From: Halomonas sp. 54_146
Lineage (GTDB): Bacteria; Pseudomonadota; Gammaproteobacteria; Pseudomonadales; Halomonadaceae
Direction: 5' to 3'
Assembly: GCF_001507855.1 (NCBI RefSeq)
Contig: NZ_LGEN01000005.1
Coordinates: forward strand, 1 to 64,000
Length of the DNA stretch: 64,000 bases
A program made the translations under genes and the position numbers. This document shows positions 1 through 64,000 of this stretch, piece after piece (position 1 is the first letter of the stretch; each line of letters begins with the position of its first letter). A model generated the notes under the pieces. The model did not search any database. It was not told the DNA's origin and saw nothing but the letters and a program-made list of their open reading frames with translations.

Positions 1-53
1 CGTATCCACTCGTGTTGGTTGAGATCTTGGTCGTGATCAATCAACAGGATACG
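1..53 (-). other. Possible 5' fragment of a response-regulator-like gene leaving the window
   Basis: On the minus strand, codons from 53 towards 1 read RILLIDHDQDLNQHEWI, which resembles the first beta strand and acidic pocket of a response-regulator receiver domain. No ATG or GTG lies in this frame: the codon before R is TGG, and a stop (TAG) lies a few codons upstream. The start would therefore have to be the TTG at 42-44, or the frame is disrupted. Only about 17 codons are visible, so this is a weak guess. Confidence 0.25.
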
Positions 54-145
54 CCACCCTTCCTACCTCCTCCCATACACCAGACTTGAGCTTAACTCAT
101 CTCACCCGCAGTATTGGATCACCGGTGCAAAGAAGAGGAAGTGCT

Positions 146-838
146 ATGCGCAATGCTAATAAGCTAAGCATTGAAGTTTGGGATGGCTGGGTTCGCGTTT
201 TTCACTGGGGATTAGTGCTTGCCGTGTTGGTATCTTTTTATACCACCAAGACCAGCGCGGTACCGTTCCTGTTTCCTATCGACGTACATGCCCAAGCGGG
301 CTATGTGGTGTTAGGGCTGCTGGTGTTTCGTTGGCTGTGGGGGGTGTTAGGCAGCGTTTACGCAAGGTTCAGCACTTTTTTATATCCTCCCGCGCCAACC
401 ATTGCCTACTCAAAAACATTGCTGAAGCGCCAGCCAAACACCTATGCCAGCCATAACCCATTAGGTGGCTGGATGGTGATAATCATGCTGCTTTCGCTCA
501 GCTTTCAGGCGGTTAGCGGCCTGTTTTTAAGCGACGATATCTTTTTCCAAGGGCCGCTTTATGGCTTATTTGGCAAAGGCGTGGGGAGCCAGCTGAGCAC
601 TTTGCATCAACTCAATAGCCATTTACTGATCATCCTGATTGGGCTGCATTTGCTTGGGTTGGTCGTGCATCGTCTGCTGGGAGAGCCGCTGGTGACGGCG
701 ATGTTGGTCGGTACAAAACGATTTCGCCAGCAGCCCATTGATGCGCGCAACGAGCTGTTGAATGCTGCCACGCTGCGTTTACGCGCGATCGGAGCCTTAT
801 GTATCGCTGCTGGCGTTGTCCTATGGCTATGGTTTTAA
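146..838 (+). CDS. Cytochrome b561 family membrane protein
   Basis: Di-heme b-type cytochrome of the COG3658/b561 type, 230 residues, expected to pass electrons between quinol and a partner redox protein in the inner membrane. Four hydrophobic helices are visible, with histidines suited to heme ligation: His in VFHWGLVLAV, in DVHAQAGYV, and several in the segment HQLNSHLLIILIGLHLLG. The ATG at 146 was chosen over an upstream TTG at 86 because a purine-rich Shine-Dalgarno (AGAGGAA, 134-140) precedes it. The gene ends in TGG TTT TAA, and its last codons are duplicated twice downstream (see the 827-871 repeat). The natural electron partner is not in the window. Confidence 0.85.
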   Translation: MRNANKLSIEVWDGWVRVFHWGLVLAVLVSFYTTKTSAVPFLFPIDVHAQAGYVVLGLLVFRWLWGVLGSVYARFSTFLYPPAPTIAYSKTLLKRQPNTYASHNPLGGWMVIIMLLSLSFQAVSGLFLSDDIFFQGPLYGLFGKGVGSQLSTLHQLNSHLLIILIGLHLLGLVVHRLLGEPLVTAMLVGTKRFRQQPIDARNELLNAATLRLRAIGALCIAAGVVLWLWF

Positions 839-871
839 CGGCGATGGTTTTAAAGGCGATGGTTTTAACGC
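827..871 (+). repeat. Three 15-bp tandem units at the 3' end of the cytochrome b561 gene
   Basis: Units 827-841, 842-856 and 857-871 share the pattern CNATGGTTTTAANGN. The first unit contains the gene's stop codon (TAA 836-838). Copies two and three place further TAA triplets at 851-853 and 866-868, in the same frame. Confidence 0.85.
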
Positions 872-874
872 TAT

Positions 875-1908
<1,034 letters not shown>

Positions 1909-1910
1909 CT

Positions 1911-1938
1911 AAGGTGATTAAAGCCTAGTGATTAAGGC
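1911..1938. repeat. Two 14-bp tandem units between wrbA and the GGCT-like gene
   Basis: Units 1911-1924 and 1925-1938 share GTGATTAA and a trailing AGC/GGC. They lie five bases beyond the stop codon (1944-1946, minus strand) of the GGCT-like gene. Confidence 0.7.
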
Positions 1939-1943
1939 ACATG

Positions 1944-2426
1944 TTACCAGAGCGATGGGGGTGCTAGAGCGAGTGATGAGCCAACAGGTGGCGAAAAAGC
2001 ATGTTGTGCTTGCGGCAAACGCAAGTAGACCCAGGCGCTGCTGCCATCACTGAGTGTTTTTTTAACCCGTTCGTAGCGAATGCCCAGGCGCTCATAGCGG
2101 TCAAGGCGCGCTAACTCTGTGGCATCTACGCGCAGCCGCAGCCCTTCAACCTGGCTATCTGGCTGCTGGGTAAGATCCAGCCCATTACGCCGGTATCCTT
2201 CAAGCACCGCTTGCTCAGGCGCACCAAAGCTGCCCATGACGACTAACCGTATGGGCGCGTAGCGTAGCGTGCCGTAAACGAATACGTGATGGGTGCGCTG
2301 TTCGATAGCGGGAAGCTCAGCAGGGCGGTCATAAAACCAAGGGCTGAGCATCGTTAGCCACAGCCATCCGGCAACACTTACCAGCCCCAGGCTAATGGCT
2401 ATCAACAGGCGTTTTAGCCAAACCAT
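1944..2426 (-). CDS. Membrane-anchored gamma-glutamylcyclotransferase-like (AIG2/GGCT) protein
   Basis: 160-residue protein with one N-terminal hydrophobic helix (LLIAISLGLVSVAGWLWLTM) followed by an AIG2/GGCT-like domain. The hallmark VFVYGTLRYAP sits at about residue 48, and the later LARLDRYERLGIRYERV corresponds to the region that carries the catalytic acid in this fold. GGCT-fold proteins cyclise gamma-glutamyl groups; here the helix would hold the domain at the inner membrane, and the substrate is unknown. The start at 2426 (MVWLKRLL) follows GAGAGAGGC. The ATG at 2495 would add a non-hydrophobic leader without a good ribosome-binding site. Confidence 0.75.
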   Translation of the reverse strand: MVWLKRLLIAISLGLVSVAGWLWLTMLSPWFYDRPAELPAIEQRTHHVFVYGTLRYAPIRLVVMGSFGAPEQAVLEGYRRNGLDLTQQPDSQVEGLRLRVDATELARLDRYERLGIRYERVKKTLSDGSSAWVYLRLPQAQHAFSPPVGSSLALAPPSLW

Positions 2427-2589
2427 GATGCCTCTCTCTCTTCTTTGGATGGTGACAAATAGTGACGAAAGTGGCTGCGTAGCTTGGCGCGCCAAATGAG
2501 CGATGACAAGCGCTACGTTATCGACTTATTTAATCTGCTATATGTAATGTAAACTAGCTGATGATTAGACCCTACCGGAGGAGCCTGCA

Positions 2590-3192
2590 ATGAATCAGCC
2601 ACTTCGTGATGAACTTGGTGATCAGATGAATTTCCGTGCGCTAGTAGGCGATGTTAAGCCGCTGCCACCGAGTAATCGTGCAGAGCCTGCCTCTATCCGA
2701 AAAAAACCTTCCGAGGCTCAATTAGCTCGGCGTGAATGGGCAGAAGAGGAGTTGGGGGCGCGCAACTTTTTATCCGATGATTTTGTTGATCTGCTGCCGC
2801 CTTTTGATCCCATGGAGTATCGCCGCGAGGGCATTCAACAAGGCGTGGTTGATAAGCTAAAGCACGGTGGTTATAGCGTTCAGTCGCAGCTGCATTTGCT
2901 AAGACGCCCGCTAAGTGAATGCCGCCGAATGCTGTTTCCCTTTATTCAAGAAGCCTACGCCCACGATTTACGTTCGGTGCTGATCATTCACGGCCGTGGC
3001 CGCGAGATTGATAGCCCCGCCAACGTGCTGCGCTCGTACCTTGCCAAATGGCTTAGCCAGTTTGAGGAAGTGCAGGCGTATGTATCCGCCCAGCCTTCTG
3101 AAGGTGGCCTGGGCGCGACTTGGGTGATGCTGCGCAAAAGCGATCGCGCCAAAGCCAATAATCGTGAGCGCCAGCAAAAGCGGCGGGGATGA
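2590..3192 (+). CDS. smrA: Smr-domain protein (SmrA-like endonuclease family)
   Basis: 200-residue cytoplasmic protein with an unstructured, charged N-terminal half and a C-terminal Smr domain. The Smr signatures are SQLHLLRRPLSEC at about residue 98 (the usual LDLHG motif is degenerate here), LIIHGRGRE at about 131 and GATWVMLRK at about 177. Stand-alone Smr proteins nick DNA or RNA; E. coli SmrA has been reported as a DNA endonuclease. GGAGGAG ends eight bases before the ATG. The gene stands alone and ends shortly before a strong terminator. Confidence 0.85.
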   Translation: MNQPLRDELGDQMNFRALVGDVKPLPPSNRAEPASIRKKPSEAQLARREWAEEELGARNFLSDDFVDLLPPFDPMEYRREGIQQGVVDKLKHGGYSVQSQLHLLRRPLSECRRMLFPFIQEAYAHDLRSVLIIHGRGREIDSPANVLRSYLAKWLSQFEEVQAYVSAQPSEGGLGATWVMLRKSDRAKANNRERQQKRRG

Positions 3193-3205
3193 ATATAGCC
3201 AGATC

Positions 3206-3234
3206 GGTTTCAAAATAACCAGGTTTCAAAATAA
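3206..3234. repeat. Two exact 13-bp copies, period 16 bp, after smrA
   Basis: GGTTTCAAAATAA occurs at 3206-3218 and again at 3222-3234, between the smrA stop codon and the terminator. Confidence 0.8.
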
Positions 3235-3262
3235 AAAAAGGGCAGCCCACGCTGCCCTTTTT
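3233..3262. terminator. Bidirectional intrinsic terminator between smrA and the DUF934 gene
   Basis: Stem GGGCAGC (3240-3246) pairs with GCTGCCC (3251-3257) around loop CCAC. It is flanked by an A run on the left and a T run on the right, so it can end smrA transcription and the opposing cysI-DUF934 transcript. Confidence 0.9.
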
Positions 3263-3284
3263 GCTTTTTTTACATCTGTTTTAT

Positions 3285-3830
3285 TTATTTGCGGGCCGTT
3301 AAACGACGCTCAAACAGTGCTTGGCGCTCTTCCACATCGGTTTGGTAGCGAACGCTGAAGGCATTGAGTGCACGCAAAGCATCTTCTGGGTGCTGGTCAT
3401 CGCGCAGGGCCATGGCAGTAAAACCACAGCGGCGCATATAATCCAGCTGGTCAACCAGCACGTCACCTACTGCACGCACTTCACCCTTGTACGCATAGCG
3501 TTCGCGCAGCAGGCGGGCGAGGGTATAGCCACGGCCATCGGTAAACGCAGGAAAATCAATGGCAATCGCGCTGACACTGCTTAGCTGTTGACCAAGTTCA
3601 GCATTTAGCTCGGTATCGCTGGTGAGCAGCGGCGCAAGCTCAGTGTCGTCTTGGTTGGCTTGCCACAGCGCCAGCGGAACAAACGCCGGGCGCTGCTCGG
3701 GTAGGGTGTCAGCATCGTAGGAGACACACCAAGCGTTCTCGGCCGCTAACTCGCCGTGAGCAATCAAGTGATCAACATGAACCGGCGTTAGCTCAACCGC
3801 TTCAATTTGCGTTTCATCATTACTGGGCAT
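3285..3830 (-). CDS. DUF934 protein, sulfite-reductase partner
   Basis: 181-residue DUF934 protein, commonly encoded directly after the hemoprotein sulfite reductase in proteobacteria and thought to help in assimilatory sulfate/sulfite reduction. The recognisable block is IAIDFPAFTDGRGYTLARLL, followed by GEVRAVGDVLVDQLDYMRRCGF. The ATG at 3830 has AAGGAG seven bases upstream. A GTG at 3836 is too close to that site. The start lies inside the end of cysI (stop at 3820), so the two are translated as a coupled pair. Confidence 0.88.
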   Translation of the reverse strand: MPSNDETQIEAVELTPVHVDHLIAHGELAAENAWCVSYDADTLPEQRPAFVPLALWQANQDDTELAPLLTSDTELNAELGQQLSSVSAIAIDFPAFTDGRGYTLARLLRERYAYKGEVRAVGDVLVDQLDYMRRCGFTAMALRDDQHPEDALRALNAFSVRYQTDVEERQALFERRLTARK

Positions 3831-5475
3831 AGACACGCTCCTTAAAGGGTTTTAAGCCAATACGGCGATAAGTATCCAGGAAGCGCTCATCTTCGTGACG
3901 CTGTGCCACATAGACTTCCAGCACTTTCTCAACCACATTTGGAACGTCTTCACGGAAAAACGAAGGCCCCAGAATCTTACCCAGCGAGGCATCGTCGGTT
4001 GAGTTACCGCCAATCGATATCTGGTAGTACTCTTTGCCTTTTTTATCTACGCCCAAGATGCCGATATGCCCCACGTGGTGGTGACCACAGGCATTCATGC
4101 AGCCGGAGATATTCAGATCCAGCGGGCCCAGGTCATACAGGAAGTCTAAATCTTCAAAACGCTCCTGCAGCGCCTGTGCAATAGGAATCGACACCGCATT
4201 CGCCAAGCTGCAGTAATCGCCGCCAGGGCAGCAGATGATGTCATTAAGCGTGCCCACGGTAGGGTTCGCCATGCCCAGCGCATCAAGCTCTTTCCACAGC
4301 GCTTCCAGCTCATCTACCGGTACGTCAGAAAGCACGAGATTCTGCTCATGGGTAACGCGCACTTCACCAAAGCTGTAGCGATCGGCTAAATCAGCGACGG
4401 CTTCCATTTGGTCAGCGGTGACATCTCCAGGCGCATGTTCGCGGCGTTTCAGCGATAGCGTCACCGCTTTATAGCCAGGCACTTTGTGATCAGTCACGTT
4501 GTTGGTCACAAAACGCGAGAAGCTTCTGTTTTCGCCGCGAAGGCGATCGAAATCTTCCGTTGCTGACGCTGCTACTGGGCGGCGATCCGGTTCGGGAAAG
4601 TGGCCTTTCGCGGCGTCAACCGCTGCTTGGTTAAGCGTTTGGGGGCCGTCTTTCAAGTGCGCCCACTCTTCCTCTACGCGGCGACGAAATTCCTCAATGC
4701 CCAGCGCTTTAACCAGAATTTTAATCCGCGCTTTGAACTTGTTATCCCGGCGACCAAACTGGTTGTAAACCCGCACACAGGCTTCCAAGTAGGTCAGCAG
4801 ATGCTGCCAGGGCAGGTCGTCGCGCACCACATCGGCGATCATCGGTGTGCGGCCTAGGCCACCACCGGCCAATACTTTAATACGCAGTTCGCCGTCGGCG
4901 TTGTGCCATAGGCGCAGGCCAATATCGTGAACCTGAATGGCCGCGCGGTCTTGGGCGGCACCGCTAACGGCAATTTTGAACTTGCGCGGCAGATAGGCGA
5001 ATTCTGGGTGCAGGGTCGACCACTGGCGGATTAATTCACACCAGGGGCGTGGGTCTTCCACTTCATCGTTGGCGATGCCGGCAAACTGGTCGCTGGTGGT
5101 GTTACGAATGCAGTTACCGCTGGTTTGAATCGCGTGCATTTGTACCTTGGCGAGATCGGCCAAAATGTCCGGCACGTCTTCAAGCGCTGGCCAGTTCAGC
5201 TGTAAATTCTGCCGAGTGGTAAAGTGGCCGTAGCCGCGGTCGTAACGGCGAGTGATCTCAGCAAGCGCGCGAAGTTGGTTCCCCGCCAGCATGCCGTAAG
5301 GAATCGCAATTCGCAGCATGGGCGCATGGCGTTGAATATAGAGGCCGTTCTGCAACCGCAGGGGGCGAAACTCTTCTTCTCCCAAACGCCCGGCACGGTA
5401 GCGTTCCATTTGGTCGCGAAACTGCGCGACGCGCTCGTCAACCAGGGTTTGGTCGTGAATATCATAACGGTACAT
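3820..5475 (-). CDS. cysI: Nitrite/sulfite reductase hemoprotein (siroheme, 4Fe-4S)
   Basis: 551-residue enzyme reducing sulfite to sulfide for cysteine synthesis. It has two ferredoxin-like half domains (about 20-90 and 330-400) and siroheme/4Fe-4S segments. Substrate-binding basic residues lie in YGHFTTRQNLQLNW, and NCIRNTT follows. The cluster cysteines are in CCPGGDYCSLAN (about 425) and SGCMNACGHHHVGH (about 465). The start at 5475 (MYRYDIHDQT) follows AGGATC; the ATG at 5508 would add 11 residues not typical of the family. A 7-7-7 inverted repeat upstream (5551-5571) could be a LysR-type operator. cysI with a DUF934 gene is the usual pairing. Confidence 0.92.
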   Translation of the reverse strand: MYRYDIHDQTLVDERVAQFRDQMERYRAGRLGEEEFRPLRLQNGLYIQRHAPMLRIAIPYGMLAGNQLRALAEITRRYDRGYGHFTTRQNLQLNWPALEDVPDILADLAKVQMHAIQTSGNCIRNTTSDQFAGIANDEVEDPRPWCELIRQWSTLHPEFAYLPRKFKIAVSGAAQDRAAIQVHDIGLRLWHNADGELRIKVLAGGGLGRTPMIADVVRDDLPWQHLLTYLEACVRVYNQFGRRDNKFKARIKILVKALGIEEFRRRVEEEWAHLKDGPQTLNQAAVDAAKGHFPEPDRRPVAASATEDFDRLRGENRSFSRFVTNNVTDHKVPGYKAVTLSLKRREHAPGDVTADQMEAVADLADRYSFGEVRVTHEQNLVLSDVPVDELEALWKELDALGMANPTVGTLNDIICCPGGDYCSLANAVSIPIAQALQERFEDLDFLYDLGPLDLNISGCMNACGHHHVGHIGILGVDKKGKEYYQISIGGNSTDDASLGKILGPSFFREDVPNVVEKVLEVYVAQRHEDERFLDTYRRIGLKPFKERVYAQ

Positions 5476-5550
5476 GTGGCACGATCCTGCTAAAAGCGAA
5501 ATGGTCACGTTGAGACGGACGTTAGTGTAGCGCTACCTTAACGCGAGCGT

Positions 5551-5571
5551 TATATTCTACAAAAGAATATA
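5551..5571. promoter_or_regulatory. Inverted repeat of LysR-type spacing upstream of cysI
   Basis: TATATTC (5551-5557) and GAATATA (5565-5571) are perfect 7-bp arms around 7 bp. ATTC-N7-GAAT fits the T-N11-A style of LysR-family operators. A CysB-type regulator is the natural guess because the first gene downstream is cysI. Confidence 0.45.
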
Positions 5572-5679
5572 TAATTATCTTTTTATCTCTAAAAGCTATT
5601 TAGAGCGATAGTGAAGCAAAAGCCACGCTCAGGTGGCTGATCAAAATGGTTTCTCAAGAGGGCTTATTAAGACAGCTTA

Positions 5680-7005
5680 TCAGAAGGCTTGAGCCTGCCA
5701 GTGGCGGCGTTGCCAAACCCACAGAAACCCCGCTGAGTTGATAAATCGGTACAGCAGCTGCATCAGCCAAATGCCTAGCAGGCCATGCGCCAAGTGGACA
5801 CCCACCCACCAGGCCAGGGGTAAAAAAAGTAACCACTGCATCCCTAAGGTCAGGATCATCACCGTGCGCTGAGCACCGGCACCCATTAACGCCTGGGCAA
5901 GCACTAACGCGGCGGCATCCAGCACAATCATGATGCCGGTTAACTGCAGCGGTAATTTGCCCAGAGCGATGAGTTCATTGTTGCTGAAAAAGAGGGCAAG
6001 TAGCGGTTCGGGCAAGAGCACCATAGGCACTGCCAACACCATAAGCAGCAACCAGGCGACCCGCAGCGCATCCAGCCCCCAGCGGTGTGCCTCAATCTGG
6101 GCATCGCGCCCCAGCGCTTCGCCAACAAGGCTCATGGCCGCAACGCCGACCCCCACACCCGGCAATATCAGCAGCAGTGATAAATTAATCAGCACATGGC
6201 CAACCGCTACACTGGCCGTGCCTAGTTGGCTTAGCAGCCAAAACAGTACCGCGTAGCCTGCGGCAAACCAAAGTTGCTGAATAGAATGCGGGGCGGCAAG
6301 CGCCAAGGTAGCGCGTAACGTAGCAAAGCTAGGCAGGCGTGCGAATGAACCTTGCTGACGAGCATCTTTTGCGCTCACCCAGCACCATAAAACTAAACCA
6401 GTGAATAGCGAAAGCGTGGTGCCTGCACCTGCGCCACTAGCGCCCATTTCCGGCAGGCCGGCAAGGCCATAAATAAGCCCTGTGCTAGCGGCTACATTGA
6501 GTACGTGAACCGCGACAATAATACGCAAATAGAGGTGCGTTTGTTGGCGGCCGTTCCAGTAGCCACGAAAGCAGAGCGTGAGCGCAATGGCCGAGAGTGA
6601 CACGACGCGCCAGCGAAAATAGTCAACGGCAATCGCGCGTACGTCGGCCGCCTGGGTAATAACGCCGACCAACAGCGGTGCTTGCCACCAGGCCAAGAGT
6701 GACAGCGGCAGGGCCACCGCAAGGCCAATCATCATTCCTGACTGCAGCGGTTGGCCAATGTTGGGGTGGCTTGCGCCAGCGCGCTGGGCGGTTTGCGCTT
6801 GCACACTAGAGGAAAGGCCAAACACTAGGGCGCTGAGCATAAACATCGCGTAACCGCCCACCCCTACACCCGCAAGCGCTACTTCACCTAAGCGCCCCAC
6901 CAGAGCCGCATCGATCAAGTTAAGCAGGCTCTGCGACAGCATGCCCAGCATGATGGGTAAGGCAAGGCGAATCACCTTGCCATGACGGTTCGCTACCAGC
7001 ACCAA
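5680..7005 (-). CDS. MATE-family efflux transporter (DinF-like)
   Basis: About 441 residues with twelve hydrophobic helices, matching MATE/DinF multidrug-Na+ or H+ antiporters. Near the N-terminus PIMLGMLSQSLLNLIDAALVG is the typical first MATE helix, and GMLGSQ-like spacing recurs in the second half. The gene begins directly after the metH stop codon: candidate starts are TTG at 7005 or GTG at 7002, and no strong ribosome-binding site is visible, so translation probably relies on coupling to metH. Substrate cannot be told from sequence. Confidence 0.85.
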   Translation of the reverse strand: MVLVANRHGKVIRLALPIMLGMLSQSLLNLIDAALVGRLGEVALAGVGVGGYAMFMLSALVFGLSSSVQAQTAQRAGASHPNIGQPLQSGMMIGLAVALPLSLLAWWQAPLLVGVITQAADVRAIAVDYFRWRVVSLSAIALTLCFRGYWNGRQQTHLYLRIIVAVHVLNVAASTGLIYGLAGLPEMGASGAGAGTTLSLFTGLVLWCWVSAKDARQQGSFARLPSFATLRATLALAAPHSIQQLWFAAGYAVLFWLLSQLGTASVAVGHVLINLSLLLILPGVGVGVAAMSLVGEALGRDAQIEAHRWGLDALRVAWLLLMVLAVPMVLLPEPLLALFFSNNELIALGKLPLQLTGIMIVLDAAALVLAQALMGAGAQRTVMILTLGMQWLLFLPLAWWVGVHLAHGLLGIWLMQLLYRFINSAGFLWVWQRRHWQAQAF

Positions 7006-10000
7006 TCAGCTCGGGTCGTAGGAAAGCACCGGTGCTAACCAACGCTCCATTTCCTCAAGGGGCATCTGCTTACGTGCGGCAATGGCCTCGACCTGGTCGC
7101 GGGTAATTTTGCCGGTCGAAAAATATTTCGACTGCGGATGCGCAAAGTACCAGCCGGAAACCGCCGCGGCGGGCCACATGGCGAAGTTTTCCGTCAGCGC
7201 AAGCCCGGTATTTTCGGTGGCATCCAGCAGCCGGAATAGCGTGGCTTTTTCGGTGTGATCCGGGCAGGCGGGGTAGCCAGGGGCAGGGCGAATACCCTGA
7301 TACTTCTCAGCGATCAAGGCATCGTTGTCCAGGGTTTCTTCCGGCACATAACCCCAGAATTCTTTGCGCACCCGTTCATGCATGCGCTCGGCAAAGGCTT
7401 CGGCAAGGCGATCTGTCAATGCCTGCACCATTATCGCGTTATAGTCATCGCCTGCTGCCTCGTAAGCCTTGGATAGCTCATCCACACCGTGGCCAGTGGT
7501 CACCGCGAAACCGCCAATCCAATCGGCTTTGCCGCTCTCTTTCGGGGCAATAAAGTCGGCCAGGCTGTAGCAGATACCGTCGCGACCTTTGGTGGTTTGT
7601 TGGCGAATGTGATGCAGGCGTTCAATCACTTCACTGCGCGACTCGTCTGCGTAGACCTCAATCACGTCGTCATCCACGCTATTGGCAGGCCACAGGCCGA
7701 TAACGCCGCGTGCCTGCACACGCTTTTCTTCAACCAGCTTGCGTAGCATTACTTTGGCGTCTTCAAACAGGTTGCGGGCCGCTTCACCAACGACGTTATC
7801 GTTAAGGATTTTGGGGTACTTACCCGCCAGCTGCCAGCTCATAAAGAACGGCGTCCAGTCGATGCGTTCAATCAACTCTTCGAGGTCGTAGTCATCGAAG
7901 GTTTTTAGCCCCAGCATATTGGGCTCAGCGGGGGTGTGGGCGCTCCAGTCGGTGCGGAAGCGGCGCTTGCGAGCTTGGGTGTAGTCCAGGTCTGCCGCTT
8001 TGGGGCGGCGTTTGGCGTTACGCTCGCGCACCTTTTCGTACTCTTCGCGAATTTCCGCGACGTAAGCGGCTTTTTGGTTGGGTGCCAGCAGCCTGCTTGC
8101 CACGCCAACGGCGCGGGAGGCGTCGGTGACATAAATCACCGGGTGCTCATACTGAGGTTCAATTTTGACCGCGGTATGCGCCTTAGAAGTGGTGGCACCG
8201 CCAATCAGCAGCGGTAAATCCATGCCGCGGCGCTGCATTTCTTTGGCCACATGAACCATCTCTTCCAGCGAGGGAGTGATCAAGCCGGAAAGGCCGATAA
8301 TATCAGCGTTATGATCTTTGGCAGCCTGCAAGATTTTATCTGCAGCCACCATAACCCCAAGGTCAATCACTTCGTAGTTATTACACTGCAGCACCACACC
8401 GACGATATTTTTGCCGATATCGTGGACATCGCCTTTCACCGTGGCCATCACGATCTTGCCTTTGGCCTGGGTGTCTTCGCTTTTCTCGGCTTCGATATAG
8501 GGGATCAAGTAAGCCACGGCTTGTTTCATCACTCGCGCAGACTTAACCACCTGAGGCAGGAACATCTTGCCATCGCCGAACAAATCGCCGACCACGTTCA
8601 TGCCGTCCATCAGCGGGCCTTCAATCACTTCAATAGGGCGCGCCGCTTGGGCGCGGGCCTGCTCGGTGTCTTCTTCGATATACACCGTAATGCCTTTCAC
8701 CAGCGCATGTTCAATGCGCTTATTCACCGGCCAGCTGCGCCACTCAAGGTCTTCTTTTTTGGCAGCGCCGCTGCCGTCGCCTTTATATTTATCGGCGAGA
8801 TCTAAAAGTCGCTCGGTGCCATCGCTGCGCCGGTTAAGCACCACATCTTCAACGGCATCGCGCAGCTCAGCGGGCAGGTCGTCATACACCGCAAGCTGGC
8901 TGGCGTTGACGATCCCCATGCTCAGGCCGGCGCGAATCGCGTAATAAAGGAAAACGGAGTGGATGGCTTCGCGCACCGGGTTGTTACCCCGAAACGAGAA
9001 CGAAACGTTGGAAACGCCGCCAGACACCATGGCGTGGGGCAGGTTTTCACGAATCCACTGGGTAGCCTCAATGAAATCAACCGCGTAGTTGTTGTGCTCT
9101 TCAATACCCGTGGCAATAGCAAAGATATTGGGGTCGAAAATGATGTCTTCAGCGGGGAAGCCGATTTCATCGACCAACAGGCGATAAGCGCGCTGGCAAA
9201 TTTCGGTTTTGCGCGCAAAGGTATCGGCCTGGCCATCTTCATCAAACGCCATCACCACGATAGCAGCACCAAAGCGGCGGCATTTGGTTGCCTGTTCGCG
9301 GAAGGCGGCTTCGCCCTCTTTGAGCGAGATGGAGTTGACCACCGCCTTGCCTTGCACGCACTTCAAGCCCGCTTCGATGATGTCCCATTTGGAGGAGTCG
9401 ATCATAATCGGCACGCGAGCGATATCCGGCTCGCCGGCGATCAAGTTCAGAAAGCGCACCATGGCTTCCTGAGACTCAAGCATGCCTTCGTCCATATTGA
9501 TATCGATGACCTGGGCACCGTTTTCGACTTGCTCAAGGGCAACTTCTAACGCGGTGGTGAAGTCTTCTTCCACAATCAGCCGCTTAAAGCGCGCAGAACC
9601 CGTAACGTTGGTGCGCTCGCCGACGTTGACGAACAGTGAGTCCGCTTCAATATTGAAAGGCTCAAGCCCGGAGAGACGGCAGGCGCGGCTGCGTTCAGGA
9701 ATAACCCGCGGTGCCATATCGCGCACTGAATCAGCAATGGCGCGAATATGTTCAGGCGTTGAGCCACAGCAGCCGCCGATAATATTGACCAAGCCGCTTG
9801 CCGCAAACTCGCTGACAATCTCCGACATCTCTTCCGGTGTTTGGTCGTACTCACCAAACTCGTTGGGCAGGCCTGCGTTGGGGTGGGCAGAAACGAAGGT
9901 ATCAGCCTTGGTGGAAAGCTCTTCTAAATAGGGGCGCAGCTCTTCAGCACCCAGCGCACAGTTTAAACCGACTGACAGCGGCTGAGCGTGGCGAATAGAG

Positions 10001-10701
10001 TTCCAGAACGCTTCAGTGGTTTGCCCGGAAAGCGTACGCCCAGAGGCATCGGTAATCGTGCCGGAAATCATTACCGGTAAGCGCTCGTCGCGGTCATCGA
10101 ACAGCTCTTCCAGGGCGTAAATTGCCGCCTTGGCGTTGAGCGTATCAAAGATGGTTTCGATCATGATCAGATCGGCACCGCCGGCAATCAGCGCCTCGGC
10201 GGCTTCGTAGTAATTTTCGCGCAGCTCGTCAAAGGTGACATTACGCTTGGCCGGGTCGTTGACATCCGGCGAGAGCGAAGCGGTGCGCGAGGTGGGGCCG
10301 AGCACACCGGCAACATAGCGAGGCACGCCGGTTTCGGCGGCCACTGCATCACACACTTCACGGGCCAGGCGCGCTGACTCGCGGTTGAGTTCCACCACCA
10401 GCGATTCCATGCCGTAATCAGACTGCGACAGCTGGGTGCTGTTAAAGGTGTTGGTCTCAATAATGTCGGCACCGGCTTCTAAGTAGTCGCGGTGAATTCG
10501 CGCGACGACATCCGGGCAGGTGAGCGCGAGCAGGTCGTTGTTGCCTTTAAGATCCGAAGGCCAGTCACTGAACCGTTCACCGCGAAAATCCTCCTCGCTT
10601 AACTGGGCGTTCTGCAGCATGGTGCCCATACCGCCGTCTAGAATAAGGATACGTTCAGCAAGGCGTTGGGTAAGGGTCGCGGTCAAAGCACTATCAGCCA
10701 T
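7006..10701 (-). CDS. metH: Cobalamin-dependent methionine synthase
   Basis: 1231-residue four-module enzyme moving a methyl group from methyltetrahydrofolate to homocysteine through cobalamin. The homocysteine module (1 to about 330) carries zinc cysteines in GLNCALG and [11 protein letters not shown]. The pterin module contains [13 protein letters not shown]. The B12 module has the histidine ligand in [12 protein letters not shown] near 760. The C-terminal AdoMet reactivation module includes [12 protein letters not shown] and [11 protein letters not shown]. Length is close to E. coli MetH. The ATG at 10701 is followed by [15 protein letters not shown] found no cobalamin or SAM riboswitch in the 5' region. 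It is followed without a gap by the MATE gene. Confidence 0.97.
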
Positions 10702-11024
10702 GGCAGGGGGAGTTCTCCAGCGTCACAGTCGTAAAAGGGAGGTTGTTATCGTCGGAAAAGCATTATCAGTTGGTAAGAGGCGCATAATGATAACAAAAGG
10801 GATAGCAAATGGCGCGCCCAAGCGCAGCTCTTACAAGTGTGTATGAAACAACAATTTACTATAAGCGGTTCAAGGCAGCTTTTAAATAGCCTACTAAAAC
10901 AGTCGGGATTGTGTCAGCGCGCTGTTTTGCTTACCATGGTGTTAAATGACATGCACTGAAAATGACATGCATCAAATGACATGTGAAGTGGCACCGCCAC
11001 TACCACGGGAGGAAGACAGCCCTC
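10702..11024. other. Divergent intergenic region between metH and nfuA (323 bp)
   Basis: No gene, tRNA or recognisable riboswitch seen. It must hold the promoters of metH (minus) and nfuA (plus). The only structured element is the threefold AAATGACATG repeat at 10944-10983, next to nfuA. Confidence 0.5.
10944..10983. repeat. Three copies of AAATGACATG upstream of nfuA
   Basis: Exact 10-bp copies start at 10944, 10960 and 10974 (periods 16 and 14 bp), 42-80 bp before the nfuA start. They could be a local duplication or an array of regulator half-sites. Confidence 0.8.
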
Positions 11025-11648
11025 ATGACCACGACTAGCGAAGCAGATACCAACATCGATACCCAAGGTATTGATATTACAAACAGTGCGCAAGAATACT
11101 TAGCGGAGCTGCTTGAAAAGCAGAACGTTGAAGGTATTGCCGTGCGTATCTTTATTACCCAGCCAGGTACGCCCTATGCGGAAACCTGCCTGGCGTATTG
11201 CCGCCCCGGTGAAGAAGAGCCCACCGATGTCACGCTGGAACTTGAGAAAATTAACGTGTTTCTCGACAAAAACAGCCTGGCCTTTTTAGAAGAGGCGGTA
11301 GTGGACTTTAACGCTGACCGCATGGGCGGCCAGCTGACCATTAAAGCGCCTAACGCCAAAATGCCCAAGGTGAATGCGAATAGCCCATTGGAAGACCGCA
11401 TTAACTATGTGCTTTATAGCGAGATCAACCCTGGGTTGGCGGCTCATGGTGGTGAAATCAAGCTGGTTGAGCTTACCGAAGAGCAGTATGCCATTCTGGC
11501 GTTTGGCGGTGGCTGCCAGGGCTGTGCGGCGGTTGATTTAACGCTGAAAGATGGCGTTGAGAAAACCCTAATGGAGCGTATTCCGGAGCTTGCCGGTATC
11601 CGCGACGTGACTGACCACAGCGATACGACTAACGCTTATTATCGTTAA
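11025..11648 (+). CDS. nfuA: Fe-S biogenesis protein NfuA
   Basis: 207-residue iron-sulfur carrier that receives clusters and delivers them to apo-enzymes, protecting them under oxidative stress or iron limitation. The N-terminal degenerate A-type scaffold domain spans about 15-110. The C-terminal Nfu domain has the cluster cysteines in [19 protein letters not shown] (CXXC). The start at 11025 (MTTTSEADT) follows GGGAGGAAG; the ATG at 10983 lies inside the repeated element and is less likely. Monocistronic, with a strong terminator after it. SufE and YgfZ elsewhere in the window belong to the same metabolic theme. Confidence 0.96.
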
Positions 11649-11673
11649 TAGGCCGTCAATGCCGTAGATCTAT

Positions 11674-11709
11674 AAAACGGCCACCTCAAACGAGGTGGCC
11701 GTTTTTTTT
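11674..11709. terminator. Strong bidirectional terminator between nfuA and the KfrA-like gene
   Basis: A 14-bp perfect stem, AAAACGGCCACCTC (11674-11687) with GAGGTGGCCGTTTT (11692-11705), closes a 4-nt loop AAAC. A T run follows to the right and an A run stands on the left, so it serves both convergent genes. Confidence 0.95.
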
Positions 11710-11725
11710 GCCAGTGCTCGCTACA

Positions 11726-12778
11726 TTAACGCTTTGGCGGCGACTGTTTTTCTGTCAGTGAATCGGGCAGTTCTGTTAGCTGTTGCTGCAGTGCTTCCAT
11801 ACGATTCCAGAGCTTCTCTTGCCATACGTGCTGTCGCTCTTTTGATTGCTCAGCGTGCGCTAGGGCTTGACGCTCCCGTGCTGCGTTTGCCTCATCTAGC
11901 TGCTGGTTCGCGGTTTCAGCACGTTTGTGTAGGGTCGCGATTTGCTGCTGCTGATCACTTAGCTGCTGTTCGCGCTCACTGGCTTCCAGCTGCAGCTGAT
12001 GCAGCGCCTGCTGGTGACGTTTCAGTTCTTGGTTTAATGCCTCAATACGCTGCTCATCTTGCTGCACACGTTTTTGGTTTGCCTTCTTTTCTTGATCGCG
12101 CGCCTGCTGAGCGGTATCCAGCATCGCCATCAACCTTCCTTCGGCGGCTTCATGGCGCTGCTCTTCTTGTGCTAAGCGCTGCTCCCACGCGGCCTGCTGC
12201 TCGCTGAGCACTTGGCTATGCGCATCCCTCTGTGCGGCGGCCTGGCTTTCTAACTGCTGTTGCGCTCGCTTCAGTTGATTGGTTTCTGCCTGCGACGCTT
12301 CAGCCAACTGCCGCCAGTGAGATTCGCTGGTTTGGCTAGTCGCTAATTCTCGGTTTAACGCTTCCGTGCGCTGTTCCATACGCTGCTCTAAGTGGCGTAA
12401 GTGCTCAGCGAGGGCGCTTTCGCGCTGTTCGGCATTTGCCGCCTGCTGTTTAGCATCCTCGGCGAGCTGCTGGGCGCTGGCCACTTGGCGGTTGGCTTCC
12501 TCGCGGTAGTGGGTGAGCGCTTGGTTGGCCACCTCTTGCGCTTCACGCCATAGCTCGCTAGCCATCGTCACGACCACTTCAGGCACGCCTTTAGGCGGAG
12601 GCACGTCACGATTTTGCTCGCGCTCGCTGCGCCACAGCCGAAAGTGGTCGCTAATGGTGGTGAAGCTGCCTGTGCCCAGAACATCGCGAATACGCTGCAC
12701 GCTGGGCGTATCGCCTCGGGCTAGCAGCGTATCAATGGCTTGCTGAACATCGCTGTACTGAATGCCGTTGCGGGCCAT
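11726..12778 (-). CDS. KfrA-type DNA-binding coiled-coil protein
   Basis: 350-residue protein with an N-terminal KfrA_N-like DNA-binding domain (about 1-110; ARGDTPSVQRIRDVLGTGSFTTISDHFRLWR is its core, quoted in parts: TPSVQRIRDVLGTGS and TTISDHFRLWR) and a long Gln/Glu/Ala-rich coiled coil (about 100-340). Plasmid KfrA is an autorepressor that binds palindromes at its own promoter and builds filamentous scaffolds. The ATG at 12778 follows AAAGGA; the longer frame to 12835 lacks a site. Its promoter region, shared with a divergent recombinase gene, holds two perfect palindromes. A chromosomal KfrA beside an integrase suggests a plasmid- or element-derived module. Confidence 0.85.
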   Translation of the reverse strand: MARNGIQYSDVQQAIDTLLARGDTPSVQRIRDVLGTGSFTTISDHFRLWRSEREQNRDVPPPKGVPEVVVTMASELWREAQEVANQALTHYREEANRQVASAQQLAEDAKQQAANAEQRESALAEHLRHLEQRMEQRTEALNRELATSQTSESHWRQLAEASQAETNQLKRAQQQLESQAAAQRDAHSQVLSEQQAAWEQRLAQEEQRHEAAEGRLMAMLDTAQQARDQEKKANQKRVQQDEQRIEALNQELKRHQQALHQLQLEASEREQQLSDQQQQIATLHKRAETANQQLDEANAARERQALAHAEQSKERQHVWQEKLWNRMEALQQQLTELPDSLTEKQSPPKR

Positions 12779-12837
12779 GGTGGTGTCCTTTCGTTTGAAG
12801 AGCGCCATTGTCAGGATTTTACGAGTAAAAGGCAATA

Positions 12838-12861
12838 ATTACGTATTACATAATACGTAAT
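12838..12861. promoter_or_regulatory. 24-bp palindrome, candidate KfrA-like operator
   Basis: ATTACGTATTA (12838-12848) and TAATACGTAAT (12851-12861) are perfect 11-bp arms around CA. It lies 60-83 bp upstream of the KfrA-like start codon. By analogy with plasmid KfrA, an autoregulatory site is likely (inference). Confidence 0.65.
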
Positions 12862-12880
12862 ATTATTTATCATTTGCGAC

Positions 12881-12916
12881 ATAAATTCAAGATTACTCCC
12901 ATTATCTTGAATTTAT
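12881..12916. promoter_or_regulatory. 13-bp inverted repeat in the kfrA-recombinase intergenic region
   Basis: ATAAATTCAAGAT (12881-12893) and ATCTTGAATTTAT (12904-12916) are perfect arms around 10 bp. It could be a second operator, or a recombination site for the neighbouring tyrosine recombinase: paired 11-13-bp arms around a 6-10-bp spacer are typical of Xer/Flp-type core sites. Confidence 0.6.
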
Positions 12917-12981
12917 ACGACTACAGCGGCACACTTCAGGCCAGAGGCCATAAAAGCTTAAAAAGAAGCACTCAACAAAGA

Positions 12982-13005
12982 CACTTAAAAAAGCACTTAA
13001 AAAAG
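12982..13005. repeat. Exact 12-bp tandem duplication before the recombinase gene
   Basis: CACTTAAAAAAG occurs at 12982-12993 and 12994-13005. Related partial copies lie just upstream (CTTAAAAAGAAGCACT, about 12957-12972). Confidence 0.85.
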
Positions 13006-13030
13006 AAGAAAGAGAGGGGGTTAGGCTAGG

Positions 13031-14251
13031 ATGGCAAACGATGTGATAACACCTACCGGCCAACGACTGGCGCTGAAAAGCTTGCCGAGCGGCGGTCATA
13101 TTAGCGCCCAAAATGATGCTCAGGCGGTCATGGCATGGCTTGATGAGTATGTAGATAGCCCGCAAACCTGGAAGGCGTACCGCCGAGAGTCAGAGCGGCT
13201 GTTGCTGTGGCTTGCTTCCCACCAGCTAACCCTGGCAGATATCAACCGCGAAACACTGCGCCAGTTTGAAGCCTTTCTCGCAGACCCACAGCCCCGCGAG
13301 CAGTGGGTGGGGCCTTCTAAACCCCGTGCTCACCTGGCATGGCGGCCGTTTCGTGGTGCGCTAGCACCGGCCAGCCGGCGCCAAAGTTTGGTAATTCTGC
13401 AGGGCATGTTTGCTTGGCTAGTAGAAGCGGGGTGGGTTAACCACAACCCGTTTCGCTTGATGCGTGATAAATCGCGACGCCTGAATAACCAGACGCCGCG
13501 CATTGAACGCTACCTGGAAAGTGATTTGTGGGCGTGGCTGTGGCAGTGGCTGAATACGCCGTTAGCGGCTGGGGAGGTTCGTCGCGGGGAGAGTAGTCGC
13601 GGGCAGGGAAGCCGGCAGAGAAGACGCGCCCGTTTTGAACATGCACGGCGGCGCTTTATCTTTGGCTTTGCCTATTTGCTCGCCCCACGGCTAAGCGAAA
13701 TGGCGGATGCGCGCATGGGCGATTTTCAGCGCAGTGAAGGGCGCTGGTGGTGGCATGTGGTGGGCAAGGGCAACAAGGTGGCACGGATTCCGCTGCCTGA
13801 CGACATGTTGGCGTGCCTAATTGAGTGGCGGCAGGCGTTAGGCTTGGCTGATTATCCTAGCCAGTTAGATGCTGAAACGCCGGTGCTTCGCGCACTCGAT
13901 GGCCAGCGTGGCTTGGGCCATAACCAGCTTTATCGGCTTATTCGAACGACATTTCAGCAGGCGGCTCAAACACTTGAAGATAACGGCGGCGCAACAGAAC
14001 ACGTTGTTGCGCTCAACCAGGCAACGCCGCACTGGTTACGCCATACCTCGATTACTCACCAGGCTCAGGCGGGTATTGGTTTACGCCATCTAGCAGAGAG
14101 TGCCCGCCATGCGCGCCTTGATACCACCTCGCGCTATTTACATAGCGAAGACATTGAATGGCATAGTGAACAGCAGCGCCATCGTTTAAGCAATTCACGC
14201 CCTGATGGCTCCCTCAAGCCGCCATCAAGCCGTTATAATGGGGCTGATTAA
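13031..14251 (+). CDS. Tyrosine recombinase / site-specific integrase
   Basis: 406-residue tyrosine recombinase. A core-binding domain (about 30-145) precedes the catalytic domain, where all the expected residues are visible: Arg220 in LAPRLSEM, Lys246 in VGKGNKVARIPLP, His334 and Arg337 in TPHWLRHTS, His360 in ARHARLDTT and the nucleophile Tyr369 in SRYLH. An Arg-rich insertion (about 183-208) separates the two domains. It is larger than XerC/XerD (about 300) and not obviously phage-like. GAGAGGGGG lies 10 bases before the ATG. It is divergent from the KfrA-like gene and shares its palindromic promoter region. No att duplications, tRNA target or cargo are visible nearby. Confidence 0.9.
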   Translation: MANDVITPTGQRLALKSLPSGGHISAQNDAQAVMAWLDEYVDSPQTWKAYRRESERLLLWLASHQLTLADINRETLRQFEAFLADPQPREQWVGPSKPRAHLAWRPFRGALAPASRRQSLVILQGMFAWLVEAGWVNHNPFRLMRDKSRRLNNQTPRIERYLESDLWAWLWQWLNTPLAAGEVRRGESSRGQGSRQRRRARFEHARRRFIFGFAYLLAPRLSEMADARMGDFQRSEGRWWWHVVGKGNKVARIPLPDDMLACLIEWRQALGLADYPSQLDAETPVLRALDGQRGLGHNQLYRLIRTTFQQAAQTLEDNGGATEHVVALNQATPHWLRHTSITHQAQAGIGLRHLAESARHARLDTTSRYLHSEDIEWHSEQQRHRLSNSRPDGSLKPPSSRYNGAD

Positions 14252-14302
14252 GAGCTTCTTATGGGAAATGCTCGTAAAAACACACAGTAAAAAGGAAAGG
14301 CT

Positions 14303-14719
14303 ATGAGCACGTCCGGCGCCGAACAGGCCCAGCAAGAGCTGATTGAAGATTTCGAGATATTTGATAACTGGATGGATCGTTATCAGTACATTATCGATAT
14401 GGGTAAGCAGCTACCTGAATTCCCCGAGACGTGGAAAACAGACGAGTTTAAAATTCAGGGCTGTCAGTCAAATGTATGGATGCACCACGAAGAGGAGGGC
14501 GACAAGCTGGTATTCAAAGCAACCTCTGACGCGGCGATTGTTTCCGGGCTGATTGCCGTATTGCTGCGTATTTATAGCGAGCGCACCGCCGCTGAAATAC
14601 GTGCGACTAAGCCGCATTTTCTGGCAGATTTGGGTCTGGATAAACACCTTTCGCCCACGCGCAGCAATGGCTTGCACGCGATGCTTGAAAAGATTTATCA
14701 GGTTGCTCAGCAAAACTGA
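14303..14719 (+). CDS. sufE: SufE-family cysteine desulfurase activator
   Basis: 138-residue SufE/CsdE fold protein that accepts persulfide sulfur from a SufS/CsdA desulfurase and passes it to the Fe-S assembly scaffold. The acceptor cysteine is in FKIQGCQSNVWM at about residue 56, preceded by the typical LPEFPETWKTDE. AAAGGAAAGG precedes the ATG. No suf operon lies next to it, so it may work with a desulfurase encoded elsewhere. It converges on yidD. Confidence 0.93.
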   Translation: MSTSGAEQAQQELIEDFEIFDNWMDRYQYIIDMGKQLPEFPETWKTDEFKIQGCQSNVWMHHEEEGDKLVFKATSDAAIVSGLIAVLLRIYSERTAAEIRATKPHFLADLGLDKHLSPTRSNGLHAMLEKIYQVAQQN

Positions 14720-14731
14720 TAAAGACGCCAT

Positions 14732-15079
14732 TTAGCGGGGGTGGTGATCACAGCAGCTTGCTGCTGGCTGCTCATCCTCGCGGCAAAGCTGTTCGCTGCG
14801 GCCACCGGGCACGGGGTCCATGCCGCCAGGGTTGCCAGGGTGGCATTTGACGATACGCTTGAGCGCCATCCAGCTACCTTTTAGCGGGCCATGCACCTGA
14901 ATCGCTTCAATCGTATAAGACGAACAGCTGGGCCAAAAACGGCAGCGGGGGCCTAACAGGGGGCTTAAGGTATACTGATAGACTCTGACGCAGCCAATCA
15001 TTACCTTCATTACTACCGTTCTTAAGGCGTTTCTTAACATCCTCAGGCCTGCAGGTAGTGGCGAGCGGTTGTGATCCAT
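14732..15079 (-). CDS. yidD: Membrane protein insertion efficiency factor YidD
   Basis: 115-residue YidD protein, a small inner-membrane-associated factor that helps insertion by YidC. The diagnostic block is [19 protein letters not shown], then [12 protein letters not shown], then [14 protein letters not shown] Cys/His-rich tail (ASCCDHHPR) follows. The ATG at 15079 overlaps the hisI stop (TGATG) and has GGAGGG nine bases upstream; a GTG at 15082 is an alternative. It is not beside rpmH-rnpA-yidC, its usual home in gammaproteobacteria, but at the end of a zur-hisI group. Confidence 0.93.
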
Positions 15080-15567
15080 CACGACCCTCCGCGATTTCCG
15101 CTCTTTTTACCATAGAGCTCATCGGGGTCAATCAGCGGCTCACTGGTAATGGCTGCATGCTCATCGCCCACCGCAATATAGAAGCAGCTGCGCCGCCCGG
15201 TGTGGCAGGCAGGGCCGGTTTGCTCGACCTGCAGTAGTAGCGTATCGCCATCGCAGTCGAGTGCTGCGGAAATAAGCTGCTGCTGCTGACCCGACGACTC
15301 ACCTTTGCGCCATAATGTTTGCCGCGAACGCGAGTAGTAGCAAACACGACGAGTGGCCAAGGTTTCTTCCAGCGCCTGGCGGTTCATCCACGCCATCATC
15401 AATACTTCTTTGGAGTCGTGCTGCTGGGCAATCGCAGGAATCAAACCATCAGCATTAAAACGAACTGCCGCTAGCAGGGTGGCAACAGCAGGCAGGCCAT
15501 CTTGGGGGGTTGCGCGCTCAAGCTGCTTGAAAAGCGCATCAGGCGCGACGTGATCAAAAAGGGACAT
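15079..15567 (-). CDS. hisI: Phosphoribosyl-AMP cyclohydrolase
   Basis: 162-residue zinc enzyme opening the purine ring of phosphoribosyl-AMP, the third step of histidine synthesis. The zinc and magnesium motifs are intact: [17 protein letters not shown], then [11 protein letters not shown]. An N-terminal extension of about 35 residues precedes the conserved start of the fold. No hisE or hisF is adjacent. It lies between a Fur/Zur-family regulator gene and yidD, all on the minus strand, with a TGATG overlap into yidD. The promoter-side ribosome-binding site (GCGAGTAAC) is weak. Confidence 0.94.
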
Positions 15568-15584
15568 AACGGTTACTCGCTAGC

Positions 15585-15616
15585 GGTTAAATAAATTAGC
15601 TATTCGATAAATTAGC
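15585..15616. repeat. Two 16-bp tandem units at the 3' end of the zur-like gene
   Basis: Units 15585-15600 and 15601-15616 share ATAAATTAGC exactly. On the minus strand the gene's last codons and stop (TAA 15596-15598) lie in the array, and a second in-frame TAA follows three codons later. Confidence 0.85.
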
Positions 15617-16051
15617 GGTTCGGCACTCCTGACATAAGCCTTGGAGTTCGATAGTTTGGCGCTCGACATTAAAGCCTTGCTGTTGAGCCAATACCGCTAG
15701 CTGCTCGCTAATTTCATCTAAATGCAGTTCTTCTACGTAACCACACTGACGGCAGATGAGCAGTTGAAAACCATGGGCATGCTCGGGGCACGCGCACGCC
15801 ACGTAGGCGTTGAGTGACTCAATGCGGTGCACTAATCCTTGGTCGATCAAGAACTCCAGCGCACGATAAACTGTCGGTGGCCGAGCCGCTGCGTGCTCGG
15901 TGGAAAGCTTATCCAACAGATCATAAGCTTTCAGACCGCCACCGTTTTCGGCAATCATTTCCAGCACGCGCCGCCTTATGGGGGTAAACCTCACGCCCCG
16001 AATATGGCATTGAGATTCTGCCTGCTGCAGTAGTGTGTTCGCTTGGTTCAT
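15596..16051 (-). CDS. zur: Fur-family regulator, probably Zur
   Basis: 151-residue metalloregulator with a winged helix (RFTPIRRRVLEMIAENGGG, then AYDLLDKL and PPTVYRALEFLIDQGLVHR) and a C-terminal dimerisation/metal domain. Cysteine and histidine ligands are visible in ACACPEHAHGFQLLICRQCG and in GLCQECR, the four-cysteine structural zinc site expected in Fur/Zur. The ACPEHAHGFQ pattern is closer to Zur than Fur. The start at 16051 is chosen over a TTG at 16057. The zinc enzyme gene hisI is next downstream. Confidence 0.82.
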   Translation of the reverse strand: MNQANTLLQQAESQCHIRGVRFTPIRRRVLEMIAENGGGLKAYDLLDKLSTEHAAARPPTVYRALEFLIDQGLVHRIESLNAYVACACPEHAHGFQLLICRQCGYVEELHLDEISEQLAVLAQQQGFNVERQTIELQGLCQECRTANLSNS

Positions 16052-16105
16052 AGGCAAATCATCATGGTCAACTCATTGAACGTTGTAAGCGTTAGCTTTC
16101 AAGAC

Positions 16106-17086
16106 TTAGCCTTCACTGTCAGTAAGCTCACTTTGTCGAGCAAAATGGTGCTGGGCGAAAGCCACGCGCTGTTTGGCCGGTACGCCATCGGGCTGGCGTT
16201 CAATAAGATCAAGCCGGCGGCGCAAACCTTCGCCATTGGTCATTTGAATGGCAAGCCCAGGCCGTGCATTAAGCTCCAGCAGCATCGGGCCATGCTTGCG
16301 GTCCAGCACCATATCAGTACCTAAATACCCTAACCCTGTCATCTCATAACAACCCGCCGCTAAATTCAGCAGCGTTTCCCATTGTGGCACCACCAGGCTT
16401 GCCAAGTCATGGCCTGTATCGGGGTGGCTAAAGCAGGGGCGGTCAAACTGAACAGCGCGCAAGGCGGCACCAGTGGCAATATTCAAGCCAACGCCCACCG
16501 CGCCTTGGTGCAAGTTAGCTTTGCCGTCGGACGCGGCGGTAGAAAGACGCATCATCGCCATCACAGGGTAGCCTTTGAAGACGATAACCCGAATATCGGG
16601 AACCCCTTCGTAGGTGTAATCCATCAGGCTTTCATCGAAATTAATCAGCGTTTCAATCACCGCCACATCGGGCGAGCCGCCCAGCGAGTAGAGCCCTGAA
16701 AGAATATTCGAGACATGCCGCTCAACATCGGTAAGTGAAAGTTTCGCACCGCTTGGCTTGATAAAGGCGTTATCTTCCACTTTTTCAATGACCAGAATGC
16801 CTTTGCCACCGCTTCCCTTAGCGGGCTTGATAACAAAACCGGCGTGCCCGGTAAGCATTGCACCGATGTGCTTAACGCCAAACTGGGTGGTCACCGTGCC
16901 GATTAGCTCCGGCGTCGTAATCCCATACTGCTGTGCCAGCAGCTTGGTTTTCAGTTTGTCATCAACCAATGGATAAAGCCGGCGCTTATTGTATCGGCCA
17001 ATATAGCGAATATTACGCCGATTCATGCCAATGATGCCTTTGTCCCGCAAGCGGGTTGGCCAGGTCCAGTTATTCCACCAACTCAT
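16106..17086 (-). CDS. ATP-grasp alpha-L-glutamate ligase-like protein (RimK-related)
   Basis: 326-residue ATP-grasp enzyme of the RimK-related family (TIGR02291-like), predicted to join an amino acid, probably glutamate, to a peptide or protein. Visible motifs: the ATP-binding loop VIKPAKGSGGKGILVIE at about 88, a lysine/glutamate segment VIETLINFDESLMDYT, PDIRVIVFKGYPVMAMMRL, and the magnesium-binding LLELNARPGLAIQ at about 270. The start (ATGA) overlaps the stop of the 7TM protein gene, so the operon is translationally coupled. It is the last member of a conserved three-gene set with the protease and 7TM genes; biological role not established to my knowledge. Confidence 0.88.
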   Translation of the reverse strand: MSWWNNWTWPTRLRDKGIIGMNRRNIRYIGRYNKRRLYPLVDDKLKTKLLAQQYGITTPELIGTVTTQFGVKHIGAMLTGHAGFVIKPAKGSGGKGILVIEKVEDNAFIKPSGAKLSLTDVERHVSNILSGLYSLGGSPDVAVIETLINFDESLMDYTYEGVPDIRVIVFKGYPVMAMMRLSTAASDGKANLHQGAVGVGLNIATGAALRAVQFDRPCFSHPDTGHDLASLVVPQWETLLNLAAGCYEMTGLGYLGTDMVLDRKHGPMLLELNARPGLAIQMTNGEGLRRRLDLIERQPDGVPAKQRVAFAQHHFARQSELTDSEG

Positions 17087-18606
17087 GATGGTTTCTCGTC
17101 ATCAATAATTGGCTTGAAACGGCGCAGCTCAAGCAGGCGATAACCGGTGTAATTGCCCAGCAGTAGGATTAGCGCCATCAGGATTAACTGAACACCCAGG
17201 AAGTTAAAGGTAATGTGGCGCACCCAAGGGTTATTCATCGCTAAGTAAGCAAGAATAGCGGTGATTAAGCTGCCGCCACCTTGAATTAAGACCTGCTTGG
17301 GGCCTTCTTCTTCCCATAGAATCGACATCCGCTCAATGGTCCAAGCAAGGATAATCATCGGGAAGAAGGTGATGGTTAAACCAGCACTTAGCCCCATTCG
17401 ATAGGCTAAAACGGTAAAGATTGAAATGATCGCAATCACCGTGATAATCACCGCCGACACTCTGGCTACCAGCAATAAGTTCAAGTAGGAAAGGTAGTTA
17501 CGAATAATCAGGCCGATGGCGACAATCAATAGAAAGCCGATTAAACCCGTTGGCAGGGTGGTTTGAATGAAGGCAAGGGCGATCAATACCGGCATAAAGG
17601 TGCCGGATGTTTTGATTCCCACCAGCACGCGTAAAAACACCACCATCAGCGCACCAATAGGAATCAGCAAGATGGTTTGAAATAACGCTTGCTCCTCTAA
17701 TGGCAGGCTGTGAATGGAGAAGTTCAGCAGCGTATCCTCTGAGTAATGATTACGCACCGCCGCTGACGCGGGCTGGTCGTGGGTCATCATTGAGAATGAA
17801 ACCCGCGAGTTGGTACCGCCTTGAACTTCCAGCACGGCACGGCCGCCGGTTTCCCATAGCAGTAGGTTATCCGGCTTGCCTTCTTCGCCCGTAATAGGAT
17901 GAAAGAGAGCCCATTCATCGCCGGCTTCATTAAATACCTGAATCCAGCTACTTAACGTTTGGCGGCGGCGCCCATTTTCCAGCAACAAGCCGCTAACTTC
18001 TCGCGCTAACACGCCCGCTTGATTAAGCAAGCGCACGACAAGAGCGGCGGGGTTCTCCTGGGTTAGCAGTAGCCGTGCATTTTCTTCTTGGCGTTCGCCG
18101 TTAACATCACGGATCAGCTCGCGGGCGAAAGTGGCATTATTTGCGCTGTGTGCCCAGGCTTGTTCAATTACTTGGCTGGCGGCAGTGTCGTAAGGGCTTT
18201 CCCAGGGGGTGATGACCGGCATTTCTGGGGGCGTTTGCACCGGTGAGCGGGCATCTTGTGACACCAGCATCTGCACGGAGTAATACAGCTGCTGATTACC
18301 TGCTGCGTCACGAATAGTCCATTGTGCGGTACGACCAAACTCATCCGCTTTATAGGCAAGCCCGTACCCAGAAGACGCTGTGTTTTCGGTTAGCACGCGA
18401 AAGCCTGCCTGGTGAGAAGGTAATGCCATATCCACCTGAACGGGGCCGCCCTGCGCATTGAAGTTAATGCCGGCCTCAATTTCCCATACTTGGCGTTGCT
18501 CGCCGGGAAGCCAGGGGATCTCAAACTGCACGTGGCGATGGACGCTGGCGGCAATACCTACGACCAGTAGCAGGCCGACAATAATATAAAACATTAACCG
18601 TGACAT
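17083..18606 (-). CDS. Inactive transglutaminase fused to seven transmembrane helices (UUP1-like)
   Basis: 507-residue membrane protein. It has an N-terminal signal/anchor helix (FYIIVGLLLVVGIAASV), a periplasmic region of about 270 residues with a transglutaminase-like fold lacking an obvious Cys-His-Asp triad, then seven hydrophobic helices from about 310 to 490 (for example TILLIPIGALMVVFLRVLVG and FNFLGVQLILMALILLLGNY). The family is always found with the ATP-grasp ligase and retropepsin-like gene. AAAGGAATC precedes the ATG at 18606. The inactive domain probably recognises a peptide in the periplasm and signals through the helices (inference). Confidence 0.85.
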   Translation of the reverse strand: MSRLMFYIIVGLLLVVGIAASVHRHVQFEIPWLPGEQRQVWEIEAGINFNAQGGPVQVDMALPSHQAGFRVLTENTASSGYGLAYKADEFGRTAQWTIRDAAGNQQLYYSVQMLVSQDARSPVQTPPEMPVITPWESPYDTAASQVIEQAWAHSANNATFARELIRDVNGERQEENARLLLTQENPAALVVRLLNQAGVLAREVSGLLLENGRRRQTLSSWIQVFNEAGDEWALFHPITGEEGKPDNLLLWETGGRAVLEVQGGTNSRVSFSMMTHDQPASAAVRNHYSEDTLLNFSIHSLPLEEQALFQTILLIPIGALMVVFLRVLVGIKTSGTFMPVLIALAFIQTTLPTGLIGFLLIVAIGLIIRNYLSYLNLLLVARVSAVIITVIAIISIFTVLAYRMGLSAGLTITFFPMIILAWTIERMSILWEEEGPKQVLIQGGGSLITAILAYLAMNNPWVRHITFNFLGVQLILMALILLLGNYTGYRLLELRRFKPIIDDEKPS

Positions 18607-18644
18607 GGAGATTCCTTTCAGCCTATAGCGCCAGGGGAGAGCCG

Positions 18645-19481
18645 TTACTCTTCGGTATCATCTTGATCTGCTGCTTCATCTTCAGCCGCTTGATCGGCTG
18701 GCTCACCACCAGGAAATTCGGGGCGGTCATATAAATAGGTATCCGCGACATCGATGACGGCGATGTCCATCAAAAAGCGTCGGCCGAGGAGCACCGGGTA
18801 CTCTAAATGTGTGCGGTCATTGAGCGTGAACTCAACATTTTCACGGATGGGGCCTAGCGTCATCAGCAGAGAAATAACCGGGCGGGACTCTTCACCAGAG
18901 GCTTGAACAATACGAACCCGTCGCTCGATGGGTGCTTCAATCCATTTATCACGCTGTGACTCAACGGCAACATCATCCTCGTTTAGCGCTAGCTTGAAGC
19001 GTACCCAGTCATCGCCGTCACGTTCAAAGCGGGTAATTTCAGCAGCAGAAAGTGACGAGGTGTTAGCGCCAGAATCGACACGTGCTTTGAGATAAGTCCC
19101 CAGGCTCGGCAAGCCAACCCATTCACTTCGGCCAAGCAGCGTTTTGGTCGTCAAGGTGTCATCGATTTCACACTCTTCACGAATAATAACGGGCTCTTCG
19201 CCACGGGTTTCTAGCTGCTGTATATCTTGGCGGAGATAGCGCAGTAGGCTGCCTACTTCACGTACATCCGCGGTTAATACCTGCTGCTGATCGAGTTGGC
19301 GCATCTGCAGCTGTGAATAAGCATCACACTGCTGCGTCAAATGGCTTTCTAACTCAAGGATACGAGAATTGAATGACGCTTCACTTAACGGCGGCGGCTC
19401 ATTAGATTCTGGCTGGGTGGCTGCGCAGCCTGCGATCGAAAGTGACAAGCCAGCTATCAGCCACAAAACACCTGGGCGCAT
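18645..19481 (-). CDS. Retropepsin-like 'ATP-dependent zinc protease' family lipoprotein
   Basis: 278-residue lipoprotein: hydrophobic signal with lipobox LSIAGC at about residue 20, a coiled linker (ILELESHLTQQCDAYSQLQM region), then a retropepsin-like domain beginning LLGRSEWVGLPSLGTYLKA. The aspartyl motif VDSGANTSSLSA lies at about 162 and PVLLGRRFLMDIAVIDVAD near the end. Despite the family name there is no zinc or ATP motif; a single-domain aspartyl protease acting as a dimer is more likely. An acidic tail follows. The start at 19481 (MRPGVLWL) gives a proper signal peptide. First gene of the three-gene operon. Confidence 0.85.
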   Translation of the reverse strand: MRPGVLWLIAGLSLSIAGCAATQPESNEPPPLSEASFNSRILELESHLTQQCDAYSQLQMRQLDQQQVLTADVREVGSLLRYLRQDIQQLETRGEEPVIIREECEIDDTLTTKTLLGRSEWVGLPSLGTYLKARVDSGANTSSLSAAEITRFERDGDDWVRFKLALNEDDVAVESQRDKWIEAPIERRVRIVQASGEESRPVISLLMTLGPIRENVEFTLNDRTHLEYPVLLGRRFLMDIAVIDVADTYLYDRPEFPGGEPADQAAEDEAADQDDTEE

Positions 19482-19727
19482 ATCGAAATATATCCTTGGA
19501 AATAAGTGGAGGGAATAATAAGGAGATGGAAGAGTAGTGTCCAACGACATCAGTGCTTTTCGGACATCCCTTTTATCCTATTTAACATAATATATATTAA
19601 GCGAACTACCGGGGAGCACACTAATGCAATAGCCCCTAAGCAGTAGCAACGTTTAAGCAAGTGCTCTATGCTACAAAATATCTTACCAAAACTATACAGC
19701 CACCAATTTTTATATAGGAAAACTTCT

Positions 19728-20264
19728 ATGATTCGATCACTTCGATATAGCTTAGTCGCCCTGCTCTTGTTGCTCGCTGGCTGTGCTGGGGTTGATATTG
19801 AAGACTATGCTGGTTCAGAACCTCGCTTGGATATCGCTGAGTATTTTACCGGCACTACACGAGCCTGGGGCATGGTGCAGGATTACTCTGGCGAGGTACA
19901 ACGCCGTTTCACCGTCGATATCCAAGGCAGCTATACAGACAATACACTGACCCTTGATGAATCATTTGTATTTTCAGATGGTGAAACCGACCGCAGAGTA
20001 TGGACGTTTGAGCGAATCGACGAGCACCATTGGTCTGGCTCAGCAAACGACGTCAATGGGCAAGTTGAAGCACGCCAGTATGGTCATGTATTTCATATGC
20101 GCTACCCGCTTGAGATCGAAGTTAGTGGCCGTATGCTCACCTTTACCATGGATGACTGGATGTTCCTACAGCCCGATGGTCGTTTGATCAATCGCACTGC
20201 AATGCGCAAATTCGGGCTAACGCTTGGTGAAATTACGCTCGTCTTTGAAAAAGTTAACTCTTAA
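19728..20264 (+). CDS. DUF3833 lipoprotein
   Basis: 178-residue predicted outer-membrane lipoprotein with signal helix SLVALLLLLAGC and Cys19 as the acylated residue. The rest matches DUF3833: an eight- or ten-stranded barrel-like pattern with YFTGTTRAWGMVQDYSGEV, RRVWTFERIDEHHWSG and GEITLVFEKV. The start at 19728 follows AGGAAAAC; the upstream ATG at 19668 would put 20 residues before the signal peptide. Function unknown. It is divergent from the protease operon and converges on ectC. Confidence 0.85.
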   Translation: MIRSLRYSLVALLLLLAGCAGVDIEDYAGSEPRLDIAEYFTGTTRAWGMVQDYSGEVQRRFTVDIQGSYTDNTLTLDESFVFSDGETDRRVWTFERIDEHHWSGSANDVNGQVEARQYGHVFHMRYPLEIEVSGRMLTFTMDDWMFLQPDGRLINRTAMRKFGLTLGEITLVFEKVNS

Positions 20265-20283
20265 TAGTTCACACAGCTAGCAA

Positions 20284-20314
20284 AAAAGCAGCCTGCTAAA
20301 TAGCGGCTGCTTTT
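20284..20314. terminator. Bidirectional terminator between the DUF3833 gene and ectC
   Basis: AAAAGCAGCC (20284-20293) pairs with GGCTGCTTTT (20305-20314); inside, GCTA and TAGC extend the stem after one bulged base. It ends the ectoine operon on the minus strand and the DUF3833 gene on the plus strand. Confidence 0.9.
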
Positions 20315-20350
20315 CGTTTAACATCGTTTTGCATTTTGCCTTACAACGAC

Positions 20351-20743
20351 TTATTCGGCGGCTGCGTAAGAGCCATCTTCCTGGTGTACTTCGTTACCAG
20401 TGATAGGCGGCGTGAATACGCAGGCGACGGTCATGCCTTTTTCTTTGCCGCGTAAAAGATGTTCATCATGCTGATCTAGCAGGTAAATATCGCCTGCTTT
20501 GATCGGCCAGATTTTACCATCAGCAAGCGTTTCCACTTCGCCTTCACCTTCATAGCAAAATACCGCTTCGTAGTGGTTTTTGTAATGAATGTGCGTTTCG
20601 GTGCCGGGAAAAATGCGGGTAATGTGGAATGAGAAACCTGCATTGTCGTTGGCCAGAACAAGGCGCGTGCTGTCCCAGTTACCATTTTCAGCAGTCACAA
20701 GACGGTCTGTTTTACGCGCTTCTTCAAGATTACGAACGATCAT
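20351..20743 (-). CDS. ectC: L-ectoine synthase
   Basis: 130-residue cupin that closes N-gamma-acetyl-diaminobutyrate to ectoine, the last step of synthesis of this compatible solute. The cupin shows the metal-ligand glutamate in [17 protein letters not shown] and the tyrosine and histidine in [15 protein letters not shown]. It aligns end to end with H. elongata EctC from memory. The ATG at 20743 has a good AAAGGAGC; the upstream ATG at 20800 is not used because the family starts at MIVRNLEE. A 9-bp-stem hairpin lies between ectB and this gene. Confidence 0.97.
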
Positions 20744-20769
20744 AGGAGTGCTCCTTTGAAAATTGAAAA

Positions 20770-20791
20770 GTGGCTGGTGGTTACCAGCCAC
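20770..20791 (-). other. Hairpin between ectB and ectC
   Basis: GTGGCTGGT and ACCAGCCAC form a perfect 9-bp stem around a 4-nt loop. In the operon's direction the hairpin is followed by TTTTCAATTTTC and then the ectC ribosome-binding site. It could be a partial terminator, an mRNA-stability element or a processing site. Confidence 0.7.
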
Positions 20792-20820
20792 GTTATTCAC
20801 TGACAGCTATTGGCTAAAAA

Positions 20821-22167
<1,347 letters not shown>

Positions 22168-22186
22168 CTAATACGTGTTTTAACCG

Positions 22187-22216
22187 GTACTTGCTTAAGC
22201 AGTACTTCTTTACGCC
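22187..22216. repeat. Two 15-bp tandem units just 3' of ectA
   Basis: GTACTTGCTTAAGCA (22187-22201) and GTACTTCTTTACGCC (22202-22216), four bases beyond the ectA stop codon (22220-22222, minus strand). Confidence 0.75.
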
Positions 22217-22219
22217 GTA

Positions 22220-22798
22220 TTAGAGGTGGTCTGTTTGGAAAGGACCAATACGGACCAAATTTTCCGGATCATGCTCTCCTCCGAGCTGTTCAGTAGAAAA
22301 GTATTCGCGGCTGTTTAACGGCGCATGCCAGCGTGCCGCCAAGCGGCGAAACAAGCCCCACGAGGCTTTATTGTCGGGAGTGATAGTGGTTTCAAGGTGA
22401 TGTACTTCGTCTAGCTCAGGGCGCGACATAATCGCTTCAACTAAGCGACGAGCAAGCCCGGTACCGCGTGCTTTTTCACCCACGGCTACTTGCCATAAGA
22501 AGTAGGTGTCTGGCGCGTTATCTTTAACGTAACCAGACACAAAGCCAACTATCTCGCCCTCTTCATTAGTTGCTACCGCACATGTATCGCGGAACTGGGT
22601 GGCGAGCAATAAATAGGCGTAAGCAGAATTTACGTCCAGTGGGGGGCATGCTTTCACAAGCTCATACACTCCCCAACCGTCATCCGCATTTGGCTTGCGA
22701 ATAAAGAGAGGCGTCTCTGCATGGCCTACCACGGCATCTGCAACGGTTGGCCGGGCAAGGTCTGCAGAAGGAGTAAAAGGTTGTATCGGCGTGCTCAT
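22220..22798 (-). CDS. ectA: L-2,4-diaminobutyrate N-gamma-acetyltransferase
   Basis: 192-residue GNAT acetyltransferase, the second enzyme of ectoine synthesis. The acetyl-CoA motif is WQVAVGEKARGTGLARRLVE at about 108; SYVK/APDTYFLWQ and HHLETTITPDNKASWGLFRR are also family-typical. Length equals H. elongata EctA. The ribosome-binding site (GCGAAG) is weak and overlaps a small palindrome (22807-22820). A clear sigma70-type promoter lies just upstream, giving a leader of about 26 nt. First gene of ectABC. Confidence 0.97.
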   Translation of the reverse strand: MSTPIQPFTPSADLARPTVADAVVGHAETPLFIRKPNADDGWGVYELVKACPPLDVNSAYAYLLLATQFRDTCAVATNEEGEIVGFVSGYVKDNAPDTYFLWQVAVGEKARGTGLARRLVEAIMSRPELDEVHHLETTITPDNKASWGLFRRLAARWHAPLNSREYFSTEQLGGEHDPENLVRIGPFQTDHL

Positions 22799-22806
22799 AG
22801 TTATGC

Positions 22807-22820
22807 TTCGCTGTAGCGAA
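22807..22820 (-). promoter_or_regulatory. Palindrome overlapping the ectA leader and ribosome-binding site
   Basis: TTCGCT-GT-AGCGAA, perfect 6-bp arms. It lies between the predicted transcription start and the ectA start codon and includes the presumed Shine-Dalgarno (GCGAAG). Confidence 0.5.
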
Positions 22821-22830
22821 TTTGAAAATT

Positions 22831-22859
22831 ATTATAACAGCTGATTATGAGCAATTCAA
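22831..22859 (-). promoter_or_regulatory. Sigma70-type promoter of ectABC
   Basis: On the minus strand, TTGAAT (22859-22854), a 17-bp spacer and a consensus TATAAT (22836-22831). The start of transcription would be near 22824. Confidence 0.75.
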
Positions 22860-22913
22860 AAATCATATTATTCTCCGCCCTTATTTCCATAATATATTGT
22901 TATGAGTCGACAG

Positions 22914-22981
22914 CTAAAAAGCTTCCCGCCATTGCGGGCACCGCGCGAAAATCGTTCTTCGCCGCGGCGCTTCGCAATGGC
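22914..22981 (-). terminator. Probable terminator of gor, long-stem type
   Basis: On the minus strand GCCATTGCG (22981-22973) pairs with CGCAATGGC (22936-22928) around a GC-rich interior. GGGAAGCTTTTTAG follows, ending the gor transcript just before the ectA promoter. Confidence 0.55.
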
Positions 22982-23004
22982 AAGTTTCCTGATGTGTGAT
23001 GTGC

Positions 23005-24387
23005 TTATGTACGCGTCAACGTGCGCAGCGTGACAAACTCCTCCGCGCCAGTGGGGTGAATGCCTACGGTGCGGTCAAAATCTTCTTTAGTTAGGCCTGC
23101 GCGTACTGCAATGGCAATACCCTGAATAACTTCGCCCGCTTCTTCCCCCACCATATGAGCACCCACCACTACATCGGTTGCGTCATCCACTATCAGTTTC
23201 ATCAAGGTCCGCTCGTGGCTACCTGATAGCGTGTGCTTCATGGCGCGAAAATCCGTGCTATAAACTCGGATATTAGTAAATTTTTCACGCGCGGCCTCTT
23301 CAGAAAGCCCCACCGTTCCGATATTCGGGTGGCAAAAAACAGCGGTTGGAATGGTCGAGTAATCCAGCGCTTTGGGCACGGTGTCGGTAAAGTGGTGATC
23401 GACTAACTGCATGGCTTCTGCTATCGCCACCGGCGTTAGTTCAGGCCCAGCCGTCAAATCACCCAGCGCGAGAATAGAAGGCAACGCGGTCTCAAAACGC
23501 TCGTTAACGGGAATCTTGCCCTGCTCATCCAACGACAGACCCAGCTTATCAAGCCCTAAGTTATTGATATTAGCTTTTCTACCCGTGGCCGCCAGCACAA
23601 CATCCACTTCAAGCACATCACCATTGGTGAGATACACGCTATAGGCATCCTGGGTGGCTTCAATACGCTCGATGTTGGTGTTGAAATGAAGGTTGACGCC
23701 TTTATGTTCCATTTGTGCGCAGGTAAATTCGCGCACCTGCTGATCAAAGCCTTTCAAAAATAGCTCGCCGCGGTAGATTAAGTGGGTATCGCTTCCCAAC
23801 CCGTTGAAGATGCTGGCAAATTCAACGGCAATATAGCCGCCTCCTAGCACTAAAAAGCGTTTTGGAAACGACGCTAAATCAAAGATCTGGTTAGAATCTA
23901 GTGCGTATTCGCTGCCAGGAAAATCAGGAACCCACGGCCAACCACCGGTAGCCAACACGATTTTTTCTGCCGTGACCGTTGTATCGCCATGCTCACTACT
24001 CATGATGACGGTATGAGCGTCGGCTAGGCTTGCTCGGGCGTTAAATAACGTTACGCCTGCGCCTTCAAGCATGCGCTGGTAGATACCGTTTAAGCGTTTT
24101 ATCTCGCTGATTTTATTGTCACGCAGCGTTGCCCAGTCAAAGCTTGCAGGGCCGGGCAACTGCCAGCCAAAGCCGGCGGCATCATCAAAACTGTCATGAA
24201 AGTGAGCAGCATATGAATAGAGCTTTTTGGGCACGCAGCCAACATTGACACAGGTTCCCCCCAGGTAACGATCTTCCGCAATCGCCACCCTAGCCCCGGT
24301 TGCCGCCGCCATTCGAGCGGTACGCACACCACCGGAACCCGCACCGATGACCAGGAGGTCATACTCATATTCAGAGGCATTTGCCAT
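23005..24387 (-). CDS. gor: Glutathione-disulfide reductase
   Basis: 460-residue FAD/NADPH disulfide reductase keeping glutathione reduced. Visible: the FAD fold LLVIGAGSGGVRTARMAA, the redox-active disulfide GGTCVNVGCVPKKL at about 47, the NADPH fold LVLGGGYIAVEFASIF at about 177, and the C-terminal catalytic HPTGAEEFVTL. Of two adjacent ATGs (24390, 24387) the second is better spaced from AGGAG. Possible functional links in the window are MsrA and the HypT-like regulator. Confidence 0.95.
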   Translation of the reverse strand: MANASEYEYDLLVIGAGSGGVRTARMAAATGARVAIAEDRYLGGTCVNVGCVPKKLYSYAAHFHDSFDDAAGFGWQLPGPASFDWATLRDNKISEIKRLNGIYQRMLEGAGVTLFNARASLADAHTVIMSSEHGDTTVTAEKIVLATGGWPWVPDFPGSEYALDSNQIFDLASFPKRFLVLGGGYIAVEFASIFNGLGSDTHLIYRGELFLKGFDQQVREFTCAQMEHKGVNLHFNTNIERIEATQDAYSVYLTNGDVLEVDVVLAATGRKANINNLGLDKLGLSLDEQGKIPVNERFETALPSILALGDLTAGPELTPVAIAEAMQLVDHHFTDTVPKALDYSTIPTAVFCHPNIGTVGLSEEAAREKFTNIRVYSTDFRAMKHTLSGSHERTLMKLIVDDATDVVVGAHMVGEEAGEVIQGIAIAVRAGLTKEDFDRTVGIHPTGAEEFVTLRTLTRT

Positions 24388-24455
24388 CATTTACTCCTAT
24401 CCGGTTAATAGCCATTCAATTAACATCTTTGAAATCTGCACGCCAGGGCAAGATC

Positions 24456-24515
24456 GTTGTCTTGATGAGTGCTGTCTTGGCTAACGTTGACCTGATCAAT
24501 ATTGACCTGACGAGC
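24456..24515. repeat. Four 15-bp degenerate tandem units between gor and can
   Basis: Units 24456-24470, 24471-24485, 24486-24500 and 24501-24515 follow the pattern NYTGWCYTGNNNANN (for example GTTGTCTTGATGAGT and GTTGACCTGATCAAT). They lie in the divergent promoter region. Confidence 0.8.
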
Positions 24516-24609
24516 AGGGAAGGTTAAAAATTATCAGCGATTATTTTATACTTTTTGCTACTTGATCTTACGCTAAGCGGCCAACGGCTTAACATTATTG
24601 GAGACCTCT

Positions 24610-25257
24610 ATGCCCGACCCTATTACAACGCTACTCGATAACAATCGAGAGTGGGCTGAACGCATGTGTGAAGAGGATCCTGAGTACTTTAAACGCCTCT
24701 CCAATCAGCAAAATCCCGACTATTTGTGGATTGGCTGTTCAGACAGCCGTGTGCCAGCCAACCAAATTATTGCCCTCCCTCCCGGAGAAGTATTCGTACA
24801 TCGTAATGTGGCCAATTTACTCCACCACACGGACATGAACGCGCTATCGGTGGTTCAGTACGCGGTGGATGTACTTAAAGTTAGCCATATCATGATTGTC
24901 GGCCACTATGGTTGCGGGGGTATTAAAGCCGCCATGATGGGAGGCGAATGTGGCGTCGTCGATTATTGGCTACATTCGGTGCGCGAACAGTACAACCGCC
25001 ACCGAGATTCACTCGACCATCTTCCTATGGAAGACCAGATTGACCGTATGTGTGAACTGAACGTCAAAGCACAGGTTAATAGCTTATGCCGTACCAAAAT
25101 TCTCCAGCGCGCCTGGCAGCGTGGCCAGCAAATCTCGGTACATGGCTGGGTATATGGCTTAAGCGATGGGCGGGTTAAAGACCTCAGCTGTACTATCAGC
25201 GGCTTGGAACAGGTTGAAACACTGTATCGTATTGACCGTATCCAAACAGGCGATTAA
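24610..25257 (+). CDS. can: Beta-class carbonic anhydrase
   Basis: 215-residue zinc enzyme interconverting CO2 and bicarbonate in the cytoplasm. Zinc ligands are Cys and Asp in WIGCSDSRVPA at about 43, then His and Cys in IVGHYGCGGIKAA at about 100. It is close in length and sequence to E. coli Can. The ATG at 24610 follows TTGGAGACC; a TTG at 24598 overlaps that site and is rejected. No strong terminator is seen; it converges on the cytochrome c' gene. Confidence 0.95.
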   Translation: MPDPITTLLDNNREWAERMCEEDPEYFKRLSNQQNPDYLWIGCSDSRVPANQIIALPPGEVFVHRNVANLLHHTDMNALSVVQYAVDVLKVSHIMIVGHYGCGGIKAAMMGGECGVVDYWLHSVREQYNRHRDSLDHLPMEDQIDRMCELNVKAQVNSLCRTKILQRAWQRGQQISVHGWVYGLSDGRVKDLSCTISGLEQVETLYRIDRIQTGD

Positions 25258-25299
25258 AACGCCCTTATCTAAAAAGCATTGTCACGCGTCTGCCGCTGG

Positions 25300-25881
25300 C
25301 TAATTGTAGCGGTAGGCGCGGTGGCAGCTTTTACAGCTCGCCCCCACTTCTGAAAGAGCACGTGCCGCTGCTCGGTAATCCTCTTGATTAGCGGCCTCAA
25401 TCAACGTGGCAACTTTGCCTTCAAGGTCGACAAACCCAGCAGCGAAGTCATCCCACTCTTCCCAAATAGACGCCCGCGCTTCAGAGCCAGTGCCGTGAGT
25501 ACCCGCTATAAAAGCTGGCAGCAAATTATTGGCGCTGGCACGTTCCTGCAGTTCGAGAAGGCGCGGAGCGGCCTCCTCTGCATCTTGATTATTCACCAAA
25601 TCAAAACGCAGCTGGCGAACCAGGCTTTCAATATCTTTCAACTCTTCACGGCGCCATACCACTGCCTCACGCTCGCTGGTAAACGAAGTGTTATCGACAG
25701 AGTGAGGCATCGCCGGTGTGGTGTCGTCTGTTGCCCACGTGATGGGCGCACAAAGCAACAGTGCCAGCCCGATATACAAAGCGCCTTTATGCAAAGCGCT
25801 TTTGCAAAGAGCACCGGGGCGCTGAATTCGCTGCTTGGCGCATCGGTGCTTAAAATATCGATGCTTAAGGTATCGTTGCAT
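25300..25881 (-). CDS. Cytochrome c'-type (c556-like) periplasmic heme protein with repeat-built N-terminus
   Basis: 193-residue protein. The C-terminal heme site CKSCHRAYR (about 183) and the four-helix pattern identify a cytochrome c'/c556. A hydrophobic segment (YIGLALLLCAPITWA) gives an export signal with cleavage near WATDD, but it begins only at about residue 36. Before it, residues 3-22 read RYLKH RYFKH RCAKQ RIQRP and 24-38 read ALCKS ALHKG ALYIG: two sets of 15-bp repeats, making an unusually long basic n-region. CAGGATGCC precedes the ATG at 25881; a later start inside the repeats is possible. Function: electron transfer or NO binding, not determinable here. Confidence 0.82.
   Translation of the reverse strand: MQRYLKHRYFKHRCAKQRIQRPGALCKSALHKGALYIGLALLLCAPITWATDDTTPAMPHSVDNTSFTSEREAVVWRREELKDIESLVRQLRFDLVNNQDAEEAAPRLLELQERASANNLLPAFIAGTHGTGSEARASIWEEWDDFAAGFVDLEGKVATLIEAANQEDYRAAARALSEVGASCKSCHRAYRYN
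25768..25812 (-). repeat. Three 15-bp coding tandem units (ALxxx) in the cytochrome c' signal region
   Basis: Minus-strand units 25812-25798, 25797-25783 and 25782-25768 all begin GCTYTTTGY-like and encode ALCKS, ALHKG and ALYIG. Confidence 0.75.
25816..25875 (-). repeat. Four 15-bp coding tandem units (RYLKH type) at the cytochrome c' N-terminus
   Basis: Minus-strand units 25875-25861, 25860-25846, 25845-25831 and 25830-25816 begin CGA and encode RYLKH, RYFKH, RCAKQ and RIQRP; the last is the most diverged. Confidence 0.82.
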
Positions 25882-25919
25882 AGTGGCATCCTGAGAGTGA
25901 CTTAATCGGAACAGCGCTG

Positions 25920-25960
25920 TTTAACCCAACGGTTTAACAAGCACTATTTAACCAATAGGG
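25920..25960. repeat. Three 13-14-bp units at the 3' end of msrA
   Basis: Units 25920-25932, 25933-25946 and 25947-25960 each begin TTTAAC. The msrA stop codon (25948-25950, minus strand) lies in the last, and a second in-frame TAA follows nine codons on. Confidence 0.8.
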
Positions 25961-26616
25961 CATGTTACGCCTGTGCCTTTCAGCCCGCAGTAGCCGTTGG
26001 GGTTTTTGTGGAGGTACTGCTGGTGATAAGCCTCGGCATAATAAAACGTATCGAGCGGTTTAATTTCAGTGGTAATCAGCCCCTTTCCCGCCTTATTCAG
26101 TGCCCGTTGAAAGGCCGCTGCACTTTGCTGGGCGGCGTCTAGCTGCGCCTGCTGCGTGGTAAAAATCGCCGAACGGTACTGCGTTCCAATATCGTTACCC
26201 TGGCGGTTGCCCTGCGTAGGGTCGTGCTGCTCCCAAAACACTTGCAACAGTGCGTTTACGTCTATTTGTTGAGGGTCGTAAATAACGCGTACTACCTCGG
26301 TGTGGCCGGTTTGCCCTGTGCAGGTCTCTTCGTAAGTCGGGTTGGGTGTTTCACCACCCGCATAGCCCGCGGCCGTCACATAAACACCGGGCAACTGCCA
26401 AAACAGCCGCTCAACGCCCCAAAAGCAGCCCATGCCCAGCACGATATCTGCATAGCCATCAGGAAATGGTGGGTGCAGTGAGTGCCCGTTGATAGCGTGA
26501 ACGTCGCTGGTTTTGATTGGGGTTTCACGCCCAGGCAATACGCGGCTAGCGCTTGCACTCTTATTCAAGCTATTACTTAAGCGCTTACTTGAACCGGTAC
26601 CTGAAAATAGCGACAT
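25948..26616 (-). CDS. msrA: Peptide methionine sulfoxide reductase A
   Basis: 222-residue enzyme reducing methionine-S-sulfoxide. The catalytic cysteine lies in [18 protein letters not shown] at about 63, with resolving-cysteine regions [10 protein letters not shown] and VTCPIG at the C-terminus, as in E. coli MsrA (212 residues). The N-terminus begins MSLF as in E. coli, but residues 10-24 are an inserted Ser/Asn/Lys-rich stretch ([15 protein letters not shown]) whose DNA is a 12-bp tandem repeat (26589-26554). GAGGTC precedes the ATG. Confidence 0.95.
26554..26589 (-). repeat. Three 12-bp coding units in the msrA N-terminus
   Basis: Units 26589-26578, 26577-26566 and 26565-26554 encode SKRL, SNSL and NKSA. 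They share ARTAANNGYTTR-like sequence. Confidence 0.65.
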
Positions 26617-26627
26617 ATTGACCTCGT

Positions 26628-26703
26628 TAATTGTTGCTCAAGTTGTTGTTACTCAAGTTATTGCTGCTCAAAATTACTGTACTTAAAAATCATGGCTGCT
26701 CAA
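26628..26703. repeat. About five 15-bp units between msrA and tamB
   Basis: Units at 26628-26642, 26643-26657, 26658-26672, 26673-26687 and 26689-26703 follow TTNTTGYTRCTCAAR. The last contains the tamB terminal codons and stop (TGA 26690-26692, minus strand). Confidence 0.82.
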
Positions 26704-29700
26704 AAATTTCCGGGTTACCGGAGCGGGTGAAGGTGTAAATTAAGTCGACCGCTTGGTTGGTTCCCGATACGGCCTGAACATATAGGTTACGCCATAGTGT
26801 GTAGCGTAAGGTTAGCTCTGCAATCGGTGAAAAAATGCCCACGCCATAACTAATCCGGATGTCGTCGGTCAGCTGCCCGCTAACCGCCACTTGGCTATCG
26901 TCACCTGCGCCTGTGGTGTCCAAGGTTAGGTCATCAATGCCAAATGCCTCACCGATGGAGCCGACGGCCCCCCCCGTGCGGCCTAACGACATGCCTATTA
27001 ACGCCGTGGTGAGCGCACTATCAATGCCGCCACCCGAGGCATCCGGCGCACGGCCACGTAACAGGTACGATAAAGCGCGCGTTTCATTCATAGCCGGCTC
27101 AGAGAAAATCGCCACATTGGGCTCTTCAGCACTTCCCGTTACACGCAGGCCCGCGATGACGTCATCTTCTGTCACATCCGGGTTGCGAATGGCTTCAAAA
27201 TCGAGCGTGGGTAACGCCGGGGGGCCACTAAACAGTATATTGCCGCGGCGAATAAACAGATCCTGGCCAAACGCTTGGAAGCGCCCATCGACCAAATTAA
27301 CATCGCCAAACAGCTGTAAAGCACCGCCAGCCTGCCTGATCTCCAACGCACCTCCTAAGCCTGACGCTAAGCCGTAAGCTGAGAACTGTACATCGCTCCC
27401 CAGTCTTAACGTGACCAGCACATCAAGTTCCATACCGGTGGCGGCCAGTTCATCGGCAGCGCTGGGGTCTTCACCGCTTGCAGCGGCTCGCAGCGCTTCA
27501 ATTTCAGCCTGACGATCATCGCGCTCAGTGATAATGATTTCATCGCTGCTGGGGGTAATGGCTGATGACGGTAAGTCACCTACTTCAAGCCGCGCCCAGG
27601 GTAAGTTGACATCACCTCTTACTTGTAGCCTTTCCGGCGTTACCCGAACCTGAATATCAGGCGCTGCTTCCAAACGGCCAAACTGTGGCAACACAATCAG
27701 GATAGGCTCTTGAACCGCATTCAGGTCGACGCCGATTCGCCACTCGCCTCCCGTGGGCCAATAGGCATCGCCGGTGATATTCAAGCGTCCGCGCTCGGCA
27801 GCCAGGAAACCGTCGATATCACCCTCTTCTCCGTCAAAGGCAACGACCAACTCACCATCTTGAATGTCGACGGGGATATCAGGGCCATTAACCCGAATGC
27901 TACGCAGGCCAAGCTGCCCCTGTAAGTCGGGCTGGCGGGTAGTGCCTGATATTTGCACACTGCCGGTTAAATTGCCTTCCAGCCGATCCATACCCACTAC
28001 CATCGGCCGGTAAGGTGCCAGGGAAACATTATCCGCACGAAGCTCACCGGACAACTCGCCCACCCCTAACGGGTCGTTAACTGACAGCATTAAATTAAGC
28101 TCGCCCGCCCGGGCAAGCGAAAGCGATATATCCGCGTCGGGCTGGGCTTGGTTGGCTTCGATCTGGGCATTTAAGCTGATCTCAGGCAGTTGGACTGGCT
28201 GGCCATAATCGTTGACCGCGGTAATCGCAAGCTCACTCAGAATTTGCAGATCTGCCTGCCATTGCGCGCCACCTTGCCCCCAGTTTGCAACGAGGTCTGC
28301 GGTGGTATCACCCTCTAGCTGCCACTCTTCCGGTAAAAAGGGTTCCAGCATCTCCATGGGCACTTCACGCAGGGTTAACACGGCGTTGCCTTGTTGCGCC
28401 GATGCGTTAATCGCCTCTTCAGAGCACACTAACCCCCCTTCTTCACGGCGCAGGCAGAACGGCGATAACTGCGCTTGGCCATCTGCAAGGTTATAACGCA
28501 GGTCTAAAGGGGCTTCTAAACGAATATTCCCAGCTTCAGAGTCAATTTCCAAAGGGGTTATCAGTGCTTGGTACTGCTGGTTTTGCTGGTCAAAACGCCC
28601 ATCAAGGGCGATGAGTGCACGGCTTAAAACGCCAGTGCTTGCGCCCTGAGCAGTGAGTTCAAGGCGGTGCTGGGAAAGGCGCCCTGCTAAATCTGCGTTA
28701 ATACTTTCAAATAGCTGACCGCCGGCATCAATATTTTGCAGCACCAGCTGCACCGCTAGGGTGGGGTCGTCAATGCCCTGAACATCGGCTGCCAGCTCAA
28801 GTCGTTCAATGCGGTTGTCGGCCAAGCGCAATTCACTGCCTTGTAAGTTGGCAAGCAATTGAGGCTCGCTAAAACTGCCGCTGGCCTGCAGCGTGCCTTC
28901 TAGGGTTCCCGCCAGGTCAGGCGACAGCGTTTGCAGCTGGCGCAGTGCGATATCAGCATTCAGGGACATGGCTTGCTGGCTGATTTGACCCGCCGCTTCC
29001 AGGCGATTGTCGCCTTGCGTGAACAGCAGTTCCTCGATATCCACTTCCAGATCACTGTTAGCATCCAAGGCTGCCTGAAGGGTTAAGGGGTAGTCGCGCA
29101 GCTCGCCTTCAATTGCTAAGTTCGGCACGCTAATCGCCCATTGGTTCTCTAGCTGGCGAACCGTTAGCTCGATATCGCCATTTAAATTGCCGTCTAGCTG
29201 ATCAACGAAATGGCCGGGGTCAAACTGATCCAAACGAAGGGTGGTATTAACCTGTAACGGCGCTAACCAGCTAATGCTGCCCTCACTGCGCAAAGAGCTC
29301 TCACCCACGGCTAGCGTAAGCGGCTGCCAGCTGAAATGCTCCAGGTCACCTTCGCCGGTGATATCCACCTGGGTGCGTGGCAGGCTGGGGCCTTCCACTG
29401 CCAAGGCGAGTTGGGCACGATAGTTAGTGAGGCTTCCTGATAGCTGTAGATCCACATTATCAACCACATAAGGGTCTACGGTGTCCTCTTCGACGCGCAG
29501 CGGCCACTGCACTTGATCGCTCTGGAGGCTCAGCTGAAAAGGAAGCGTTGGCGATAACGCATCTAGTTGACCGCTCAGCGATGCATTGACTTCGCCGGCG
29601 GCATTCAGCTGTGCTTCAAGCGCATCTAATGGGCCAGACAGCGTTAACGTTAGCGTTTCACTGCCCTCTTCAAAAAGCTCAGGAAGCAGCTCTGGCAGGA

Positions 29701-30712
29701 ACAGTTCTACGTTTAAGCGGGCTTCCAACGGGTAGCTGCCGCTCAGGGTGGCGTTCGCCGTCAGCTCTGCTTGGGCGTCCGGCGTTACCACGCTAAGTTC
29801 TGTTAGCTCAACATGGTTGCCTTCGCTTAAAAGCCCTAAACGAAGGCGCTCAACGTGGTATTCGGCAACGCCCTCAAGGCGAAAGTCGTTTACGGTAAAC
29901 TCTGGCAGCTGAATATCCACCGGTAGGGTAATTTCAGGTAGTTCCAGGCGCTCTCGCGCTTCAAGCCTCTCTTCAGGCGGTGCTACTGCCACGAGGGCTT
30001 CTTGCGGCTGATTGACCGTTATGGCGGCATCAATCGCTTCGGGATAAAGAGGCGTTTCGGTCTCTTGCGTCAGTAACACGCCTGGGGATGGCGGCAGATA
30101 GAGCCGGGGCTGTTCCAAGTGGGTAGGCGCAAAGCGCACTTCGTTGCCTTCGGCAACCGCCGCCGTGCTTAAAGAATGCCAATAGACCTTCGTGCCATTG
30201 GCAAGGCGCAGGCTCACATCGTCTAACAGCAGCGAACGCAATTCGATAGGAAAAGGGAAACGCAAGGAGAACGGTGAACCTTGTTCCTCTTCCGCTGGCG
30301 CTGGTTCCTGGTTGGCCGCTTCACCCAGCCGGATATCCGCACCCACAACACGCAACGTATCGATACATAAGCGCCCGGATAGCACGCAGTCATCCGCCCA
30401 CTGCAGTTCAAACGCTTCCACCGCAACGCGAGTTTCACCCAGCTGCAGTTGAAAATCGTCGATGATGAAGTGGTCCAGTACGCCACCTTCGTGATGGGTA
30501 TAGGAAAAAAAATCGCGCTGCTCACCCTGTGAGAGCAGTACGCCTGTTCCCCAGGGCGATAACACCACCCCAACGATGAGCGCCACAATACCAAACAGCC
30601 AAATGGGCAGGACGATAACAAGGCGAATTAGGCTCCATACCAGCAGCCAGACCCGATACTTAGGAGACAGCACATGGCGCTTTTCAACGGTAGATGATTC
30701 AACCTGTGACAA
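26690..30712 (-). CDS. tamB: Translocation and assembly module protein TamB
   Basis: 1340-residue AsmA-like protein spanning the periplasm, working with TamA in outer-membrane protein assembly and anterograde phospholipid transport. It has one N-terminal anchor helix (LVWSLIRLVIVLPIWLFGIVAL, about 23-45), a long beta-rich groove, and the conserved C-terminal DUF490 domain (about 1000-1340; LRITGSAEEPNVAIFSEPAMNE and ISYGVGIFSPIAELTLRYTL lie there). The start is probably TTG at 30712, six bases after AGGAGAGAG; no ATG is near. The tamA stop lies 9 bases upstream, so the pair is an operon. Confidence 0.93.
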   Translation of the reverse strand: MSQVESSTVEKRHVLSPKYRVWLLVWSLIRLVIVLPIWLFGIVALIVGVVLSPWGTGVLLSQGEQRDFFSYTHHEGGVLDHFIIDDFQLQLGETRVAVEAFELQWADDCVLSGRLCIDTLRVVGADIRLGEAANQEPAPAEEEQGSPFSLRFPFPIELRSLLLDDVSLRLANGTKVYWHSLSTAAVAEGNEVRFAPTHLEQPRLYLPPSPGVLLTQETETPLYPEAIDAAITVNQPQEALVAVAPPEERLEARERLELPEITLPVDIQLPEFTVNDFRLEGVAEYHVERLRLGLLSEGNHVELTELSVVTPDAQAELTANATLSGSYPLEARLNVELFLPELLPELFEEGSETLTLTLSGPLDALEAQLNAAGEVNASLSGQLDALSPTLPFQLSLQSDQVQWPLRVEEDTVDPYVVDNVDLQLSGSLTNYRAQLALAVEGPSLPRTQVDITGEGDLEHFSWQPLTLAVGESSLRSEGSISWLAPLQVNTTLRLDQFDPGHFVDQLDGNLNGDIELTVRQLENQWAISVPNLAIEGELRDYPLTLQAALDANSDLEVDIEELLFTQGDNRLEAAGQISQQAMSLNADIALRQLQTLSPDLAGTLEGTLQASGSFSEPQLLANLQGSELRLADNRIERLELAADVQGIDDPTLAVQLVLQNIDAGGQLFESINADLAGRLSQHRLELTAQGASTGVLSRALIALDGRFDQQNQQYQALITPLEIDSEAGNIRLEAPLDLRYNLADGQAQLSPFCLRREEGGLVCSEEAINASAQQGNAVLTLREVPMEMLEPFLPEEWQLEGDTTADLVANWGQGGAQWQADLQILSELAITAVNDYGQPVQLPEISLNAQIEANQAQPDADISLSLARAGELNLMLSVNDPLGVGELSGELRADNVSLAPYRPMVVGMDRLEGNLTGSVQISGTTRQPDLQGQLGLRSIRVNGPDIPVDIQDGELVVAFDGEEGDIDGFLAAERGRLNITGDAYWPTGGEWRIGVDLNAVQEPILIVLPQFGRLEAAPDIQVRVTPERLQVRGDVNLPWARLEVGDLPSSAITPSSDEIIITERDDRQAEIEALRAAASGEDPSAADELAATGMELDVLVTLRLGSDVQFSAYGLASGLGGALEIRQAGGALQLFGDVNLVDGRFQAFGQDLFIRRGNILFSGPPALPTLDFEAIRNPDVTEDDVIAGLRVTGSAEEPNVAIFSEPAMNETRALSYLLRGRAPDASGGGIDSALTTALIGMSLGRTGGAVGSIGEAFGIDDLTLDTTGAGDDSQVAVSGQLTDDIRISYGVGIFSPIAELTLRYTLWRNLYVQAVSGTNQAVDLIYTFTRSGNPEIFEQP

Positions 30713-30721
30713 CTCTCTCTC

Positions 30722-32575
30722 CTAGAATTCTGGGCCAATGGAAAAATGCAAACGCCAATCGTCTTCGTGGTCAAAGGGGTGGGCAACGTCTAAACGAATC
30801 GGCCCTACCGGCGAAACCCAACGCACACCCGCTCCAGCGCCGGTTTTCAAATCATTTGGGCCCCAGTTATCAAAAGCATCACCATTATCTACAAACGTAG
30901 CCGCCCACCAATTGCCGCTCACGCGGCGTTGATACTCAAGCGTTGACGTCAGCATTTGCTGGCCACCCCGCAAGCGCCCTTCTTCATTGCGCGGGGAAAG
31001 GCTTTCATAGGAGTAACCACGCACACTGCGGTCACCGCCGGCAAAAAAGCGCAGTGATGGCGGGAGTTTGTCAAAATCACCGGTGTCTATCGCACCAAAA
31101 CTAATACGCGCTAAGAAGCGGTTGTCATCGCCTATTGTGCGAATCCATTCGGTATCGCCCGTCACGCGAGTAAACTGGGCATCGGAACCCCAAAGCGTGT
31201 CTGAGTACTCTAGTGAAAGCTGCTGCCGGTCTCCCCATAAAGGAAAACGCTGAGGGCGTGTTCGTGTGCGCGACCACTGAATGCCTGGGTAGAACAGCCA
31301 TACTTGATCGGCCTCGCCACCCTGCTCGAAATCCTCATAGGTGGTACGGAAATAGAGAGATTGAACCCAGTCGTTATCAAACTTCCACCGTCTTGCTAGC
31401 TCTACGGTTCCCTCTAGTGATTCGGTATCGCTATCGTCGAGGTTACGGATACCGTACTGAAGGAGGTAACTGTCGCGAAGGGGGTCATCAAGAGGAACAT
31501 CATATACACCGGTAAAGCGTTGCTCGGGAGCGGATAAATAGAGGTCGTGATCAAGGCTGTGACCGTAGCGGTTAATCCACGGCTGTTCCCAGCCAAAGCG
31601 TAGCCGCGGCCCTACATCGGTGGCATAACCAATACCCACTTCAAATTGATGACGGTCAGCGGGTTCTACGTTCACATCAATAGGCAGCCGAGTGTCAGTG
31701 GGCTTGTTAATGCTCAGCGCACTCGCCAATGCTGCGCTACTTAGGCGCGGCCTCTGAGGCTGAGTAGCGGTTGCTTCTCTCCACCAGGGGTCACTACCGC
31801 TAGGAGGCGCAATGGTTAACGCTTGGGCTGTTTCAAGACGTGGGCGTACCGAGACTGAACTGAACCAACCCGTTTCAGCAAGGCGCTGGTTGTATTCGGC
31901 TATCGTTTCAGCCAAATAAGGTTCACCGGTTTCAAAGGGCTGTAGGCGGCGCAGGCGCTCTAACTCGATATGGCTGCCGATGATAGAGGTCTCGCCAAAT
32001 TGGTAGCGTGGCCCGCTGTCGAAATCCATGTATAAACGGGCACTTTGCAGGTAGGGGCGTACTTCCATACGTCGATCGGTAAACCCCCAGTCAAAGTATC
32101 CACGCTCAAGCGCTAACCCTGGGAATTGACCACGCAAGCGATCCCAAGGGGCATGACGTAGGACATCCCCCTGGGCGAGCGGGAAGTCTTCTATCGCTTG
32201 TTGAAAAGGTGGGTCTTCACTCGCATCGCCTTTCACATTGATAGAGAGGATTTCAATTTTAACTTGAGGGCCCGGCTCAATCTTGAGCCATACGCGGTCT
32301 TCAGTGGCACGTTCCAGGGTGATTTCCGGCTCGTAGTAGCCAAAAACACGCATTGCTTCTTGGGTGCGGCGGCGGATCTCTCCTTCTAAGCGCACATCGG
32401 TATATTGCTGGGCATCAACATTTTGTAGGTATGCCTGAATGTTTCGATCAACGTCTGCAGCGACTCCTTCAATCGTTGCATCAACTGCCCATGCCCCGTG
32501 TGATACACACAACAGTGGTAGCGAAATGCAAAGAGCCCGCCCCGTGACTGAAGTCCATCGCTGTTGTCTTCCCAT
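30722..32575 (-). CDS. tamA: Outer-membrane assembly protein TamA
   Basis: 617-residue Omp85-family protein. A signal peptide ends at GAWA (about 30), POTRA domains follow to about 300 (for example LKIEPGPQVKIEILSINVKG and RYQFGETSIIGSHIELERL), then a 16-strand barrel with the Omp85 signature RFFAGGDRSVRGYSYESL at about 505 and a C-terminal aromatic residue (SIGPEF). It inserts a subset of outer-membrane proteins with TamB. AGGAAAAAATGT precedes the ATG. First gene of tamAB. Confidence 0.94.
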   Translation of the reverse strand: MGRQQRWTSVTGRALCISLPLLCVSHGAWAVDATIEGVAADVDRNIQAYLQNVDAQQYTDVRLEGEIRRRTQEAMRVFGYYEPEITLERATEDRVWLKIEPGPQVKIEILSINVKGDASEDPPFQQAIEDFPLAQGDVLRHAPWDRLRGQFPGLALERGYFDWGFTDRRMEVRPYLQSARLYMDFDSGPRYQFGETSIIGSHIELERLRRLQPFETGEPYLAETIAEYNQRLAETGWFSSVSVRPRLETAQALTIAPPSGSDPWWREATATQPQRPRLSSAALASALSINKPTDTRLPIDVNVEPADRHQFEVGIGYATDVGPRLRFGWEQPWINRYGHSLDHDLYLSAPEQRFTGVYDVPLDDPLRDSYLLQYGIRNLDDSDTESLEGTVELARRWKFDNDWVQSLYFRTTYEDFEQGGEADQVWLFYPGIQWSRTRTRPQRFPLWGDRQQLSLEYSDTLWGSDAQFTRVTGDTEWIRTIGDDNRFLARISFGAIDTGDFDKLPPSLRFFAGGDRSVRGYSYESLSPRNEEGRLRGGQQMLTSTLEYQRRVSGNWWAATFVDNGDAFDNWGPNDLKTGAGAGVRWVSPVGPIRLDVAHPFDHEDDWRLHFSIGPEF

Positions 32576-32606
32576 ACATTTTTTCCTAACCTAAATCAGC
32601 GGCTTC

Positions 32607-32632
32607 ATCGTGCTACCCAATCGTGCTATCCA
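32607..32632. repeat. 13-bp tandem duplication upstream of tamA
   Basis: ATCGTGCTACCCA (32607-32619) and ATCGTGCTATCCA (32620-32632), one mismatch. Confidence 0.85.
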
Positions 32633-32641
32633 TTTAATGTT

Positions 32642-32667
32642 TTAGCAGACCCTATTAACAGACCCTA
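32642..32667. repeat. Second 13-bp tandem duplication upstream of tamA
   Basis: TTAGCAGACCCTA (32642-32654) and TTAACAGACCCTA (32655-32667), one mismatch. Unrelated in sequence to the pair at 32607 although only 10 bp away. Confidence 0.85.
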
Positions 32668-32693
32668 AAGGCCGATATCTCGGCACTGTATCG

Positions 32694-33515
32694 TTAACGC
32701 AACATTTCTAACTGCGCACTGAAGGCGAGCTGCGCCTGGCGAACCTGCCGCATATCACTTTCCATGGCCTCCAAACGTTGATTCCACTCGCGCTCTAACG
32801 CTTCCAGTGCTGCTTGATCGACCGATGTTTCGACCTCCGCACGTGAGGCTTCAAATTCATCGATACGAGACGCCATCGCCTCTGTTTGCGCTGCCAGTTG
32901 CTCTTCCCATGAACGACTAACGCTATCGAGCTGGTTATCCAGTGCCGCGAGCCGTTGGCCGGTAAGTTGCTCTAGGTGTGCGACTTCCGCAATGAGGTTC
33001 TGCCGGCCTGAGGTGCCCGTTTGCTCTAAGGCATCAAGCGACTCACGTATAGCCATCAGCTGGCTGTCACGTAAGACTGCCTGCTCCTGAAGCTGCGATA
33101 GCTGCTGCAACAAGGTGTTAATCGAATCATTTGACGCTAGATCTTCATTCATAGTGAGCAGGCTATATAGCTCTTCGCGAGTGTTGGTCAGCGAAATGGA
33201 CAGCTGCTCTTGTTCTTGGAAAAGCGTTGCCATCTGAGCTTGTACAAAAGTGATTGCATCTTGTACATCACTGCCACCTGAGTCAAGTCGAGCATGAACG
33301 TTGGAGACTTCACCGCTAACCCGGCGCAGTTCATCTAACAACCGTTCACGCTCATACCAAAGCCCAGCGGCGGCGGTGGCCAGCAGTGCGATGATTAATA
33401 GCAAGCATAGCCATAAAGGCCATAGCTTGGGCCCTTTTCGGTGGCGTAAATGCTGCGCCGTCAAGCTTTGATCCACATCGGGCACAATACGAGAGGATGT
33501 GGTGGAATCTGGCAT
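32694..33515 (-). CDS. Single-pass membrane protein with long coiled coil, function unknown
   Basis: 273 residues. A short cytoplasmic N-terminus (about 30), one helix (LWPLWLCLLLIIALLATAAAG, about 32-52), then roughly 220 residues of predicted coiled coil rich in Leu, Gln and Glu, presumably periplasmic. No enzymatic motif, and I do not recognise the family; the architecture recalls HemX or polysaccharide chain-length regulators without their signature. GAGGAAATGTC precedes the ATG. It starts 9 bases after the ugd stop, so it is the third gene of galU-ugd-orf273; a role tied to UDP-sugar or envelope polysaccharide is possible but only inferred from position. Confidence 0.75.
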   Translation of the reverse strand: MPDSTTSSRIVPDVDQSLTAQHLRHRKGPKLWPLWLCLLLIIALLATAAAGLWYERERLLDELRRVSGEVSNVHARLDSGGSDVQDAITFVQAQMATLFQEQEQLSISLTNTREELYSLLTMNEDLASNDSINTLLQQLSQLQEQAVLRDSQLMAIRESLDALEQTGTSGRQNLIAEVAHLEQLTGQRLAALDNQLDSVSRSWEEQLAAQTEAMASRIDEFEASRAEVETSVDQAALEALEREWNQRLEAMESDMRQVRQAQLAFSAQLEMLR

Positions 33516-33524
33516 GACATTTCC

Positions 33525-34829
33525 TCAAAGAGTCTTCGGGTCAGCACGGCGGCCTATACCTCGGTAGATAAATCCGCAGCTGGCAACAAACCCAGGATCA
33601 TAAATATTGCGACCGTCTAATATTAATTTAGCGCTTAATAACGAGGCGAGCCGGTGCCAGTCGGGGTTCCAATACGTCTTCCATTCAGTCACCAGCATGA
33701 GCGCATCGGCTCCTTCACAGGCTTGATAAGGGTCGTGAGTAAAAGTAAGCAGGTCTTCTCGCTCACCTACCACGGCAAGCAACGCGGGCACAGCGGCAGG
33801 GTCATGCAACTGCACCTTAACACCTTGGGCCCATAGTGCCTCTAGCAGTGTCAAAACGGGTGCATGGTCGATACGCGCAGTGCCAGGTTTGAAGGCAGCT
33901 CCCCAGATAGCCACTGTTTTGCCTGTTAACTCACCACCAAAGTGGGACCACAGCTTGCGAAATAGGGTCTCTTTCTTCTGCTCGTTAATATCCATTACCT
34001 GTTCAAGCAGTGCTGAGTAGCGGCCACTTTGTAACTGAACGTCGGCTAAGCGCATCAAATCCCGAGAGAAGTTAGGCCCACCAAAGCCGCACCCTGGGTA
34101 CAGGTACTCAAAACCGATACGCGAATCAGCTCCCATACCTTGGCGTACATGCTCAACATCTACCCCTAGGGTATCAGCCAAACCGGCAATTTCATTCATA
34201 TAACTGATGCGGGTAGCGAGCATGCCGTTAATCGCTAATTTGGTTAATTCAGCAGCACGTCGCGGCATGCACTGAAACACTTCACTGCGCCGATTAAACG
34301 CTCGCAAAAGCTCTCTGGTTACTTGCTCACCCGTGGCATCGTCACAGCCTAGCAACCGCCTTGTTGGGCGTGTAAATGACTCCCAAGCACGGCCTTCTTC
34401 CAAGGTGTCGGGAAGGGCGACGCTGGTATGCTGTGCGCCCATTAAGGTATGCAAGCGCTCGGTTTCGCCCACTGGAAAGGTCGAATTATTAATCAATACA
34501 ATGCCGTGCTGATCGGCTAGCTGCATGTCTTCAAACACATGCTCCAGCAGCGCACTAGCAGCACCGCGTTGAGCCGGCGATAAGGCAAGCCAGATCACCT
34601 CAGGGGTGGTGGCATCGGCAAGTTGCTCAATCACCTGCAGCGTGCCATCTGTTAAGCCTTGTTCAAGATGCGCGCTTAATTGAGGTTCGCTACGTAACCA
34701 ATCCACCTGAGAAAGCGTTGACCAGGGCGTATCTGCATGGGGCAGCCACTGCACCTGATGGCCTACCCACGATAATGCGGCGGCGGCTGTCGCTGCGCTT
34801 AACTCGCTACCGTAAAGTAACACCCGCAT
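33525..34829 (-). CDS. ugd: UDP-glucose/GDP-mannose dehydrogenase-family protein
   Basis: 434-residue member of the UDP-glucose 6-dehydrogenase family, which makes UDP-glucuronate. The catalytic cysteine is in YPGCGFGGPNFSRDL at about 255, with the active-site lysine in ELTKLAINGMLATRISYMNE and the C-terminal Rossmann domain beginning GKTVAIWGAAFKPGT. The N-terminal dinucleotide fold is odd: MRVLLYGSELSAATAAAAL has lost the GxGxxG of typical members. So either NAD binding is atypical or the substrate differs. It follows galU by 3 bases, consistent with a UDP-glucose branch. Confidence 0.82.
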   Translation of the reverse strand: MRVLLYGSELSAATAAAALSWVGHQVQWLPHADTPWSTLSQVDWLRSEPQLSAHLEQGLTDGTLQVIEQLADATTPEVIWLALSPAQRGAASALLEHVFEDMQLADQHGIVLINNSTFPVGETERLHTLMGAQHTSVALPDTLEEGRAWESFTRPTRRLLGCDDATGEQVTRELLRAFNRRSEVFQCMPRRAAELTKLAINGMLATRISYMNEIAGLADTLGVDVEHVRQGMGADSRIGFEYLYPGCGFGGPNFSRDLMRLADVQLQSGRYSALLEQVMDINEQKKETLFRKLWSHFGGELTGKTVAIWGAAFKPGTARIDHAPVLTLLEALWAQGVKVQLHDPAAVPALLAVVGEREDLLTFTHDPYQACEGADALMLVTEWKTYWNPDWHRLASLLSAKLILDGRNIYDPGFVASCGFIYRGIGRRADPKTL

Positions 34830-34832
34830 GGG

Positions 34833-35723
34833 TTAGGCTCCTTGGTGGTAACGTGAAAGCAAGGCTTGGAAAGCTTCTCCAAACTCGGCATGGCCACGCG
34901 CATAAGCAAGCGTCGCTTCCAGATACCCCAGCGGGTGACCGCAATCGTAGGTAGCGCCCTGCATACGATACGCCTGAACGCCTGACTGCTCGCGCAGCGT
35001 TTCCAAGGCATCGGTCAGCTGAATTTCGCCACCGGCACCCGGCTTTGTGGCCGCCAAAATAGGAAAAATATGACCGGGCAGCGCATAACGGCCAATGACC
35101 GCTAAATTTGAGGGCGCTGCGTCACGCTTGGGCTTTTCCACCATACCAACCAAATCCGCAGACGTATTAGGAGCAGGCACATCACCAGCGGGTGCCACAA
35201 TGCCGTACTTCTCAACCTGTTCCCAGGGAACTTCTTCCACCATCAATTGTGCCGTTTGATGCTGATCGAATGCGGCCAACATACCGGCTAAGTCGGTCGC
35301 TTGGTTGGCGCTATTATCGACCAGCACATCGGGCAGCAGCACGGCGAAGGGCTCGTCGTCGCCAATAATGGGGCGGGCGCACAGCACCGCGTGACCCAGC
35401 CCTAAGGGCTGCCCTTGGCGAATGCTGATGATATTGACATCATCAGGCACCAGGTTCCGTAACATTGCTAACAGTTCGTGTTTACCTTTCGCCTCAAGGC
35501 TCGCTTCAAGCTCGGCATGGGTGTCAAAGTGATTCTCGATGGCACTTTTATTACTGCTAGTGACCAAAATGATGTCACGAATGCCAGCGGCAATAGCCTC
35601 TTCGACCACATACTGGATAACGGGCCTATCAACAATCGTAATCATCTCCTTTGGAATAGCCTTTGATGCTGGTAGGCAGCGAGTGCCAAATCCAGCGACT
35701 GGAAGTACGGCTTTGCGAATCAT
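34833..35723 (-). CDS. galU: UTP--glucose-1-phosphate uridylyltransferase
   Basis: 296-residue nucleotidyltransferase making UDP-glucose. The nucleotide loop is VLPVAGFGTRCLPASKAIPKE at the N-terminus (quoted motif GFGTRCLPASKAIPKE), followed by RPVIQYVVEEAIAAG, the UTP/glucose segments GQPLGLGHAVLCARP and VLLPDVLVD, and GRYALPGHIFPIL and GGEIQLTDALE. AAGGACC precedes the ATG. First gene of the galU-ugd-coiled-coil operon, supplying the substrate of the next enzyme. Divergent from ubiG across a region with three GAGTGGTT direct repeats. Confidence 0.96.
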   Translation of the reverse strand: MIRKAVLPVAGFGTRCLPASKAIPKEMITIVDRPVIQYVVEEAIAAGIRDIILVTSSNKSAIENHFDTHAELEASLEAKGKHELLAMLRNLVPDDVNIISIRQGQPLGLGHAVLCARPIIGDDEPFAVLLPDVLVDNSANQATDLAGMLAAFDQHQTAQLMVEEVPWEQVEKYGIVAPAGDVPAPNTSADLVGMVEKPKRDAAPSNLAVIGRYALPGHIFPILAATKPGAGGEIQLTDALETLREQSGVQAYRMQGATYDCGHPLGYLEATLAYARGHAEFGEAFQALLSRYHQGA

Positions 35724-35754
35724 AGAAAGGTCCTTTTCATGCGTTCCGACACAG

Positions 35755-35830
35755 GAGTGGTTAGAATGTCCATAATACTGAAGGCGTGAGTGGTTGCCAC
35801 CTCGCTAATGAACGATAACGAGTGGTTAGA
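35755..35830. promoter_or_regulatory. Three GAGTGGTT direct repeats in the galU-ubiG promoter region
   Basis: Copies start at 35755, 35788 and 35820, spaced 33 and 32 bp (about three helical turns). The outer two extend to GAGTGGTTAGA. The regular spacing on one face of the helix suggests a regulator array. Confidence 0.45.
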
Positions 35831-35873
35831 CGTAAACATTTCGCTAAATGCTCAATGATAATGGAGTCACAAC

Positions 35874-36617
35874 ATGCAAGCGACACCTCAGGATAGCACT
35901 GCTGATCACTATCAAGGCAACGTCGATGCAGCGGAAGTCGCCAAATTTGAGGCGCTCGCTAGCCGCTGGTGGGACCCGCAGGGTGAATTTAAGCCGCTGC
36001 ACGAGATAAACCCCCTGCGCCTTGACTTTATTGATGCAAGAGCCGGTCTGGCAGGTAAAAAAGTGCTCGATGTCGGTTGTGGTGGCGGTATTTTGAGCGA
36101 ATCAATGGCTAACCGCGGCGCTAAGGTAACGGGTATTGACCTTGGTGAAGCGCCGCTAGCGGTCGCCCGTTTACATGCCGAAGAACGCGGCGTTAAGGTG
36201 GATTACCAGCATATCAGTGTCGAAGCGATGGCAGCCGAACAGCCCGGCGTCTACGATGTGGTGACCTGCATGGAAATGCTTGAGCATGTGCCCAACCCGG
36301 CATCGGTTGTTCGCGCTTGTAGCACCCTTGTTCGCCCAGGCGGTTACGTGTTTTTCTCAACCCTGAACCGCACTCCCAAATCTTATGCATTCGCTATTTT
36401 AGGCGCGGAATATGTGCTTAAGCTGCTTCCCCGTGGCACTCACAGCTATGCAAAGTTTATTCGCCCATCAGAAATGGCCGCTTGGTCGCGGTCAAGTGGC
36501 TTAGAAGTGCGCGAACAAACGGGGCTGACCTATAACCCGATAACGCGCCACTACCGCTTAGTCAGCCATGATGTGTCGGTCAACTACATGATGTACTGCC
36601 GCAAAGTGAGCGATTAA
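35874..36617 (+). CDS. ubiG: Ubiquinone biosynthesis O-methyltransferase
   Basis: 247-residue SAM-dependent enzyme performing both O-methylations of ubiquinone synthesis. The SAM motif [20 protein letters not shown] lies at about 63, preceded by the UbiG hallmark [20 protein letters not shown]. Further typical blocks are [13 protein letters not shown] and [27 protein letters not shown] precedes the ATG. Its stop codon abuts the mupP start (TAAATG), forming the ubiG-mupP unit known from Pseudomonas. Confidence 0.96.
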
Positions 36618-37280
36618 ATGCCGATGCAAATGCCTCAAGCGATACTGTTTGATTTAGATGGCACCCTAGTTGATACAGCGCCGGACTTAGCTAACGCCAC
36701 CAATGCGCTGCGTGCCCACCATGGTTTAGCTCCCCTGCCCTACAACGTTATACGCAGCCAGGTTTCAAACGGCGGCAGCGCGTTAGTCACGCTAGCGCTC
36801 GGCCTGGACACCGCCTCTATTGAACACACGCTTGCCCGCGAGTTTTTACTTGATAGCTATGAGCAAGCAGTCGCCGTGCATAGCCGGGTATTTTCGCCAT
36901 TGGATGGATGGCTGAAAGAGTGGCACGCCGATCAGCGGCCGTGGGGCATTGTGACCAATAAACCGCGCCGCTATACGCTACCGCTATTGGAAGCGCTGGC
37001 GCTGCAACCCGGGGCGCTACTGTGTGCAGATGATCTCAGCGTAAAAAAACCCGCGCCAGAACCGCTTTGGGAAGCGGCTCGCCGCTTAGGCGTTGAACCT
37101 GAGCAGTGCTGGTATATCGGTGACCATGTGCGCGATGTGCAAGCAGCCGTTGCCGCCGGCATGACCGCAGTGGCAGTCGGCTATGGCTATATCAGCGAGG
37201 GGGACGATTACCAGCAGTGGCCCGCTGATCTTTGGTTTGAGGAGTGTGGTGCACTGGTGGATGCCCTGCGCGCGTTTTAA
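36618..37280 (+). CDS. mupP: HAD phosphatase, probable MurNAc-6-phosphate phosphatase
   Basis: 220-residue HAD-superfamily hydrolase. Motif I FDLDGTLVDTAPDLANA, motif II IVTNKP, the lysine in SVKKPAPEP, and motif IV YIGDHVRDVQAA are all present. By sequence alone it would be called phosphoglycolate phosphatase, but its position between ubiG and a YciK-type reductase is that of Pseudomonas mupP, which dephosphorylates N-acetylmuramate 6-phosphate in cell-wall recycling. The start directly follows the ubiG stop. Confidence 0.8.
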   Translation: MPMQMPQAILFDLDGTLVDTAPDLANATNALRAHHGLAPLPYNVIRSQVSNGGSALVTLALGLDTASIEHTLAREFLLDSYEQAVAVHSRVFSPLDGWLKEWHADQRPWGIVTNKPRRYTLPLLEALALQPGALLCADDLSVKKPAPEPLWEAARRLGVEPEQCWYIGDHVRDVQAAVAAGMTAVAVGYGYISEGDDYQQWPADLWFEECGALVDALRAF

Positions 37281-37306
37281 CGCTCACTCAGGGCATCGGA
37301 TTTTCA

Positions 37307-38068
37307 CTATGCCCGCGGCGGTTGGGCGTCGAATTTCTGACCGCTGGTGCCCGCGCTATCTGGCCCCATTAGCCATAAGTAAGTCGGCATAATGGCTTCT
37401 GGGGTACGCAGCGTGAAGGGGTCTTCGCCAGGGTAAGCCGTGCGGCGCATTTGAGTGCGAGTGGCCCCGGGGTTTAAGGTATTGACGCGAATATTGGGTT
37501 GATTCGCCAGCTCATCGGCCAGCACTTCAACAAACCCTTCAGTAGCAAACTTAGAGACAGAATAAGCGCCCCAATAAGCACGGCCTTTGCGGCCAACGCT
37601 GGAAGAGGTAAAAATCACTGAGGCATCTTCAGATTGCTGCAATAACGGTAACAGCGCCTGCGTCATCCAAATGGGGCCGTTGATGTTAACCTGCATTACC
37701 TGTTGCCAAAGTTCGGGGTTGTACTGTTCAAACGGCGTGATACGGCCTAATAACCCAGCGTTATGTAGCAAACCATCTAAACGCCCAAACTCTTTATCCA
37801 GCGTTTCTGCCATATCATGAAAATCTTTAAGCGTGGCCCCTTCAAAGTTCAAAGGAAAAATAGCGGGTTGAGGGCCGCCGGCCGCTTCGATTTCATCGTA
37901 GACGCGCTCCAGTTTGGCAATGGTGCGCCCCAATAGAATCACGGTTGCCCCATGCTGGGCATAGCTTAATGCCGCCGCACGGCCAATCCCGTCCCCTGCG
38001 CCGGTTACCAACACAATGCGATTTTCCAATAGGTTGGGCGCTGGTTGATAGTCGATCTTGCAGCTCAT
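37307..38068 (-). CDS. yciK: YciK-family short-chain oxidoreductase
   Basis: 253-residue SDR. The NAD(P) motif VLVTGAGDGIGRAAALSYA lies at about 20, NAG in LLHNAGLLG, and the catalytic Ser-Tyr-Lys in FTSSSVGRKG and AYSVSKFATEGFVE. FNFEGAT and PGATRTQMRRTAYPGEDP are YciK-specific. Substrate unknown. The start at 38068 (MSCKIDYQPAP) follows AAGGAATC; the ATG at 38137 overlaps cpoB and lacks a site. Converges on mupP. Confidence 0.93.
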   Translation of the reverse strand: MSCKIDYQPAPNLLENRIVLVTGAGDGIGRAAALSYAQHGATVILLGRTIAKLERVYDEIEAAGGPQPAIFPLNFEGATLKDFHDMAETLDKEFGRLDGLLHNAGLLGRITPFEQYNPELWQQVMQVNINGPIWMTQALLPLLQQSEDASVIFTSSSVGRKGRAYWGAYSVSKFATEGFVEVLADELANQPNIRVNTLNPGATRTQMRRTAYPGEDPFTLRTPEAIMPTYLWLMGPDSAGTSGQKFDAQPPRA

Positions 38069-38090
38069 GCTGATTCCTTGAAGCAAAAAA

Positions 38091-38885
38091 TTAACTTGCT
38101 GATTGGCGTAAAAAGTCGTTAGCAAGGCCTGCGGCACTGCTTTGCGGATAGTCGTCGCGTACTTGTTCTAGCAACTCCCGGCTGCGTTGTGCCTCACCTT
38201 GGCGCGCCTTGACTAGCCCTAGCTTATAGAGCGCATCGGGCACTTTACTACTGCCGCTGTAATCTTGAATAACGCGACTAAACGATTGGTCGGCTTTATC
38301 AAGCTCGCCTTCTGCTGCGTATAACTCGCCCAGCCAATAATGACCATTGGCCGTTAATGTAGTATCAGGGTGATCGGTAACAAAGGTTTCAAACGCTGCG
38401 ATAGCATCGCCAAAACGGCGCGCTTGAACATGCTCAAAGGCTGCATGGTAATCGGCCTGGGCATCCTCACTGACATTACGGCTGGAAGGAGCGTTAATCA
38501 CTTCTTCAGCGGCGGCGGGCTCTACCGTCGGTGTTGATTGCTCAATCTGACTGGGGCCGCTGCTCATTAGCCGGTCTTCAATATCGAGATACTGCTGCTG
38601 TGATTGGCGACGCAGCTGCTCTAATTGATGGCGTAATTCTTCTATCTGGCCGCGTAACTGCTGAATTTCCTGCTGATTCTCTTGCACTTGATTGAACAGC
38701 ACAAGATTACCGCTAGACGATTCCAGCCGTTGCGTCTGGTCGTAGAAGCCCCTGCTGGGAGCATTGGAAAGGTCTTGAACGAGCGGCTGTTGGGCAGCAG
38801 CCGTTAGGGGCAATACGGACAGCGGGAGCACTAAGGCTCCCGCACCGAACAGCCTCTCAAAGTAACGTTTGAGACTGTGATTCAT
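38091..38885 (-). CDS. cpoB: Cell division coordinator CpoB (Tol-Pal associated, YbgF)
   Basis: 264-residue periplasmic protein: signal peptide ending near TAAAQ (about 32), a trimerising coiled coil (about 60-100, QENQQEIQQLRGQIEELRHQ) and three C-terminal TPR repeats (about 145-262). It links peptidoglycan synthesis by PBP1B to Tol-driven outer-membrane constriction. The ATG at 38885 follows GGAGTCACT. Last gene of the tolQRAB-pal-cpoB block; a hairpin and a tandem-repeat array separate it from pal. Confidence 0.94.
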   Translation of the reverse strand: MNHSLKRYFERLFGAGALVLPLSVLPLTAAAQQPLVQDLSNAPSRGFYDQTQRLESSSGNLVLFNQVQENQQEIQQLRGQIEELRHQLEQLRRQSQQQYLDIEDRLMSSGPSQIEQSTPTVEPAAAEEVINAPSSRNVSEDAQADYHAAFEHVQARRFGDAIAAFETFVTDHPDTTLTANGHYWLGELYAAEGELDKADQSFSRVIQDYSGSSKVPDALYKLGLVKARQGEAQRSRELLEQVRDDYPQSSAAGLANDFLRQSAS

Positions 38886-38905
38886 AGTGACTCCGTATAT
38901 GAAAT

Positions 38906-38928
38906 ACGGCCTGCCTAGGGCAGGCCGT
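38906..38928. other. Hairpin between pal and cpoB
   Basis: ACGGCCTGCC (38906-38915) pairs with GGCAGGCCGT (38919-38928) around TAG. There is no T run after it on the minus strand, so partial termination or mRNA protection is more likely than full termination. Confidence 0.75.
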
Positions 38929-38936
38929 GTCTTCAA

Positions 38937-39020
38937 CAGTAGTTAAATACTTAGTAGTTAAATACTGGGTACTTAGATGCTTAAATACTGAGGTACTTAG
39001 ATACTCAGTAATTAAATACA
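38937..39020. repeat. Five to six 15/16-bp units starting at the 3' end of pal
   Basis: Units 38937-38951 (CAGTAGTTAAATACT), 38952-38966 (TAGTAGTTAAATACT), 38967-38981, a half unit 38982-38989, 38990-39005 (16 bp) and 39006-39020. The pal stop codon (39005-39007, minus strand) and last codons lie inside the array. Confidence 0.9.
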
Positions 39021-39562
39021 ACGCGACGGTTTTGTGAATAGGCGCTCTCACCTTGACCATTCACTGCCGGACGCTCTTCACCATAGCTGACAACGCTCAT
39101 TTGCGCAGAAGAAACGCCCTGGATGTTTAAGAAACGCTCTACCGAACCGGCACGACGCTCACCTAGCGCCATGTTGTATTCACGGGTGCCACGTTCGTCA
39201 GTGTGGCCGTGAAGAACCACTTGAGCATTGGGGTTGGCACGCAAATAACGCGCATGAGCCATAACGACAGATTCATACTCGCTTTTAATCGTGTCACGGT
39301 CGTAATCGAAATAGATGGTGCGCACTTCCGGAATCCGCGAATCCGCCTGCTGGCCGTAACCAGCTCCAGAACCTGAACCTGAGCCAGTCGTAGAACCATA
39401 CTGGCTGCCAGTACCTGTGCCTGCGGTGCTAGAACCGGTAGTCGTTCCGTTCTGGCTACCGTAAGAGTCACCATCTTGGGTTCCGCCGGTGCTGGAACAG
39501 CCAGCGATTACCACGATTGATAGCGCTGCTGCTAATGAGCGAGCCAACGGTTTAAGTTGCAT
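39005..39562 (-). CDS. pal: Peptidoglycan-associated lipoprotein Pal
   Basis: 185-residue outer-membrane lipoprotein that binds peptidoglycan and TolB. The lipobox is VIAGC (Cys22), followed by an unusually Gly/Ser/Thr-rich linker (about 25-75, repeated TGSxS motifs) and an OmpA-like domain with IYFDYDRDTIK at about 88, the meso-DAP-binding LHGHTDERGTREYNMALGERR at about 118 and SYGEERPA. AAGGAGTCTG precedes the ATG. Fifth gene of the Tol-Pal operon. Confidence 0.96.
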   Translation of the reverse strand: MQLKPLARSLAAALSIVVIAGCSSTGGTQDGDSYGSQNGTTTGSSTAGTGTGSQYGSTTGSGSGSGAGYGQQADSRIPEVRTIYFDYDRDTIKSEYESVVMAHARYLRANPNAQVVLHGHTDERGTREYNMALGERRAGSVERFLNIQGVSSAQMSVVSYGEERPAVNGQGESAYSQNRRVVFNY

Positions 39563-39582
39563 AATCAGACTCCTTGCCTGAA

Positions 39583-39642
39583 AACTAACAGTTTCAATAA
39601 CTAACAGTTTCGATGTTAATCAATTAAGTTGATCAATTTAAG
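39583..39642. repeat. Two nested tandem duplications (16 bp x2, 14 bp x2) between tolB and pal
   Basis: AACTAACAGTTTCAAT (39583-39598) and AACTAACAGTTTCGAT (39599-39614); then GTTAATCAATTAAG (39615-39628) and TTGATCAATTTAAG (39629-39642). The second pair includes the tolB stop codon (39633-39635, minus strand). Confidence 0.88.
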
Positions 39643-40919
39643 AAGGGTGACCAGGCTGGATCACGTACATCACCTTGTGCTGAAGGCAGCCTGAAAGAAG
39701 AGCGGCCATCGGCGGATACAGCACTAAGCACCCCACTGTTACCCTGTTGGGTAGCGAAGATTACCATGGTCCCGTTCGGTGCAACACTAGGAGATTCATC
39801 TCTTGTTGATTCACTCAGCACCACCAAGCGGTCGTTACTTAAATCTTGCTTTGCTACTTGGTAACCACGGCCAGAATGGTGAATCAAGAATATCTGCTCA
39901 CCATCAGGAGAATAGCGCCCGCGCGCATTGTAGTTACCGGTAAACGTGAGCCGCTTTTCTTCTCCGCTGGCCATTGAATATTGGTACAGCTGCGGGCCAC
40001 CGCTGCGGTCAGAGGTGAACAACAAGCTTTGGCCGTCTGGCGACCATGCCGGCTCAGTATCAATGCTGCTGTTATTGGTGATGCGCTCTACTGAGCGGTT
40101 AGCCACATCCATAATATAGATTTCAGGCTGACCATCTTTAGACAACGACATGGCGATACGCCGACCTTCTGGTGACCACGCGGGCGCGCCATTAATACCG
40201 TCAAACGAGGTCGCCATCACGCGCTGACCCGTTGCAACATCCTGGATATAAATCGCCGGACGCTCCGTCTCAAAAGAAACATAAGCAAGTTTGGTGCCAT
40301 CGGGTGACCATGACGGTGACATGATTGGCTCGTTAGAGGTTAATACCTGCTCGCTACGACGCCCGTCGGCATCAGCAACGTACAAACCAAACTGCATGTT
40401 GTCACCGACACCTTGTGCGGTGACGTAGGCAATCTTGGTTGAGAACGCACCGCGAATGCCGGTAATCTCTTCGAAGATTTGGTCGCTAATATAGTGAGCA
40501 GCGCCCCGCAGGTCATTGCCTCTCACGGTTACCGTTTCGCCAATCATTCGGCGCTGGCCGCTGATATCCATAAGCTCAAACTGAAGTTCGAAGCCACCAG
40601 CGGTCTGTTCGGCCCTGCCTACCACCAAATAGCGTACATCCAGCGAACGCCAGGTACCGAATTGCACATTGCCAGATTGGCTAGGCTGTTCAAACATGGC
40701 ACTTCGCGCCAAGGGGGCAAAATAGCCGCTGCGCTCAAGGTCATCTTGAACAATCTGCGCTATATCTTCTGGCATACCCTCTGAGCCTGCGAACGGCACC
40801 ACCCCAATGGGCAGCGCTTGGTCGCTGCCTCGCGTGATCTCAATGGTTAGATTTGCACTTGCCACACTGCTAACGAATAGCAGCACACAGAATAACCATA
40901 CTTTGCTCAAGCTTTGCAT
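39633..40919 (-). CDS. tolB: Tol-Pal periplasmic beta-propeller TolB
   Basis: 428-residue protein with a Sec signal ([16 protein letters not shown]), an N-terminal alpha/beta domain (about 25-165) and a six-bladed WD40-like propeller whose blades repeat SPDG/PAWSPDG motifs ([39 protein letters not shown]). It moves between Pal and the TolA C-terminus. The ATG overlaps the tolA stop (TGATG, 40917-40921). Confidence 0.96.
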
Positions 40920-42088
40920 CAGCGAACATCCCCCGGGGTAAATCGCAGATTAAACTGACGTAAATTTCGTTGCTGGTCGGCTGGTAAATCTCGTAATTCA
41001 CCAAACGGTGCAGCATGTTGCACGGCCTGCATCACTGACCGATCAAAAGCACTATCGCCGCTTGATGTCACAATCGATGTTGCCAAAACTTCTCCTGATG
41101 GGCCTAGCCGTACTTGTAGCGTAGCACTCATCGAATCACTTGCACCGGGCGGAATCACCCACGCCTGTTCGACAGCACGGCGAACAATGTTGATGAAGCT
41201 ATTGGCAGCCTGCGCGGCTTGCTGAGCATTTGCTGCCGCCTCGGCTTGTCCTGCCAGCTGGCGTTGCATGGCCGCCTCGGCAGCTTCTGCGGCCTCACGT
41301 TGACGCGCTGCTTCTGCCTCACGACGCTGCTGCTCTTGTGCTTCACGTTGGCGCTGGGCTTCTGCTTCCCGCTGTCGTTGCGCTTCCTCTTGCTCACGCA
41401 GACGCTGCGCTTCAGCCTCACGCTGGCGTTGGGCTTGTGCTTCTTCTTCACGCTGTTGTTGCTCTGCCGCTTCACGCTGGCGTTGGGCTTCTTCCGCCTC
41501 ACGGCGCTGCTGCTCTTGCGCTTCGCGTTGCCGCTGCGCTTCCGCTTCCTCGCGCTGCTGTTGCTCGGCGGCTTCTTGCTGGCGTCGCGCCTCCTCCACT
41601 TCACGCTGACGTTCTGCGGCGGCTTCTGCCTCGGCTGCGCGTTCGGCCGCTTCAGCGGCCTGCTGTTCAGCTTGCTCAGCCGCTTCTGCAGCACGGCGCT
41701 GGGCGTCGGCCTCTGCGGCCGCACGCGCTTCTTCTAATGCTTGGGCCTCCGCTTCTGCCGCCTGCTGGGCTGCTTGCTCGGCAGCTTGTTGCTCCGCTGC
41801 GGCCTGCTGTTCACTGGCTGAAGGCACCTCTGGCGCGTCAGGCTCTGCCGGGGCTTCAGCTGGCGCACTCATCGCTGCTTGTTGATCCGTTGCCTGCTGC
41901 GCCTGATCGGTAAACGTTTCCGTGCTTACTAGCGTTGCTTGCACAATAGAGGAACTATCAGGGTCTGCCGTTCGGCTCGGCAAGCTAATCAAGCTAAACG
42001 CTACAATCGCGACGTGTACGCCTATCGCCAGAATAGTGGGCCATTTATAGCCAACATCTTGAGGATCGCGAGAAGATTTTACTGCCAT
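40919..42088 (-). CDS. tolA: Tol-Pal transmembrane linker protein TolA
   Basis: About 389 residues: one membrane helix ([21 protein letters not shown]), a very long Ala/Gln/Glu/Arg-rich helical domain with R-E-A-E-E-Q-Q-like repeats (about 75-270) and a C-terminal globular domain ([20 protein letters not shown] onwards) that contacts TolB/Pal. It transmits proton-motive energy from TolQR to the outer membrane. The start at 42088 (MAVKSSRDP) follows AAGGCGCAC; the ATG at 42109, overlapping tolR, is the alternative. Confidence 0.92.
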
Positions 42089-42101
42089 GTGCGCCTTGCC
42101 C

Positions 42102-42539
42102 TTACCCATCTTGCGGCGGCTCGGAAAGCAGCCCCACATTAGCAACACCCGCGCCCTGTAGCGTACTCATCAAAACAACAATCTGCCCATAGGCCACATT
42201 ACGGTCACCGCGCACCATTACCGGTGTGCCCGGGCGCTGTTGCAAAATAGCCACAACGCGCTGCGACATCTCATCTAGCGTTACAGAGGTTGAGTCTTCT
42301 CCCAGCGAGATGAAATACCCCCCTTCGCGATCAACCGAGATCACAATCGGGTCATTATCTTCCTGAGCGTCAATTGGCTCGGAAGTGACCTGAGGCAACT
42401 CAACCTGCACGCCCTGGGTCAACATAGGCGCTGTAATCATAAAGATCACCAGCAGTACCAGCATGACATCAATGAAAGGGACAACGTTAATCTCCCCCAT
42501 CGGCTTGCTTTTACCGCTACGATTGAACGGTCCTTGCAT
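42102..42539 (-). CDS. tolR: Tol-Pal proton-channel subunit TolR
   Basis: 145-residue ExbD/TolR protein: one N-terminal helix (INVVPFIDVMLVLLVIFMIT, with the proton-path aspartate in FIDVMLV) and a periplasmic domain (DREGGYFISLGED to VGLLSEPP). It pairs with TolQ as the energy-harvesting stator. GGGAGACAGTC precedes the ATG. It overlaps or nearly abuts tolA. Confidence 0.96.
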   Translation of the reverse strand: MQGPFNRSGKSKPMGEINVVPFIDVMLVLLVIFMITAPMLTQGVQVELPQVTSEPIDAQEDNDPIVISVDREGGYFISLGEDSTSVTLDEMSQRVVAILQQRPGTPVMVRGDRNVAYGQIVVLMSTLQGAGVANVGLLSEPPQDG

Positions 42540-42550
42540 GACTGTCTCCC

Positions 42551-43246
42551 TTAGCTGGCGCTCGGCTTGCCGTCACGACCTTGCAGATTACGGTGCAAAA
42601 TCGCGTGGAACTCTTCGGCAAAGTCTTCATATTTACCCAGCAGTCGAGAAGCATCATTAGACAGACGGTTATAAAAAATGACCGCAGGAATGGCTGCAAA
42701 CAGACCCATTGCGGTGGCAATCAGCGCTTCCGCAATCCACGGGGCAACCGTTGCCAAGGTGGCTTGTTGGGTAAGCGATAGCGCCTGGAAAGAGCCCATG
42801 ATCCCCCATACGGTGCCAAACAGGCCAATATAAGGGCTGGCGGAAGCAACCGTAGCGAGAAACACTAAATGCTGGGTTAAGCGGTCTTCTTCCCGTGACC
42901 ATGCAACGCGCATGCTGCGCTGTACGCCTTCTAACACGGTGCCGGCATCACGGGTTTTAGGCATCAAGCGATTAAATTCGCGGAAACCGGCCTGAAAAAC
43001 ATGTTCAGCGCCGTGGCGTGGGTCATCAGCCGGGATCTCTCGATAAAGCTCATTCAAGTCGATACCGGACCAAAATGATTCTTCAAATTGGTTGTACTCT
43101 TGCTTAGCACGGCGCAGCGCAATACTGCGCTGAAAAATCACCACCCAAGAGAGGATCGACCCCACCACCAGTAGCAGCATGACCAGCTGTACGACGGTGC
43201 TGGCACTCATTATCAGGTGGGGAATGGACATGGTGTTATCGTTCAC
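42551..43246 (-). CDS. tolQ: Tol-Pal proton-channel subunit TolQ
   Basis: About 231 residues with three helices: VVQLVMLLLVVGSILSWVVIF near the N-terminus, and the conserved pair around ATVASASPYIGLFGTVWGIM and ALIATAMGLFAAIPAVIFYN. It forms the proton channel with TolR. The start is uncertain. A GTG at 43246 is well placed after GAGGG; ATG at 43231 (MSIPHLIMS) and ATG at 43258 have weaker sites. Confidence 0.93.
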   Translation of the reverse strand: MNDNTMSIPHLIMSASTVVQLVMLLLVVGSILSWVVIFQRSIALRRAKQEYNQFEESFWSGIDLNELYREIPADDPRHGAEHVFQAGFREFNRLMPKTRDAGTVLEGVQRSMRVAWSREEDRLTQHLVFLATVASASPYIGLFGTVWGIMGSFQALSLTQQATLATVAPWIAEALIATAMGLFAAIPAVIFYNRLSNDASRLLGKYEDFAEEFHAILHRNLQGRDGKPSAS

Positions 43247-43304
43247 AGGTGCCCTCATCAATCTATTAGGGTCGGTATGGCCGACGCAGTGAGTGACCTC
43301 TTGG

Positions 43305-43718
43305 CTAAGAGGCCCTTGTCAAAAAGGTAAGCGATGCAGGCCACGCTTTTGGCCGCATACGCTCGGTGCTCAAGCAGGCTATCTCGACTGTGGCAGAGCA
43401 AAGGAGTTCCCCTGCTCGCCAAACTTGCTGTTCAAAGGTCATTCGGCAGCGCCCAACATGGGTTACCTCGGCACTGATTTCCAGTGCGTCATCCAGGCAC
43501 GCCGGTTTAGCGTAGTGACAGGCCAAGCGGTATACCACTAGCTGTGTACCTTCGTCTAGCAACGTTTGCTGATTAAGGCCTTGCTGGCGAAGCCATTCAC
43601 TGCGCGCTCGTTCCATAAACTTCAGGTAGTTAACGTAGTAGACAATGCCGCCTGCGTCGGTATCTTCCATATAAACACGTAGCGGCAGGCGGTAACTAGC
43701 GTTAGCAGGGGCACTCAC
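43305..43718 (-). CDS. ybgC: Tol-Pal-associated acyl-CoA thioesterase YbgC
   Basis: 137-residue hot-dog thioesterase. The active-site aspartate lies in [20 protein letters not shown] near the N-terminus (core motif [13 protein letters not shown]), followed by [10 protein letters not shown]. It hydrolyses short acyl-CoA or acyl-ACP thioesters and always heads the tol operon. It starts at a GTG that overlaps the ruvB stop (GTGA, 43715-43718). Confidence 0.95.
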
Positions 43719-44752
43719 GGGCGACGCTCTCCTTCCATATCGGTGGCTTGTTCATGAGGAACGCGCTCAAAATGCAGCCACGCTTGGCGAGTAACAACGC
43801 GGCCACGGGGCGTGCGCATCATTAAGCCCTGCTGAATAAGGTAAGGCTCAATCACATCCTCAATGGTGTCGCGTTCTTCACTAATCGCGGCTGCAAGCGA
43901 GTCTATACCTACGGGGCCACCGTCAAATTTATCGATCATGGCGAGCAGTAGCCGCCGGTCCATATGATCCAAACCGTGGTGGTCCACATTAAGCATATTG
44001 AGTGCCGCATCGGCCATAGCGACATCGACCACGCCGTTGCCTTTCATTTCGGCGTAATCACGCACGCGACGTAACAACCGGTTGGCAATTCGCGGCGTGC
44101 CGCGGGAACGACGAGCCACTTCAATGGCACCATCGTGGCTGGTTTCGACGCCTAACAAGCGTGCCGAACGCGAGACAATCTCCGTTAGCTCTTCAAGGTT
44201 ATAAAACTCAAGCCGCTGAACGATACCAAACCGGTCACGCAGTGGGGAGGTTAACAACCCGGCTCTAGTGGTCGCGCCTACCAGGGTAAAACGGGGAAGA
44301 TCGAGCTTGATAGAACGAGCGGCAGGCCCTTCTCCAATCATGATATCCAGCTGAAAATCTTCCATCGCTGGATACAACACTTCTTCAACCACGGGTGACA
44401 GACGATGAATTTCATCGATAAACAGCACATCGCCCGGTTCTAGATTGGTCAGCATGGCGGCCAAGTCGCCCGCGCGCTCAAGCACCGGCCCAGAGGTCGA
44501 CTTCATGCCCACCCCCATCTCAGTGGCAATAATATGCGCAAGCGTCGTTTTACCTAGCCCTGGCGGGCCAAAGACTAGCGTGTGATCCAGGCTTTCTTCG
44601 CGCAGCCGTGCCGCACCAATAAATATTTCCAACTGCTCACGAACTCGCGGCTGGCCAATATAGTCATCCAGCCGCTTGGGGCGAATAGCGTAATCAATGC
44701 GCCCCTCTCCCTGTTCAGGTTCAGCGGCGATCAGCCGATCGTGCTCTAACAT
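43715..44752 (-). CDS. ruvB: Holliday junction branch-migration helicase RuvB
   Basis: 345-residue AAA+ motor. Walker [15 protein letters not shown] at about 63, Walker [11 protein letters not shown] at about 113, sensor 1 GATTRAG, the arginine-finger segment [16 protein letters not shown], and the C-terminal winged helix beginning near [15 protein letters not shown]. It drives RuvA-bound junctions during recombinational repair. AGAGCACC precedes the ATG. Confidence 0.97.
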
Positions 44753-44831
44753 AGGTGCTCTTCTTTATGGCGATTCAAAAAGGTCTGTTTAACGCAGTTT
44801 TTTCAGTTTTTTTGCTGATACCGCTGGCTGC

Positions 44832-45449
44832 TTAGCCGCTCATTCGCTGGGTCAGTGCGGCTTTTATAAGCGCTTCGGTGGACTGATGAGGATCAAGATT
44901 GGCTAGCATCTTCGAAGCTTCAGTGAGCTTGTAGCCTAGGCTGACCAGCGCAGCTTCAGCATCGGCAAGGCTATTGTGGGCAGAAGCTCGGCCATTAGTC
45001 GCCTCAAGAGGCAGTAGCGCGCTGCCATCTTCCCACTTGTCTTTCCAATCTGGGAAGCGGTCACGCATTTCGATAATCAGCCGCTCGGCAGTTTTCTTAC
45101 CCACCCCTGGCAGTGTTGTCAGTGCTTTGCTGTCGTCGTCACGCACGCAGCGCATGAAGGCATCTTCATCCATGCCCGATAAAATTGCCAGCGCGAGCTT
45201 GGGGCCTACGCCATTGACTTTAATCAGCGCACGAAATAGAGCGCGCTCGTGTTCACGGCCAAACCCATACAGCAAGTGGGCGTCATCACGAATGGTTAAA
45301 TGGGTGAATAATGAAACGCTCTCGTTCACCTCTGGAAGAGCCACCAGCGTGTTCATTGAGGTTTCCAGTTCATAACCTACGCCGTGAACGTCGATCACAA
45401 TCCACGGGGGTTGCTTTGCCACTAGCTGGCCACTCAAACGTCCAATCAT
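44832..45449 (-). CDS. ruvA: Holliday junction-binding protein RuvA
   Basis: 205-residue tetrameric protein. Domain I begins MIGRLSGQLVAKQPPWIVID; domain II has helix-hairpin-helix motifs LIKVNGVGPKLALAIL and LTTLPGVGKKTAERLI; domain III at the C-terminus (AEAALVSLGYK) contacts RuvB. GAGCGACTTT precedes the ATG. The 79-bp gap to ruvB has no obvious promoter. Confidence 0.96.
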   Translation of the reverse strand: MIGRLSGQLVAKQPPWIVIDVHGVGYELETSMNTLVALPEVNESVSLFTHLTIRDDAHLLYGFGREHERALFRALIKVNGVGPKLALAILSGMDEDAFMRCVRDDDSKALTTLPGVGKKTAERLIIEMRDRFPDWKDKWEDGSALLPLEATNGRASAHNSLADAEAALVSLGYKLTEASKMLANLDPHQSTEALIKAALTQRMSG

Positions 45450-45476
45450 AAAGTCGCTCGCATCTGTATGAAAAAA

Positions 45477-45509
45477 GAGATTAAAAAGAGATTAAAAAGA
45501 GAGCAAAAA
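45477..45509. repeat. Three 11-bp tandem units upstream of ruvA
   Basis: GAGATTAAAAA (45477-45487), GAGATTAAAAA (45488-45498), GAGAGCAAAAA (45499-45509). Confidence 0.88.
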
Positions 45510-45605
45510 GCAGGCATTTACCATAAAGCAGAATGTTACTATAAAGCGGCTCTGTACAGATGACCAGTGGTTCAGAAACTGCACAGCGAGCATTTACGAC
45601 AAGCC

Positions 45606-46199
45606 TTACAGCCGCCAGCGGCCGGTGGAGCGGCGGCGGCCCCGAGATGGCGCGGCGGGCAGGCCGTTGCCGCTGTTGGCATGACTGTTATAAACACGGC
45701 TGTTATAAGCATGCGTTAGCGCAATGGCTAACGCATCGGCAGCGTCGGCCTGAGGAGTAGCAGACAGCTGCAAAATAGCCGTTACCATATGCTGCACCTG
45801 CTCTTTATCCGCGCCGCCCTGGCCGGTCACGGCCTGCTTGATCTGCCGTGCGGCGTATTCGGCAAGGCTTAAGCCATGATTGGCCATACACACCAGCGCC
45901 GCTCCCCGTGCTTGGCCCAGTTTCAGCGCTGAATCAGGGTTTTTAGCCATAAATACCCGCTCAATGGCTACCTGGGCAGGACGATGCAGGCCGACGACTT
46001 CGCTTAAACCAGCGTAGATTTGCGCTAAACGCTGCTCTAACGCCCCTTCTGCAGTGCGAATACAGCCACTCGCCACGTAGCAGGGTTTAACCCCCACCAC
46101 ATCGATTACGCCGTAACCGGTTACCCGGGAACCCGGGTCAATGCCCAAAATACGAAGGGTTACAGCGGGCTTTTTTTCAACCATGACGCCAGTACTCAT
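45606..46199 (-). CDS. ruvC: Holliday junction resolvase RuvC with extended C-terminus
   Basis: 197 residues; typical RuvC has about 173. Catalytic acids are visible: Asp in [14 protein letters not shown], Glu in [19 protein letters not shown], and the aspartates in [16 protein letters not shown]. The core ends at ALTHA. A tail of about 36 residues follows, made first of 15-bp-repeat-encoded units ([10 protein letters not shown]) and then a basic stretch ([13 protein letters not shown]). The start is ATG 46199, or ATG 46184 if the first five residues are dropped; neither has a strong site. Confidence 0.93.
45678..45707 (-). repeat. Two 15-bp coding units in the RuvC C-terminal tail
   Basis: Minus-strand units 45707-45693 (TATAACAGCCGTGTT) and 45692-45678 (TATAACAGTCATGCC) encode YNSRV and YNSHA; a diverged NSGNG follows. 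Confidence 0.8.
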
Positions 46200-46241
46200 G
46201 TGTGGGCTTAAGCGTTCGGAACTAAATACTTAGCAGCATAC

Positions 46242-46268
46242 AAAAACACCGACGCCGGGGCGTCGGTG
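46242..46268 (-). terminator. Intrinsic terminator of aspS
   Basis: On the minus strand CACCGACGCC pairs with GGCGTCGGTG (46247-46256 and 46259-46268), followed by TTTTTG. It separates aspS from ruvC. Confidence 0.9.
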
Positions 46269-46289
46269 CTAGGCAGTCAACCAACCCGT

Positions 46290-48071
46290 TTATTCGGCGG
46301 CTGTTTCTGCTTTGACTTTCTGACGCAGGCGGATATTGAGCTCTTTTAACTGCTCAGGGCTGACTTCGCCCGGTGCGTTGGTCATCAAACAAGCAGCGCT
46401 TTGCGTTTTCGGGAAGGCGATCACTTCACGAATGGTCTTGGCACCCACCATCAGCATTACCAAGCGATCCAAACCGAAGGCTAAGCCACCATGGGGCGGC
46501 GCGCCGTACTGCAGTGCATCCAGCAGGAAGCCAAATTTCTCTTGGGCTTCTTCTTCGCCGATGCCTAAAATTTCAAACACCGTGCTCTGCATGGTTTGGT
46601 CGTGGATACGAATAGAGCCGCCGCCCAGCTCGGTACCGTTTAACACCATGTCGTAAGCGCGTGACAGCGCCTTCGCAGGGTCTGCCTTCAGCTCTTCCGG
46701 CGTGCAGGAAGGTGCGGTGAAGGGGTGATGCAGCGGGCTTAAGCGGCCATTGTCGTCGGCTTCAAACATCGGGAAGTCGACCACCCACAGCGGTGCCCAC
46801 TCCTGAGTGTAAAGCTCAAGATCAGCACCGAGCTTGACGCGCAGCGCGCCAATGGCTTCGTTGACGATACGCGCCTTATCAGCACCGAAGAAGATGATGT
46901 CGCCATCTTCCGCGCCTACGCGGTCGAGCAGTTCTTCAACGATATTTTCCATAAACTTGACGATCGGCGACTGCAGACCTTCAAGCCCTTTGGCACGTTC
47001 GTTGACCTTGATCCACGCCAAGCCTTTCGCACCGTAGATGCCGACAAACTTGGTGTATTCGTCGATTTCTTTACGCGACAGCTTGGCACCACCGGGCACT
47101 CTGAGCGCCGCGACGCGTCCATCTTCGGCTTTAGCGGGGCCAGAGAAAACGTTGAAATTAACCTGTTGCATCAGGTCGTCGACGTCTGTCAGTTCCAGCG
47201 GGATACGCAGATCCGGCTTGTCGGAACCAAAGCGATTCATCGCTTCCTGCCACGTCATGCGCGGGAACTCAGGCAGTTCGGCTTTGAGCACTTCCTGGAA
47301 CAGCTGACGAATCATGGCTTCGGTAATGCCCATGATGTCGTTCTCTTCCACAAACGAGGCTTCGATATCAATCTGAGTAAACTCAGGCTGACGGTCGGCG
47401 CGCAGGTCTTCATCGCGGAAACATTTGGCAATTTGGTAGTAGCGGTCAAAGCCTGCCACCATCAGCAGTTGCTTAAACAGCTGCGGCGACTGGGGCAGTG
47501 CAAAGAAGCTGCCCGCGTGGGTGCGGCTAGGCACCAGGTAATCGCGTGCGCCTTCTGGCGTGGCGCGGGTGAGTACCGGCGTTTCGATATCCAAAAAGCC
47601 CTGGTTTTCAAGATACGCACGCACGTTGTGAGAAATACGCGAGCGCAGGCGCAGCTTCTCGATCATGTCCGGGCGGCGTAGATCGATATAGCGATGCTTT
47701 AAACGCACCTCTTCACCGACTTTGCCGTGTTCATCCAGCTGGAAAGGCGGCGTGATAGCAGAGTTCAGCACCTCAACTTCTTTCGCTAACACTTCAATCA
47801 TGCCTGTTGGCATGTTGGCGTTTTGGGTACCTTCAGGGCGCAGCCGAACACGACCGGTGATACGCAGGACAAACTCACTGCGGGCACGGTCGGCATTAGC
47901 GAATGCCTCGGCGGTATCGGGGTCGACCACGAACTGAGCGATACCATCGCGGTCGCGCATATCGAGGAAAATCACCCCACCGTGGTCACGGCGGCGATGA
48001 ACCCATCCGCATACCGTAACCGTTTGATCCACCAAAGTTTCGTTAAGCTGGCCGCAATAATGGCTGCGCAT
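46290..48071 (-). CDS. aspS: Aspartate--tRNA(Asp/Asn) ligase, non-discriminating type
   Basis: 593-residue class-II synthetase: an OB-fold anticodon domain (1 to about 105), the catalytic core with motif 2 ([20 protein letters not shown]), the bacterial GAD insertion (about 290-420) and motif 3 ([15 protein letters not shown]). His30 (RRRDHGG) and the Gly in RPEGTQN correspond to the residues that make Pseudomonas aeruginosa AspRS relaxed towards tRNA-Asn, unlike E. coli. The start at 48071 ([11 protein letters not shown]) follows AGGATTTGAC. Confidence 0.96.
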
Positions 48072-48139
48072 GTCAAATCCTGTTCTGTTACGTGGCAATG
48101 AGTGTATCGCGGGTCGTCCCGACCCTGGCTCCCGCAGCT

Positions 48140-48400
48140 CTACGCTGTGGCACCGGTATCGTTGGGAGTAGCGCTCTTAGGGGTAGCATTGGTATCGGCG
48201 ACCAAGTTCTTTTTGCTACCCGTTTTAAAATCGGTTTCGTACCAACCGCCGCCGGCCAAACGGAAACCCGCTGCCGACACTAGCCGTTCTAAACCATCAC
48301 CTTGGCATGCGGGGCAATCCTTTAAAGGATCGGCGCTGATTTTCTGCAATTTTTCCAGACGATGGCCGCAGGCCTTGCACTCATATTCATAGATGGGCAT
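48140..48400 (-). CDS. FmdB-family zinc ribbon protein
   Basis: 86 residues. The N-terminal [20 protein letters not shown] with a second CPAC ([14 protein letters not shown]) forms the four-cysteine zinc ribbon of FmdB/regulatory-protein families; a GGGWYETDF segment and a variable Ala/Thr-rich tail follow. Often found just upstream of aspS in gammaproteobacteria. Function unknown; transcriptional or ribosome-related roles are suggested for the family. AAGGAGCC precedes the ATG. Confidence 0.92.
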
Positions 48401-48709
48401 CTTAATGGCTCCTTAAAAGATCAACCCTTATCAGCTTTTTCTTAATAAGCTTTTATCTAGGCAAGCTGTGTTTTAACAAGCTTTATTCTAAAAAGCTGTG
48501 TTCTAAAAGCTACGTTTTTCTAAAAACTATGCTCTAAAAACCCAGCTTCAACAGCAAAGCCGCGAACACAAACACTGCTTTGCTGCCAATATGTGGCCAG
48601 AAGGGATAAATTCCAAGGCTGCGGTTGATAACGCGCCGTCATTATACCCTTTTGTGCCCCCTGCCGAGCAAGGTTATGCAGCCTTCGGCAGCTAATGGAG
48701 AGAATAAAA
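48401..48709. other. Divergent intergenic region (309 bp), mostly tandem repeats
   Basis: No gene or tRNA seen. It holds the seven-unit 15-bp array at 48433-48539, then a 9-bp inverted repeat (CAGCAAAGC 48552-48560, GCTTTGCTG 48577-48585), and then the approach to the dehydrogenase start. Confidence 0.6.
48433..48539. repeat. Seven degenerate tandem units of 14-18 bp, mostly 15
   Basis: Units start at 48433, 48448, 48464, 48479, 48494, 48508 and 48526. All but the last begin AGCT and end in a TAA/TAAAA run, for example AGCTTTATTCTAAAA and AGCTGTGTTTTAACA. Confidence 0.9.
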
Positions 48710-49648
48710 ATGCCACATGCAGTGATACTCGATGCACAAAGCCTCGGCCCGGACATCAATGTAGATGCCATTCGAGAGTCGGTTACCCACCTTGAGGTGT
48801 TTGAGCAGAGCACCACCCAGCAAGCGCTTGAACGCTTAGCTGACGCTGATATTGCGATTGTGAATAAGGTGGTTTTGGATGCAAACACGCTGCAACAGCT
48901 ACCCAAATTACGTCTGATTTGTGTCTTGGCGACAGGCCTCAATAATATTGATATTGAAGCGGCCAAAGCCCAGAACATTATGGTGAAAAACGTCACCGCT
49001 TACGGCACCGCCAGCGTTTCTCAGCACACGCTGATGCTGATGTTGGCATTAGCCAATCGGCTTCCCCTCTATCAGCGCGATGTGGCAGCGGGTAAGTGGC
49101 AGCACAGCGCTTTTTTCTGCTTACAAGACCACCCGACGTTACAGCTTGCGGGCAAGCAGTTAGTGATGGTTGGCCAAGGTGAGTTAGGCTCGGAAGTCGC
49201 GCGTTTAGCGGAGGCTTTTGGGATGCGCGTTACCTTCGCCGCCCGCCCTGGCAACGAGGCTAACGATAAACGCCCTTCGTTAGACGATTTATTGCCTGAC
49301 GCTGATATTATCAGCCTGCACTGCCCGCTGAGCGAGGCTACCAAGCATTTGATCAATCGGGAGCGCTTAGCTCGCGCCAAGGCCTCGCTGCTACTGATCA
49401 ACTGCGCCCGTGGCGGCATTATCGATGAAATGGCCGCCTTGGAGGCACTTCGCAACGGCAAACTGGGTGGATTGGCCGTTGACGTTCTGCCCACAGAACC
49501 CCCAAAAGACGGTCACCCTTTGCTAGAGGCACTCAACGAGCCACTCAATTTAATCATCACGCCTCACAATGCCTGGATTACTCCGGAAGCGCGGCAGAAC
49601 ATTGTCAGCCTGACCGCTGACAACATTCGTGCATGGAAAAGCGCCTAG
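48710..49648 (+). CDS. D-2-hydroxyacid dehydrogenase (glycerate dehydrogenase-like)
   Basis: 312-residue NAD-dependent dehydrogenase. The dinucleotide loop is LVMVGQGELGSEVARLAEAFG (core GQGELG) at about 150; catalytic residues are the Arg in INCARGGIIDE, the Glu in VLPTEPPKDGHP and the His in TPHNAWITPEAR. The pattern NPLGGLDV/VLATGLNNID resembles hydroxypyruvate/glycerate dehydrogenases such as HprA. The start at 48710 (MPHAVILD) follows GGAGAG; an ATG at 48695 overlaps that site. Substrate not certain. Confidence 0.88.
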   Translation: MPHAVILDAQSLGPDINVDAIRESVTHLEVFEQSTTQQALERLADADIAIVNKVVLDANTLQQLPKLRLICVLATGLNNIDIEAAKAQNIMVKNVTAYGTASVSQHTLMLMLALANRLPLYQRDVAAGKWQHSAFFCLQDHPTLQLAGKQLVMVGQGELGSEVARLAEAFGMRVTFAARPGNEANDKRPSLDDLLPDADIISLHCPLSEATKHLINRERLARAKASLLLINCARGGIIDEMAALEALRNGKLGGLAVDVLPTEPPKDGHPLLEALNEPLNLIITPHNAWITPEARQNIVSLTADNIRAWKSA

Positions 49649-49662
49649 GAATTGCTGACAAG

Positions 49663-49737
49663 CATTACTTAAGTAAGCTCTTTAGTGAGTGGCACATTAG
49701 CGAGCAGTGCTTTAGCGAGCACTTTATTGAGTAGCAA
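49663..49737. repeat. Five 15-bp units at the 3' end of the acylphosphatase gene
   Basis: Units start at 49663, 49678, 49693, 49708 and 49723 and fit NNCTTTAGCGAGCAN. On the minus strand the stop codon (49724-49726) is followed by in-frame TAA triplets at 49712-49714, 49697-49699 and 49682-49684. Confidence 0.92.
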
Positions 49738-49999
49738 AGTGGCTTGGGGCGCGGCAGTTATCCAGTACGTCGAGTTCGACGTGGGTGACCTGCGCGCCCT
49801 CTGAACCCTGCCAAAGCCATTCGCTCAGCAGTTTAACTGCGTCGGAGTGGCCGCACATTAACACCTCAACGCGGCCATCGGGCATGTTTTTGGCATAGCC
49901 GGTGACGCTATGTTGAAGGGCCTTTTCTTGAGTTGCTCGGCGATACCAAACACCCTGCACTTTGCCAGTAACCAGTGCACGTACACAGCAATTGCTCAT
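49724..49999 (-). CDS. Acylphosphatase
   Basis: 91-residue enzyme hydrolysing acyl phosphates. The catalytic arginine lies in VTGKVQGVWYRRATQEKA at about 20 and the asparagine in GYAKNMPDGRVEV at about 38. The start at 49999 (MSNCCVRAL) is six bases after AGGAGG; a GTG at 50005 is too close. Its 3' end runs into a five-unit 15-bp repeat with extra in-frame stops. Confidence 0.93.
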   Translation of the reverse strand: MSNCCVRALVTGKVQGVWYRRATQEKALQHSVTGYAKNMPDGRVEVLMCGHSDAVKLLSEWLWQGSEGAQVTHVELDVLDNCRAPSHFATQ

Positions 50000-50041
50000 A
50001 CCCACCTCCTGACTCTTTCGTTGTATCCCTTTAGCGGGAAG

Positions 50042-50941
50042 TTACACAAACTCGCGTTTGACGATCACCGCACTATTGCGCGGGATTAATGGCCGGCCGC
50101 GTCGCAATAATAATGAGCGCGTAAAAGAGGCACCAAACAGCAGAATAAGTGAGCTGTAATAGACCCATAGCAAAATCATTACCACCGAACCAGCAGCACC
50201 ATACGTTGATGCCGTAGCGGTGTGCGCCAGATAAATCGCGATGACACTGCGGCCTAAAGTAAACAGCACGGCGGTTACGACAGCGCCGATAAACACATCC
50301 TGCCAGCGCAGCACGACATCGGGAAGTACCTTGAAGATAGTCGCAAAGAGCAGCGTTACCATGGCGACCGAAATAAGTGATTCAAGTGTGGTGGTGAAAA
50401 GGCTGGCAAATGGAAGCAGGTTATCCGCCGCCAACAGCATGCTCCGTATAACGACCCCTAACACTAATGAAACAAGCAATATAAACCCGATTGAAAGCAC
50501 AACGGTGAGCGAGAGCAGCCGGCTTTTGATAAACCGTAAAGCGCTATTGGACGTTGGCTTGGCAGTCACGCCCCAAATGGTATTAAGCGAAAACTGCATT
50601 TGTGCAAACACGGTGGTGGCACCGACCAAGAGTGCTCCAATGCCTAACAGCGTCGGTAATAACCCTGATTCTTCGATTCTTGATTGCGCCACAGCCTGTT
50701 CAATAGCCACCGCGGCATCCAACCCAAGCGTACCTTCGAGCTGAGCAACTATTTGGCCATGGGCGGCCTCTTCCCCCAACACAACGCCGATGACCGTGAC
50801 GGCAATAATGACGGTGGGTGCCAATGAAAAAAGCGTATAAAAAGCCAGTGAACCTGCATAGCTAAAGGCATTTCGTTCAAGCCACAGTGAAATGGCATCC
50901 TGAAGTACCTTCCACCAGAAGGTGACCGTGCGTTTAATCAT
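50042..50941 (-). CDS. YihY/BrkB-family inner-membrane protein
   Basis: 299 residues with six hydrophobic helices, matching the YihY/BrkB (formerly 'ribonuclease BN') family: NAFSYAGSLAFYTLFSLAPT, GATTVFAQMQFSLNTIWGV and SRSVIAIYLAHTATASTYGAAGSVVMILLWVYYSS (quoted in part: TYGAAGSVVMILLWVYYSS). Function is unsettled; possibly a transporter or exporter. The start at 50941 (MIKRTVTFW) follows GGGAGC. An ATG-less upstream extension to 50962 is rejected. Confidence 0.9.
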   Translation of the reverse strand: MIKRTVTFWWKVLQDAISLWLERNAFSYAGSLAFYTLFSLAPTVIIAVTVIGVVLGEEAAHGQIVAQLEGTLGLDAAVAIEQAVAQSRIEESGLLPTLLGIGALLVGATTVFAQMQFSLNTIWGVTAKPTSNSALRFIKSRLLSLTVVLSIGFILLVSLVLGVVIRSMLLAADNLLPFASLFTTTLESLISVAMVTLLFATIFKVLPDVVLRWQDVFIGAVVTAVLFTLGRSVIAIYLAHTATASTYGAAGSVVMILLWVYYSSLILLFGASFTRSLLLRRGRPLIPRNSAVIVKREFV

Positions 50942-51000
50942 ATGTGCTCCCTGTGTCGTCATTAACGGCTTTTTTTCAAAGGTTTATCAATACGCTGCTA

Positions 51001-51042
51001 TTTTGAGCATGATGTTTTAGCATACGGCTCTAGCATACCTAA
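51001..51042. repeat. Three 14-bp units upstream of the NMN adenylyltransferase-Nudix gene
   Basis: TTTTGAGCATGATG (51001-51014), TTTTAGCATACGGC (51015-51028), TCTAGCATACCTAA (51029-51042). Confidence 0.78.
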
Positions 51043-51167
51043 CCACAGCGATGAGCGCAGTTTTCTGGTACGTTGCACGTCACCTCGGCAACCACTCATA
51101 ATGGCTAGCAGAGGCTGCCAAACTAAAATCTTCAAGCCAAGTTCACCAAACGACAAAGGAAGCCTGG

Positions 51168-52262
51168 ATGGCCACCGATATTTCACGTTCTGCGACCACC
51201 TGCGACTTCGACTGTTTGGTATTTATTGGTCGTTTCCAGCCGCCGCACTTGGGGCATTTGGCCATCATTCGTGAAGCGCTTAAACGCGCCCGCCAAGTGA
51301 TCGTCTTAGTGGGTTCGGCATGGCAAGCCCGTTCACTGCGTAATCCTTGGAAATTTGAAGAGCGTCAAGCCATGCTTCGCGCAGGGTTTAGCGACGCTGA
51401 TAATCAGCGCTTAGAAATCTCCCCGCTGCTGGATGCGCTTTACAACGACGATGTCTGGGTGCGAGATGTGCAGCGTAAAGTGCGCGATTTAGCCGTGCCG
51501 GCCAATGCTCGCCTGCCACGTATTGGCCTGATCGGCGCGAGCCGCGGACAGTCCAGCTACTATCTTTCGCTCTTTCCCCAGTGGGAGTCGGTGAGTGTAC
51601 CGCCGGTAGAGGGGATCTCTGCTAGCCAAATTCGTGAACGGTTATTCCGCTCGTCGGGTGCCGCTAGTGATTACTTGAGTACCGGGGCTTATCACGATTT
51701 ACCACCCGGCGTTGTAGAAAGCGTTAAGCATTTTTGTAATGTGAGTGCTTATCAGCAGCTGCTTGAAGAACAGCAATTGTTGGATCAATACCGCCAGGCA
51801 TGGGCCCAAGCGCCCTACCCGCCTATTTTTGTAACGGTGAGTGCTGTGGTGGTTCAATCAGGCCACGTGTTGCTGGTGCGGCGTACAGCTGCTCCGGGTA
51901 AAGGGTTATATGCGTTGCCGGGAGGATTTATTAATCCTCATGAACGCTTGCTCGATGCCTGCTTGCGCGAGCTGCGGGAACGCTTGCGCCTGAAGGTTCC
52001 TGAGCCGGTGCTAAAAGGGTCGCTGCGCGGCCAGCGCCTGTTTGATGAACCTCACCGCAGTTGGCGTGGGCGCACCTTAGCAGAGGCCTTTTACTTTGCA
52101 CTGCGCCCTGACCAGCAGCTACCCAGCTTAAAACCCGTTAAAGGCGGCGATCATGCACGATGGGTGGCGCTTGCTGACCTGGAACCTGACAGCCTGTTTG
52201 AGGATCACTTTTTTATTATCCAAAATTTTCTGGGGCTTCCCGCGGATTTTGGCAAAAAATAA
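51168..52262 (+). CDS. Bifunctional NMN adenylyltransferase / Nudix-domain protein
   Basis: 364 residues. The N-terminal nucleotidyltransferase (about 1-185) has FIGRFQPPHLGHLAII with the HxGH-type motif and the C-terminal VEGISASQIRERLF motif, as in NadM. The C-terminal Nudix domain (about 215-355) contains PGGFINPHERLLDACLRE followed by LRERLRL. The canonical Nudix box would have EE and G where this protein has E-R and R, so hydrolase activity may be lost or altered. NAD+ synthesis or salvage role. AGGAAGCC precedes the ATG. Confidence 0.88.
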   Translation: MATDISRSATTCDFDCLVFIGRFQPPHLGHLAIIREALKRARQVIVLVGSAWQARSLRNPWKFEERQAMLRAGFSDADNQRLEISPLLDALYNDDVWVRDVQRKVRDLAVPANARLPRIGLIGASRGQSSYYLSLFPQWESVSVPPVEGISASQIRERLFRSSGAASDYLSTGAYHDLPPGVVESVKHFCNVSAYQQLLEEQQLLDQYRQAWAQAPYPPIFVTVSAVVVQSGHVLLVRRTAAPGKGLYALPGGFINPHERLLDACLRELRERLRLKVPEPVLKGSLRGQRLFDEPHRSWRGRTLAEAFYFALRPDQQLPSLKPVKGGDHARWVALADLEPDSLFEDHFFIIQNFLGLPADFGKK

Positions 52263-52308
52263 ACTGCCGTCAGCCATTTTTCTATATGAATGCTCCAGCT
52301 TATAACGC

Positions 52309-53226
52309 TTAGGCTTGCAGAAAATCCCGCGGTAGCTTCATCATCTGCCGCCATAAACGTTCAACCCCTGGCTTATGCACCATCGAACAGCGGTATAGGC
52401 GGATCTCTAAGGGAATATCCCAGCTTTGATCACCGGCTCTCACCAACCGGCCGCTTTTTAACTCCTCGCGAATACAAAAATCAGGAATCCACGCCACCCC
52501 AACCCCTTGCAGTACCATGCCCTTAAGGCCTTCGGCCATCGCTGTTTCGTATACCGTGCGCAGCTTCATACGCAAAGGGTCATTTTTTAGCAGCATGCGC
52601 ACGCTACGGCCTAAAAAAGCCCCTTGGGTGTACGAAAGGTAGGGAATTGAGCTGTCATCCTGCAGCGAGAACAGCGGATTACCCTGCTCATCGGGTAGCG
52701 AAACAGGCAGCATATTGACTTTGCCAATAGAAAAAGAGGGAAACACTTCTGCGTCTAACTGCATGGTGGCAAACGGGTCATAGTACGCCAGCATTAAGTC
52801 GCAGTTGCCCTCTCTAAGCACATGGATAGCCTCGCCCACGTTCATGGCAACCAATCGAGTGGGCAGCTCACCGAGCCCTTTCTGTAGGCGGGAAATCCAG
52901 GGGGGATAAAAGCTCAGCGCCAGGGAGTGTGCCGCCACGATATCCAGCGCCTCGTTGGCAATGGATAGGCCACGTAAATGGCTTAGCGATTCATTTAACT
53001 GCTCAACTAGATTACGTGCGGTTATCAAAAACAGCTGCCCTTCCTGCGTCAGTCCAACCGGTGTGGTCGAGCGGTCCACAAGGGTGACATCAACCGCTTG
53101 TTCCAGAGCGCGTATACGGCGGCTAAAGGCCGGTTGTGTGACGTGCCGCTGGCGCGCTGATGCCGAAAAGCTACGCGTGTTGGCGAGTGCCACAAAATCT
53201 TCTAACCATTTTGTTTCAAGATTCAC
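52309..53226 (-). CDS. LysR-family regulator resembling HypT/YjiE (QseD)
   Basis: 305-residue LysR regulator. The N-terminal helix-turn-helix ETKWLEDFVALANTRSFSA then TQPAFSRRIRALEQAVDV is very close to E. coli HypT, which responds to hypochlorite through methionine oxidation; the C-terminal blocks GVAWIPDFCIREELKSG and VERLWRQMMKL also match. Several methionines are present, but I cannot map HypT's redox Met residues with certainty. The GTG start at 53226 is six bases after AAGGAG. A target cannot be named; msrA is elsewhere in the window. Confidence 0.85.
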   Translation of the reverse strand: MNLETKWLEDFVALANTRSFSASARQRHVTQPAFSRRIRALEQAVDVTLVDRSTTPVGLTQEGQLFLITARNLVEQLNESLSHLRGLSIANEALDIVAAHSLALSFYPPWISRLQKGLGELPTRLVAMNVGEAIHVLREGNCDLMLAYYDPFATMQLDAEVFPSFSIGKVNMLPVSLPDEQGNPLFSLQDDSSIPYLSYTQGAFLGRSVRMLLKNDPLRMKLRTVYETAMAEGLKGMVLQGVGVAWIPDFCIREELKSGRLVRAGDQSWDIPLEIRLYRCSMVHKPGVERLWRQMMKLPRDFLQA

Positions 53227-53311
53227 CCATGACTCCTTGTGCTACACATCGTCCACGTTTCCCTTGGTTTTATGACCGTTGGATACTGTGTACATGGCCT
53301 TAACTTAATTG

Positions 53312-53349
53312 TTGAACATTGACTATCGAATTGAACATTGGCTACTGAA
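53312..53349. repeat. Two 19-bp tandem units at the 3' end of the cardiolipin synthase gene
   Basis: TTGAACATTGACTATCGAA (53312-53330) and TTGAACATTGGCTACTGAA (53331-53349). The gene's stop codon (53342-53344, minus strand) lies in the second. Confidence 0.92.
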
Positions 53350-54760
53350 CAGGTGCCATTAAATACGCAGCACGAGAGACTACTTTCATCCACATTGGGC
53401 GCTGATTGATTTCGTCGATTGTGACACGACGGCACTGCGTAAAATCTTCTTCCAGCATCGTGTGTACGTGGGTAGCAAAATCATGGCTAGGAATAAACGC
53501 GGTAATTTCAAAGTTTAACCGAAATGAGCGGTTATCCAGATTAACGGTGCCTACCGTTGCTGTTTCATTGTCTACCAGCATGACTTTTTGGTGTAGAAAA
53601 CCAGGAAGATAACGGTATATTTTAACACCTGCTCTTAACATATCGGGTAGAAATGAGAAGGCGGATAAAAAAACCAGCAGGTGGTCTGGCCGTTCGGGAA
53701 TCATTACTCGCACATCAACGCCGCGCATAGCCGCTAATCGCAGCGCATCTTGAACCCCTTGGTCGGGCACAAAATAAGGGCTAGTGACCCACAGCCGCTG
53801 CTTGGCACTATGAATAACCTGCTGCACTAACAGGCTAGCGGTGTCTTGGCGGTCAGCAGGCCCCGATGGCACGATAACAACGTGATGGTCGCTTAGCGAA
53901 CAGATATCTGCTGTCCAATTCAGGCTAATCACTTCATCGGTGGCCCAGTGCCAGTCTTCCCAAAACGCCTCCTGCAAACCCAGCACACTGGGGCCTTCAA
54001 GCTTTAAGTGGGTGTCCCGCCATGCGCCATGCTTTGGGTCCTCACCTAAGTACTCTACTCCCACATTAAAACCGCCCACCCACCCTTCTTTGCCATCTAC
54101 CACGGTTACTTTGCGGTGATTGCGGAAGTTGAGCTGAAAACGGTGCTTAAAGCCTCGTGAAGAGCGAAAAGCACTTACCGCCACCCCTTCATTGATTAAA
54201 TCATTCAGATAGCCATCATTTAATTTACGGCTGCCCACTTCGTCATAGAGAAAGTAGACCCGGACTCCCCGTTTCGCTGCACGCTGCAAATGGCCGAGCA
54301 AGCGCTGCCCAAGTGCGTCATTACGCACGATAAAAAACTGTATTAAGACATACTGCTCAGCGCGGTCAATTCCGTCAAAAAGGCTGTCGAATGTTGTTGG
54401 CCCATCCACTAACAGCGTTGCGCGATTGCCACGGGTTAACGGCATCATGGCAAGCTGTTCAACTGCCTGAATATCCGCACTGTTTGAGGGCGCGACATAG
54501 GGCAGTACATTTGAGCGGTAGCGCACTAGAACACGACGCAGCACGGTATCCCGTTGCCCGCGGGCAGATACGTAACCGTAAAAGCGTGGCCGTCCAAAAA
54601 ACCAGTACGCGGGAAGCGCGACATAGGGAAAGGTAAGCAGCGATATAATCCACGCGATTGCCCCCTGGGAAGTGCGGCTAGACATCAATGCCATAATCGC
54701 TGACACAATGCCGAGCAGGTGTACCAATGCAATGCTGGTCCCTAGCAACCAGGAGGTCAT
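53342..54760 (-). CDS. cls: Cardiolipin synthase (phospholipase D family)
   Basis: 472 residues. Two N-terminal membrane helices (LGTSIALVHLLGIVSAIMAL; GAIAWIISLLTFPYVALPAYW) precede two PLD domains with HKD motifs: FRNHRKVTVVDGKEGWVGG at about 218 and FLHQKVMLVDNETATVGT at about 395. It condenses phosphatidylglycerol to cardiolipin, relevant to membrane adaptation at high salt. The start at 54760 (MTSWLLG) follows GAGGATGTGGC; a GTG at 54766 is possible. Confidence 0.94.
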   Translation of the reverse strand: MTSWLLGTSIALVHLLGIVSAIMALMSSRTSQGAIAWIISLLTFPYVALPAYWFFGRPRFYGYVSARGQRDTVLRRVLVRYRSNVLPYVAPSNSADIQAVEQLAMMPLTRGNRATLLVDGPTTFDSLFDGIDRAEQYVLIQFFIVRNDALGQRLLGHLQRAAKRGVRVYFLYDEVGSRKLNDGYLNDLINEGVAVSAFRSSRGFKHRFQLNFRNHRKVTVVDGKEGWVGGFNVGVEYLGEDPKHGAWRDTHLKLEGPSVLGLQEAFWEDWHWATDEVISLNWTADICSLSDHHVVIVPSGPADRQDTASLLVQQVIHSAKQRLWVTSPYFVPDQGVQDALRLAAMRGVDVRVMIPERPDHLLVFLSAFSFLPDMLRAGVKIYRYLPGFLHQKVMLVDNETATVGTVNLDNRSFRLNFEITAFIPSHDFATHVHTMLEEDFTQCRRVTIDEINQRPMWMKVVSRAAYLMAPVQ

Positions 54761-54784
54761 AGCCACATCCTCATAAACTGCAAA

Positions 54785-54805
54785 GGCCCCGCCAACGGCG
54801 AGGCC
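54785..54805 (-). terminator. Terminator of the fumarase gene
   Basis: GGCCTCGCC and GGCGGGGCC (minus strand 54805-54797 and 54793-54785) form a 9-bp stem with one G-T pair around GTT, followed by TTTG. It lies just beyond the 54808-54867 repeat array. Confidence 0.65.
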
Positions 54806-54807
54806 CT

Positions 54808-54867
54808 GTTTTTAACATCTAGTTTTAAACATCCAGCTTTTAAAACCAAGCCTTTAAAACCTAGACA
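54808..54867. repeat. Four 15-bp units between fumarase and cardiolipin synthase
   Basis: Units 54808-54822, 54823-54837, 54838-54852 and 54853-54867 fit TTTTAAAACMTCAGC (for example TTTTAAACATCCAGC and TTTTAAAACCAAGCC). Confidence 0.92.
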
Positions 54868-54882
54868 ATTTCATCGCTCTTA

Positions 54883-56388
54883 TTACGCCGACTGAGCAAT
54901 GATTTCTTTCCATTTAGCGGGCCCGGTTTGATGCACGGATGTACCTTGGCTATCAACGGCAACGGTGACCGGCATATCTTCCACTTCAAATTCGTAGATC
55001 GCCTCCATGCCAAGATCCTCAAACCCTACCACGCGTGATTTCTTAATCGCTTGTGCGACAAGGTAGGCAGCGCCACCAACGGCCATTAAGTAAACCGCTT
55101 CATTATCACGAATGGCATCGATGGCCAGTTGCCCACGTTCTGCTTTACCCACCATGCCTAACAGGCCTGTTTCTTCCAGCATAGTACGGGTAAATTTATC
55201 CATCCGCGTGGCGGTGGTTGGGCCTGCAGGGCCGACAACTTCACTGTTAATTGGATCAACCGGGCCAACGTAATAGATAAACCGCCCTTTCATATCCACC
55301 GGCAGCGGCTCGCCGTTGGCTAGCATATCGACCATGCGCTTGTGAGCCGCATCGCGACCGGTCAACAGTTTGCCGTTGAGCAATAGTGTGTCACCCGGCT
55401 GCCAGGTTTTGACTTCAGCAGGCGTGACCGTATCAAGATTAACGCGTTTTACGTTAGCGCCGGCTTCGCGGGTAATTTCCGGCCAATCTTCAAGCTTAGG
55501 TGCTTCAAGCGCCGCGGGGCCAGAGCCATCCAGCGTAAAGTGGGTATGACGCGTTGCTGCGCAGTTGGGAATAATTGCGACGGGTTTGTTGGCCGCATGG
55601 GTCGGGTAGTCTTTGACTTTGATATCCAGCACGGTCGTTAAACCGCCAAGCCCCTGCGCGCCTATGCCGCTCTTGTTGATCTTGTCAAACAGCTCCAAAC
55701 GCAGCTCTTCAGCGCGATTGCTGGGGCCGCGGGCTTGGAGTTCCTGAATATCGATCGGATCAAGCAGCGCTTCTTTAGCGATCTGCATGGCTTTTTCAGC
55801 GGTCCCGCCGATACCGATACCCAACATGCCTGGCGGGCACCAACCAGCGCCCATTTTCGGCAATTGCTCCATTACCCAATCCACTACGCTGTCGGACGGG
55901 TTGAGCATGGCAAACTTGGATTTTGCTTCGCTGCCCCCACCCTTCGCGGCGACGTGGATATCCACGCGGTCACCGGGCACGATTTTGTGGTGAATAATCG
56001 CTGGCGTGTTGTCTTTCGTGTTAGCACGCTTGCCGTCTGGGTCTGCTAGTACAGATGCCCGCAAAATGTTGTCTGGCAGCAGGTAGGCACGACGCACACC
56101 TTCGTTAATCATGTCGTCTAGGCTCATATCCGCGTCCCAGGTAACGTTCATCCCCACGTGAACAAACACGGTGACGATGCCGGTATCCTGGCAAATCGGA
56201 CGATGCCCAGTGGCGCACATGCGAGAGTTAATCAAAATTTGTGCAATAGCATCTTTTGCGGCAGGGTTCTCTTCGCGCTCGTAAGCGGCAGCCATCGCAT
56301 CAATAAAATCTTTGGGATGGTAGTAAGAGATGTACTGGAGGGCATCGGCAACGCTTTGAATAACGTCGTCCTGGCGGATCACGGTCAT
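54883..56388 (-). CDS. Fumarate hydratase, class I (4Fe-4S)
   Basis: 501-residue iron-sulfur fumarase of the TCA cycle. Cluster cysteines are likely those in RPICQDTGIVTVF (about 64), IIPNCAATRHTHF (about 275) and further on; GGTAEKAMQIAKEA and VGPAGPTTATRMDKFT mark the beta domain. GGAGCTGTTAGTCC precedes the ATG. As an oxygen-sensitive cluster enzyme it depends on Fe-S repair proteins such as NfuA and YgfZ, also in this window. Confidence 0.95.
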   Translation of the reverse strand: MTVIRQDDVIQSVADALQYISYYHPKDFIDAMAAAYEREENPAAKDAIAQILINSRMCATGHRPICQDTGIVTVFVHVGMNVTWDADMSLDDMINEGVRRAYLLPDNILRASVLADPDGKRANTKDNTPAIIHHKIVPGDRVDIHVAAKGGGSEAKSKFAMLNPSDSVVDWVMEQLPKMGAGWCPPGMLGIGIGGTAEKAMQIAKEALLDPIDIQELQARGPSNRAEELRLELFDKINKSGIGAQGLGGLTTVLDIKVKDYPTHAANKPVAIIPNCAATRHTHFTLDGSGPAALEAPKLEDWPEITREAGANVKRVNLDTVTPAEVKTWQPGDTLLLNGKLLTGRDAAHKRMVDMLANGEPLPVDMKGRFIYYVGPVDPINSEVVGPAGPTTATRMDKFTRTMLEETGLLGMVGKAERGQLAIDAIRDNEAVYLMAVGGAAYLVAQAIKKSRVVGFEDLGMEAIYEFEVEDMPVTVAVDSQGTSVHQTGPAKWKEIIAQSA

Positions 56389-56484
56389 GGACTAACAGCT
56401 CCTAGGTTATCGTCTAGTCAGCGGCTTTCTTACGCATCTGCGAAAGTGCCGTCTTAGCGTGGAATAAGTATACCGTATTGTTAC

Positions 56485-56504
56485 TTATGCGGCATTATGC
56501 GGCA
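56485..56504. repeat. Exact 10-bp tandem duplication, fumarase-nei region
   Basis: TTATGCGGCA occurs at 56485-56494 and 56495-56504. Confidence 0.85.
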
Positions 56505-56572
56505 GCACTCCTCGGTAGTGGCGCTTTCGTCTATCGCTAATGCTGAGTTGATGTTTAAAATCCACAAGATAA

Positions 56573-56602
56573 CGGTATAACTTAGCACCGTATAAGTTAG
56601 CT
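56573..56602. repeat. Two 15-bp units at the 3' end of nei
   Basis: CGGTATAACTTAGCA (56573-56587) and CCGTATAAGTTAGCT (56588-56602), overlapping the nei stop codon (56601-56603, minus strand). Confidence 0.85.
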
Positions 56603-57422
56603 ATGCTGGCTGGCAGCGAGGGCATAAATAAAGCCTTCGCGACCCAACCATTGTGCGCTCAATAACCGCCCCACAGCGGTGGCACTCAAGGCCAGCACGC
56701 TCGAATACCGCAAAGCGCCACTGCCTGCGCGGTTCGCCCGCGTTAATCGCTTGATCAATCCAGGCTTGTGTATTGGTTACCCCGGCCTTTAGATAAGCCT
56801 GGTGGGTTACAGACACAATTTTCTCTGAGAGCAGCGCAATCTGGGAATCGGTTAAATCAATGGGGCGCAGCTGGGGGTGCAAATGGGTAAAAAAGAGTAT
56901 TTCAGAGCGTAAGTAGTTGCCCAGCCCCGCCACTAAGCCTTGATCAAGTAGCAAAGCGCCTAATCGCCGCTTCTGAAACTGCTTTAACCGCAAGCGCTGC
57001 TGCACTTGCTCAGCCGTGGTGTCTTGGCTTAGCAAATCCGGGCCCAAGCGAGATAAAAACGGGTGCTCAACAAGGTTCTCTTCGTGCCAGAGGGAAATAT
57101 CGGAGGCGCTGTAGAGGCTCGCACACCGCCCTTGTGCGCTTAATCGAACGCGCAGCGAGCGCTTGGTGTTAGGCGGTTTATCCTCGCTATGCAGCTTCCA
57201 AACTCCGTAGAGCTGATTGTGAGAATAAAGCACCCGCTGATCGGCGAACCGAATCAGCATCGCCTTGCCCCAGGTATCTATACGTGAGACGTGAATGCCG
57301 ATCAGTGACGAGGCGTGAACGGCAAGCTCAGGAAAGGCGAACCAGGCATCGTCAATCACCCGCCCGCCTATCTGCTTTTCAATACGGTCCGCTGCGCGGC
57401 GAATTTCTGGGCCTTCGGGCAT
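56601..57422 (-). CDS. nei: Endonuclease VIII (DNA glycosylase/AP lyase)
   Basis: 273-residue Fpg/Nei-family enzyme removing oxidised pyrimidines. It begins PEGPEIRRAADRIEKQIGG, which is Nei rather than MutM, with Pro1-Glu2 forming the catalytic N-terminus after Met removal; the damage-recognition segment VAGLGNYLRSEILF and zinc finger CHRCGAVIERTM with CPRC follow. It starts 4 bases after the uvrB stop, so base- and nucleotide-excision repair genes form one unit. Confidence 0.95.
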   Translation of the reverse strand: MPEGPEIRRAADRIEKQIGGRVIDDAWFAFPELAVHASSLIGIHVSRIDTWGKAMLIRFADQRVLYSHNQLYGVWKLHSEDKPPNTKRSLRVRLSAQGRCASLYSASDISLWHEENLVEHPFLSRLGPDLLSQDTTAEQVQQRLRLKQFQKRRLGALLLDQGLVAGLGNYLRSEILFFTHLHPQLRPIDLTDSQIALLSEKIVSVTHQAYLKAGVTNTQAWIDQAINAGEPRRQWRFAVFERAGLECHRCGAVIERTMVGSRRLYLCPRCQPA

Positions 57423-57426
57423 CCTG

Positions 57427-59451
57427 TTAACCCAGCGCCAGCTGTTTTTCTTTCATTTGATGAAGCTGGTCGCGAAGGCGCGCAGCCTCTTCAAACTCCA
57501 GATTTTGCGCTGCTTCAAACATGGCATCTTCAAGCTTGCTGATGGCACCCAGTAAGTCATGTTTGCTCATGCTAGCCAGATCATACTCAGCCGCGCTTTC
57601 CGCTACTTTGCGCTCGTTGCCACGGCGGCGGCTGCTCTTCTTGCCTGGTGCCTGGGCGGCTTCAAGAATATCAGCAACCGAACGCGTGACGGTTGTCGGT
57701 GTAATACCATGCTTTTCGTTATGCTCGGTTTGCTTGGCGCGGCGACGCTCAGTTTCATCGATTGCTTTTCGCATCGAGTCGGTAATGCGGTCACCGTAAA
57801 GAATCGCTTTACCATGCGCATTACGCGCCGCACGCCCAATGGTCTGAATTAACGAGCGCTCAGAGCGCAAGAAGCCTTCTTTATCCGCATCAAGAATCGC
57901 CACCAGCGAGACTTCAGGAATATCCAAACCCTCACGAAGCAAGTTGATACCCACCAGCACATCAAACTTGCCCAGGCGCAAATCGCGAATAATCTCGACC
58001 CGCTCGACGGTGTCAATATCCGAATGCAGGTAGCGCACGCGAATACCGTGTTCATCAAAGTAGTCGGTGAGATCCTCGGCCATGCGTTTAGTCAGCGTGG
58101 TCACCAGCACCCGTTCCCCGACGGCCGTGCGCAGGCCAATTTCCGAGAGGAGATCATCGACCTGGGTGCTGGCAGGGCGCACTTCAATTTCAGGGTCAAG
58201 CAGCCCCGTGGGTCGCACCACTTGCTCAACGGTTTGGCTGGCGTGTTCATCTTCATAGCGGCCTGGGGTGGCGGAAACAAAGATGGTTTGTGGAGAGATG
58301 GCCTCCCATTCTTCAAACTTCATCGGGCGGTTATCCAGCGCCGAAGGCAGCCGGAAACCATACTCGACCAGCGTTTCTTTGCGTGAACGGTCGCCTTTGT
58401 ACATGCCGCCTACCTGGGGCACGCTGACGTGAGATTCGTCGATAAACAGCAGTGCGTCATCAGGCAGGTAGTCAAAGAACGTTGGCGGGGGCTCGCCAGG
58501 GGCACGCCCCGAGAGGTAGCGCGAGTAGTTTTCAATGCCGTTGCAGTAGCCCAACTCCAGCATCATTTCGATATCATAAAGTGTGCGCTGCTCAAGGCGC
58601 TGCGCTTCTACCAGCCGTTCATGCTTGCGCATCCACTCCAGGCGCTCTTTCAGCTCGCCCTTAATTGCGTCGATGGCGCCTAAGATAGTCTCCCGTGGTG
58701 TCACATAGTGGGATTTAGGATAGATCGTCATGCGCGGCACTTCGCCGTGAACGGCACCGGTCAGCGGGTCAAACAGGCGAATGGTATCGATCTCGCTATC
58801 AAACAGCTCGACGCGCACCGCCTCTTCATCAGAGTCAGCGGGGAAAATATCGATTACATCGCCACGTACCCGGTAGGTACCGCGGCGGAAATCCATATCA
58901 TTACGGGTATATTGCAGCTCCGCCAAGCGGCGTAGAAAAGCGCGCTGGTCAATCAGTTCACCGCGGGAAAAATGCAGGCGCATCTTCAGATATTGATCCG
59001 GGTCGCCCAGACCGTAAATGGCCGAGACTGACACCACGATCAGCGCATCACGACGCTCAAGCAGCGCTTTCGTTGCCGAGAGGCGCATCTGCTCAATGTG
59101 GTCGTTGATTGAGGCGTCTTTCTCGATAAACGTATCGGACGAAGGCACATAGGCTTCCGGCTGATAGTAGTCGTAGTAGGAGACAAAATACTCTACCGCG
59201 TTATCAGGAAAAAACGCCTTAAACTCACCATAAAGCTGAGCAGCGAGGGTCTTGTTTGGTGCCATCACAATGGTTGGGCGCTGCTGCTGCTCCACCACAT
59301 TGGCCATGGTGAAGGTTTTCCCTGAGCCGGTGACGCCGAGCAGCGTTTGATGGGCAAGCCCTGATTCCAGGCCACTAATCAGCCCTTTAATGGCAGCCGG
59401 CTGGTCGCCAGCAGGCTGAAATTTTGACTGCAATCGAAAGGCTTTGCTCAT
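57427..59451 (-). CDS. uvrB: UvrABC excinuclease subunit B
   Basis: 674-residue damage-loading helicase of nucleotide-excision repair. Walker [16 protein letters not shown] at about 40, the beta-hairpin [12 protein letters not shown] at about 95, DEXX-type LFIDESHVS, helicase motifs [20 protein letters not shown], and the C-terminal UVR domain ([20 protein letters not shown]). TTTAGGAGCG precedes the ATG. Confidence 0.97.
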
Positions 59452-59489
59452 CGTCGCTCCTAAACAAGGAAAATCTATATAAATAGAAA

Positions 59490-59897
59490 CTAAACTAAAC
59501 GCGTAGCGATATCGACCGTGGCCTGCGTCATCAATCGCTGAATAGGGCAGCGATGGCTGATGTCTTCAAGCCGGGCGCGCTGCTCTGGGTCATCAATACC
59601 GTGCAACTCTAAAGCAACATCCAGCTTATAAATGCCCTTTTTTTCCTGGCTATCATCACGCTGCACAGTGACGGTGATACCTTCAAGCGGCCACTCCTTA
59701 CGCTTGGCGTACATTTGCACGGTAATTGCTTTGCAGGTGCCTAGCGCGATATCAAAATAGTCATGGGGGTCAGGGGCACTGCCATCACCACCAAATTCCC
59801 GCGGTACATCGGCATACAGGTCTTCCAAACCTTCGACCTCAACCCGCTGCCTAAAAACATGATTGCGTTCACTGATAATGGTAATAGGTGTATGCAT
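59490..59897 (-). CDS. OsmC-family protein
   Basis: 135-residue OsmC/Ohr-fold protein. A conserved cysteine lies in [20 protein letters not shown] at about 53, and the second in [13 protein letters not shown] at about 115, the pair used by this family as peroxidase thiols. The start overlaps the upstream HMA-like gene's stop (TAATG, 59895-59899), so the two are co-translated. Likely a thiol peroxidase or related detoxifying enzyme; substrate not certain. Confidence 0.88.
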
Positions 59898-60094
59898 TAG
59901 GATACCTTTATGCCTAGCTTGAGTTTCTCGATGGCATTGATCAACGTTTCACGCTTCGCTCTGCCCTCTACATCAGCGCCATGCCGGCCTACTTCAGCGC
60001 TATCAACGCCGTCCAGCATCATCAGCACTGTGGTGATTTTATTGACTTGATCAACCGTTTTGACCCCCTGAAAGGTTAATGATTGCTGTGCCAT
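59897..60094 (-). CDS. Small HMA-fold protein lacking the metal-binding CXXC
   Basis: 65 residues with the beta-alpha-beta-beta-alpha-beta outline of heavy-metal-associated domains: LTFQGVKTVDQVNKITTVLMMLDGVDSAEVGRHG, quoted as VKTVDQVNKITTVL and LDGVDSAEV, then ETLINAIEKLKLGI. The metal site MxCxxC is absent: there is no cysteine in the protein. It is therefore unlikely to be a metal chaperone; it may act as a binding partner of the OsmC protein it overlaps. GGGAAACGG precedes the ATG. Confidence 0.75.
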   Translation of the reverse strand: MAQQSLTFQGVKTVDQVNKITTVLMMLDGVDSAEVGRHGADVEGRAKRETLINAIEKLKLGIKVS

Positions 60095-60245
60095 GCCGTT
60101 TCCCTGTTTGTTGACCTATGCAAAACTGATACAAGGCAAAGAGTCTAGCACGCTAATGGTGCCTTGCAATCAGCACCTTCTGCCCACACCTAAGGGTTAG
60201 GCGTTTTTAACACGCCGCCTATTCACACTTGCATCAGGAGTCTTT

Positions 60246-61241
60246 ATGGCGCCCGCCACCACACTCAATGCCTCGTTTGGCAGCGTCCGCCTTACCCACT
60301 TAGCCGCTTTGGATGTGAAAGGTGCAGATGCAGAAAAGTTCTTGCAGGGGCAGACCAGTGCCCAAGTCAGTTTAGCCAATGGCAATTTCGCGCCATTAAC
60401 GTGTTTTTGTACACCGAAGGGGCGAATGCTGGCCAACGCTCAGCTGTTGCGCCTAAACGATGAACATTTTCGCCTGCTGCTCAGCGCTACGTTGCTGGAT
60501 GATTTAGCCAGCCATCTTAAAAAGTTCGCCGCTTTTTACCGCGCTGAACTAATCCCCCAGCCCGACCTTACATTGATTGGTGCTAGAGATGAGGCCCAAT
60601 CGCTGGCCGATCAGCTTGCCCTGCAACTTCCTGAGCAAGTGGGCACTCACACCAACCAAGTGGGCATTCACAACAACAGTGCTCAAGCCTTCGCCTTGCG
60701 CTGCCACGGTGAGACACCGCGTTGGCTATTGTGTTTCGATAACACTAGCCAGTCTGGCACTGGCTCTGCGATTGAGGATGATGAAACGAGCCGCAATGCT
60801 TGGCAGCTTGAGGATATCCGCAGCGGGTTGGCGTGGCTAACCGATGCCCAGCAAGATCATTTCCTACCGCAAATGCTTAACTGGGAAGCGCTGGGTGGCA
60901 TTAGCTTTAAAAAAGGCTGTTATACCGGCCAGGAAGTAGTTGCCCGAGCGCACTTTCGCGGCCAGGTAAAAAAGCGCTTGATGCGTCTTAGCTTAGAGAC
61001 GGCATCTTTGCCAGAAGTGGGTGCCAGCGTGGTTAATGGTGACGAGAAATCGGTGGGCGAGGTGGTGGTCAGCGCTTTTAACGAGCAAGGCGGCGTCGAA
61101 TTACTGGCGGTAATGAGCACAAAAATAGCGGAAGAGGCAACGCCACTCTATGTGGCGGGAGCGCCAGCTACCCTTCTTACATTACCTTATGCAATTGAGC
61201 GCGTGGATCCTGAACAGCTCGCCATCAGCATTAACGCCTAG
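60246..61241 (+). CDS. ygfZ: Folate-binding protein YgfZ
   Basis: 331-residue folate-dependent protein needed for activity of several Fe-S enzymes such as MiaB. The family signature is FKKGCYTGQEVVARAHFRG at about 225, with its conserved cysteine; SGLAWL and the QTSAQVSLANGNFAPLTCF region at the N-terminus also match. AGGAGTCTTT precedes the ATG. It is divergent from the OsmC/HMA unit. Confidence 0.94.
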   Translation: MAPATTLNASFGSVRLTHLAALDVKGADAEKFLQGQTSAQVSLANGNFAPLTCFCTPKGRMLANAQLLRLNDEHFRLLLSATLLDDLASHLKKFAAFYRAELIPQPDLTLIGARDEAQSLADQLALQLPEQVGTHTNQVGIHNNSAQAFALRCHGETPRWLLCFDNTSQSGTGSAIEDDETSRNAWQLEDIRSGLAWLTDAQQDHFLPQMLNWEALGGISFKKGCYTGQEVVARAHFRGQVKKRLMRLSLETASLPEVGASVVNGDEKSVGEVVVSAFNEQGGVELLAVMSTKIAEEATPLYVAGAPATLLTLPYAIERVDPEQLAISINA

Positions 61242-61271
61242 AGCTAGTATTAAGACCTAGCGTTGTTAGGC

Positions 61272-62033
61272 TTAAGGCAAGCCAAATAGCGTTGAAGCGG
61301 TAGCACTGCTCTGGGACGCAACCTGCTCTGCTGTTTGACCGCGCAGGGTGGCCACAACGTTACATACTTCTGCTACTCGGCAAGGCTCATTACGCATGCC
61401 CTGATAACCGCTTAGCGGCATATCGGGGCTGTCAGTTTCCAGTACAAAGGCATCATCAGGTAGCGCCTTGATCGTTCGCCGCAACCGGTTAGCGCGCTCA
61501 TAGGTCACTGCCCCGCCTACCCCCAGCTTGAACCCCAGACCAAGAAACGCCACCGCTTGCTCAATTGAGCCTGAAAAGGCGTGAATAAGGCCTGCTTTTG
61601 GCAGCGCTAGCTGGCGAAGGCGTTTGACGACCTTATCGTTGGCTTTTACACAGTGCACCACCACCGGCAGCGAATGCTGTTTAGCAAGCTGCAACTGGGC
61701 ATCAAAATAGCGCCACTGCGCTTCAAGGGTATCGGTAAAGCGGCCATCAATACCGCATTCGCCTACTGCTACGACGTCAGGATGTTCAGCGAGCAACTGA
61801 TCAAGCGCGTCAATATCCGACGCTTGATGCTCATCGACAAAGTACGGGTGTAGGCCAAGGCATACCGATGTATCCGCCCGCGCGCCAAGCGCCAGCACCT
61901 GCTGCCAGCGGGCGCGCGTTGTCCCCGGTACAATAAAGCGCCTGACACCCACTGCCTTCGCGGCCTCAAATACCTCAGTTCGATCACGATCGAACTGGGC
62001 AAAATCGAGATGGCAGTGGGCGTCAATTAGCAT
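61272..62033 (-). CDS. TatD-family metal-dependent hydrolase
   Basis: 253-residue TIM-barrel metallo-hydrolase. Metal ligands are seen in MLIDAHCHLDF (HxH), VVAVGECGID (Glu), LPVVVHCVKAND and LIHAFSG (His residues) and VLETDSPDMPLSG (Asp). TatD proteins show DNase or RNase-like activity. The start is ATG 62033 (MLIDAH), after a TTG in frame; the prfC stop is 8 bases upstream. Confidence 0.93.
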   Translation of the reverse strand: MLIDAHCHLDFAQFDRDRTEVFEAAKAVGVRRFIVPGTTRARWQQVLALGARADTSVCLGLHPYFVDEHQASDIDALDQLLAEHPDVVAVGECGIDGRFTDTLEAQWRYFDAQLQLAKQHSLPVVVHCVKANDKVVKRLRQLALPKAGLIHAFSGSIEQAVAFLGLGFKLGVGGAVTYERANRLRRTIKALPDDAFVLETDSPDMPLSGYQGMRNEPCRVAEVCNVVATLRGQTAEQVASQSSATASTLFGLP

Positions 62034-62041
62034 CAAAAGGC

Positions 62042-63631
62042 TTAGTGTTCGCGGGTAGGCTGGAAGCGAATATCCGGCCAGCGCTCCTGGGTCATCTGCA
62101 GATTCACCCGGGTAGGCGCGATATAGGTAAGATAACCGCCGCCATCAATCGCCAGGTTAGTGCTGGCTTTACGCTTAAACTCTTCCAGCTTTTTAGCATC
62201 TTCGCAGTAGACCCAGCGAGCGGTCTGCACATTGACGCCTTCATACAAGCAGTCGACCTTGTACTCTTCTTTAAGGCGGTGGGCGACCACATCAAACTGC
62301 AGGGTACCTACGGCACCGAGAATCAGGTCATTATTATCCATGGGCATAAAGACCTGGGTAGCGCCCTCTTCGGAAAGCTGCTGCAAGCCTTTTTGCAATG
62401 CTTTCATCTTTAACGGGTCTTTTAGCCGCACGCGTTTAAACAGCTCGGGGGCAAAGTGCGGTATGCCGGTAAAGCGCATGTCCTCACCCACGGTAAAGGT
62501 ATCGCCAATCTGAATCGTACCGTGGTTGTGAAGGCCGATAATATCGCCAGGCCAGGCCTCTTCCACTTGAGAGCGGTCGGAGGCCATAAAGGTCAATGCA
62601 TCGGCAATTTTGACGTCTTTACCAATACGCACATGGCGCATTTTCATGTTCTTTTCGTACTTGCCTGAACAAACCCGCAAAAAGGCGATGCGATCGCGGT
62701 GATTGGGGTCCATATTGGCCTGAATTTTAAACACGAAGCCCGTAAAGCGATCATCGTCGGCAGTGACAACCCGGGTATTGGTTTCATGAGACTGGGGTGG
62801 CGGCGCGTATTCAACAAAGCCATCCATCATCTCGCGAACCCCAAAGTTACCCATGGCAGTACCGAAATAGACGGGCGAAAGCTCACCGCGGCGATAAGCA
62901 TCCAGATCAAACTCATGGGAAGCCCCACGCACCAACTCCACTTCCATGCGTAGCTCTTCGGCCTGATCTTCACCTAAAACGGCATCTACTTCGGGGCTAT
63001 GCAAACCTTCAATGCGCTTATCATCGGGGATTCGGCTACCCTGCCCCTGGGTGTAAAGGTGAATCACATCGTTATAAAGATGGTAGACGCCTTTAAAGTG
63101 GCGCCCCATGCCAATCGGCCAAGTCATTGGCGCGCATTGGATATTCAGTACCGTTTCGACTTCGTCCATCACCTCAATCGGGTCACGGATATCGCGGTCC
63201 ATTTTATTGATAAAGGTGAGAATCGGCGTTGTGCGCAGCCGGCACACTTCCATCAACTTAATGGTGCGATCCTCAACGCCTTTGGCACCGTCGATCACCA
63301 TCAAGGCAGAGTCAACCGCGGTGAGCGTGCGGTAGGTATCTTCAGAGAAGTCTTCGTGACCGGGCGTATCCAGCAGGTTGACAATGCGCCCACCGTAGGG
63401 GAACTGCATGACCGAGGTCGTGACCGAGATACCCCGCTCCTGCTCCATTTTCATCCAGTCAGAGGTAGCATGGCGATCATTACGCTTACTTTTCACTGAA
63501 CCGGCTAGCTGGATCGCGTTTCCGAACAGCAGCATTTTTTCAGTGATGGTGGTTTTACCGGCATCAGGATGCGAAATGATAGCAAAGGTGCGTCTTAGCT
63601 CGGCTTCACGGGCTAGTTGAGTGTCTTTCAT
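62042..63631 (-). CDS. prfC: Peptide chain release factor 3
   Basis: 529-residue GTPase that recycles RF1/RF2 after termination. G1 [15 protein letters not shown] at about 19, G3 [16 protein letters not shown] at about 88, G4 INKMDRD at about 142, and RF3-specific segments such as FRLTTQ-like and [25 protein letters not shown] precedes the ATG. tatD follows in the same direction. Confidence 0.96.
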
Positions 63632-63783
63632 TATGCCTCTTCGAATATGTGTACTCAGCGCCGTTAACTGTTTTTAATTAACTGGCCACCGCGCAATGAG
63701 CATTTTCCAATGCGGCAATTGTAACGCCTGGAGGCAGTTGTTGTCGCGGGTGGCTTCACGCTACCTGATTCCGAAGAAAGGCC

Positions 63784-63814
63784 AAAAAAAACGCTGACCA
63801 GGTCAGCGTTTTTT
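63784..63814. terminator. Strong bidirectional terminator upstream of prfC
   Basis: CGCTGAC (63792-63798) pairs with GTCAGCG (63802-63808); the stem extends through A and T runs on both sides. It ends the gene whose 3' end lies at 63851. Confidence 0.9.
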
Positions 63815-63850
63815 CACAGTTGGCGGCAACTAATGGTACCGTCAAAGACA

Positions 63851-64000
63851 TCAGACGTAGGTATTCACCTGCGTGCCTACATTGCCTTCTTTAGCGAGAT
63901 CTGGCTGAGCACCCGTATCTGCAGACGCCATGATTTCGGTCACTTGATCAGCCTGCGCATCCAAAGCTTCCGTAAACACCTGCATTTGGGCTTGTTCGGC
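63851..64000 (-). CDS. 3' end of a small gene, possibly YjfB-like putative motility protein (partial)
   Basis: The minus strand codes 49 residues to a TGA at 63851-63853. The visible part begins AEQAQMQVFTEALDAQADQ and ends NVGTQVNTYV. A helical Gln/Ala-rich stretch followed by a short linker and a C-terminal N-T-Y-hydrophobic end resembles YjfB family proteins (often annotated 'putative motility protein'). The start is outside the window. A terminator follows at 63784-63814, supporting a real gene end. Confidence 0.5.
   Translation of the reverse strand, partial: AEQAQMQVFTEALDAQADQVTEIMASADTGAQPDLAKEGNVGTQVNTYV

What the first reader, a model, noticed from the sequence alone, without database searches (positions are those of the whole stretch)
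11726..14251. KfrA-like DNA-binding protein divergent from a tyrosine recombinase, with palindromes between
A full coiled-coil KfrA-type protein and an intact 406-residue tyrosine recombinase share a 252-bp promoter region. That region holds a 24-bp palindrome (11-bp arms) and a 13-bp-arm inverted repeat with 10-bp spacer. The pair is flanked by housekeeping genes with no att repeats or cargo. It could be a self-contained site-specific recombination or DNA-organising system: the recombinase acts at the second inverted repeat, and KfrA represses at the first and scaffolds the DNA.
Basis: partly seen in the sequence, partly recalled or inferred. Interest (0 to 1): 0.68.

Follow-up and report, generated by a model that had tools for sequence, protein, structure and literature searches.

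The report
Second chromosome-terminus recombination module beside dif
Halomonas-type bacteria carry, next to the spot where chromosome copying ends, a second DNA cut-and-rejoin enzyme with its own target site and a DNA-binding partner, which looks like an extra system for separating fused circular chromosomes and plasmids.

Summary
In detail: a KfrA_N protein (11726-12778, -), an intact tyrosine recombinase (13031-14251, +) and two real inverted repeats between them. The recombinase has near full-length matches in 126 of 151 genomes of the window's GTDB family. The second repeat is a conserved core site, AAATTCAWGATTA-N6-TTATCWTGAATTT; the first is a KfrA box, exactly 22 bp away in 82 of 113 loci. 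The module lies beside the XerCD site dif: 6.7 kb here, 3.7-32.7 kb in 29 near-complete chromosomes, and also near dif in three unrelated gene neighbourhoods. In two genomes where the recombinase is lost or broken, the core is gone but KfrA stays. Stand-alone core copies sit on Halomonadaceae plasmids. The core has the layout of the tested Legionella XerL site, and a Coxiellaceae recombinase nests in the clade. I read it as an XerL-type dimer-resolution system that coexists with XerC/XerD, with a KfrA-type partner arranged as in TnpS/TnpT/rst of Tn4651. Recombination and dimer resolution are inferred, not shown. Inversion is not supported: the window's genome has one site. XerL was described as restricted to Legionellales, so this is a new variant of a known kind.

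The parts
11726..12778 (-). KfrA-type DNA-binding coiled-coil protein (350 aa), divergent from the recombinase
   Evidence: PF11740 KfrA_N 6.7e-26; a relative lies divergent and 0.2-1.5 kb upstream in 113 of 118 family loci
12838..12861 (.). KfrA box: palindrome ATTACGTATTA-CA-TAATACGTAAT, probable KfrA operator and accessory site
   Evidence: TTACGTA-type box upstream of the core, exactly 22 bp away in 82 of 113 loci; 92 of 113 score above every shuffled control; TTACGTA-type repeats remain in G101 (by eye) and a box in G091, where recombinase and core are lost or broken
12881..12916 (.). Core recombination site (XerL-dif-like): ATAAATTCAAGAT-TACTCCCATT-ATCTTGAATTTAT
   Evidence: Best site at the locus in 113 of 113 loci with the pair; arm covariation at four pairs; nearly absent from recombinase-less genomes
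12896..12901 (.). 6-bp central (overlap) region CTCCCA of the core site; the freely varying part
   Evidence: Between near-invariant inner arms; 33 different centres among 113 sites
13031..14251 (+). XerL-related tyrosine recombinase, 406 aa, R220/K246/H334/R337/H360/Y369 intact
   Evidence: Near full-length matches in 126 of 151 family genomes; tree; invariant residues
19580..19605 (-). Canonical XerCD dif site (TTCGCTTAATATATATTATGTTAAAT, 2 mismatches to the pattern), 6.7 kb from the core; not part of the module but its usual neighbour
   Evidence: distances

Best explanation
The locus is a chromosomal single-recombinase site-specific recombination module of the XerL/dif type at the replication terminus. 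The recombinase binds the two 12-13-bp arms of the core (12881-12916) and recombines two directly repeated copies through the 6-bp centre. Two copies arise only when the replicon is dimeric or replicated, so the expected product is resolution of chromosome dimers, and of plasmid multimers for Halomonadaceae plasmids that carry a copy of the core. The KfrA-type protein binds the box 22 bp away; it represses the divergent promoters and probably acts as an accessory protein that aligns or restrains the recombination complex, as TnpT does for TnpS in Tn4651. The system coexists with XerC/XerD and dif. Shown here by comparison: conserved site, linkage of site to recombinase, terminus position, coexistence with XerCD. 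Inferred: catalysis at the core, dimer resolution, repression, accessory role of KfrA.
For: Conservation: recombinase matches in 128 of 151 family genomes at E<=0.001, 126 of them near full-length (G043 weak, G091 in fragments). KfrA relative divergent and 0.2-1.5 kb upstream in 113 of 118 loci read, core present in those 113. Core with <=3 mismatches somewhere in the genome in 120 of the 126, against 3 of the 25 others. Arms covary beyond 1000 shuffles at four pairs. G101 and G091: recombinase lost or broken, core gone, KfrA gene kept. In six loci where recombinase and KfrA are apart, the core stays with KfrA, 3-9 kb from the recombinase. Terminus: dif 3.7-32.7 kb away in 29 near-complete genomes, median 6.9 kb, and 5.2-36.7 kb in 27 drafts; also 1.7 kb in Pleionea, 6.7 kb in a gamma MAG and 14 kb in G206, whose stretches share no gene but recombinase and KfrA with the window. 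Site layout TGATTA-N6-TAATC equals the published LME-1 att / L. pneumophila dif, for which XerL is necessary and sufficient. A Coxiellaceae (Aquicella) recombinase nests in the clade, with a KfrA_N gene beside it. Stand-alone cores on Halomonadaceae plasmids. G176 has the module but no XerC/XerD-grade protein and no canonical dif match; its only family mate G322 has both proteins and is not among the genomes matched by the recombinase. Anatomy of TnpS/TnpT/rst, and TnpT carries KfrA_N.
Against: No experiment. XerC/XerD and dif are present in the window's genome, so the system may be redundant or do something else, and 25 of 151 family genomes lack an intact recombinase. Proximity to dif within the family is partly plain synteny (nfuA-sufE block). 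Independent cases are few: three neighbourhoods, plus Crenobacter, which has no KfrA or core nearby. 18 of 25 genomes and 10 recombinase-bearing family genomes gave no dif match. Only 14 of 26 named loci outside the Halomonas group have a core. The XerL sequence itself was not available, so kinship with XerL is by clade and site layout, not direct alignment. The Aquicella locus shows no clear core. Published XerL needs no partner; five loci with a core show no box, and plasmid cores lack it. The box template is not very specific: dif itself scores 19 of 22 on it. The G176/G322 contrast is one pair of draft genomes.
Confidence: 0.65

Rival explanations
1. Both repeats are operators only: KfrA and the recombinase control their divergent promoters, and the recombinase no longer recombines (or acts elsewhere).
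For: KfrA-type proteins are described as transcriptional autoregulators (abstract of PMC7821693 seen in the search listing); both repeats lie in a divergent promoter region; G101 keeps KfrA and TTACGTA-type repeats without the recombinase.
Against: All six catalytic-type residues kept; core has 12-13-bp arms around exactly 6 variable bp, like the tested Legionella site; core copies on plasmids without a nearby box; in six loci the core is 3-9 kb from the recombinase gene.
Confidence: 0.12
2. A host-encoded plasmid/cointegrate resolvase: the main selected role is plasmid multimer or cointegrate resolution, and terminus position is inherited synteny.
For: Core copies on small Halomonadaceae plasmids; TnpS/TnpT-like anatomy; related recombinases on plasmids: with a core on a Halioglobus plasmid, with a KfrA_N gene on Aquicella and Burkholderia ubonensis plasmids.
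Against: Core kept on chromosomes across the family, next to dif, and next to dif in three unrelated neighbourhoods; among the rows displayed only a few genomes show extra sites.
Confidence: 0.15
3. Remnant of a mobile element: a degenerate integrated element that used dif or a transposon resolution module of the TnpS/TnpT kind, kept by chance or for regulation.
For: Same gene order and KfrA_N partner as Tn4651 tnpT-tnpS; located near dif, a known integration hot spot (recalled).
Against: Flanks are nfuA, sufE and yidD; near full-length in 126 of 151 genomes; TnpS has no significant pairwise similarity to the recombinase and falls elsewhere in the tree, though on a very long branch.
Confidence: 0.05
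4. Invertible switch: recombinase inverts DNA at the second repeat to control expression.
Against: The half-site occurs only at this one site in the genome; the rows displayed show mostly one good site per genome.
Confidence: 0.02

Closest known systems
XerL/dif of Legionellales (PMC9765430; att sequence in PMC5071653)
   Same: About 400-aa single tyrosine recombinase; terminus-located intergenic site with long, nearly perfect arms around a short centre; layout TGATTA-N6-TAATC identical in the published LME-1 att; plasmid and mobile-element copies of the site; in C. burnetii a site lies adjacent to the plasmid gene.
   Different: Here the site sits beside the recombinase gene with a KfrA-type partner and box, in bacteria that also have XerC/XerD and dif. 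In L. pneumophila dif and xerL are >400 kb apart and no XerC/XerD is known. The XerL paper describes xerL as restricted to Legionellales.
TnpS/TnpT/rst of Tn4651-type Tn3-family transposons (PMC7157771; pWW0)
   Same: Divergent tyrosine recombinase and KfrA_N-domain helper with the recombination site, made of two inverted-repeat pairs, between them.
   Different: Chromosomal and vertically kept; no transposon around it; the recombinase is not significantly similar to TnpS by BLASTP.
XerCD/dif, and XerS/difSL and XerH/difH
   Same: Terminus-located dimer-resolution logic; in XerS and XerH the site is next to the recombinase gene (as stated in PMC9765430).
   Different: Core arms unlike dif; scores 63.5 and 42.6 bits against XerC and XerD equivalog cut-offs of 335 and 330; falls outside XerC/XerD in the tree.
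Plasmid KfrA proteins (IncP-1, IncU)
   Same: KfrA_N head with a coiled-coil tail; presumed autorepression through an upstream palindrome.
   Different: Chromosomal, paired with a recombinase and a recombination core at fixed spacing.
Plasmid cer/psi-type sites that borrow host recombinases (recalled, from no call)
   Same: Plasmids carry a copy of a host recombination site.
   Different: The borrowed system would be the XerL-type one, not XerCD.

Membership tests
XerL/dif system | Recombinase homologous to XerL and outside XerC/D/S/H | tested here: inconclusive
   Window clade (51 rows, 96/96) is separate from XerC/XerD and holds a Coxiellaceae recombinase and L061; L061 is probably Legionellaceae (80% to a Legionella adelaidensis plasmid protein) with catalytic-type Y at 385 (published XerL Y387). 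XerL, XerS and XerH themselves were not in the tree.
XerL/dif system | Site of about 30 bp with 10-12-bp dyad arms and short centre, intergenic, low G+C | tested here: met
   8 of 36 bp G+C; inner arms and 6-bp centre as in the published att.
XerL/dif system | Site near the replication terminus | tested here: met
   Recombinase 3.7-32.7 kb from dif in 29 near-complete chromosomes; median 0.96 of the half chromosome from dnaA, one outlier at 0.41 (G023).
XerL/dif system | Recombinase recombines the site; loss gives filamentation | not testable with these tools
   Needs bench work.
XerL/dif system | Replaces XerCD/dif in the genome | tested here: not met
   Window genome has XerD (354.5 bits, over cut-off), a second XerC/D-grade protein (243.6 bits) and dif. 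Of six genomes tested only G176 looks like a replacement.
TnpS/TnpT/rst | Divergent tyrosine recombinase and KfrA_N/TnpT-like helper with two inverted-repeat pairs between | tested here: met
TnpS/TnpT/rst | Recombinase of the TnpS subfamily | tested here: not met
   No significant BLASTP match; separate in the tree, on a very long branch.
TnpS/TnpT/rst | Part of a Tn3-family transposon | tested here: not met
   Neighbours scanned are nfuA, sufE and yidD; conserved position in the family.
XerCD/dif | XerC/XerD equivalog score and dif-type arms | tested here: not met
   arms unlike the dif found at 19580.
KfrA | KfrA_N domain plus coiled-coil tail | tested here: met
   tail only by weak SMC coiled-coil matches.

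The most novel reading that the evidence does not exclude
Many gammaproteobacteria carry two parallel chromosome-dimer resolution systems at the terminus, XerCD/dif and an XerL-type recombinase with its own dif and a KfrA-type accessory protein. The second can take over when XerCD is lost (as G176 suggests), and the Legionellales XerL is the relic of this once wider module after loss of XerCD and, in part, of KfrA. Plasmids parasitise the second system as they do the first.
Probability: 0.4. Interest if true: 0.85.

Novelty: new variant of a known kind. Interest (0 to 1): 0.72.

Why it matters
If true, chromosome dimer resolution in a large group of bacteria is doubled. The XerL system of Legionellales stops being an orphan and gains an evolutionary origin, and the KfrA/TnpT protein family gains a common role as a recombination partner. 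It predicts why single xer mutants of Halomonas-type bacteria might be mild, and gives a ready site-specific integration and plasmid-stability tool for Halomonas biotechnology.

Tried and rejected
Inversion switch: rejected, one site in the window's genome. Transposon or island: rejected, flanks are housekeeping genes and the locus is kept across the family. Defence system: PADLOC gave only a weak match (LmuB, 1.3e-4) for the KfrA-type protein and nothing for the recombinase; PHROGs gave general integrase families. One search used a pattern one base too short and its zero is uninformative; searches replaced it. TnpS as homolog: not supported. No XerL model appeared among the NCBIfam hits. The more distant recombinases (L049-L068) show no clear core: best 12-17 of 20 in the loci held and no matching palindrome (those in L064 and L086 are unlike it); they were left out of the site counts. 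Twelve of the 26 named loci outside the Halomonas group have no core scoring 17 or more, eight of which I had left out. Of 128 genomes with a recombinase match, 118 loci were read; not read in that count are G042, G043, G065, G067, G078, G081, G086, G089, G091 and G094 (G091 was read later). G018 has recombinase but neither KfrA nor core within 18 kb. Phage records gave no core-sized match (0 of 21 records cover 80% of the query). Of three viral contigs with an exact core, L255 is a circular phage-plasmid-like element with Rep3 and P2-like genes, L253 shows a box but neither gene in the 11 kb held, L254 was not pursued.
Full report
What is there. The window is from a Halomonas/Vreelandella-type genome (draft, 3.56 Mb). 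Between nfuA and sufE lie a KfrA_N-domain gene (11726-12778, minus) and a 406-aa tyrosine recombinase (13031-14251, plus), 252 bp apart. The gap holds a 24-bp palindrome at 12838-12861 and a 13-bp-arm inverted repeat at 12881-12916.

Conservation. Searching 151 genomes of the same GTDB family gave recombinase matches in 128. One (G043) is only a weak match and one (G091) is in fragments, leaving 126 near full-length. The family is broad: one contig of genome G028 has the same length as the Oceanospirillum multiglobuliferum contig. I read 118 of the 128 loci. In 113 a KfrA relative is divergent, 0.2-1.5 kb upstream, and in the same 113 the best site upstream scores 20-27 of 27 against the template, the second best 13-18. 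The other five (L037, L099, L125, L135, L138) have neither at that place; L037 is at a contig end.

The second repeat is the recombinase's site. Consensus: AAATTCAWGATTA-N6-TTATCWTGAATTT. Arms are near-invariant; the centre varies (33 different centres in 113 sites), its first base least. Arm positions covary beyond 1000 shuffles at pairs 2-31, 4-29, 8-25 and 10-23 (107 unique sites; relatedness inflates this), while the other nine pairs do not exceed their shuffles, and pair 12-21 is mostly mismatched, so the two arms differ there. Oceanospirillum-type members changed both arms together (TTCACGGT...ACCGTGAA). A whole-genome scan for the core with up to 3 mismatches hit 123 of 151 genomes: 120 of the 126 with a near full-length recombinase and 3 of the 25 others. 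The three are single matches; the two displayed have 3 mismatches. Some hits in recombinase-bearing genomes need not be at the locus (G018 and G028 have no such hit in the stretch read). Of the six recombinase-bearing genomes without a hit, five have the core by the looser local scan and one has the gene at a contig end. The half-site AAATTCAAGAT occurs in the window's genome only here.

The first repeat belongs to KfrA. A TTACGTA-type box lies exactly 22 bp from the core in 82 of 113 loci and 21 bp in 7; of the 24 others, 15 differ by 7 or 14 bp. 92 of 113 boxes score above the best shuffled control (15 of 22); 21 do not. The distance from core to recombinase start in the same loci runs from 79 to 1263 bp. 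In G101 the recombinase and core are gone while KfrA remains, with TTACGTA-type repeats upstream that I see by eye but the box template does not pick. G101 is of genus g4, where 17 of 18 sampled genomes have no recombinase match and G043 a weak one; only G101 was read. In G091 the recombinase is in fragments, the core is gone, a box (19 of 22) and KfrA remain; the template also gives dif itself 19. Where recombinase and KfrA are apart (G016, G037, G051, G218, L226, L230), the core sits next to KfrA, 3-9 kb from the recombinase. So box and core travel with KfrA, and the core disappears with the recombinase.

Terminus. dif was found once in 31 of 32 genomes. In 29 near-complete chromosomes the recombinase is 3.7-32.7 kb from dif, median 6.9 kb; in 27 drafts, on the same contig, 5.2-36.7 kb. 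Ten further recombinase-bearing family genomes gave no dif match. Within the family the proximity is partly synteny. Outside it: Pleionea 1.7 kb, a gamma MAG (L234) 6.7 kb, G206 14 kb on either side (two dif-like sites in inverted order); the stretches compared share no gene with the window but recombinase and KfrA. Crenobacter has a related recombinase, without KfrA or core nearby, 26 kb from a dif-like site; it shares a gene cluster with G206. Of 25 genomes, 18 gave no dif match and three had it on another contig of a fragmented assembly. Of 21 non-family genomes, six had a dif-like match, only G206 on the recombinase's contig.

Breadth. Of 26 named loci outside the Halomonas group, 14 have the core (17 or more of 20; Pleionea, Salinisphaera, Thalassolituus, Oleispira, Competibacteraceae, Contendobacter, Oceanospirillum and MAGs) and 12 do not. 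Of these 20 with a core, 14 have a box in the 21-23-bp register (scores 14-21 of 22, several marginal; opposite-strand controls 10-14), one is weak, five have none. So KfrA is the usual, not an obligatory, partner.

Plasmids. Stand-alone cores occur on a circular 11-kb phage-plasmid-like contig (L255), a contig that looks like a 3.75-kb circle assembled twice (L256), Rep3 contigs of recombinase-bearing genomes (L258, L259), and the named plasmids pIGAnt2 (weakest, 18 of 21), pHAL40, p2-bachu37, pTHAF12_a and _c, an H. qaidamensis plasmid and Zymobacter pZB5060. None has a box scoring above 16 of 22 within 120 bp. In 72,556 plasmid records the two short queries hit 7 and 12 records, of which 4 and 4 are Halomonadaceae (pHAL40 in both); the others, seven of them Vibrio vulnificus at E=8, were not examined. 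The plasmid centre equals the host chromosome's centre in 1 of 4 pairs that could be compared (G036, CGCACA, found in 1 of 113 chromosomal sites).

Relation to known systems. Nicholson et al. 2022 (PMC9765430; abstract, five sections and passages read) show that Legionella XerL alone recombines a terminus-located dif with 10-bp perfect arms, state 12-bp arms for Coxiella, and call xerL restricted to Legionellales. The att sequence printed in PMC5071653 (passages read) is AAGTCTGATTATTTTGATAATC: its TGATTA-N6-TAATC matches the inner part of the core, e.g. TTCATGATTA-CGCCTA-TAATCATGAA in G206. In a maximum-likelihood tree (root for drawing only) the window recombinase is in a 51-row clade (96/96) apart from XerC, XerD, TnpS and the other integrases of this genome. 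An Aquicella (Coxiellaceae) plasmid recombinase, with a KfrA_N gene beside it but no clear core in the 9 kb held, nests in the 32-row subclade (100/96); a probable Legionellaceae sequence and others form neighbouring groups. XerL itself was not at hand. [quoted passage not shown] here TnpT of pWW0 scores 2.6e-26 to KfrA_N and is 34% identical to the window's KfrA-type protein over 127 aa.

Mechanism. Best reading: XerL-type dimer resolution with a TnpT/KfrA-like accessory factor, alongside XerCD. XerD and a second XerC/D-grade protein are present in the window's genome. G176, with the module, has no XerC/XerD-grade protein (best 73 bits) and no canonical dif match, whereas its only family mate G322 has both proteins (382 and 270 bits) and is not among the 128 genomes matched by the recombinase (dif was not sought in G322): a hint, from one pair of drafts, that one system can replace the other. 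What is inferred: catalysis, dimer resolution, repression and accessory role.

Literature. Searches for KfrA with tyrosine recombinase, dif with Halomonas, KfrA with integrase, third recombinase and dimer, Halomonas multimer resolution, KfrA with XerC and XerL (two relevant papers, PMC9765430 and PMC11472951, the latter seen in passages, on Legionella plasmids) showed no listing that describes this module in Halomonas-type bacteria; only open-licence PMC papers were searched, and long hit lists were seen only at their top.

Noticed in passing
window 19580-19605 (-): Canonical XerCD dif site of the chromosome lies inside the window, so the window spans the replication terminus region.
   Followed up: yes
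G206:C1:158085 (+) and 187405 (-); L069, L070: Two dif-like sites in inverted order about 14 kb on either side of the recombinase in one genome.
   Followed up: partly
G176 (L074) versus G322: Within one two-genome family, one has the module and no XerC/XerD-grade protein, the other XerC/XerD and no match to the module recombinase: possible replacement.
   Followed up: partly
L255 (IMGVR_UViG_3300039191_000570): Circular 11-kb element with a Rep3 initiator, P2-type gpA-like and capsid genes, and a perfect copy of the core site.
   Followed up: partly
L258 (G036:C7) 174-199: Plasmid-like contig whose core centre CGCACA equals the otherwise unique chromosomal centre of the same genome, hinting at plasmid-chromosome exchange.
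   Followed up: no
L260 (G079:C1:2507932): A second, distant core-like site with a different centre on a one-contig chromosome.
   Followed up: no
L169 19464-20462 (pWW0): TnpT of Tn4651, described in print as without apparent homologs, carries the KfrA_N domain (2.6e-26).
   Followed up: partly
plasmid collection: Relatives of the recombinase occur on 1678 plasmid records, 581 of them Klebsiella; apart from a few Burkholderia-type, Cupriavidus and Halioglobus records their sites and partners were not examined.
   Followed up: no
L088 11447-12532 (G101): KfrA-type gene kept between nfuA and sufE after loss of recombinase and core, so it probably has a role of its own.
   Followed up: partly
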